Part shown: piece after piece, positions 1-26,367 of the stretch | How the letters are laid out: every line of letters begins with the position of its first letter | Position numbering within the stretch: the stretch's first letter is position 1 | IMG/VR virus record: IMGVR_UViG_3300000549_000002 | Location: 1-26,367 of that record | Source of the DNA: a virus | Strand: one strand, 5' to 3' | DNA length: 26,367 nucleotides | Position numbers and translations under genes: made by a program | Notes under the pieces: generated by a model | Database searches by the model: none | Seen by the model: only the letters and a program-made list of their open reading frames with translations | Told to the model about the DNA's origin: nothing

Positions 1-474
1 GGCGAGGCAAATCTTAATGCTACGCGTGCGGCTTTAATGGCTGGCTACTCAAAAAAAACCGCTCGCCAGATTGGAAGTGAAAACTTGTCAAAACTTGACA
101 TTTCAGCGTATATCGAAAAACGGCTGGATAACCTCGCAATGACATCAAAAGAAGTTTTAGCAGGCTTGACGATGGAAGCAAAAGGCTCTATTTCCGATGT
201 TCTAGACGAAAACGGAATGTTTGATTATGTCGGGATGTGTGAGCGCGGCGCGGATAAATTACTTAAAAAACTGAAAATCAAAAAAGTAACTCGCAGGGAA
301 AAAGGTTCGGACGATGAAATCGAAGAAATTACTCACGAATTTGAAATGTATGATGCGCAGGCGGCGAAAGTTCATATCGGAAAAGCGCGCGGCTTATTCG
401 TGGACAAAGTGGAGCACAGCGGATTAATTCAGACTGAACTAATCAAACCAAAAGCAAATGACGACAACGGCTAA
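1..474 (+). CDS. Terminase small subunit (5' end cut by window)
   Basis: This is the DNA-recognition subunit of the packaging motor, which binds phage DNA and presents it to the large subunit. The reading frame is open from the first base of the window. The residues before the first ATG at 37 (GEANLNATRAAL) run straight into MAGYSKKTARQIGSENL. Together they form the N-terminal helix-turn-helix signature of the Terminase_2 family (NaT.AA..AGYs..tA.qiGs..L), so the true start lies upstream and ATG 37 is internal. The C-terminal half is charged and helical, probably for oligomerisation and large-subunit contact. The last 17 bases overlap the large subunit gene, indicating translational coupling. 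Family assignment is by motif and context. Confidence 0.88.
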   Translation, partial: GEANLNATRAALMAGYSKKTARQIGSENLSKLDISAYIEKRLDNLAMTSKEVLAGLTMEAKGSISDVLDENGMFDYVGMCERGADKLLKKLKIKKVTRREKGSDDEIEEITHEFEMYDAQAAKVHIGKARGLFVDKVEHSGLIQTELIKPKANDDNG

Positions 475-1741
475 ACTTCAAAAAATCAAATGCGATTTTT
501 CAGACGTGGATTTATACAATCCCGTCTATATTCCGTTGTTCGAAAATAAATCGAGATTTCTGCATCTCTGGGGTTCAGCAGGCTCCGGTAAATCGGTTTT
601 CGCCTCGCAAAAAGAAATCGTGCTTTCGTTCGATTGGGCGCGCCGCAAACGTAAAACTCTGGTAATCCGCAAAGTCAAAGACACGATTAAAGAGTCTGTT
701 TACTCGGAACTGAAAGGCGTAATTTCGGATTGGGATTTGGACGATTATTTCGACATTCTGAAAAGCCCTCTGCTTATCACGAATAAACTAACCGGCGTGG
801 AGTTTATCTTTTTCGGCTTGGATGATGTCGGTAAACTTAAATCAATTCGCGGAATTGACAGGTGTTTGATTGAAGAAGCGACCGATTTAGAGAGAAACGA
901 CCTTGACCAATTAGATTTTCGTCTGCGCGGATTCGAGGAAATCCAATACACCCTTAACTATAATCCGGTTGACGAATACCACTGGCTTAATACCGAGATT
1001 CACCACAACCGACCGGAAGACCATTTCTTTTTTCATACGACGTATAAAGACAACCAAAAGCTGTTGGCGAAAGACCCGAACTACGCCAGACGCATTGAAT
1101 CGAAAAAAGAAACGAATCCGAACTATTATCGTGTTTACGGCGAGGGATTGTGGGGCAGAGTCGTCGAAGGTTTGATTTATTCCGAGTTTGACATCATAAA
1201 AGAATTCCCGAAAAACGATAAAGGCGAGGACGACATTCATCATTACGGATTGGACTTCGGATTCTCCGACCCGACCGCGCTAGTCGCACAGCACGTTCAG
1301 GATGCCTTACCGAAAAAGAATCTCATAAATAAACAAATTCTCTATAAAACAGGTCTTGACGGCGTCGGGTTGGTCAGAGAGTTTGACGCTTTGGGTGTCA
1401 GGAAGGACATTACGATTACAGCCGACAGCGCACGCCCTGAAATGATTAAATCTTTAACGGATGCGGGCTACAAGTGCAAACCGTCGGAAAAAGGCGCAGG
1501 GAGCGTTCTGACGGGCATTAACCGTGTGCGCGCGTATCGTCTGCAAATCGTCGCAGGCTCGAAAGAAGTTATCAAGGAAGCGCAGAACTATCAGAAAAAA
1601 GAAGTGAACGGCGCCTGGCACGAAGAACCCGCGCCGAATCAGGTCGAGCACGGGATGGATGCTATCAGGTATGGAGAGCAGGAACAGACCGCGATTGTTG
1701 TTAATCTCCCCAAACGACGCTCGGTGAGCACTAATTACTAA
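458..1741 (+). CDS. Terminase large subunit (packaging ATPase/nuclease)
   Basis: This 427-aa motor protein pumps DNA into the prohead and cuts it to length. Visible motifs run in the expected order. The Walker A is GSAGSGKS at residues 39-46. The Walker B with catalytic glutamate is CLIEEA near 136-141. A coupling motif, TLNYNP, is at 165-170. An RNase H-like nuclease domain starts at GLDFGFSDPTAL (264-275), with probable metal ligands D266, D323 (TADSARPEM) and D401 (EHGMDAIRYG). Length and motif layout fit the PBSX/Terminase_3 type found in many siphophages. The start at 458 overlaps the end of the small subunit gene in another frame, and the portal gene begins 2 bases after its stop. Confidence 0.96.
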   Translation: MTTTAKLQKIKCDFSDVDLYNPVYIPLFENKSRFLHLWGSAGSGKSVFASQKEIVLSFDWARRKRKTLVIRKVKDTIKESVYSELKGVISDWDLDDYFDILKSPLLITNKLTGVEFIFFGLDDVGKLKSIRGIDRCLIEEATDLERNDLDQLDFRLRGFEEIQYTLNYNPVDEYHWLNTEIHHNRPEDHFFFHTTYKDNQKLLAKDPNYARRIESKKETNPNYYRVYGEGLWGRVVEGLIYSEFDIIKEFPKNDKGEDDIHHYGLDFGFSDPTALVAQHVQDALPKKNLINKQILYKTGLDGVGLVREFDALGVRKDITITADSARPEMIKSLTDAGYKCKPSEKGAGSVLTGINRVRAYRLQIVAGSKEVIKEAQNYQKKEVNGAWHEEPAPNQVEHGMDAIRYGEQEQTAIVVNLPKRRSVSTNY

Positions 1742-1743
1742 TT

Positions 1744-3342
1744 ATGGAACAGATAAATTTATCAGGCAGATTAACGAAAACCCATTTGCAGGCGCGATTA
1801 TTTGATGAGGGCGACCACTGGCAAAAAGGAGAAGCATTTCTCCCGTTCGTTTCGTTGGATGCGGCAAATCAGGCGACTCAAAAAGCGCAGATGGAGAATT
1901 CGTTAGAGACGGAAAACGTTATCGGCGAAGTTTTGAACAACGAGCAAAACGCCGTCTTTGGGCGCGAACCCGACTGGCAAATTATTCCCGAAAACGAAAG
2001 CGGAACAACCTTTGCCGAAGAAGCCGAGCAAAACGCGCTGTCATATTGGAACGATTACAACTGCCTAATCTTTCTCAAGGAAGCGAATCGCCGCGCCGGA
2101 ACTCAGGAGAAATGTTTTATCCGCGCATACGTGCCGAAAGGGTTACTGACGGGCAAAGACAAAAAATCGAATCCGCGCGAGGCAATGGATTTACTCAGAT
2201 TTGAAGTTCTGACAGCCGATAACGGCGGAGTCTTCCTAGACGAAGAAACTCACAAATATTACGGCTTGCTTGAAAAAACTACTACCGACGGGAAGAAATA
2301 CACTGAGCTTACTTTTGTCGAGGATGGAAAAACTTTCGTCAAAATCATTAAAGAATCGAATTATTCCGCGCTCGCCGCACAAACTTTGCCCACTCTCAAA
2401 GCTTATATGCCGAGCGATAAAGGCGAGTCTGACGAGACTTCATACGAGCTTGGCGGCGAATTAATGTTTTACGAGATTAGCCGCAAGCCGTTGATTACCG
2501 ATTCTATTATCTCGAACCAAAAGGACGTTAATTTATGTTTGACGATGAAAAACCGTCTGACGTATCAGGCGGCGTATCGGGATTTCTTTTTCTTTAACAC
2601 CGAGCCGCCGACCGATGAAGACGGCGAACCGGCTTCAATAAAAACGGGCGGCAAATCGGCGAATTTTAATAACGGTGTTCCGGTCTATAAAACAGGAACG
2701 GATGAAGTTATTGGCTATGCCAGTCCGTCAATGACTGTTATTGACCCCGCTGACCCCGAAAGCATTATCAAGTCTTACGAAGCGTCGAAGTTTGCTATCT
2801 ACAGCCAAACCTCGCAAGTGCATTTGACGAAAAATGAATCGGCGAATATTTCCGGCGTGTCGAAAAGGGAGTCGAGATTTTCATTTGAAAAGCACGGCAA
2901 CGAGATTAATCAGATTGTTTCACCGGCGGGCAGATGGATGCTCAAAATCTTAACGCTGTTCGCCGCCGACAATCTCGGTCAGACGGAAAAATACAAATCT
3001 TTAAGGTATGACTTTAATTGCCGGATAGACGCGGGCGCGCCGGATGCGGAAGAAATCGCACAGGCGGTGACTTTGGTTGGCGGCGGGCATTTAAGTGAAG
3101 AAACACTCCTTTCGAAATATTTACGCTTTGACGATGCAGACGCCGAATTCGCGCGTTTAATGCGCTCGGAGTCTTACCAGATAGCAATGTGGAAAAAAAG
3201 GCTGGAAACGGCGAAGGAAGCGCGGGAAATGGGCTTGCCGTCTTCCGAATGGGTGAAAATTCTTTATCCCGATGATGAAGAAAAACAAAAGGAAATCATC
3301 GGCGCACTGGTAGAAGTGAAAGCCGAGGGAGCGGCGGTTTAA
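1744..3342 (+). CDS. Portal protein
   Basis: This 532-aa protein follows the large terminase directly, which is the standard place for the portal, the dodecameric ring at the capsid vertex through which DNA enters and leaves. The N-terminal region has the helix-rich pattern of SPP1 gp6-like portals, including a segment around residues 62-80 (NNEQNAVFGREPDWQI) typical of the wing region. A long helical stretch lies near residues 340-400 (stem/clip area). The acidic, helical C-terminus with the PDAEEIAQAV segment is probably the crown. There is no single diagnostic catalytic motif, so the call rests on size, order and overall resemblance. It is closely packed with the next gene. Confidence 0.85.
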   Translation: MEQINLSGRLTKTHLQARLFDEGDHWQKGEAFLPFVSLDAANQATQKAQMENSLETENVIGEVLNNEQNAVFGREPDWQIIPENESGTTFAEEAEQNALSYWNDYNCLIFLKEANRRAGTQEKCFIRAYVPKGLLTGKDKKSNPREAMDLLRFEVLTADNGGVFLDEETHKYYGLLEKTTTDGKKYTELTFVEDGKTFVKIIKESNYSALAAQTLPTLKAYMPSDKGESDETSYELGGELMFYEISRKPLITDSIISNQKDVNLCLTMKNRLTYQAAYRDFFFFNTEPPTDEDGEPASIKTGGKSANFNNGVPVYKTGTDEVIGYASPSMTVIDPADPESIIKSYEASKFAIYSQTSQVHLTKNESANISGVSKRESRFSFEKHGNEINQIVSPAGRWMLKILTLFAADNLGQTEKYKSLRYDFNCRIDAGAPDAEEIAQAVTLVGGGHLSEETLLSKYLRFDDADAEFARLMRSESYQIAMWKKRLETAKEAREMGLPSSEWVKILYPDDEEKQKEIIGALVEVKAEGAAV

Positions 3343-3345
3343 TTT

Positions 3346-3801
3346 ATGGCTGAAAAAGTCATTACTTTCAAAGTCTATCCTGAAAAACAAGGTCGAAATT
3401 TCGGCTGGTATTTTGTTATTAAAATTTATCCCGATAAAGAAACATTCAATCATGCTGTTAATAAACGCGGACACGAAAATCTCGAATTTACCAGAGGTCT
3501 TACGACGTGCCACCAAGCATTTTTAGTTTCTGAGAACGGAACGGAAGAAAGAAAACAGGACATCGGGCATATTCATTTATATCGAGATTGCTTAGGCTCT
3601 GAAACAATTTCACACGAAGCGACGCACGCGGCAATCGGATGGGCGCGCGAAGTTGAGATAAATCCTTTGGATATTTTTAATATGGACGGTTCGGGAAATG
3701 TTACGGACGAGAACGAGCGGTTTTGTTATGCGCAAGGGCAAATCACGCGCCAAATTGTAGAAAAATGCTACGAATTAAATTTGTATTCTGAAAACAAATA
3801 A
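3346..3801 (+). CDS. Small HExxH putative metallopeptidase
   Basis: This is a 151-aa protein of unknown role with a clear zinc-metallopeptidase signature. HEATH at residues 90-94 sits in the helix context SHEATHAAIGWA. About 30 residues later comes NERFCYAQGQI (123-133), whose E124 is a good candidate for the third zinc ligand; this HExxH plus E-x-F-x-Y arrangement recurs in small phage-encoded putative metallopeptidases. The N-terminal half looks like beta strands. The gene lies between portal and scaffold, where other phages encode a prohead protease or a minor head protein, so a maturation role is possible but unproven. It has no strong Shine-Dalgarno site and its stop abuts the next ATG. 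Confidence 0.7.
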   Translation: MAEKVITFKVYPEKQGRNFGWYFVIKIYPDKETFNHAVNKRGHENLEFTRGLTTCHQAFLVSENGTEERKQDIGHIHLYRDCLGSETISHEATHAAIGWAREVEINPLDIFNMDGSGNVTDENERFCYAQGQITRQIVEKCYELNLYSENK

Positions 3802-4029
3802 ATGTCTGACCATGAACAACTAAAAGACGTAACGTGCGAAAAGTGCAAACGAGTAATCGGGCAGCGCGACGGTTCATTATTTATTCAATTCGGGATGCGC
3901 ACGAAGTTCAATAAAACGGCGAGAATCTTTTGCCCGTTCATTGGTTGCGGATTCGAGCAGGATTTTTCGGTCAATCGTGAGAAAAAGTCTATATTTCCAA
4001 AATTTTCGTTGACAAACGCGCCGACTTGA
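3802..4029 (+). CDS. Small zinc-ribbon protein
   Basis: This 75-aa protein has two cysteine knuckles, C12-x2-C15 (TCEKCKR) and C44-x4-C49 (FCPFIGCGF), separated by a basic stretch. That is the layout of a zinc ribbon, and it loosely recalls Mu Com-type translational regulators. The start ATG directly follows the stop of the HExxH gene, so the two are probably translated together. The 3' end overlaps a promoter-like sequence that would serve the next cluster. Function is unknown; binding of nucleic acid or a protein partner is plausible. Confidence 0.65.
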   Translation: MSDHEQLKDVTCEKCKRVIGQRDGSLFIQFGMRTKFNKTARIFCPFIGCGFEQDFSVNREKKSIFPKFSLTNAPT

Positions 4030-4037
4030 TATACTTT
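4009..4037 (+). promoter_or_regulatory. Sigma70-like promoter before scaffold/capsid cluster
   Basis: A perfect -35 box TTGACA lies at 4009-4014 inside the end of the zinc-ribbon gene. It is followed either by TATACT at 4030-4035 (15-bp spacer) or by TACTTT at 4032-4037 (17-bp spacer). Transcription would begin near 4042, just before a run of stem-loops. The short spacer of the better -10 box makes the strength uncertain. Confidence 0.55.
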
Positions 4038-4041
4038 TATT

Positions 4042-4193
4042 TTTGAACGCGCGAGAAATACGCGCAAACTACAATTAAATGCGGATTCGTCCGCAGTTGG
4101 GGTAAATCCCCGAACCAAAGATTAACGCCTTTGATTCTCGAAAGAGTTTCAGAGGCGTTTTTACTTTTAAATCTAACCAATCCCGCTAAGCGG
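4042..4193 (+). promoter_or_regulatory. Structured leader RNA with attenuator-like terminator
   Basis: This 150-base stretch has no gene but is full of stem-loops. They are GCGCG/CGCGC (4049-4053 with 4061-4065), GCGGA-TTCG-TCCGC (4081-4094) and GGGG-TAAAT-CCCC (4099-4111). A short hairpin CAAAG/CTTTG pairs 4116-4120 with 4129-4133. It overlaps, and so competes with, the large terminator hairpin at 4124-4159. A final CCGC-TAA-GCGG lies at 4183-4193, 22 bases before the scaffold ATG. The order promoter, structured RNA, terminator, gene is that of an attenuator or antitermination leader. It could also be a discrete small RNA of about 120 nt. I do not recognise it as a known riboswitch class. 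Confidence 0.5.
4124..4162 (+). terminator. Strong intrinsic terminator in scaffold leader
   Basis: The outer stem AACGCCTTTGA (4124-4134) pairs with TCAGAGGCGTT (4149-4159) with one T-G wobble. After a TT/TT internal loop, CTC-GAAA-GAG closes the top with a GNRA tetraloop. A T run spans 4158-4162. It lies upstream of the scaffold gene and downstream of a promoter-like site, so it would block the late genes unless bypassed. Confidence 0.7.
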
Positions 4194-4215
4194 AAAACAT
4201 AAAAGCCAAGCCGAT

Positions 4216-4920
4216 ATGTCAATAAAAATTATAGCTGATACCAAAGATGAGTTTCCCGAAAATCTCCGAAGCCAAGCCGAAGAAATAGACGGTAAATTTC
4301 AAATCGATGGAAACGGTCTGATTAACAAAAACAAAGAGTTATTAAGGGATTTATCTAAGATAAACACCAAAATCGAAACTCTCGAAGCCGACAGGGACGC
4401 CGCCAGAGCCGAAGCGACCGAATGGAAAGGCAAAGCCAAACTTCCAGCCAGTCACAAAATTGTTCCCGATGATGTCGCCGAATTAGGCGAAGCGGCGAAA
4501 GAAGCCGGACTTGTCAAAGATGAGCTTCCGACATTGAAAACCGCAAAAGAAGATTTGCAGTCAAAACTTGACTCAATTGGTGAACAAACACTGCGCGAGC
4601 AAGCGGCAAAGTCAGTCGGAAAAAGATTTGAAAACTTTGACGACCACGCGACCGCCAAAAATTTGAAGTTTTCCAAGAAAACCGAAAAAGACGGCGATAA
4701 GGGCGTTGATTATTTTGTCGTTATCGGCAAAGACGCCGAAGGCAAGGACACCGAAACGAAGCTTGTCGATTATGTCAAAGACAAATCTTTGCCGGATGCG
4801 GAAGGCTCAAACGACAGGCGTTATATCGGACAGGAATCAGGAAAAGACGGAAAGCCGCCGGGCAACATTGCCGAGGCGCATATGCGGAAACGCTATACAG
4901 GAATATCAAAAAAAGATTAG
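4216..4920 (+). CDS. Probable capsid scaffold protein
   Basis: This 234-aa, highly charged protein has a long predicted coiled coil from about residue 35 to 75 (NKNKELLRDLSKINTKIETL and following), a second helical segment around 95-125, and a basic C-terminus. That is the usual composition of internal scaffolds that organise the major capsid protein during prohead assembly and are then lost. It lies two genes upstream of the major capsid protein, as in many siphophages. The gene begins after the structured leader at 4042-4193. No serine-protease motif is visible, so it does not appear to be a protease-scaffold fusion. Confidence 0.75.
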   Translation: MSIKIIADTKDEFPENLRSQAEEIDGKFQIDGNGLINKNKELLRDLSKINTKIETLEADRDAARAEATEWKGKAKLPASHKIVPDDVAELGEAAKEAGLVKDELPTLKTAKEDLQSKLDSIGEQTLREQAAKSVGKRFENFDDHATAKNLKFSKKTEKDGDKGVDYFVVIGKDAEGKDTETKLVDYVKDKSLPDAEGSNDRRYIGQESGKDGKPPGNIAEAHMRKRYTGISKKD

Positions 4921-4929
4921 GAGAATATT

Positions 4930-5553
4930 ATGGCTAGAATTTCGGAAGAAAGTAATACGCTGACCGCACCCGCGTGGGCAGGCGATTTTTTCAGCCGCGA
5001 ACGCCTGTTGCCGGGCGGCGCAAAATTAGTCGCTTCCGATTTCAACTCGGTTGACGCGGTAATTGTAGTAGTCGGCGGCGCAGGTGCGGCACAAGCTGCA
5101 ACGTCAATTCCGGTTGACGCGCTTTCGGGCGCGATTCCGAACGGCACGACATTGGCTTTTGCGGGCGGAACTGAGTTTGCGACATTAACGGCAGCGGCAG
5201 CGGCAGGCGCAACAACGCTGACCGTTACGGCTTTAGTAAATGCGCTTGAAGCGGCTGACACGGCGACGTATGCGGGCGTTTTGAATCGCAGGACGGTAGT
5301 TTCCGGCACGTTGGTCGGCAGAAGCTATACGGAGCGCGACGCGGGGACAGGCTTCGGCGCGGCAGCTGACGCTGACGACGAATTTTATCTCGTCGCATTT
5401 GACGTGCGCGATTTGAACGACAACACCGACGTTGACCTTTACCGGCACGGCGGGATTGTCAAAGAAAACTTTTTACCCGTGTTTAGCTCGCTAAGCTCGG
5501 CTTTAAAAGCAAAAATTCGCCTGCTTTACGAATCGACGCGGGGGGTAAATTAA
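4930..5553 (+). CDS. Decoration-like head protein
   Basis: This 207-aa protein lies just before the major capsid gene and is preceded by a good AGGAGA ribosome site. Residues about 55-115 are alanine- and threonine-rich with alternating beta strands (SIPVDALSGAIPNGTTLAF, then TLTAAAAAGATTLTVTAL). Strand-rich inserts of this type are common in phage decoration or head-fibre proteins. Residues 120-200 contain VVSGTLVGRSY and a segment ending DVRDLNDNTDVDLYRHGG, typical of proteins that sit on the capsid surface. The probable role is capsid stabilisation or surface display; no enzyme motif is visible. Confidence 0.6.
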   Translation: MARISEESNTLTAPAWAGDFFSRERLLPGGAKLVASDFNSVDAVIVVVGGAGAAQAATSIPVDALSGAIPNGTTLAFAGGTEFATLTAAAAAGATTLTVTALVNALEAADTATYAGVLNRRTVVSGTLVGRSYTERDAGTGFGAAADADDEFYLVAFDVRDLNDNTDVDLYRHGGIVKENFLPVFSSLSSALKAKIRLLYESTRGVN

Positions 5554-5554
5554 T

Positions 5555-6643
5555 ATGGCAGATTTAATCACTTTAGTAAAAAACGCAATGGAAGACGGCA
5601 CGTTCGCAACGATTGCCGGCAATACAGCGGCACAGTTCGGCGTTCCTTCCCGGCAATATCTAGGCGCGACGCTTTTGCCCGAAAAAACCGTGATGAAAAA
5701 CATGTATCGTGAGCAAGGTATTCGCTACCGCACGATTATCGCCAACGACGGCACGCGTTTTTCGCCTGCGCAAAAGAAAAAGGGCGAACTTTTCGGCTCG
5801 ATGTTGGTTGAACTCGGAAACTCTGACATCGCCAGAGAAATCACCGCCGAAGAATACGACGCTTTAATCGATTATCTCAACCGCAACGCTTCGATGGAGG
5901 CAGTGGCGCAGATGATTGATTGGGTTGACGTGGTTCTAAACCGCGCTTTGCTCGAAAAGAACGAGAAGCAACGATGGGAAGCTATCGTTTCGGCGCAGGT
6001 CGTCCGCCAGGGCGACAACAACTATACGGAAACGGTTTCCTATCCGAATCCGTCGGGACATCGCGTGAACGCGGGCGGAACGTGGTCTTCTGACGCATAC
6101 GACCCGTTTACCGACATTCTGGCGCAGGCTGACCTTTTGGAGTCGAAAGGCTTTACGGTTAACCGTATTATCGCCTCGCGTCCGGTTATCTCGATTCTCG
6201 CCGGAAACGACAAGGTTAAAGCCCGCACAGGTGTTGCCACCGTTTCATCGTCAGGGCAAATCCAAGCAACCGCCGGGCGCGCTTCAACCGACGCTATCAA
6301 TATGGCTTTGGAGCGTGACGGTTTGCCGCCGATTGAGCGATACGATTTGCAATATCGAACGCAAACCGGAACTGGTCGCTTCTTAGCGTCAAACGTTTTC
6401 GTAATGATTGCGACGACCGGACGCGACGAAACAATCGATTTAGGCGACAGCGAAGAGCTTTTGACCGATACGCTCGGCTATACGGCAATCGGACGCGCCG
6501 CCGGACAAGCACAGCCGGGCAGGGTCGTCAGAATGGAGGCGTTTAGCAATAAGCCGCCGCGCGTGGAAGGTGAAGCGTGGCAAACGTCTTTGCCCGTCAT
6601 TACCGAACCCGAAGCGATTTCAGTTATCGGCTCAATCAGCTAA
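5555..6643 (+). CDS. Major capsid protein (E family)
   Basis: This 362-aa protein has the features of the phage major capsid protein E family (lambda gpE-like, HK97 fold). The N-terminal segment SRQYLGATLLPEKTV matches the family's early region. It is followed by a long helix (EYDALIDYLNRNASMEAVAQ), an internal TVNRIIASRPVISIL strand-loop, and a C-terminal DLQYRTQTGTGRFLASNVFVM stretch leading to the final beta strands. It starts one base after the preceding gene ends and would form the shell hexamers and pentamers. A GAGAAG/CTTCTC hairpin lies just past its stop. Context and length agree well. Confidence 0.9.
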   Translation: MADLITLVKNAMEDGTFATIAGNTAAQFGVPSRQYLGATLLPEKTVMKNMYREQGIRYRTIIANDGTRFSPAQKKKGELFGSMLVELGNSDIAREITAEEYDALIDYLNRNASMEAVAQMIDWVDVVLNRALLEKNEKQRWEAIVSAQVVRQGDNNYTETVSYPNPSGHRVNAGGTWSSDAYDPFTDILAQADLLESKGFTVNRIIASRPVISILAGNDKVKARTGVATVSSSGQIQATAGRASTDAINMALERDGLPPIERYDLQYRTQTGTGRFLASNVFVMIATTGRDETIDLGDSEELLTDTLGYTAIGRAAGQAQPGRVVRMEAFSNKPPRVEGEAWQTSLPVITEPEAISVIGSIS

Positions 6644-6652
6644 ACGAACGGG

Positions 6653-6672
6653 GAGAAGCCTAAAAACTTCTC
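6653..6672 (+). repeat. Short hairpin after major capsid gene
   Basis: GAGAAG (6653-6658) and CTTCTC (6667-6672) form a six-base-pair stem with an eight-base loop. No T run follows, so it is not a clear terminator. It may stabilise the capsid mRNA or reduce read-through into weaker-expressed genes. Confidence 0.35.
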
Positions 6673-6696
6673 TCTGATTTATAAAAAGAGGAATTT

Positions 6697-6921
6697 ATGG
6701 CGGAAATTAATTTAGAAGGAACAAAAACTATCGGCAATAAAGTATTTTTCGCGGGGAAAGCTATCGTCTCGGACGCCGACGCCGCCGCGATAAACGACAC
6801 GGAAAGCAATGAAGAAAACAACCAAAACGAAACCGAAGAAAACGAAACCGAAGAAATAAATACGGGCGAATCTGAACAAAACGCCGGACAGTCGAAAACC
6901 AAACGCGGCAAAAATAAATAA
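6697..6921 (+). CDS. Small acidic protein after capsid gene
   Basis: This 74-aa protein has an AGAGGAA ribosome site. Residues 1-33 (NKVFFAGKAIVSDADAAAI) look like the short beta hairpin seen in small genes that often follow phage capsid genes. Residues 35-60 are a low-complexity Glu/Asn/Thr run with the repeat NETEENETEE. The last residues are basic (KTKRGKNK). Function is unknown. It could be a head-tail joining accessory or an FI-like factor that helps terminase dock, but the sequence does not establish either role. Confidence 0.55.
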   Translation: MAEINLEGTKTIGNKVFFAGKAIVSDADAAAINDTESNEENNQNETEENETEEINTGESEQNAGQSKTKRGKNK

Positions 6922-7005
6922 ATGGCTTGGCTGACAGAAGATGAATTCAGAGAGATAAATTATGCCGGCACCAGTTCCAACACCAACACCCGCCGAGATT
7001 GTTAA
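6922..7005 (+). CDS. Possible 27-aa overlapping peptide
   Basis: This short frame starts with ATG immediately after the stop of the acidic protein and encodes MAWLTEDEFREINYAG and a short tail. It ends 44 bases inside the next gene in another frame. The opening residues resemble those of some head-tail connector proteins. It may be a leader peptide that couples translation to the gene at 6962, or the remnant of a longer protein. No strong evidence shows it is expressed. Confidence 0.25.
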   Translation: MAWLTEDEFREINYAGTSSNTNTRRDC

Positions 7006-7321
7006 GGTCGCGGAAATTACGCTGCTTTCAGTTGATACCGTTTCAACGATGATTGCGGCGGATTCGGATGCGGATATTTCAAACGCGAAATGGACTTTGA
7101 CTTTGGCAGATATAACGGCGTGGGATGCAGGAATCCGTAACGAGACGGGCGAAATTAAAAAAGTCGGCTCTATCGAGTTCTTTGAAGGCACAGCACCGAA
7201 AACAAGACTTGATTTTCGCAACAGGGTTCGGGCGAGATATGGACAGACGTTTCTAACCGGTGAATATGCATCCGGCACGCAAAACAGGTCTTCATCCGTG
7301 CCGATTCAAATTGAATGGTAG
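6962..7321 (+). CDS. Putative head-tail joining protein
   Basis: This 119-aa protein lies in the connector block between capsid and tail completion genes. After a proline-rich start (PAPVPTPTPAEIV) comes a beta-rich segment. The C-terminal part holds an Arg-rich helix (TRLDFRNRVRARYG). Position suggests an adaptor or stopper at the portal exit, but I do not recognise the family. An in-frame TAA at 6956 just before the ATG fixes the start region. Confidence 0.5.
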   Translation: MPAPVPTPTPAEIVKVAEITLLSVDTVSTMIAADSDADISNAKWTLTLADITAWDAGIRNETGEIKKVGSIEFFEGTAPKTRLDFRNRVRARYGQTFLTGEYASGTQNRSSSVPIQIEW

Positions 7322-7327
7322 TAAGTT

Positions 7328-7687
7328 ATGGCAACTCTGACACCGAAAATCGCAAGGGCTTTCGCCGCGGCACGCTCGAAATTCTTCGTCGGCGTAACTG
7401 CCAACCTTCTTAAAGTCAGCGAAACTTCAAACGAATTTGAAGAAGTCGGCACATTAACGGATTGGTTCTTTGAATGGTCGGATTACCGGCAAAACTTTTT
7501 ACTCGAAGAGGCGCGGGATTCGGCAGGATTAACAGCCCAAATCGCAGAGGCAACACATGTTTCAATCGGAACGGATGTTTATATTATCAGCCAAGCCGAC
7601 ACGCTCCCGCCAAAAGGGACGGATTTCACTTGGAAGTTATATTGCACAAGGTTTTTTAACACGAACCAATTCAGACCGCTTTATTAA
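7328..7687 (+). CDS. Putative head closure/stopper-type protein
   Basis: This 119-aa, mostly beta-stranded protein (for example THVSIGTDVYIISQADTLPP) lies between the previous joining protein and the gp10-like tail completion gene. That is the usual place of the small beta-barrel head closure protein that plugs the filled head. The assignment is by position, size and strand content; no diagnostic motif is seen. Confidence 0.5.
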   Translation: MATLTPKIARAFAAARSKFFVGVTANLLKVSETSNEFEEVGTLTDWFFEWSDYRQNFLLEEARDSAGLTAQIAEATHVSIGTDVYIISQADTLPPKGTDFTWKLYCTRFFNTNQFRPLY

Positions 7688-7689
7688 CG

Positions 7690-8181
7690 ATGGCAAGGCG
7701 CATTTTCACAATTGAAGTTGAAGGAAAAACCGAGCTAGAGCGCGGGTATTACAAGATTGCTGAAACGGTGAGTGATTTTACACCAGTCTGGGAGGGTGTT
7801 CAGCAGGAATTTTATTCGATTGAAGCCGAACAGTTCGAAAGTGAGGGGACAAAGGGCGCATCAGGCAAGTTTCAAGACCTTTCGAGCGCGTATGAAGCTA
7901 TAAAATTAGCCGAATACGGCACTGTGCCGATTATGACAGCATCTGGCGCATTGTATGAATCTTTAAAAGGCGAAACGAGCGATTCAATCGTGATTATCGA
8001 CGCAAAAGAAGCGGTTTTTGGAACTTCTCTCCCATACGCCAAAAAACATTTTGAGGGGCGAGGGAGTCTGCCGGTTAGAAAAGTGATTGATTTATCCGAT
8101 ACGCAAAAGAGAAGGCTATCGGGGCGCATCAAAAAGGAGCTTCTTCCTTATCTTAAGAAATCGCGGGTGGTGAATGAATGA
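7690..8181 (+). CDS. Tail completion / virion morphogenesis protein
   Basis: This 163-aa protein matches the pattern of the phage virion morphogenesis family (P2 gpS / Mu gpG type, related to HK97 gp10). A long N-terminal helix is followed by KFQDLSSAYEAIKLAEYG. The family hallmark comes next: L..SG.L..SL, here IMTASGALYESLKGETSD. It continues with FGTSLPYAKKHFEGRGSLPV and the C-terminal RKVIDLSDTQKRRLSG. It acts at the head-tail junction. Its stop overlaps the next start by four bases (ATGA), so the two are coupled. Confidence 0.82.
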   Translation: MARRIFTIEVEGKTELERGYYKIAETVSDFTPVWEGVQQEFYSIEAEQFESEGTKGASGKFQDLSSAYEAIKLAEYGTVPIMTASGALYESLKGETSDSIVIIDAKEAVFGTSLPYAKKHFEGRGSLPVRKVIDLSDTQKRRLSGRIKKELLPYLKKSRVVNE

Positions 8182-8684
8182 GTTGGAATCCGAGACAAAA
8201 AATAATCGACACGCGGTTTCTGGGGCAAAACATCCTCTCTTTTGTCGCTGACAATCAAGCCGATGCGCTGGAATGGGCAAACGGCGGCGAACCATTGAAA
8301 GAGCTACAGGAATTTGCGGTCAGTATAGCCAACCGCAACGCGCCCGTTTTGCCGAGCATAGCGATTGCCGACGACGGAAACGCGACGGACTTTGGCAGCG
8401 ACGTTTTGAAATCAGCGTATGAAATAACGCTTGAAATAATGGTCGGCAACGCCTCGGCGACGGATGCGGCGAATATGGCGCGATGTTACAAGCACGCACT
8501 TGAAAGTATGCTTTTGAATATTCCGAAAACAGATTTATTCGCAGGTGCGGAAATATTGCTTGATTTTCGTATAAGCGGAATTGAAACGGGATTTGATGAG
8601 ATAAAAGCCAGCAAATCGAAAAACTATTTTATGCAGATGTTTCAGACGAAAGTAATTTATGAGCTTTACGCTTCGGCTTATTAA
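8178..8684 (+). CDS. Putative tail terminator protein
   Basis: This 168-aa protein has an alternating helix-strand pattern with a central SAYEITLEIMVGN strand and a C-terminal QMFQTKVIYELYASAY strand. Such folds and sizes are typical of tail terminators that cap the tail tube and join it to the head. It lies between the gp10-like gene (four-base overlap) and the tail tube gene, the expected order. No catalytic motif is expected. Confidence 0.62.
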   Translation: MSWNPRQKIIDTRFLGQNILSFVADNQADALEWANGGEPLKELQEFAVSIANRNAPVLPSIAIADDGNATDFGSDVLKSAYEITLEIMVGNASATDAANMARCYKHALESMLLNIPKTDLFAGAEILLDFRISGIETGFDEIKASKSKNYFMQMFQTKVIYELYASAY

Positions 8685-8696
8685 TAAGGAGATTTT

Positions 8697-9035
8697 ATGG
8701 ATAACGTAACTTTAGAAAAACTTAAGAGAACGCACGGCGAAAACGCAGCGGAAATTTTTGAGAAAATCCGCGTACTCGGTGGCTTTGGCGATGTCGAACC
8801 TCACTATATCGGTGGGCTTGACATAAAAGGATTGCCTGGCGGCGCGAACAAAACAAAAATTCTAGCACTTTTGGGCGAAGAAACGCCGGAGAAAGAAACC
8901 GCCGAATCTCTCGCCAAAAATAACAATCGAAAAACTCTCGAAAAAATGGCAAAGGATTTAGGTCTTGACGGCAATAAGTACACGGATGAAATCGAGCTTG
9001 CAAAAGCTATTTTGAATAAAAAGGAAGGTAATTAA
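8697..9035 (+). CDS. Small protein with Rho-N/HeH-like C-terminus
   Basis: This 112-aa protein has a good AAGGAGA ribosome site. The C-terminal 35 residues (TLEKMAKDLGLDGNKYTDEI, then AKAILNKK) resemble the short helix-extended-helix or Rho-N modules (TLKELAKELGI..) common at the ends of small phage structural proteins. The N-terminal part, with HYIGGLDIKGLPGGANKTKI, is not recognised. It lies between the tail terminator and tail tube genes. Function is unknown. Confidence 0.5.
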   Translation: MDNVTLEKLKRTHGENAAEIFEKIRVLGGFGDVEPHYIGGLDIKGLPGGANKTKILALLGEETPEKETAESLAKNNNRKTLEKMAKDLGLDGNKYTDEIELAKAILNKKEGN

Positions 9036-9037
9036 TT

Positions 9038-9637
9038 ATGGCTGGCACAACACTTGATTGGAAAACAGCGAAAATTGCGCAAAATGCCGGACAGTTGTGG
9101 CGGGGGCTGGCTGTTCCCGGTGCAGGCGCGAGATTAACACTTGCCGCTGACGGCACGCCGGATGCTACGGCGAACCCGAACGCCAAACATCTCGGCGCAA
9201 CAAAGGGCGGCGCAAAGTTGATGGTTAAAACGACTTTGCAGAAGTTTTATGTTGACGAGTTTCGCGGCGCGGTCGTGACGAATGTTGACGCCGTTGAAAT
9301 GGGCATCAGTGCCGAGCTTGTCGGCGTAACAGATATGGAACTTATGGCTTGGATGCTTCCGGGCGTCGGCACTCGCGCGACGGCATCAGGCTATGACGAG
9401 GTTGCAATCGGCGCGAAAGCTATCGGCTACGATTCGATTGCGCTGATTTTTCCGCTTGTCGAAGATATCACGAAGTTCGGCGTTTTTCACGTTTATAACG
9501 GTCTGAATGATGCCGGCGTCGAGTGGGCGCAGTCACGAAAAGAGCAAGGGTTTACGCCTCTTTCGATTGTCGCTTACGAGGTGACGTCTCGCGCGGCTAC
9601 CGATACGCTCGGAAAAATTTGGAAGCAAATTGCCTAA
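9038..9637 (+). CDS. Major tail (tube) protein
   Basis: This 199-aa protein has the beta-rich pattern of siphophage tail tube subunits. A start region with GARLTLAADGTPD is followed by a strand-rich core (KFYVDEFRGAVVTNVDAVEM) and a C-terminal SIVAYEVTSRAATDTLGKIW. It has an AAGGAAGGT ribosome site, consistent with a highly expressed structural gene. In most siphophages the tail chaperone and tape measure genes follow directly; here they resume only 7.3 kb further on. Confidence 0.75.
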   Translation: MAGTTLDWKTAKIAQNAGQLWRGLAVPGAGARLTLAADGTPDATANPNAKHLGATKGGAKLMVKTTLQKFYVDEFRGAVVTNVDAVEMGISAELVGVTDMELMAWMLPGVGTRATASGYDEVAIGAKAIGYDSIALIFPLVEDITKFGVFHVYNGLNDAGVEWAQSRKEQGFTPLSIVAYEVTSRAATDTLGKIWKQIA

Positions 9638-9726
9638 TGGCTGATACAAAGCAAATTGAGTGCAAGGATATTAACCAATGCCGCGTGATAACGAAAAAAC
9701 TTGTCAAGACGCAAATTGCCAGATGA
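9637..9726 (+). CDS. Possible 29-aa overlapping ORF
   Basis: Its ATG shares a base with the stop of the tail tube gene (TAATG). It encodes MADTKQIECKDINQCRVITK and a short basic tail, then overlaps the 72-aa gene at 9678 in another frame. Translational coupling is plausible. It may be no more than a ribosome path to the 9678 start. Confidence 0.3.
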   Translation: MADTKQIECKDINQCRVITKKLVKTQIAR

Positions 9727-9896
9727 AAGGATTTTGGCAGGTGGCTGCGCCCGACGGCGAAAAGCAGCTACATACGCGGGTTCGGCACAATAACGAATGG
9801 CACGTTGCAACGGTGAATCTGGCTGAAACGGCAGTAGCTTTAATTAAAAGAGATAAGCGTTTTGCCGAGCATTTTAATAAATTGCTTACTCAGTAA
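9678..9896 (+). CDS. Small Cys-containing hypothetical protein
   Basis: This 72-aa protein has a ribosome-site-like AAGGA about 11 bases upstream and an in-frame stop immediately before its ATG. It begins with a C-x4-C pair (TCQDANCQM) and continues with a charged helix (AETAVALIKRDKRFAEHFNK). It is the last gene before the terminator that closes the head/tail-tube segment. I do not recognise it. Confidence 0.5.
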   Translation: MPRDNEKTCQDANCQMKGFWQVAAPDGEKQLHTRVRHNNEWHVATVNLAETAVALIKRDKRFAEHFNKLLTQ

Positions 9897-9917
9897 GAGG
9901 TTGGAAAATTTGAGGTA

Positions 9918-9968
9918 TGCACGGATAGGTGCAAGACAGAAAGCCTATTCGTGAGAACGGGCTTTTTT
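9918..9968 (+). terminator. Terminator with upstream competing hairpin
   Basis: AAGCC (9941-9945) pairs with GGCTT (9960-9964), enclosing TTC-GTGA-GAA, and is followed by T's at 9963-9968. A hairpin TGCAC-GGATAG-GTGCA lies just upstream (9918-9933). Its GGATAGG (9923-9929) can also pair with CCTATTC (9944-9950) inside the terminator, so the two folds compete. On the other strand the same stem may help end repressor transcription. Confidence 0.6.
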
Positions 9969-9980
9969 GTTGTTTGAGAA

Positions 9981-10196
9981 TTAGTTGTTTTCGATTTTAA
10001 TTAAATCGTTTGGAGTGCATCCGAGGTTATTGCAAATTTTTTCGATAACATCAAAGGTAATGCTGCTGACTTTGTTTTGTTTGATGCGGTGAAGCGTATT
10101 GTAAGAAACGCCGGTTTCTTCCGCCAGTGCCGATAAAGTTTTGTCTTTTTGCTTCAGCAGTTCCTTCAATCCTGTTTTAATCACGTTCGAAATCAT
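9981..10196 (-). CDS. Cro/CI-type HTH repressor
   Basis: This 71-aa protein is a single Xre/HTH_26-type DNA-binding domain. The helix-turn-helix is TLSALAEETGVSYNTLHRIK at residues 20-39, followed by an ITFDVIEKICNNLGCTPNDL helix pair typical of the family. There is no peptidase or oligomerisation domain, so inactivation by RecA-style self-cleavage is not expected from this protein alone. It faces the early operon across 137 bases containing repeated TACTA/TAGTA dyads. It is probably the lysogeny repressor or the Cro-like switch protein. Its own promoter lies immediately upstream. Confidence 0.85.
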   Translation of the reverse strand: MISNVIKTGLKELLKQKDKTLSALAEETGVSYNTLHRIKQNKVSSITFDVIEKICNNLGCTPNDLIKIENN

Positions 10197-10203
10197 AACA
10201 AAA

Positions 10204-10232
10204 TTATCGCATTATCGCATTATATTGTCAAT
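10204..10232 (-). promoter_or_regulatory. Repressor promoter (leaderless transcript)
   Basis: On the minus strand TTGACA (10227-10232) is spaced 17 bases from GATAAT (10204-10209), close to ideal. Transcription should start near 10197, at or within a base or two of the ATG at 10196, leaving no room for a ribosome site. An eight-base tandem repeat (ATTATCGC, twice) lies in the spacer and -10 region. Confidence 0.72.
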
Positions 10233-10291
10233 AGTATAAAATATACTATTCGTAGTAGTTTTGGGCTTGACTCTTTATACTATACGTAGTA
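10233..10291. promoter_or_regulatory. Operator dyads of the genetic switch
   Basis: Two matching sites read TACTA-N4-TAGTA: 10245-10258 (centre TTCG) and 10278-10291 (centre TACG), 33 bases apart, about three helical turns. A further TAGTA at 10233-10237 forms a second dyad with 10245-10249. The right-hand site lies between the -35 and -10 of the early promoter and touches the -10. The left-hand sites abut the -35 of the repressor promoter, so one protein could control both. Confidence 0.65.
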
Positions 10292-10295
10292 GAAT
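10267..10295 (+). promoter_or_regulatory. Early operon promoter
   Basis: TTGACT (10267-10272), a 17-base spacer and TAGAAT (10290-10295) make a strong sigma70-type promoter. An operator dyad fills part of the spacer and overlaps the -10, so binding there should block RNA polymerase. Confidence 0.72.
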
Positions 10296-10333
10296 TTATC
10301 TTGTTGGTAGGATAATTCAAAGGAGAAAAACAA

Positions 10334-10489
10334 ATGAAACAATTTACGATTAAAGGTCACGTAGTCACGGTTTTTACACATTACAACGGACAAACGATGT
10401 ATATCAATAATCCGGCGGGCGTTCAAATCTGGGCACATAAATTTCACGGGTCGGCGTTGGCACAGGCAAAACGGATTATCGGTCAGTAA
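10334..10489 (+). CDS. Small early protein, 51 aa
   Basis: This is the first gene after the early promoter, with a good AAGGAG ribosome site 10 bases before its ATG. It encodes a compact, probably beta-stranded protein (MKQFTIKGHVVTVFTHYNGQ, then AQAKRIIGQ at the end) without a helix-turn-helix. Its position is that of cro or an antitermination gene in lambdoid phages, but the sequence gives no direct support for either role. Confidence 0.6.
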   Translation: MKQFTIKGHVVTVFTHYNGQTMYINNPAGVQIWAHKFHGSALAQAKRIIGQ

Positions 10490-10496
10490 AAGCGAA

Positions 10497-10530
10497 AGGC
10501 TTAAGAAAATCGGCAGACATTCTTAAGCCT
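10497..10530 (+). repeat. Perfect 10-bp hairpin in early operon
   Basis: AGGCTTAAGA (10497-10506) and TCTTAAGCCT (10521-10530) form a perfect stem with a 14-base loop. What follows (CTCTCTAAAT) is not a T run, so full termination is unlikely. It could be an RNA-processing or stability element, or a protein-binding site, between the first early gene and the LexA-fold gene. Confidence 0.5.
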
Positions 10531-10565
10531 CTCTAAATATTCCCCAAAAATGGAGAACAGAACAA

Positions 10566-11012
10566 ATGAATAATAACGCAAAAATTGAAAAACTAAAAGC
10601 TAGATTTAACTCAACAACGTCGCAAAGCAATGTCATACCTTTTCCAAAGAGGTGGAAAAACCTGTCGGATTATTATTACACGGTAGTTAAGCCGAGCGTT
10701 CAGAGTAAAGAAGTCGAAGCAGCAAGCGAGCCGCAAGTTTTTAAGGTGGCAAATAACCATTGGGAGCATCGCGGAATTTACGAAGGCGATTATATAACCT
10801 GTGAATCCTGTTCGGACTGGTCGGAGATTAAAGAGAATCAGCTTTGCGTTGTCGTTCTTTTCGGTAAACAAATTATTCGCACCGTAAAAGTCGAAGAAAA
10901 GGAAGTCACTTTGTTTCTCTCTGAGGAATACGAATCTTTTAGAGTCAGCCGCGACAACATAAGACTTTTGGGCGTGGTTACGGAACTTAAAAGAGATTTG
11001 AAGGCAGCATAA
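10566..11012 (+). CDS. LexA/S24-fold protein lacking catalytic dyad and HTH
   Basis: This 148-aa protein has no N-terminal DNA-binding domain, but residues 60-145 follow the S24/LexA peptidase fold. HWEHRGIYEGD (65-75) aligns without gaps to the LexA segment SMKDIGIMDGD, which places His65 where LexA has its catalytic Ser. A second segment, QLCVVVLFGKQIIRTVKVEE, aligns to the strand carrying the LexA catalytic Lys, here probably Arg105. The final NIRLLGVVTELKRDL matches the closing strand. It therefore looks like a non-cleaving LexA-fold domain, perhaps a binding partner, anti-repressor or sensor. It precedes the ParB-like gene by four bases. Confidence 0.6.
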   Translation: MNNNAKIEKLKARFNSTTSQSNVIPFPKRWKNLSDYYYTVVKPSVQSKEVEAASEPQVFKVANNHWEHRGIYEGDYITCESCSDWSEIKENQLCVVVLFGKQIIRTVKVEEKEVTLFLSEEYESFRVSRDNIRLLGVVTELKRDLKAA

Positions 11013-11016
11013 AACT

Positions 11017-12018
11017 ATGGAACTACAAATTAACCCGAAATTTAAGGAACTTCTTCCGGCTCTGTCGGAAGAAGAATTTAATCAGCTTGAGGCTTCCATA
11101 CTGGCTGACGGAGTAAGAGAGTCAATCAAGGTTTGGCGCAATCAAATCGTTGACGGGCACAATCGATTTGAGATTTGCACAAATTATGATTTGCCCTATC
11201 CGATTCTTGATTTGCACTTCAAGGACGAGGGCGAGGCTTTGGAGTGGATTTTAAGAAATCAACTTTCAAGACGAAATCTGAAAGACGCGGACGCGGTTAT
11301 TTATTGGGGCGAGCTTTACAACCTCGAAAAAAAGAAAATCGGGGCACAGCCGACAAACTCCAATGCCGTGAAAAACGAATCCGCAATAATTGCGGAATTG
11401 AATTTAACCGAAAGCAGTGAAGTTGAAAACGAATCCGAAGCGTCAGAGCAAGAAATTGTTTACGATGAAGGCGCAAAACCCGCAAAACAAACGCTGACGC
11501 CGCCTTCACAGACCGCGCAGAAAATCGCCAAAGAATCCGGTAAATCCGCGAGGACGATTGAAAACTACGGCAAAATCGCCGAAGCGTTGAAAGAATCGCC
11601 CGAACTTAAAGAGCCGTTTCGCAACAAAGAAATCTCACAAAAAGCCGTAATTGAGCATTCAAAAGAAATTGCCGAACCCAAGCCAGAGCCGGAAACTTCC
11701 GCGCAATCCGATGGTAAAGACGATTTCACTAAACTTGCCGCACGACACGCAAAAGTTTTTCTCGACATCTTCGCTCAATATGAAGAAGCCGTCAAAAACG
11801 CATATCAGGATTTTAAGAAGCAAGGTGTAGAGTTGGAATCTTTCGGCGACAAGCTCGCGGCGTTTAATCGGGAACATAGTCCGCAGACGCTTCTTTTGCT
11901 GAGAACCGAAGCGAGGCTGTTAAAAACACTCGTTAAGTGTCCGAAATGCAAAGGCGAAAAATGTTCGTGGTGCAAGGAAACGGGCTATATGGCAAAACAC
12001 GAAACAACAGGAATTTAG
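11017..12018 (+). CDS. ParB-like protein with HTH and C-terminal zinc knuckle
   Basis: This 333-aa protein starts with a ParB/Spo0J-type N-terminal domain. LSEEEFNQLEASILADGVRE leads to IVDGHNRFEI (44-53), the family's G-H-x-R signature, and then ILRNQLSRRNL. An acidic, low-complexity linker follows (about 115-165), and a helix-turn-helix-like region lies at 166-191 (AKESGKSARTIENYGKIAEA). The C-terminus holds C308-x2-C311-x4-C316-x2-C319 (CPKCKGEKCSWCKETGY), like half of a DnaJ-type zinc finger. It may act in replication or as a sequence-specific regulator; no ParA partner is present. The helicase gene follows after four bases. Confidence 0.75.
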   Translation: MELQINPKFKELLPALSEEEFNQLEASILADGVRESIKVWRNQIVDGHNRFEICTNYDLPYPILDLHFKDEGEALEWILRNQLSRRNLKDADAVIYWGELYNLEKKKIGAQPTNSNAVKNESAIIAELNLTESSEVENESEASEQEIVYDEGAKPAKQTLTPPSQTAQKIAKESGKSARTIENYGKIAEALKESPELKEPFRNKEISQKAVIEHSKEIAEPKPEPETSAQSDGKDDFTKLAARHAKVFLDIFAQYEEAVKNAYQDFKKQGVELESFGDKLAAFNREHSPQTLLLLRTEARLLKTLVKCPKCKGEKCSWCKETGYMAKHETTGI

Positions 12019-12022
12019 GATT

Positions 12023-13624
12023 ATGGAACAAACTTCTTTATTTAAAAATACGATGCCGGTTCTGGATAGAAATTACCCTTTTCAGAATGAGGCGATAGAG
12101 GAAATCTTAAAAGAATTTAGGCGCGGCGTTGACAGCACCGCGCTCATAATGGCAACCGGAACGGGAAAAACTTGGGTATTCACACAAGTTGCAAAAGATT
12201 TTATTCGCCGCACCGAAAAGCCGGTTTTAATACTAACACACCGGACGGAATTAGTTGAACAAATCGAAGGCACGCTGGAAAGGTTTAACGTTCGCTACGC
12301 CCGCGAAAAAGCCGAATCGTTTGCTATGGACAGCGGCAAGGTCGATGCAGTCGTCGCCTGCACGCCGACGATGAAAAAGCAGGAACGGCTTGAACAGTTT
12401 CCGCCGGACTTTTTCGGCTTGATTGTCACAGATGAATGCCATCACGCCGTCTGTGCGGATAATCGCAGAATCTACGATTATTTTTCCGGCGCAAAACACT
12501 TAGGCGCGACGGCAACGCCCTTACGCCACGATAAAGTCGGGCTGAAAAACGTATTTCAAACCGTCGCTTTCCAGTATCCGATTCAACAGGGAATTGAAGA
12601 AGGGTTTTTGTGTAAAATCAAAGGGAAAAGAGTAAAAGTCGAAGGTCTGACTTTGGAAAACATTAAGCTCTCGGCGGGCGATTTCTCCAAATCGGAACTT
12701 GACGAGCTTTTAATGCAGGAAAAGGTTTTGCTGAAAATGGTTATGCCGACTTTGGAATATGCGCAAAACCGACAGACGATAGTTTTCACGCAAAACATAA
12801 AACACGCGCAGGCGATTGCGGAATGCTTTAACGCGCAGGCGCAGAAAAGAGTCGCCGTCGCTATCGACAGCAAAATGAATGACGCGCAACGGCGCGCGGC
12901 GATTAACAGATTCAAAAACGGCGAAGTTCAATTTATCGTAAATGTCGGAGTTTTGACTGAGGGCTTTGATTTTCCGCCGACATCCTGCATCGCGCTATTT
13001 CGCCCGACACGCTCGCTCGGACTGCTCGCGCAGATGATAGGGCGCGGAACGCGAATCGCCGACGGAAAGAAAGACTGCATCGTTCTTGATTTTGTCGGCG
13101 TGAATAATTCAGTTAGAACGGTGTCGGTTTTAGACGTTCTGGGCGGGTCCATAATTTCCGACAAAGAACACGAATTCGCGCAGAAATACATTGAAATCGG
13201 CGAGGACGTAAAGACCGCGCTTCAAAAAGCAAAGTCGGAAGTCGCCCGAATTATCGCGCTTGAAATGCGTTGGAAGTGTCTGTCAAAAACCAACGCTTTC
13301 GATGTAATGAAAGTGCTCGCCGTTCCTTCGGCTAAAGGGCTTTACGGCGGAAGTTTGGCGACGTTTGCGCAACGCGGAGTTCTGGAAAATGCAGGTATTA
13401 AGTTTTTGGGAAATCTGGAAAAAGGCGAAGCGTCTTTGCTTATCGGTGAAATCGTTCGCCGAACAAAAGCCGGACTCGCAACGCTCAAACAACTCCGTTA
13501 TTTGAAGAAATTAGGGTATAAAGAAAACGAGATAGACGTTGAAAATCTTACTTTTGAAAAAGCAAGTAAGATGATTGCGTCCAGAGCACAAAGCAGAAGC
13601 TACAGTTACGCACGCGCGAGATAG
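12023..13624 (+). CDS. Superfamily 2 DEAD/DEAH-type helicase
   Basis: This 533-aa ATP-dependent helicase or translocase is of the type III restriction/UvrB-like SF2 kind. Motifs visible in order are a Q-like YPFQNEAI (18-25), motif I ATGTGKT (44-50), motif II DECHH (137-141), motif III GATATP (161-166), the QTIVFTQNIKHAQA strand near 251-264, and motif VI QMIGRGTR (337-344). The roughly 150 residues after motif VI form a C-terminal extension I do not recognise. As the last gene of the early operon after a ParB-like protein, a role in phage DNA replication or recombination is likely. A terminator follows. Confidence 0.88.
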   Translation: MEQTSLFKNTMPVLDRNYPFQNEAIEEILKEFRRGVDSTALIMATGTGKTWVFTQVAKDFIRRTEKPVLILTHRTELVEQIEGTLERFNVRYAREKAESFAMDSGKVDAVVACTPTMKKQERLEQFPPDFFGLIVTDECHHAVCADNRRIYDYFSGAKHLGATATPLRHDKVGLKNVFQTVAFQYPIQQGIEEGFLCKIKGKRVKVEGLTLENIKLSAGDFSKSELDELLMQEKVLLKMVMPTLEYAQNRQTIVFTQNIKHAQAIAECFNAQAQKRVAVAIDSKMNDAQRRAAINRFKNGEVQFIVNVGVLTEGFDFPPTSCIALFRPTRSLGLLAQMIGRGTRIADGKKDCIVLDFVGVNNSVRTVSVLDVLGGSIISDKEHEFAQKYIEIGEDVKTALQKAKSEVARIIALEMRWKCLSKTNAFDVMKVLAVPSAKGLYGGSLATFAQRGVLENAGIKFLGNLEKGEASLLIGEIVRRTKAGLATLKQLRYLKKLGYKENEIDVENLTFEKASKMIASRAQSRSYSYARAR

Positions 13625-13646
13625 TCTTATAAAATCCAGATATTTC

Positions 13647-13672
13647 GAGCGGTCTAACAAGCCGTTCTTTTT
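13647..13672 (+). terminator. Terminator of early operon
   Basis: GAGCGG (13647-13652) pairs with CCGTTC (13662-13667) with one wobble, followed by five T's. The sequence TTTCGAGCGGT at its left is repeated at the terminator after the PIN gene (16143-16153). Confidence 0.65.
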
Positions 13673-13698
13673 AAAGCGGACTTTTTGTTGCTATATTC

Positions 13699-13717
13699 CA
13701 ACCTTTCGGGTTGTTTT
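13699..13717 (+). terminator. Second weak terminator hairpin
   Basis: CAACC (13699-13703), loop TTTCG, GGTTG (13709-13713), then TTTT. This small stem probably backs up the terminator just upstream. Confidence 0.45.
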
Positions 13718-13730
13718 CAAATAGAAAAAA

Positions 13731-13761
13731 GCGGGGTTAACGATTCAACTGTTAACCCCGC
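13731..13761 (-). terminator. Perfect 11-bp terminator for cargo genes
   Basis: GCGGGGTTAAC (13731-13741) and GTTAACCCCGC (13751-13761) are perfect inverted arms around nine bases. Six A's precede the left arm, giving a T run after the stem on the minus strand. It therefore ends the two-gene minus-strand module beginning at 15127. It faces the early-operon terminators. Confidence 0.8.
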
Positions 13762-13786
13762 TTATTTAGGAACAATCTTAAATATT

Positions 13787-14266
13787 TCATTCACCGGAAT
13801 CTGGGGCAAGTACCTTCTTAATTTCTAAATGTTGCGCTTTTACTCTCTCTTGAAGAGCTTCGATAATTTGCAGAATTAAATCATAGCTTTTTTTAATCGA
13901 CTGTCCTGTAGCGCGCTTTTTAAGTTGGATTATTGAATCTTCGATAGCATCAAGCCTTCTTAACATTGCACTGTAACTGCCTTGTGTAAAATTCGAAGTC
14001 AGGGAAAAAATACGCCCTGTATTTTTCCCGATGTCGGCATACACAGTTTGCCCTATTATTTCACGACTGGTTTCTTCTTTAATGCCGTAAGAAAAATCAA
14101 ACTCGATTGTGTCAGAAGTTATTGTTACTACAATTTCTTCAGGCAGCTGGTTGGTGGGAACGTAAGAGGCTTGATTTTGTTCGCGCTGAATGATACGTTT
14201 TTCGGCAGGGAAAAACGTCCGAATTCCTGTTGTAAAAGTATTATCGCCAATAGTTGCAGTTGTCAT
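13787..14266 (-). CDS. Hypothetical partner of the GAF-like membrane protein
   Basis: This 159-aa protein is not recognised. The N-terminal part is short and strand-rich (VVTITSDTIEFDFSYGIKEE). The C-terminal 60 residues are helical and charged, with a probable coiled coil (LRRLDAIEDSIIQLKKRATG and EALQERVKAQHLEIKKVL). There is a GGAGAA ribosome site, and its start lies 12 bases after the stop of the upstream membrane gene, so the two form an operon ending at the strong terminator at 13731. The coiled coil suggests self-assembly or binding to a partner. No enzyme motif is visible. Confidence 0.55.
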   Translation of the reverse strand: MTTATIGDNTFTTGIRTFFPAEKRIIQREQNQASYVPTNQLPEEIVVTITSDTIEFDFSYGIKEETSREIIGQTVYADIGKNTGRIFSLTSNFTQGSYSAMLRRLDAIEDSIIQLKKRATGQSIKKSYDLILQIIEALQERVKAQHLEIKKVLAPDSGE

Positions 14267-14278
14267 AACCGTTCTCCA

Positions 14279-15127
14279 TTAAAAAGTAGCACTAAAAAGT
14301 TTTACAAACCCACCCAATTTATCAATACATACATCATCAAAAGGTGATTGGTCTTGGTTACTGTCTATTACTAATACGCCAACCGGCTCCGCTTTGCTAT
14401 TGTATAGTATATTTCCGTAAAAATGTCTAGCTCTGATATGCAAGCGCTTCAAAGTATTTATGTCGCGGATATAACCGTCTTTCATATAAGTTCTAACATT
14501 TTGGGCTTCAACCGACCTGCTTTTAATATTAATTACGTCTAAATTTACATTATTAATGTCGGGTAAATCCTCTCTTTTTGTCTCAAGCAGCGTTTGCCTG
14601 ACGTATCCCGCGATGCCTTCGCTTTCACGAAAACTTTTAGGTGAATAATAAAAGTACATACCCGCTTTTTCATTTTCAGTTCCAATTCGTTTTATAGCTA
14701 TTACATACTTTCCGTATTTCGGAATCTGTTTGTTCGAACTATAAAACCAAACAATTGGATGGCAAATTATGTGCCAAAGGTATATCAAAAAAATCTTAGT
14801 CCAGCCTATATCTTTAAAAATGGTTACTCGAACTTTAAGTTTTTCACCATTGAAAACATCACTGATGATTGTTTCCATAAGTGCCTGCTTCATCGCTTTC
14901 TTTACTTGCGCGGGACCGAAAAACTCTCTGAGCGTCGGGAATATAGCTATACTAACCGCAAGCAAACCGGAAACCCAATACCTCCAGACGTTTAAGAACG
15001 TGAGAGTGGATTTGTAGGTACCTTCGTCCAAAAGCGCAATTTGGCTGCTGTCTAGACCGCTAATATACGCCTGAACGGCATTAAGAAGAACGAAAGTTAT
15101 TATGAATAGCCAGAAAAGTTTATTCAT
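14279..15127 (-). CDS. Membrane-anchored GAF-like domain protein
   Basis: This 282-aa protein has two N-terminal membrane helices (about 3-20 and 50-66) and a third strongly hydrophobic segment at 110-128 (WTKIFLIYLWHIICHPIVWF). The rest fits a GAF-type sensor fold: strand KVRVTIFKDI (98-107), SEGIAGYVRQTLLET (169-183), and the closing AEPVGVLVIDSNQDQSPFDD (246-265) followed by a long final helix. GAF domains bind small ligands such as cyclic nucleotides. A membrane-tethered one in a prophage cargo module suggests signalling, exclusion or defence, but this is inference. The sequence is AT-richer than the virion genes. Confidence 0.6.
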   Translation of the reverse strand: MNKLFWLFIITFVLLNAVQAYISGLDSSQIALLDEGTYKSTLTFLNVWRYWVSGLLAVSIAIFPTLREFFGPAQVKKAMKQALMETIISDVFNGEKLKVRVTIFKDIGWTKIFLIYLWHIICHPIVWFYSSNKQIPKYGKYVIAIKRIGTENEKAGMYFYYSPKSFRESEGIAGYVRQTLLETKREDLPDINNVNLDVINIKSRSVEAQNVRTYMKDGYIRDINTLKRLHIRARHFYGNILYNSKAEPVGVLVIDSNQDQSPFDDVCIDKLGGFVKLFSATF

Positions 15128-15447
15128 CGGCTGAATTTTAGATATAGAGTAAAAATAAGCGTTTCGTAGTTTACTTTATTTTTACAAAAAATACCTAACT
15201 TACAAACCGAAATCCAACTAAATCAAGCAGTTTTTCTTTCAAAGACCTGTCTAATGTACATATCTAATGGCGAGAAATGTTTCAGAAATTTGCTTATTTA
15301 CTTTTCGTCTTTATAGTCTGCTCGCCGAGCTTTTAATGCCGCTCATCAAAAGCCGCTTTTTTATTGAACTTTTCTCAAAACAGTGGCATCATACTTTTGA
15401 TGTTTAGGTTTTCTATACAAAATCTTATAAAAAGGTGGTGGTTAAAA
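15128..15447. other. Intergenic region between divergent cargo genes
   Basis: This 320-base AT-rich gap separates the minus-strand GAF module from the plus-strand toxin module. I see no tRNA or further gene. It must hold both promoters, but no convincing -35/-10 pair stands out. A hairpin with a T run lies at 15329-15362. A frame open from ATG 15364 runs into the antitoxin gene, but the ribosome site favours the later start. Confidence 0.5.
15329..15362 (+). terminator. Terminator-like hairpin upstream of toxin module
   Basis: GCTTTT (15329-15334) pairs with AAAAGC (15348-15353). ATG/CAT extend the stem after one mismatch, and a T run follows at 15357-15362. No plus-strand gene lies directly upstream, so it may insulate the cargo module from read-through or be the remains of an older gene end. 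Confidence 0.45.
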
Positions 15448-15675
15448 TTGGCAAGCAAAGCTCAAGATTACAAGAAAAGAGAAAAGGACGTGAAAGTAAA
15501 CACTAACGCGCGTACGGTTCGATGCACTTCCGATGTAAAAAACACCACTGTATCCAAACCCAGAGAGCATTATGTTAAGCGCGAAACCACAGCCGACGAA
15601 AGAGCGGCGAGAAGAAAAGAATTAACGCTGAGGACATTTGCCGCCGCGTATGAAAGCCATAATAAAAAACGTTAA
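15448..15675 (+). CDS. Putative antitoxin paired with PIN toxin
   Basis: This 75-aa, very basic protein is read from TTG 15448, which lies seven bases after a strong AAGGTGGTGG ribosome site. An in-frame ATG at 15364 would add a hydrophobic 28-residue extension with no good ribosome site. It is rich in Lys, Arg and Thr (KAQDYKKREKDVKVNTNART, later TADERAARRKELTLRTFAAA) and ends in a helix. Its stop overlaps the toxin ATG (TAATG). No classical antitoxin fold such as AbrB, RHH or Phd is evident. Position before a PIN gene makes it the probable antitoxin. Confidence 0.55.
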   Translation: MASKAQDYKKREKDVKVNTNARTVRCTSDVKNTTVSKPREHYVKRETTADERAARRKELTLRTFAAAYESHNKKR

Positions 15676-16115
15676 TGGCGAAATATACCTTTGACACTTC
15701 ATTTATCATTTCAAACAAATTGTCGGATTATCCCGACAATTTTCTTTTGTCCGAAGTTGTTATTCTCGAATTAATTGCAAGCGCGACAGATGAAACCGTT
15801 TGTAAGTTTCATCAGGCTACGCGCAGAGCCTACGCCGATGATGATTTATTAATTACGCCGAATACGGACGACTGGCTAATGGCTGGTAAAATCCTTTACT
15901 GGCTGGAGCAGGGAAGAAAGAGAGGAAATAGAGGCAAATCGCCGCCGAAACGTCCCGGCGCAACTCAAAGAATGGCTCTCGACGCTCTGATTGCGACAAG
16001 CGCGCGCCGTTATGATGTAACCGTCGTCACCGAGAACTTTGACGATTTCAACGCGATAAAATATTACTGCCCGTTTAAGCTAATCAGAGGCGCGGACTTT
16101 CTCGCAGGGAAATAA
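15675..16115 (+). CDS. PIN-domain ribonuclease (VapC-like toxin)
   Basis: This 146-aa protein has the acidic residues of PIN ribonucleases in order: D7 in KYTFDTSFIIS, E32 in SEVVILELIAS, D103 in ALDALIATSARR, and the final TENFDDFNAI (119-128). Such proteins usually cut tRNA or rRNA and are held inactive by an upstream antitoxin. The one-base overlap with the preceding small gene supports a toxin-antitoxin pair. In a prophage it may stabilise the element or act in phage exclusion. A terminator follows. Confidence 0.82.
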   Translation: MAKYTFDTSFIISNKLSDYPDNFLLSEVVILELIASATDETVCKFHQATRRAYADDDLLITPNTDDWLMAGKILYWLEQGRKRGNRGKSPPKRPGATQRMALDALIATSARRYDVTVVTENFDDFNAIKYYCPFKLIRGADFLAGK

Positions 16116-16147
16116 TTTACAAATCTAAAGTTTTAATAACACTTTCG

Positions 16148-16171
16148 AGCGGTGTAATAGCCGCTTTTTTT
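16148..16171 (+). terminator. Terminator after PIN toxin
   Basis: AGCGG (16148-16152) and CCGCT (16161-16165) with an eight-base loop, then seven T's. The preceding TTTCGAGCGGT copies that at the early-operon terminator, suggesting a shared origin. Its T run reaches the stop codon of the convergent secreted-protein gene. Confidence 0.75.
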
Positions 16172-16823
16172 ATTTACACACAACTTTCCAAAGTAGTTCT
16201 CCCATTGAATTAGGAACTATCGGGTCTCGATATGAGCGGCTTAGAAAATCGTTATAAGGGAGATTATTTTCTTTGACATCGTAAAGTGTTGTTCCTTCGG
16301 TTGAAAGTCTTTTATCTTCGCAATCTACTGTTACAAACTCAATCGCATAAGCAAAAGACTTTGGAAGTCTTTTAGATTTGGCATATTTAACCCTGTCAAA
16401 GGGGACAATTCTCGTCCAAAGCTCAATACTGCCGGATTTCTTTTTTACACTTGAGAATAAATAGTAATACCGATAGCCTGAATCCTTGCGCTCGGTCTGT
16501 CCAATGAGAAACCATCCGACCGGCGCGGAAGGCTCACTTGGTGCGACATAATCATCGATTTGAAACTCAAAGTCATTGCCGTGAATCCATCCCTTTGTTT
16601 TTCCCGACAAGACGTAATACCAACCTTTTTGACTTTCTTTTGATTCAGAATAAAGTTTTGAACCTCGTTTTAATGTAAGAAGCGTTTTTGCCGTTTTGTT
16701 CGGTGCGTTGCGTAGCTTTGCAGTCCCAGAGATTACCGAACCTTCAAAAAGCAATTCACCTTGTGCGCTGGCAAGAGAGAAACAGAGAAAAATTAATATA
16801 AAAGACAAACAGGAAACCTTCAT
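16170..16823 (-). CDS. Secreted SH3 / surface-adhesin-E-like protein
   Basis: This 217-aa exported protein has a typical signal peptide, residues 1-20, ending ASA before Gln21. Residues about 27-85 form a bacterial SH3 domain (SGTAKLRNAPNKTAKTLLTL, then GWYYVLSGKTKGWIHGNDF), which usually binds cell-wall material. The C-terminal part (about 100-217) resembles the surface-adhesin E family. It contains GYRYYYLFSSVKKK, an ELWTRIVPF strand, a Cys in VTVDCEDKRLS, and the ending DPIVPNSMGELLWKVVC. In a prophage this is probably lysogenic-conversion cargo changing the host surface. It is read against its neighbours. Confidence 0.72.
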   Translation of the reverse strand: MKVSCLSFILIFLCFSLASAQGELLFEGSVISGTAKLRNAPNKTAKTLLTLKRGSKLYSESKESQKGWYYVLSGKTKGWIHGNDFEFQIDDYVAPSEPSAPVGWFLIGQTERKDSGYRYYYLFSSVKKKSGSIELWTRIVPFDRVKYAKSKRLPKSFAYAIEFVTVDCEDKRLSTEGTTLYDVKENNLPYNDFLSRSYRDPIVPNSMGELLWKVVCK

Positions 16824-16832
16824 AGCCGCATA

Positions 16833-16861
16833 TTATTAAATTTAAAGATGCAGTAAGTCAA
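16833..16861 (-). promoter_or_regulatory. Promoter of secreted-protein gene
   Basis: On the minus strand TTGACT (16856-16861) is followed after 17 bases by TAATAA (16833-16838). The start of transcription would fall near 16826, only about three bases before the ATG at 16823. No Shine-Dalgarno site could fit, so the message would be nearly leaderless. Confidence 0.5.
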
Positions 16862-16893
16862 TAAATGTTGTAATAAAGTCTAAAATACGGTAG

Positions 16894-16971
16894 TATAAAT
16901 CAACTAATTTTTAGATACGCAAGGTGTCTTTCAAGCTAAAAGCTTGGGACGCCTTTTTACTTTTTTAAATC
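16894..16971 (+). promoter_or_regulatory. Leader with -10 box and terminator before tail genes
   Basis: A TATAAA -10 box lies at 16894-16899 without a clear -35 box. About 20 bases later AAGGTGT (16921-16927) pairs with ACGCCTT (16949-16955), with an inner CAAGCT-AAA-AGCTTG stem. The tail TTTTTAC-T6-AAATC (16954-16971) nearly copies that after the scaffold-leader terminator. The chaperone ATG follows six bases later. The terminator would stop plus-strand transcripts entering the tail genes unless read through. Confidence 0.55.
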
Positions 16972-16977
16972 CAATAT

Positions 16978-17436
16978 ATGAGCGAAGAAAATCAAGAACA
17001 AACCTACGAAGTAATTTATGAGCCGACCGGCAGGGCTTGGACGATGCGCCCGTTGCCGAAACATATTTTTTTAATGTTTGGACAGATGCCGACATCGTTA
17101 TCGGAAATAGCGATAAAAGCGATGCAGGAAGGCGACGAGGCGGCTTTTCAAAAGGAACTGCAAAGCACACTTTCGCCGGAGGAAATGATGCAGTCGGCAA
17201 TGTTTGCCCGCGAAGCCGTTAAATACTCCGTCGTCAGTCCTAAAATCTCGCTCACTCCGCGCGTAGGCGAGGTGTCGGCGTTTGATGTGACGGAAGATGA
17301 GTTTAATTTTTTGGTGAAGACCGCAATTCAAAGCATCGGGGGGTCGGCGGAAGGCTTAAAATCATTTCGCTCGCAACCCGCAAAAGCTTCTGGAAATAGC
17401 GCAAATAGCACTAAGAGCCGGAAAAAGCCCAAGTGA
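16978..17436 (+). CDS. Tail assembly chaperone (gpG-like)
   Basis: This 152-aa protein is the short product of the tail chaperone pair. It contains the pattern of siphophage chaperones: RAWTMRPLPKHIFLMFGQMP near residue 19-38, a central helical EEMMQSAMFAREAVKYSVVS, and DVTEDEFNFLVKTAIQSIGG. It helps the tape measure fold and recruits tail tube subunits. It lies directly upstream of the tape measure gene, with a second conserved frame in between, which indicates a programmed frameshift. It starts six bases after the leader terminator motif and has no clear Shine-Dalgarno site. Confidence 0.82.
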   Translation: MSEENQEQTYEVIYEPTGRAWTMRPLPKHIFLMFGQMPTSLSEIAIKAMQEGDEAAFQKELQSTLSPEEMMQSAMFAREAVKYSVVSPKISLTPRVGEVSAFDVTEDEFNFLVKTAIQSIGGSAEGLKSFRSQPAKASGNSANSTKSRKKPK

Positions 17437-17614
17437 ATATTTAGGAATTAAGGATGGTGTTTTAGCTTGGGATTTTGACCGCGCCTGCAATTACCGATTA
17501 AATCACAACGAAATTAACTTAATGAAAGCACAGGCAAATCTAATCGTGGCGGAAGTCGGAAAACTATTCGCCGGCGGCGACAGCAATGGCGATAGCGATG
17601 CCGAGGTTTGGTAA
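17360..17614 (+). CDS. Frameshifted C-terminal part of tail chaperone (gpGT-like)
   Basis: After a stop at 17357-17359 this frame stays open to TAA 17612 and encodes QKLLEIAQIALRAGKSPSEY, LGIKDGVLAWDFDRACNYRL and an acidic end. It has no usable start codon near its beginning. The segment looks like the T part of siphophage G/GT chaperones. Relative to the G frame it lies at +1, equal to -2, so the longer protein would need a +1 or -2 shift between 17357 and 17436. Candidate sites are TTT-C (17365-17368), CCC-G (17377-17380) for +1, and AAAAAG (17422-17427) for -2. A sequencing error is a less likely alternative. Confidence 0.7.
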   Translation, partial: NHFARNPQKLLEIAQIALRAGKSPSEYLGIKDGVLAWDFDRACNYRLNHNEINLMKAQANLIVAEVGKLFAGGDSNGDSDAEVW

Positions 17615-17616
17615 AT

Positions 17617-20600
17617 ATGGGAATAGGAGATTCCAGCGTCGGGCTTCTTTTCCGGATTAGGGCGGACAGCTCGAACGCGGTTGCGGAGCTACAAAAATTC
17701 CGGCAGACGCTTTCAACCGAAACCGAAGGTGCGGCAGAGCAGGGCGTGTCCGCGCTGAACAAACTCGGCGGCAAACTCGATTCGCTCGGCTCTACTTTAA
17801 CAGGTTTCGGCACTGTATTGACGGCAGGCATTACGTTGCCGCTCATCGGCATCGGCGCGACCGCAATAAAGACGTTTGCAGATGTGGAATTAGCCGTTGC
17901 GAATATTTCCACCATCAAACCCCAGATAAACACGTCCGAAGTTTTCAGCGCATTAAATGAAATATCTACGCGCATTCCTCAAACCGCCGCACAGTTGGGC
18001 GACGGTCTTTACAACATATTTTCTTCAGTAAACGTAACCCAATCCGAGGGCTTAAATCTGTTGGAACAGTTCAGCAAAGGCGCGACAGCGGCGCAGACGG
18101 ATGCATCGACTTTCGGCACAGCAGTTCTCGGCGTAATGAATGCTTACAAACTAAGCGTGTCTGACGCCGCGCACATCTCGGATGTTTTTTTTAACACCGT
18201 GAATCTGGGCGTCGTCAACGGCGCGGAATTGGCAAACCAACTCGGTGTCGTCACACAGGCGGCAAAAGGCGCGGGGGTATCTTTTGAAGAACTAGGGGCG
18301 TTAATCGTCGGCGCGACGAAGGAAGGCGGACCGGCGGCGCAGAATATAAACAATCTCGCCAATTTTCTTAACAAAATCACCGAAACCGATGCGCGGGCGG
18401 ATATTAAAAAAATCTTTGATGTCGATTTGGTGGATAAAGCCACCGGAAAATTCAAATCTCTGGTTGACGTATTGGGAGAAATTAAGCCGAAATACGATGC
18501 TTTGTCGGAATCGGCGCAAAAAGACGCACTTGCTAGGATTTTTCCGGATGCGCAGGCAAAACAAGGCGCGCGCGTTTTGCTTTCTCAGTTGGATGCGGTA
18601 AAAGACGCGCTCAAAATTAACGAAACGGCGGCAGGAGCGGCAGAAGAAGCGTATAAAAAAATCTCAGTGACGGCATCCGTCCAGTTCGCGCTTTTGAAAA
18701 ATTCGGTAGTCGCGATTTTAGGAGAACTGGGAAGCGCGCTTTTGCCGTTATTGCAACCGATTGTAAATTGGGTAGCCCAGTCTTTGGTTCCCGCCATCAG
18801 CTATGCAGTCGAAATCTTTAAGTCGTGGTCTCCGGCAACCCAAACTGTTATTGCCGCTCTCGCCGTATTTTCCGCCGCGCTGGGTCCGGTCTTGCTAGCG
18901 TTAGGCGCATTTGTTTCATTTATCGCGCCTTTAGTTGGCGGTCTGACCTCGCTTGCTACGGGTATAGTGACGGCGGGCGGCGTGGCGGCGTTTCTCGCGC
19001 CAATCTTAGCAACAATAGGTTCAGTCGTTACGGTTGTGCTTATTCCGGCATTAAAAATAATTATTCCATTGGCAATAGCGATTGGGGCGGCATTTGTCGC
19101 AGTCGCGACGGCGGGCGCAGTTCTGTATGCAGCGTGGCAGACGAATTTCGGCGGCTTGAGAGATTACACGATAAAAGCGTATGAAGTAATAAAAAATACT
19201 ATTTCACAAGCGATGAGTTTTATTAGCGAAGTGACAAGTTCAGTTGGCGGCGGAATCGTAAATTGGTGGCGCGAGAACTACCCGCTTATCCGCTCCACAA
19301 TAGAAACCGTTTCAGGTCAAATTCAGTTTTACGTTCAAAGTTTCCTAGCCAAAATACAGGAGTTTTGGCAAAATCACGGCGAAAGTATTAAAACCGGCGT
19401 GTCTACAGTCTGGGGCGCGATTAGTTCGATTGTCAGCTTTGCGGCAGATACTATCAGCGATGTAATTAAGCTCGCCTTAACCGTAATTAACGGCGATTGG
19501 TCGAAAGCGTGGCGGGATGTTCAAAACTCTACTCAGAAAGCCACCGCTTACATCGTAAACGCTCTTAAAAATTTAGGCAGCGCGATTGTCGATTATTTCA
19601 AGTGGCTGGTTCAGATTACGGTTGAGAATCTAGGCTATATTTTATCAACGGTAATCGGATGGGGGGGCAAAATCGTCGCCGGAATAATTTATATTCTGGC
19701 TACTTTGCCGGATAGAATAGTCGAACTCGTTCCGAAATTTTATAACGCGGGCGTAGATATTGCCAACGCTATCTGGAAAGGCTTCAAAGAAGGTATAACA
19801 GCCAGCGGGCTTACGGCAAGCGTTACTTTCAGAACTAAAAATGTCGATGAAAAAAGTCAAGCCGAATCCGCCGCAGCGAACGCCTTTGCGGAAACTATTG
19901 CCAAATCAAAAGCCGCCCAAAATACCGACCAGACTACTTCCGGTGCTGTCGGCGGAGGCGATGCCGAAAAACGCGCTAAAGAACGCGAAGAACTTTATAA
20001 ACGCGATTTGGCGGCGCAAATCTCAATCTTAAAGAGTCAGTTAGAAGATGCCGAAAAACTATATACCGACACTTTAGAAACTTTGCGCGAAAAGTTCAAA
20101 GAAACAAAAGATAAAGGCGCGTTTGAGCTTGGTATTGTAGATGCCGCCAAACTTTTCAATGATGAAGTTAAAGCAATTTTACCTTCTTTGGTAGGCATAG
20201 AGAATCAACAGGCGGAAGCAGACAAAAAAACCGATACGGAGAAAAAAGCTCTTGCCGGTGAACAGGAAAGGCGGCGTAAAGAAGGCGTTGCGCGCCAACT
20301 GGCGGAAATAAAGAAAAATTCTGAACTTACAAGAGAAATTGAAAAGAAATCGTCAGATGATTCGGTAAAAAACGCCGAAGAAGCTTCAAATCGCAGGATT
20401 GAAGTTACCCAGAAAGAAACAGCAACAAACATAAAAGCGCAGGAACAAAAACTCGCGCTCGGCATAATAAATGAAGTTGAATATGCCGAAGAAGTGGCGC
20501 GGCTAAAACTCAAAGCTCTCACGGACGAAAAAGCAGAAATCGAAGCCTTAGAACAAAACGAAGAAACCAAACACAGGCTCAAAATTCTTGGCGAAGATAT

Positions 20601-21435
20601 TAAACAGCAGGAAATTGAAAATACAAATTCAATCCGTGAAGCAGTCGAAAAACTGACTACAGCTTACGAAAATCTTAATGCCAAACGTGCTGAGCATATC
20701 GGCTCTGCGCCAGGAGAAGTTATCGTCGGAAGCGGCGAGGGTATCGGCGGCATAGACGGAAGCGGCGGCGGGTTTTTAAGCGATATTATCGGCGGACTCG
20801 GAACAAGTATCGCGGAGATTCTTGAGCCTGTTGATATTTTGAATACTTTGGGCGGAATGCTGGCAAGCACATTCGGACAAGTCGCGCAGGCGGTCGGGAA
20901 CGCTGTTAAATCGTTTGTTTTATTCGGTTCGGCGGGCGGCTCATTTAGAAAGTTTGCGGCTGAAATGATTGCTTCTATCGCGCAGATGAGTATCGTCCAA
21001 GCCGTTTTCGAACTTGCGCAAGGTTTTGCCATGAGTGCTTTGGCGTGGTTTACGGGCAATCCCGCATACGCCAAATCAGCGACAGAACACTACATCGCGG
21101 CGGCTGTGTTCGGCGGAATCGCCGGAATTGCGGTAGTTGCAGGGCGAGGTTTGTCAGGCAATCTATTTCAACAAGACAAAGTTTCTGCCGCAGTCGGTCA
21201 ACAACAAAACCAGGCGACGGGCGGCAGTGGAAATCAAGGCTCTGCGTATTCATCCAGAAGCGACGCGGCAGTGATGGCTTTAGGCGCGAATAATCCATCG
21301 GGCAGGGAAGTTTATAAACACGAATTTCTTATTAAAATTCAATCCAACGACCACTACATCGCGGACGCTATCGAGCATAACGTAGAGCATCGCGGGAAGA
21401 TAAGAAAAATAATCAGGAAAGTCGCGGCGGAGTAA
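17617..21435 (+). CDS. Tape measure protein
   Basis: This 1272-aa protein sets tail length and helps DNA pass the host membrane. The start is ATG 17617, two bases after the GT frame ends; a TTG nine bases earlier is less likely. The N-terminal 300 residues match the TP901/PhageMin_Tail core (TLPLIGIGATAIKTFADVEL, GVVNGAELANQLGVVTQAAK, FEELGALIVGATKEGG). Residues about 405-504 hold a cluster of membrane-spanning segments. Residues about 784-1024 are a long charged coiled coil (EKRAKEREELYKRDLAAQIS). A glycine-rich hinge (GGIDGSGGGF) and further hydrophobic helices follow. The length predicts a tail of roughly 190 nm by the usual 0.15 nm per residue rule. Confidence 0.93.
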   Translation: MGIGDSSVGLLFRIRADSSNAVAELQKFRQTLSTETEGAAEQGVSALNKLGGKLDSLGSTLTGFGTVLTAGITLPLIGIGATAIKTFADVELAVANISTIKPQINTSEVFSALNEISTRIPQTAAQLGDGLYNIFSSVNVTQSEGLNLLEQFSKGATAAQTDASTFGTAVLGVMNAYKLSVSDAAHISDVFFNTVNLGVVNGAELANQLGVVTQAAKGAGVSFEELGALIVGATKEGGPAAQNINNLANFLNKITETDARADIKKIFDVDLVDKATGKFKSLVDVLGEIKPKYDALSESAQKDALARIFPDAQAKQGARVLLSQLDAVKDALKINETAAGAAEEAYKKISVTASVQFALLKNSVVAILGELGSALLPLLQPIVNWVAQSLVPAISYAVEIFKSWSPATQTVIAALAVFSAALGPVLLALGAFVSFIAPLVGGLTSLATGIVTAGGVAAFLAPILATIGSVVTVVLIPALKIIIPLAIAIGAAFVAVATAGAVLYAAWQTNFGGLRDYTIKAYEVIKNTISQAMSFISEVTSSVGGGIVNWWRENYPLIRSTIETVSGQIQFYVQSFLAKIQEFWQNHGESIKTGVSTVWGAISSIVSFAADTISDVIKLALTVINGDWSKAWRDVQNSTQKATAYIVNALKNLGSAIVDYFKWLVQITVENLGYILSTVIGWGGKIVAGIIYILATLPDRIVELVPKFYNAGVDIANAIWKGFKEGITASGLTASVTFRTKNVDEKSQAESAAANAFAETIAKSKAAQNTDQTTSGAVGGGDAEKRAKEREELYKRDLAAQISILKSQLEDAEKLYTDTLETLREKFKETKDKGAFELGIVDAAKLFNDEVKAILPSLVGIENQQAEADKKTDTEKKALAGEQERRRKEGVARQLAEIKKNSELTREIEKKSSDDSVKNAEEASNRRIEVTQKETATNIKAQEQKLALGIINEVEYAEEVARLKLKALTDEKAEIEALEQNEETKHRLKILGEDIKQQEIENTNSIREAVEKLTTAYENLNAKRAEHIGSAPGEVIVGSGEGIGGIDGSGGGFLSDIIGGLGTSIAEILEPVDILNTLGGMLASTFGQVAQAVGNAVKSFVLFGSAGGSFRKFAAEMIASIAQMSIVQAVFELAQGFAMSALAWFTGNPAYAKSATEHYIAAAVFGGIAGIAVVAGRGLSGNLFQQDKVSAAVGQQQNQATGGSGNQGSAYSSRSDAAVMALGANNPSGREVYKHEFLIKIQSNDHYIADAIEHNVEHRGKIRKIIRKVAAE

Positions 21436-22578
21436 ATGAGAAGGATTAACACAATAACTCAGTGGCGGGATACAGGGCTGGTGCGGACATCTGGACTTGA
21501 ATACTGGCACGCGCTCCAAACCGGAGCGACGGGTCACAATGTTATTTACGACTATTCGGGAAATGACCGCCATATATCTACCACATCTTCGCCGCCCGTT
21601 TTGCAGGCGGATGTAATCAACGGGCATCTCGGAATGTATTTCAACGGTTCGGCGAATCCGCTCAAAAACACCGATGACGACGTAATCTTAAATCATATTT
21701 TTATTTTGACTTCATTCGAAGACGCCGCCTTCGCCGGAAACGAAGGCTTGCTGTCGGACACGAACTCTTTACCCGCTCTGTTCGGAAACGGCGCGGCGTC
21801 AACCAAGTTTTTCGATACGGAATACGACGGCACGTATCGCAAAAATGATGCGATTTTCGTTTCTTCAAATATGAGTGTGCCGATGTCGGGCAATTTCGCA
21901 CTGATTGAGATTATTCTGCCGGACGGCTTACCGTTTGAGGGTTTTCAAATCGGACAGGACAGAAATTTTATCGATAGAAAATGGAAAGGCTGGTTTATCG
22001 AGTCCTTAGCTTATTCAAGAGTTTTGACCACAGCCGAGCGGCGCGCAATTCTCTTGTATTTTAATTTGAAATTCAATCTCGCCGACATTCCCTTATGGTT
22101 TCCGTCGCACGACATCACAAATTTAGATTACGAATATTTTGACGATGAGCCGGAAGACTTTGGAAAAGTTACAGAAGATTACACCTATGCGGACGGCGGA
22201 CGTGATTTTAACGAGGTTTCCGACGAAGCACCTTTAATGTGGCGGCTCAAGCCGCTCGTTCTGGATGTCAAACAGACGCTTATCTTTGATGAGTTCTGGA
22301 GAAGAGCGCGCCTTGCAAACACGTTCTTTTTTCGTGATAAGGATTCGGTCTGGAATCCCGATAAATATGGAAATATCTGGTCAGGCGTTCGTATCGGCGA
22401 CTACAACCGGAAACATAAAACGAAGGAGAATTTATCACAGTATAAAGATGTCAGATTCACGCTCGTTAAAGACCCGCATTCCGACACGACTTTGCCCATT
22501 GAATTTGAATACGAGCTTGTCACTTACGAAGGCGAAACCGTCACTTACGAAGGCGAGGATGTTTACATTACAACTTAA
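21436..22578 (+). CDS. Tail protein with LamG-like N-terminal domain
   Basis: This 380-aa protein directly abuts the tape measure gene. Residues about 10-205 resemble a LamG/concanavalin-like jelly roll. Key pieces are EYWHALQTGATGHNVIYDYS with GNDRHISTT, then HLGMYFNGSANPL, GKVTEDYTYADGGRDF later, and the closing WKGWFIESLAYSRVLTTAER typical of LamG domains. The C-terminal half (about 215-380) is a different, strand-rich domain with a probable tail-attachment role. It sits where distal tail proteins are found, so it may be a distal tail component with a carbohydrate-binding module. The last residues are a short repeat, TYEGETVTYEGEDV. Confidence 0.68.
   Translation: MRRINTITQWRDTGLVRTSGLEYWHALQTGATGHNVIYDYSGNDRHISTTSSPPVLQADVINGHLGMYFNGSANPLKNTDDDVILNHIFILTSFEDAAFAGNEGLLSDTNSLPALFGNGAASTKFFDTEYDGTYRKNDAIFVSSNMSVPMSGNFALIEIILPDGLPFEGFQIGQDRNFIDRKWKGWFIESLAYSRVLTTAERRAILLYFNLKFNLADIPLWFPSHDITNLDYEYFDDEPEDFGKVTEDYTYADGGRDFNEVSDEAPLMWRLKPLVLDVKQTLIFDEFWRRARLANTFFFRDKDSVWNPDKYGNIWSGVRIGDYNRKHKTKENLSQYKDVRFTLVKDPHSDTTLPIEFEYELVTYEGETVTYEGEDVYITT
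22519..22556 (+). repeat. Direct repeat at end of LamG-like gene
   Basis: A 17-base unit (GTCACTTACGAAGGCGA) occurs at 22519-22535 and 22540-22556, period 21 bases. It encodes two copies of a seven-residue unit, VTYEGE plus T or D, in the last residues of the protein. Slippage here could change its length without loss of frame. Confidence 0.7.
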
Positions 22579-22590
22579 CGGAGATTTATT

Positions 22591-24117
22591 ATGCCAGACT
22601 TAGAAGTTTTGCGGCAAACTTTAGAATACAACAGCAAGGGAACATACGGCTTTTATTTAGGCGATTTTGTGGAAAATGCGGTGAGCGATTCGACTGACTG
22701 CACGGATGCGTTTCAGGAAGCGTTCGACGCGATTTCCGCAAATAACGGGGGATTCTTTGATTTGCAGGGAAAAATCTGTGTAATCACCGATGAAGTATTA
22801 AAAGACTTCATCGGACATTCAGGAATGATTACGATAAAAAACGGCGTCATCCGATTTGTCCGCTCTGGCAGCAACACGCCGCGGCTTGCAATATTGAACA
22901 ATGCGGGACGAACTCTTTTTGACAAAATTCAATTTTACGGCGAAAACAACGCGGCGAAAGTTGACTGTAAAAACTTTGCCCTGCGTGTTTACGGTTCAAC
23001 GGATTTAGTTTTTAGAGACTTCGGCGTTAAGGCTTTGATGTCTGACAACGACTCTGAAAGCGATGAAGTCGGTTTAATTCAAGTCGAATCCTGCGCAAAC
23101 GTGCTTTTCGACGCTTTCAATTCGGGCGGCGCAATCGGCAAAGGCTCGTCGCTCGTCTTTCACAAAAACTGCCATTCCGTTCGATATGTCGGCGCAAAAA
23201 TTACCGACATCAACTCAGATAAAAATGTCGGCACGCCCGGCGACACAAAAACCACGAATGACGACCCCGACGGTAGGTGCTGGCTCAAATTCAGAAACAC
23301 CGATGACGAAGATACGGAAAATGAAAATGAAAAGGTTCGGGCGCGGGTGGATTTTCACGGCTATATGGACGAAGCCGCAAACATCGACATTGACGCTAAA
23401 AACGTTGAATCGCTTTACGTCAACGGGTTTCACGCTAACACCTATGTCTTAGGCGGCGGAACGGCATTGAAGCTCGATAACGTTATCAACACGCGCATTG
23501 AAAGAGGCTCGTTTGTGGATTTGAATGAAAACCCATCGAAAATGATTGAAGCGACGGGCGGAGTTGCCGGAAAGCACAATATCAGAATTGACGCTGTGAC
23601 CATCGGGCGCGATGCCTGGGAAATCGAGACGGACGGCAACTATTTAATTGAGGTTTCAAACAGCCCCGACGTCGCGAGCGATTTGGAAGTCATTCAATCG
23701 GCTGACCAAACTTTCGCGTCAAGCACAACGCTTGCAGATTCGGGATTAAAAATTAATAAACTTCTGCCCGGCAATTACATTCTGGAAGCCGATTTACTGA
23801 TTTTCAACGGAAGTGGTTACACCGACCATGCTTTCGGCGGAACGGCGACCATCTCGGAATTCGTTGCCGAATACCGTTCGGAGAAAGTGGACGGAAGCGG
23901 TGACGAGTTTGAAAAGCTCGTCACATCGGCGGGGACTCTTTACGGTGCTGATTCAAGATACAACGCCACCGGCGCGAATTATTCCTGCTCGATAAAGGGC
24001 AAAGTGGCGATTACGGCAACGGGCAGCTTCGCGGTGCAGGTGGCGCAAGGCTCGTCGCACGCAACGGGCTCTAAAATGCTCGAAGGCTCATCAATGACAT
24101 TGATTCCGGTTAAATAA
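22591..24117 (+). CDS. Beta-helix tailspike-like protein
   Basis: This 508-aa protein has a CGGAGA ribosome site. Residues about 28-60 hold the opening of the pectate-lyase-like superfamily (TDAFQEAFDAISANNGGFFD followed by LQGKICVI), where a helix caps a right-handed beta helix. Repeated short strands follow to about residue 365 (for example VIRFVRSGSNTPRLAILNNA and MIEATGGVAGKHNIRIDAV). The last 140 residues form a separate strand-rich domain. Such proteins bind and often cut host polysaccharide. The catalytic residues cannot be placed by eye, so whether it is a depolymerase is uncertain. Confidence 0.72.
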   Translation: MPDLEVLRQTLEYNSKGTYGFYLGDFVENAVSDSTDCTDAFQEAFDAISANNGGFFDLQGKICVITDEVLKDFIGHSGMITIKNGVIRFVRSGSNTPRLAILNNAGRTLFDKIQFYGENNAAKVDCKNFALRVYGSTDLVFRDFGVKALMSDNDSESDEVGLIQVESCANVLFDAFNSGGAIGKGSSLVFHKNCHSVRYVGAKITDINSDKNVGTPGDTKTTNDDPDGRCWLKFRNTDDEDTENENEKVRARVDFHGYMDEAANIDIDAKNVESLYVNGFHANTYVLGGGTALKLDNVINTRIERGSFVDLNENPSKMIEATGGVAGKHNIRIDAVTIGRDAWEIETDGNYLIEVSNSPDVASDLEVIQSADQTFASSTTLADSGLKINKLLPGNYILEADLLIFNGSGYTDHAFGGTATISEFVAEYRSEKVDGSGDEFEKLVTSAGTLYGADSRYNATGANYSCSIKGKVAITATGSFAVQVAQGSSHATGSKMLEGSSMTLIPVK

Positions 24118-26367
24118 GTGATAAATAACGCCGACCTAACATCCATTCTCAGAACAGCCAAAGACATTTCGGTTGTAGTCGAAATTTACCCGCCCGACGC
24201 CGTTCCAGAAGCCGAATTTGGCTTTAATCCGAGTACCGCTTTAAAACGCTATTCCAGAGTTGCCGGAATCACATTTGCAGGGCAGGAATATACGCGGCAT
24301 TTAAAATCAATCGGAAGCATAGAAAGAAGTTCAACGGATAGCTCAAATTCTTTTTCTATATCAATCACAAACTTTGACCGCGAAGGTTCAAATTTCGAGT
24401 TCGAGACTGGTTTTGACGGATGTATAGTTTTATGCCGAGCGTTTTCCCGCAGTCTGTCTACTAATCTTTCAAAGTCTATTATTTTATTCGTTGGCAGGTG
24501 CGAGCAGGGTAAAAACGGCACAAGTGAATCTATTTCCGTTTCCGCTAAGGATATTATAAACGCGGCTGGTGTAAATATCCCCAGACGACAGTTCAACGCC
24601 AGCGCAGACACGGAAGGGCGGCAGCCGAACGACCCACTTTATGAAGGATTTTCGTTTATGCCGCAAACGGGCGTTGCAACCTATTCTCATAGAGAAAGGC
24701 GAAATAGCGCGTGGGGACTGCTCGCGGGAATTGTCGGCTTCTTTGTTTTTAAGAAAAATGTATCGATAGAAAAAACAGTCGCGTGGTCAAGTTTTTCTGA
24801 CATGGATGCCAGCAAATCGCTCGCAGAAGTTTTGGGACGCTGGCAAATGATAGGGGTAAATCTCGCCTACAGGGATGTCGGCACAAATATACAGCTAAAT
24901 TCCGCATTTTGCGAAGGTGAGATTTCCCACTATTCAAATATTCGTTCGATTAACTCCAACCTTCCGCTCGACCCGACCGCCATCGGACAATTAACAGGTA
25001 AAATAGGCGGCATCGGCGACCAGACGCCAGATGAAACGTGGGTGCAGCCCGGACACTATTCACGGACGGCATATTTACGCCTCAAGGCGTTCGGCTCCGA
25101 AGTCGATGAAGTCGATGCGGCTCCCGACGTCGCGGCAATCGTTTACGGCAGACTGGTATTAACGCCTAACGATGAAGGCGTCTGGGAAGTGTCGCAATGG
25201 TCTGATAACGCCGCCGCGCATACAAGGTGGCTGTTGACTTCGCCCGATTATTTCAATCTGGATGAAAGCTGGATTGACGACGACGCGGCAACGGAATGCT
25301 TTAACTACAACAACGAGATAATTTTCAATACTTCGCTGTCTGATTTCGTATTCGTGCCCGATACTGAAAGCTTTGCAAATTTAATCGAAGGCGGCGAGAG
25401 CGGCAATAATTACCTGATGCCGACGTCATCCATCACGCCGGAATACTTCAAATTCATCAAGGGCGATGCCAGCGTCTCGGAAGCCTTTGACCGTCCGGCG
25501 CGTTCTTTCGCATACGACAACTCGGAAAGCATCATCCCGATTGACCCCGACGATTACCCGCCCGTTGACGGCGGCGGCGAGACGGCAACACTTAAATATT
25601 TTCTGCAAAGGCGTTATAGCTGCAACCTCGGAATAACCGAACAGGTCAAAGGTACGGACGCGCTGAATGACTCTCTCTTCCCGACATCGAGACTGTTTAC
25701 GTCGCAGGGCGCGAACGGTAAGATAAAGATAAACAATAAAAAACCCATTTCGTGGGCATTGGCGACGGAGGAATTTTTAATTGGCGCGACTTCCGTTTCA
25801 TTCGACGACGTTTCGCCGTGGATTGAGAATTTATCGGGATTTGCTCTGATTGACCCGCACACGACGGAAAGCGAAGTTAGGGAAGTTGTCGAGGCGAATT
25901 ACTCCGAAGACCAGAGCGATGTGACTTTAACCGCCTCGGAAAATTTCACCGTCACAGGTTTTGCAGGATGCGACGGCGCACACGTTCCGGCGCAGGCGAC
26001 CATCACGGTTGGCGCCGCCGCCGAAGGCGAAGAAAGTTCATTTATTTTAGACGGAATAGAAATCACTTTTATTGCCGGAACGGACGATACGCTTTACACT
26101 GTGGCAGCGTTTATCTACGCGACGATTAACGCGCACCCCGTTTTGCAGAGACGTTTCAAAGCGTTCTGGCAAGCGGGCGACGAAGAAGTTACGATAAAGG
26201 CAAAATTCGGCTCTCTGGAATTAAATTCAGCTTTAGAAAAAACTCACGCCGCGCCATTTACCGACCCGACCGATGCGCCTGTTTTATCCATAGTCGCGGG
26301 AACTATGGCGGGCGGGCTTTTCAAGGTTGCCTATGCCTTCGAAAACGAGCGCGGGCAAACGCTTCTT
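24118..26367 (+). CDS. Tail-tip/baseplate hub protein (3' end cut by window)
   Basis: This frame stays open for all 750 codons to the window edge. It starts with GTG directly after the tailspike stop; no ATG lies nearby. Residues about 1-190 form a strand-rich domain with RYSRVAGITFAGQEYTRHL and later SESISVSAKDIINAAGV, like hub proteins at the tail tip. WGLLAGIVGFFVFKK (near 198-212) is strongly hydrophobic. The segment QLNSAFCEGEISHYSNIRSI and then APDVAAIVYGRLV is reminiscent of the lambda gpJ core (EGEI and Pd..aivkGr). Later parts are beta-rich with inserts. It probably organises the tail tip and host contact. The C-terminus is missing. Confidence 0.72.
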   Translation, partial: MINNADLTSILRTAKDISVVVEIYPPDAVPEAEFGFNPSTALKRYSRVAGITFAGQEYTRHLKSIGSIERSSTDSSNSFSISITNFDREGSNFEFETGFDGCIVLCRAFSRSLSTNLSKSIILFVGRCEQGKNGTSESISVSAKDIINAAGVNIPRRQFNASADTEGRQPNDPLYEGFSFMPQTGVATYSHRERRNSAWGLLAGIVGFFVFKKNVSIEKTVAWSSFSDMDASKSLAEVLGRWQMIGVNLAYRDVGTNIQLNSAFCEGEISHYSNIRSINSNLPLDPTAIGQLTGKIGGIGDQTPDETWVQPGHYSRTAYLRLKAFGSEVDEVDAAPDVAAIVYGRLVLTPNDEGVWEVSQWSDNAAAHTRWLLTSPDYFNLDESWIDDDAATECFNYNNEIIFNTSLSDFVFVPDTESFANLIEGGESGNNYLMPTSSITPEYFKFIKGDASVSEAFDRPARSFAYDNSESIIPIDPDDYPPVDGGGETATLKYFLQRRYSCNLGITEQVKGTDALNDSLFPTSRLFTSQGANGKIKINNKKPISWALATEEFLIGATSVSFDDVSPWIENLSGFALIDPHTTESEVREVVEANYSEDQSDVTLTASENFTVTGFAGCDGAHVPAQATITVGAAAEGEESSFILDGIEITFIAGTDDTLYTVAAFIYATINAHPVLQRRFKAFWQAGDEEVTIKAKFGSLELNSALEKTHAAPFTDPTDAPVLSIVAGTMAGGLFKVAYAFENERGQTLL

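Follow-up and report, generated by a model that had tools for sequence, protein, structure and literature searches.

We propose that the stretch immediately upstream of the head genes in the metagenomic phage record IMGVR_UViG_3300000549_000002 carries an attenuator of late-gene transcription that lies close to its promoter and is relieved by a trans-acting factor, a reading that the comparisons below make somewhat probable. Production of head proteins would then probably be held back until RNA polymerase reads through. The anatomy of this cassette, its homology to others, its covariation and its repetition can be read at the sequence level. The record spans 26.4 kb (26,367 nucleotides; this whole stretch is hereafter the window) and opens with the small terminase gene, followed by the large terminase, the portal, two small ORFs, the leader, a scaffold-type ORF, a decoration-type ORF and the major capsid protein. 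The relevant features are:

3802-4029, + strand: Cys-pair (zinc-ribbon-like) ORF of 75 aa that ends inside the promoter (ORF list; weak similarity)
4009-4035, + strand: promoter-like TTGACA-N15-TATACT, alternatively read as TTG-N20-TAC (TTG-N20-TAC in 6/6 homologous cassettes)
4049-4065 (5 bp), 4080-4095 (6 bp) and 4097-4113 (6 bp), + strand: three leader hairpins
4116-4133, + strand: mini-hairpin P2, CAAAG-ATTAACGC-CTTTG, a putative antiterminator (fold; in-register conservation in six cassettes)
4124-4159 (stem) and 4158-4168 (U-rich tail), + strand: intrinsic terminator (z -6.2, match to covariance model R1, covariation in homologues)
4185-4196, + strand: short hairpin CCGCTAAGCGG, lying 3' of the terminator and 5' of the start codon and common to L046 by alignment
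4216-4920, + strand: scaffold-type ORF, first gene of the operon 3' of the leader (ORF list)
4930-5553: decoration-type ORF, 3' of the scaffold-type ORF
5555-6643: major capsid protein (PF03864 match)

The scaffold label for 4216-4920 derives from position alone, without a family match. A Shine-Dalgarno match precedes 10 of 23 window genes, and relatives with matches to the major capsid protein were found in Chloroflexota genomes. A search of the window for tRNA and tmRNA genes returned none. Elsewhere in the window, a 103-aa ORF overlaps a PIN-domain protein (15364-16115) in a toxin-antitoxin-like pair, and a strong hairpin flanked on either side by T-tracts, a bidirectional terminator, lies between convergent genes (13727-13764).

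The preliminary description of this DNA had placed a TTGACA/TATACT pair ahead of several stem-loops, a strong terminator and the scaffold ATG. Both boxes are present (4009-4014 and 4030-4035), and no other + strand site in the window matches at 11 or more of 12 positions when spacers of 15-19 nt are allowed; the - strand holds one site of this quality and shuffled sequences average 0.4. A standard scan with 16-18-nt spacers misses this promoter because its spacer is 15 nt. Among relatives, a TTGAC box separated from TA[TC]A.T by 8 nt, or in one case by 9 (L002:4472, L004:5592, L010:4444, L012:3713 and 4515, L014:3068, L020:4555), is enriched, with seven copies at N8 versus 0-6 at other spacings. 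This spacing is one helical turn shorter than that of a canonical promoter, and the copies are nearly all on the + strand, 5' of the scaffold ORF; canonical spacing is seen in promoters of an associated Chloroflexota genome and in other promoters of the L012 record.

Folding and the ORF list likewise bear out the hairpins, the strong terminator at 4124-4162 and the scaffold ATG at 4216. The region 4040-4180 folds with a z-score of -6.3 (0/200 shuffles as good), the part of the window leader before the terminator is itself structured (z -3.4, p 0.006), and over eight leaders the pre-terminator segments fold better than shuffles (Fisher p 1e-5). The terminator (-21.9 kcal/mol, z -6.2) consists of an 11-bp outer stem, 4124-4134/4149-4159, and an inner CUC-GAAA-GAG, followed by UUU-A-CUUUU. 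The claim that a CAAAG/CTTTG hairpin overlaps its left arm also holds: the arms of P2 (4116-4120/4129-4133, 5 bp, loop AUUAACGC) join the five bases just 5' of the terminator to stem bases 6-10 of its left arm, giving two competing folds. A 17-mer, CGCTAAGCGGAAAACAT, was found elsewhere in phage L046 only. The Rfam comparison that the preliminary description had proposed returned no family match, at the gathering threshold or at E-values up to 10, and an exact-pattern scan with the window terminator found none.

To place the leader in context, we collected about 40 related loci by capsid-protein searches. Their leaders are mostly not alignable with the window, and the hairpins at 4049-4113 could not be aligned to the relatives' leaders. 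Intrinsic terminators are nevertheless concentrated just 5' of the scaffold ORF, with 12 found versus 0.22 expected (38 windows of 130 nt, expectation from the rest of the same loci). The T-tract mostly lies 31-70 nt from the scaffold ATG, often with another hairpin between, which leaves little space for a second promoter, and the capsid mRNA would therefore have to pass the terminator. Five relatives (L025, L026, L027, L032 and L035) have no leader before the scaffold gene, so that the pre-scaffold leader is not universal. That several relatives do without the terminator suits an explanation in which an incomplete terminator and a local promoter simply set the dose of capsid protein, without regulation, and terminators between head-gene blocks are common. 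We consider this improbable: a promoter followed by a strong terminator within about 90 nt makes little sense for dosage alone, and the conservation of P2 described below is left unexplained by it.

The scaffold/portal relatives L041, L053 and L046 were taken as the whole records G218, G219 and G217, respectively. Together with the window they provide six homologous cassettes, five of them in the three relatives (G217B, G218A, G218B, G219A and G219B). G218 and G219 carry two each, one before the scaffold gene and one before PAS-domain, terminase and portal genes, and the G217 cassette precedes an N-acetylmuramidase (endolysin) gene. All six have in common TTG-N20-TAC (a 15-nt spacer when read as -35/-10), then a leader of 49-88 nt and a terminator with TAACGC at its foot; the leader sequence between promoter and P2 varies among them. 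A unit complete from promoter to terminator and present in two copies in two phages could also be a stand-alone gene for a free, trans-acting sRNA, the capsid genes being reached by leaky read-through from the unit or from the portal genes, and L004 has a tRNA gene in the same slot. This is in our estimate quite unlikely, since the sequence from promoter to P2 is variable, wherever a phage carries the cassette a late operon follows it directly, and an sRNA needs no competing hairpin.

The gene in L004 is a tRNA-Met (5988-6062); some 480 nt lacking a good ORF (6063-6545) separate it from the scaffold gene, and this 483-nt stretch shows no unusual structure (z -0.2). The corresponding slot of L020 holds an incomplete tRNA-like stretch that ARAGORN does not accept. 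G219 (L053) is a mosaic, in which portal, scaffold and leader are related to the window and the major capsid protein has no detectable similarity. Phage late operons in L071 (8710-9333) and L069 (18656-19279) begin with a gene, located after cassette B and before that of the small terminase, for a PAS-domain protein whose N-terminus has an apparent membrane segment.

A MAFFT alignment of all six cassettes misaligned the shorter stem of the window, and pair counts were therefore taken from four- and five-sequence alignments while the P2 register was tested by script. In the terminator, both sides have changed in 7 of 17 pairs (0/500 shuffles), and in the leader hairpin P1 (5-6 bp, 10-nt loop), which accompanies P2 in the homologous cassettes, two pairs have changed on both sides. 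The preliminary description had named a lack of covariation in relatives as an outcome that would count against it, and these changes favour it. R1, a covariance model of P2 and the terminator from which the window was left out, matches the window once (4114-4163, 27.3 bits, E 2.7e-6). It also matches the pre-scaffold leader of L010 (31.2 bits); the capsid protein of that phage is 69% identical, and its leader is otherwise not alignable. Scores of at least 27 bits occur three times in 41 Chloroflexota genomes. The model also has matches in the bacterial genomes L076 and L077, and the one in L077 proved on inspection to be an ordinary end-of-gene terminator.

The competing hairpin is kept in register. 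Its arms read CAAAG/CTTTG in the window, GCAAG/CTTGC in G217B, ACACG/CGTGT in G218A, ACACG/TGTGT in G218B and ACGCG/CGTGT in G219A. All five pairs form in five cassettes and four of five in G219B, compensatory changes included, which gives 29 of 30 pairs in a register that was defined post hoc, after inspection. Shuffling the upstream sequence gave at most 26 pairs in 5000 trials (0/5000 reached 29), although close kinship links four of the six cassettes and 30 of 720 reassignments of the arms score as well. In a control set of 200 unrelated terminator-like hairpins from the same loci, only 2% had 5/5 pairs in the P2 register. Over all relatives with any terminator, a shuffle test for a competing hairpin was not significant (p 0.13), and the homologous cassettes were needed for this reason. 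The in-register fold, the covarying terminator and the repetition before late operons agree with the attenuator layout that had been suggested for this leader.

An alternative is that a Q-, P7- or put-like factor modifies the polymerase after loading at the leader hairpins or at a promoter-proximal DNA site, with P2 incidental. The order of promoter, terminator and late genes is that of lambda pR' and Xp10 (PMC7171158; PMC6624301), P2 is missing from the pre-scaffold leader of L046, and in more distant relatives promoter and terminator persist without a conserved P2. We regard this possibility as rather doubtful, since it does not account for why P2 stays in register in six cassettes and the leader hairpins contain no conserved two-stem put fold. 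Furthermore, Pfam and PHROGs searches of a subset of the proteins of this fragmentary record recognised no Q, N or P7 homologue.

The P2 and terminator folds overlap, and their free energies are far from balanced. P2 amounts to -2.0 to -3.5 kcal/mol in the window and -2 to -6 kcal/mol across cassettes, as against -21 to -30 kcal/mol for the cassette terminators, and blocking the right arm of the window terminator costs 15.6 kcal/mol. Being so much weaker than the terminator, P2 would have to be aided by a bound protein or by the kinetics of the polymerase. Based on this arrangement, we infer termination, its relief late in infection, a role for P2 as antiterminator and the existence of a factor. 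RNA polymerase would start at about 4042, transcribe a structured leader about 120 nt long and stop by default at the terminator, which ends at about 4160-4166, so that the scaffold, decoration and capsid genes would be little expressed. Termination would be relieved once the late genes are on, either because a trans-acting factor holds P2, which uses the left arm of the terminator, or because the polymerase is modified; the factor would probably be phage-encoded. Read-through would then reach the capsid operon and, since the same cassette precedes further late operons in relatives, it would act as a shared late switch.

A candidate for the trans-acting factor is the zinc-ribbon protein. The Cys-pair ORF lies directly 5' of the cassette in the window and L010, closes the same-strand gene block that precedes cassette B in G218 and G219, and lies close 5' of cassette B in G217. 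The window protein (3802-4029) has no family match; it is weakly similar to the 67-71 aa proteins 5' of the cassettes in G217, G218 and G219 (28%, E 1e-5 in a single pairwise comparison), and its HMM match to them has an E-value of 0.83. Because this resemblance is weak, we treat the protein as a lead only. A bolder proposal, which we hold to be unlikely, is a new class of switch in which the 5-bp mini-hairpin (loop ending TAACGC) of the repeated cassettes would be bound by the adjacent phage zinc-ribbon RNA-binding protein, so that terminase, lysis and capsid operons would be co-activated.

On present evidence, the cassette would work like BglG/ANTAR antiterminators or like lambda-Q/Xp10-P7 control while being a member of none of them. 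The BglG/SacY RAT is an antiterminator stem-loop of 29-30 nt that overlaps the terminator, and lambda Q control involves a phage-encoded antiterminator of the Q family, a Q-binding DNA element and a sigma-dependent promoter-proximal pause. The cassette resembles the RAT of BglG, SacY and LicT and the ANTAR systems (EutV, NasR) in that hairpin and terminator overlap and are mutually exclusive and that the element is repeated; unlike a RAT, P2 measures 17-18 nt and has no Rfam match. In the eut ANTAR elements, a short hairpin overlaps the 5' arm of the terminator and is repeated before several transcription units, and the target RNA has two mini-hairpins with hexanucleotide loops carrying A at position 1 and G at position 4 (PMC3369931). 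The loops here have 7-8 nt in P2 (nTAACGC) and 10 nt in P1, rather than forming hexaloops with A1/G4, and the window proteins that were scanned include no recognised BglG or ANTAR protein. Under lambda Q at pR'-tR' and Xp10 P7, late structural and lysis genes stand behind intrinsic terminators that need bypass (PMC7171158, PMC6624301), as the late genes do here, whereas the present cassette is repeated before several late operons and has a conserved competing hairpin. The put RNA of HK022, about 70 nt with two bulged stem-loops in early transcripts (PMC9378689), likewise begins a phage transcript with hairpins that precede a terminator. Going by its description, it differs from the cassettes, which have one to four hairpins, precede late operons and have a P2 that overlaps the terminator. 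Since the defining features tested are absent, we do not assign the cassette to ANTAR, RAT or put; the suggestion of a put-type RNA fails in the strict sense, the homologous cassettes having one P1 of 5-6 bp and P2 in place of two long bulged stems.

A ligand-sensing leader had also been suggested, and hairpins, a competing fold and a terminator are indeed present. A riboswitch is nonetheless extremely unlikely given the lack of an Rfam match, the variable leaders of 49-88 nt with no conserved aptamer-sized core, and the repetition before phage late operons, where structural and lysis genes follow without a metabolic theme. Trp-type leader-peptide attenuators are marked by a conserved short ORF with control codons. 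This type was set aside: the 8-codon ORF in the window leader (4079-4105) has no counterpart seen by inspection in G218A, G218B, G219A or G217B, and the G219B leader has only a 3-codon ATG ORF. Two features of an intrinsic-terminator attenuator are present, namely a strong hairpin with a U-tract 5' of a gene and a conserved, mutually exclusive pairing.

To our knowledge, the timing of late-gene expression is unknown for most uncultured phages. A recurrent cis cassette before late operons could guide the annotation of late transcription units and predicts short leader RNAs visible to Term-seq. It also points to antitermination by a factor that falls outside the lambda-Q and P7 paradigms. Direct reporter tests are possible thanks to the covariance model and the conserved register.

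In some relatives, a small hairpin (such as TGACTCAAGGAGTCA or TGTCTCAAGGAGACA) between the terminator and the scaffold ATG encloses the Shine-Dalgarno sequence. Such hairpins in L009 (4611-4630), L012 (4655-4675) and L031 (about 4600-4623) suggest a second, translational control.
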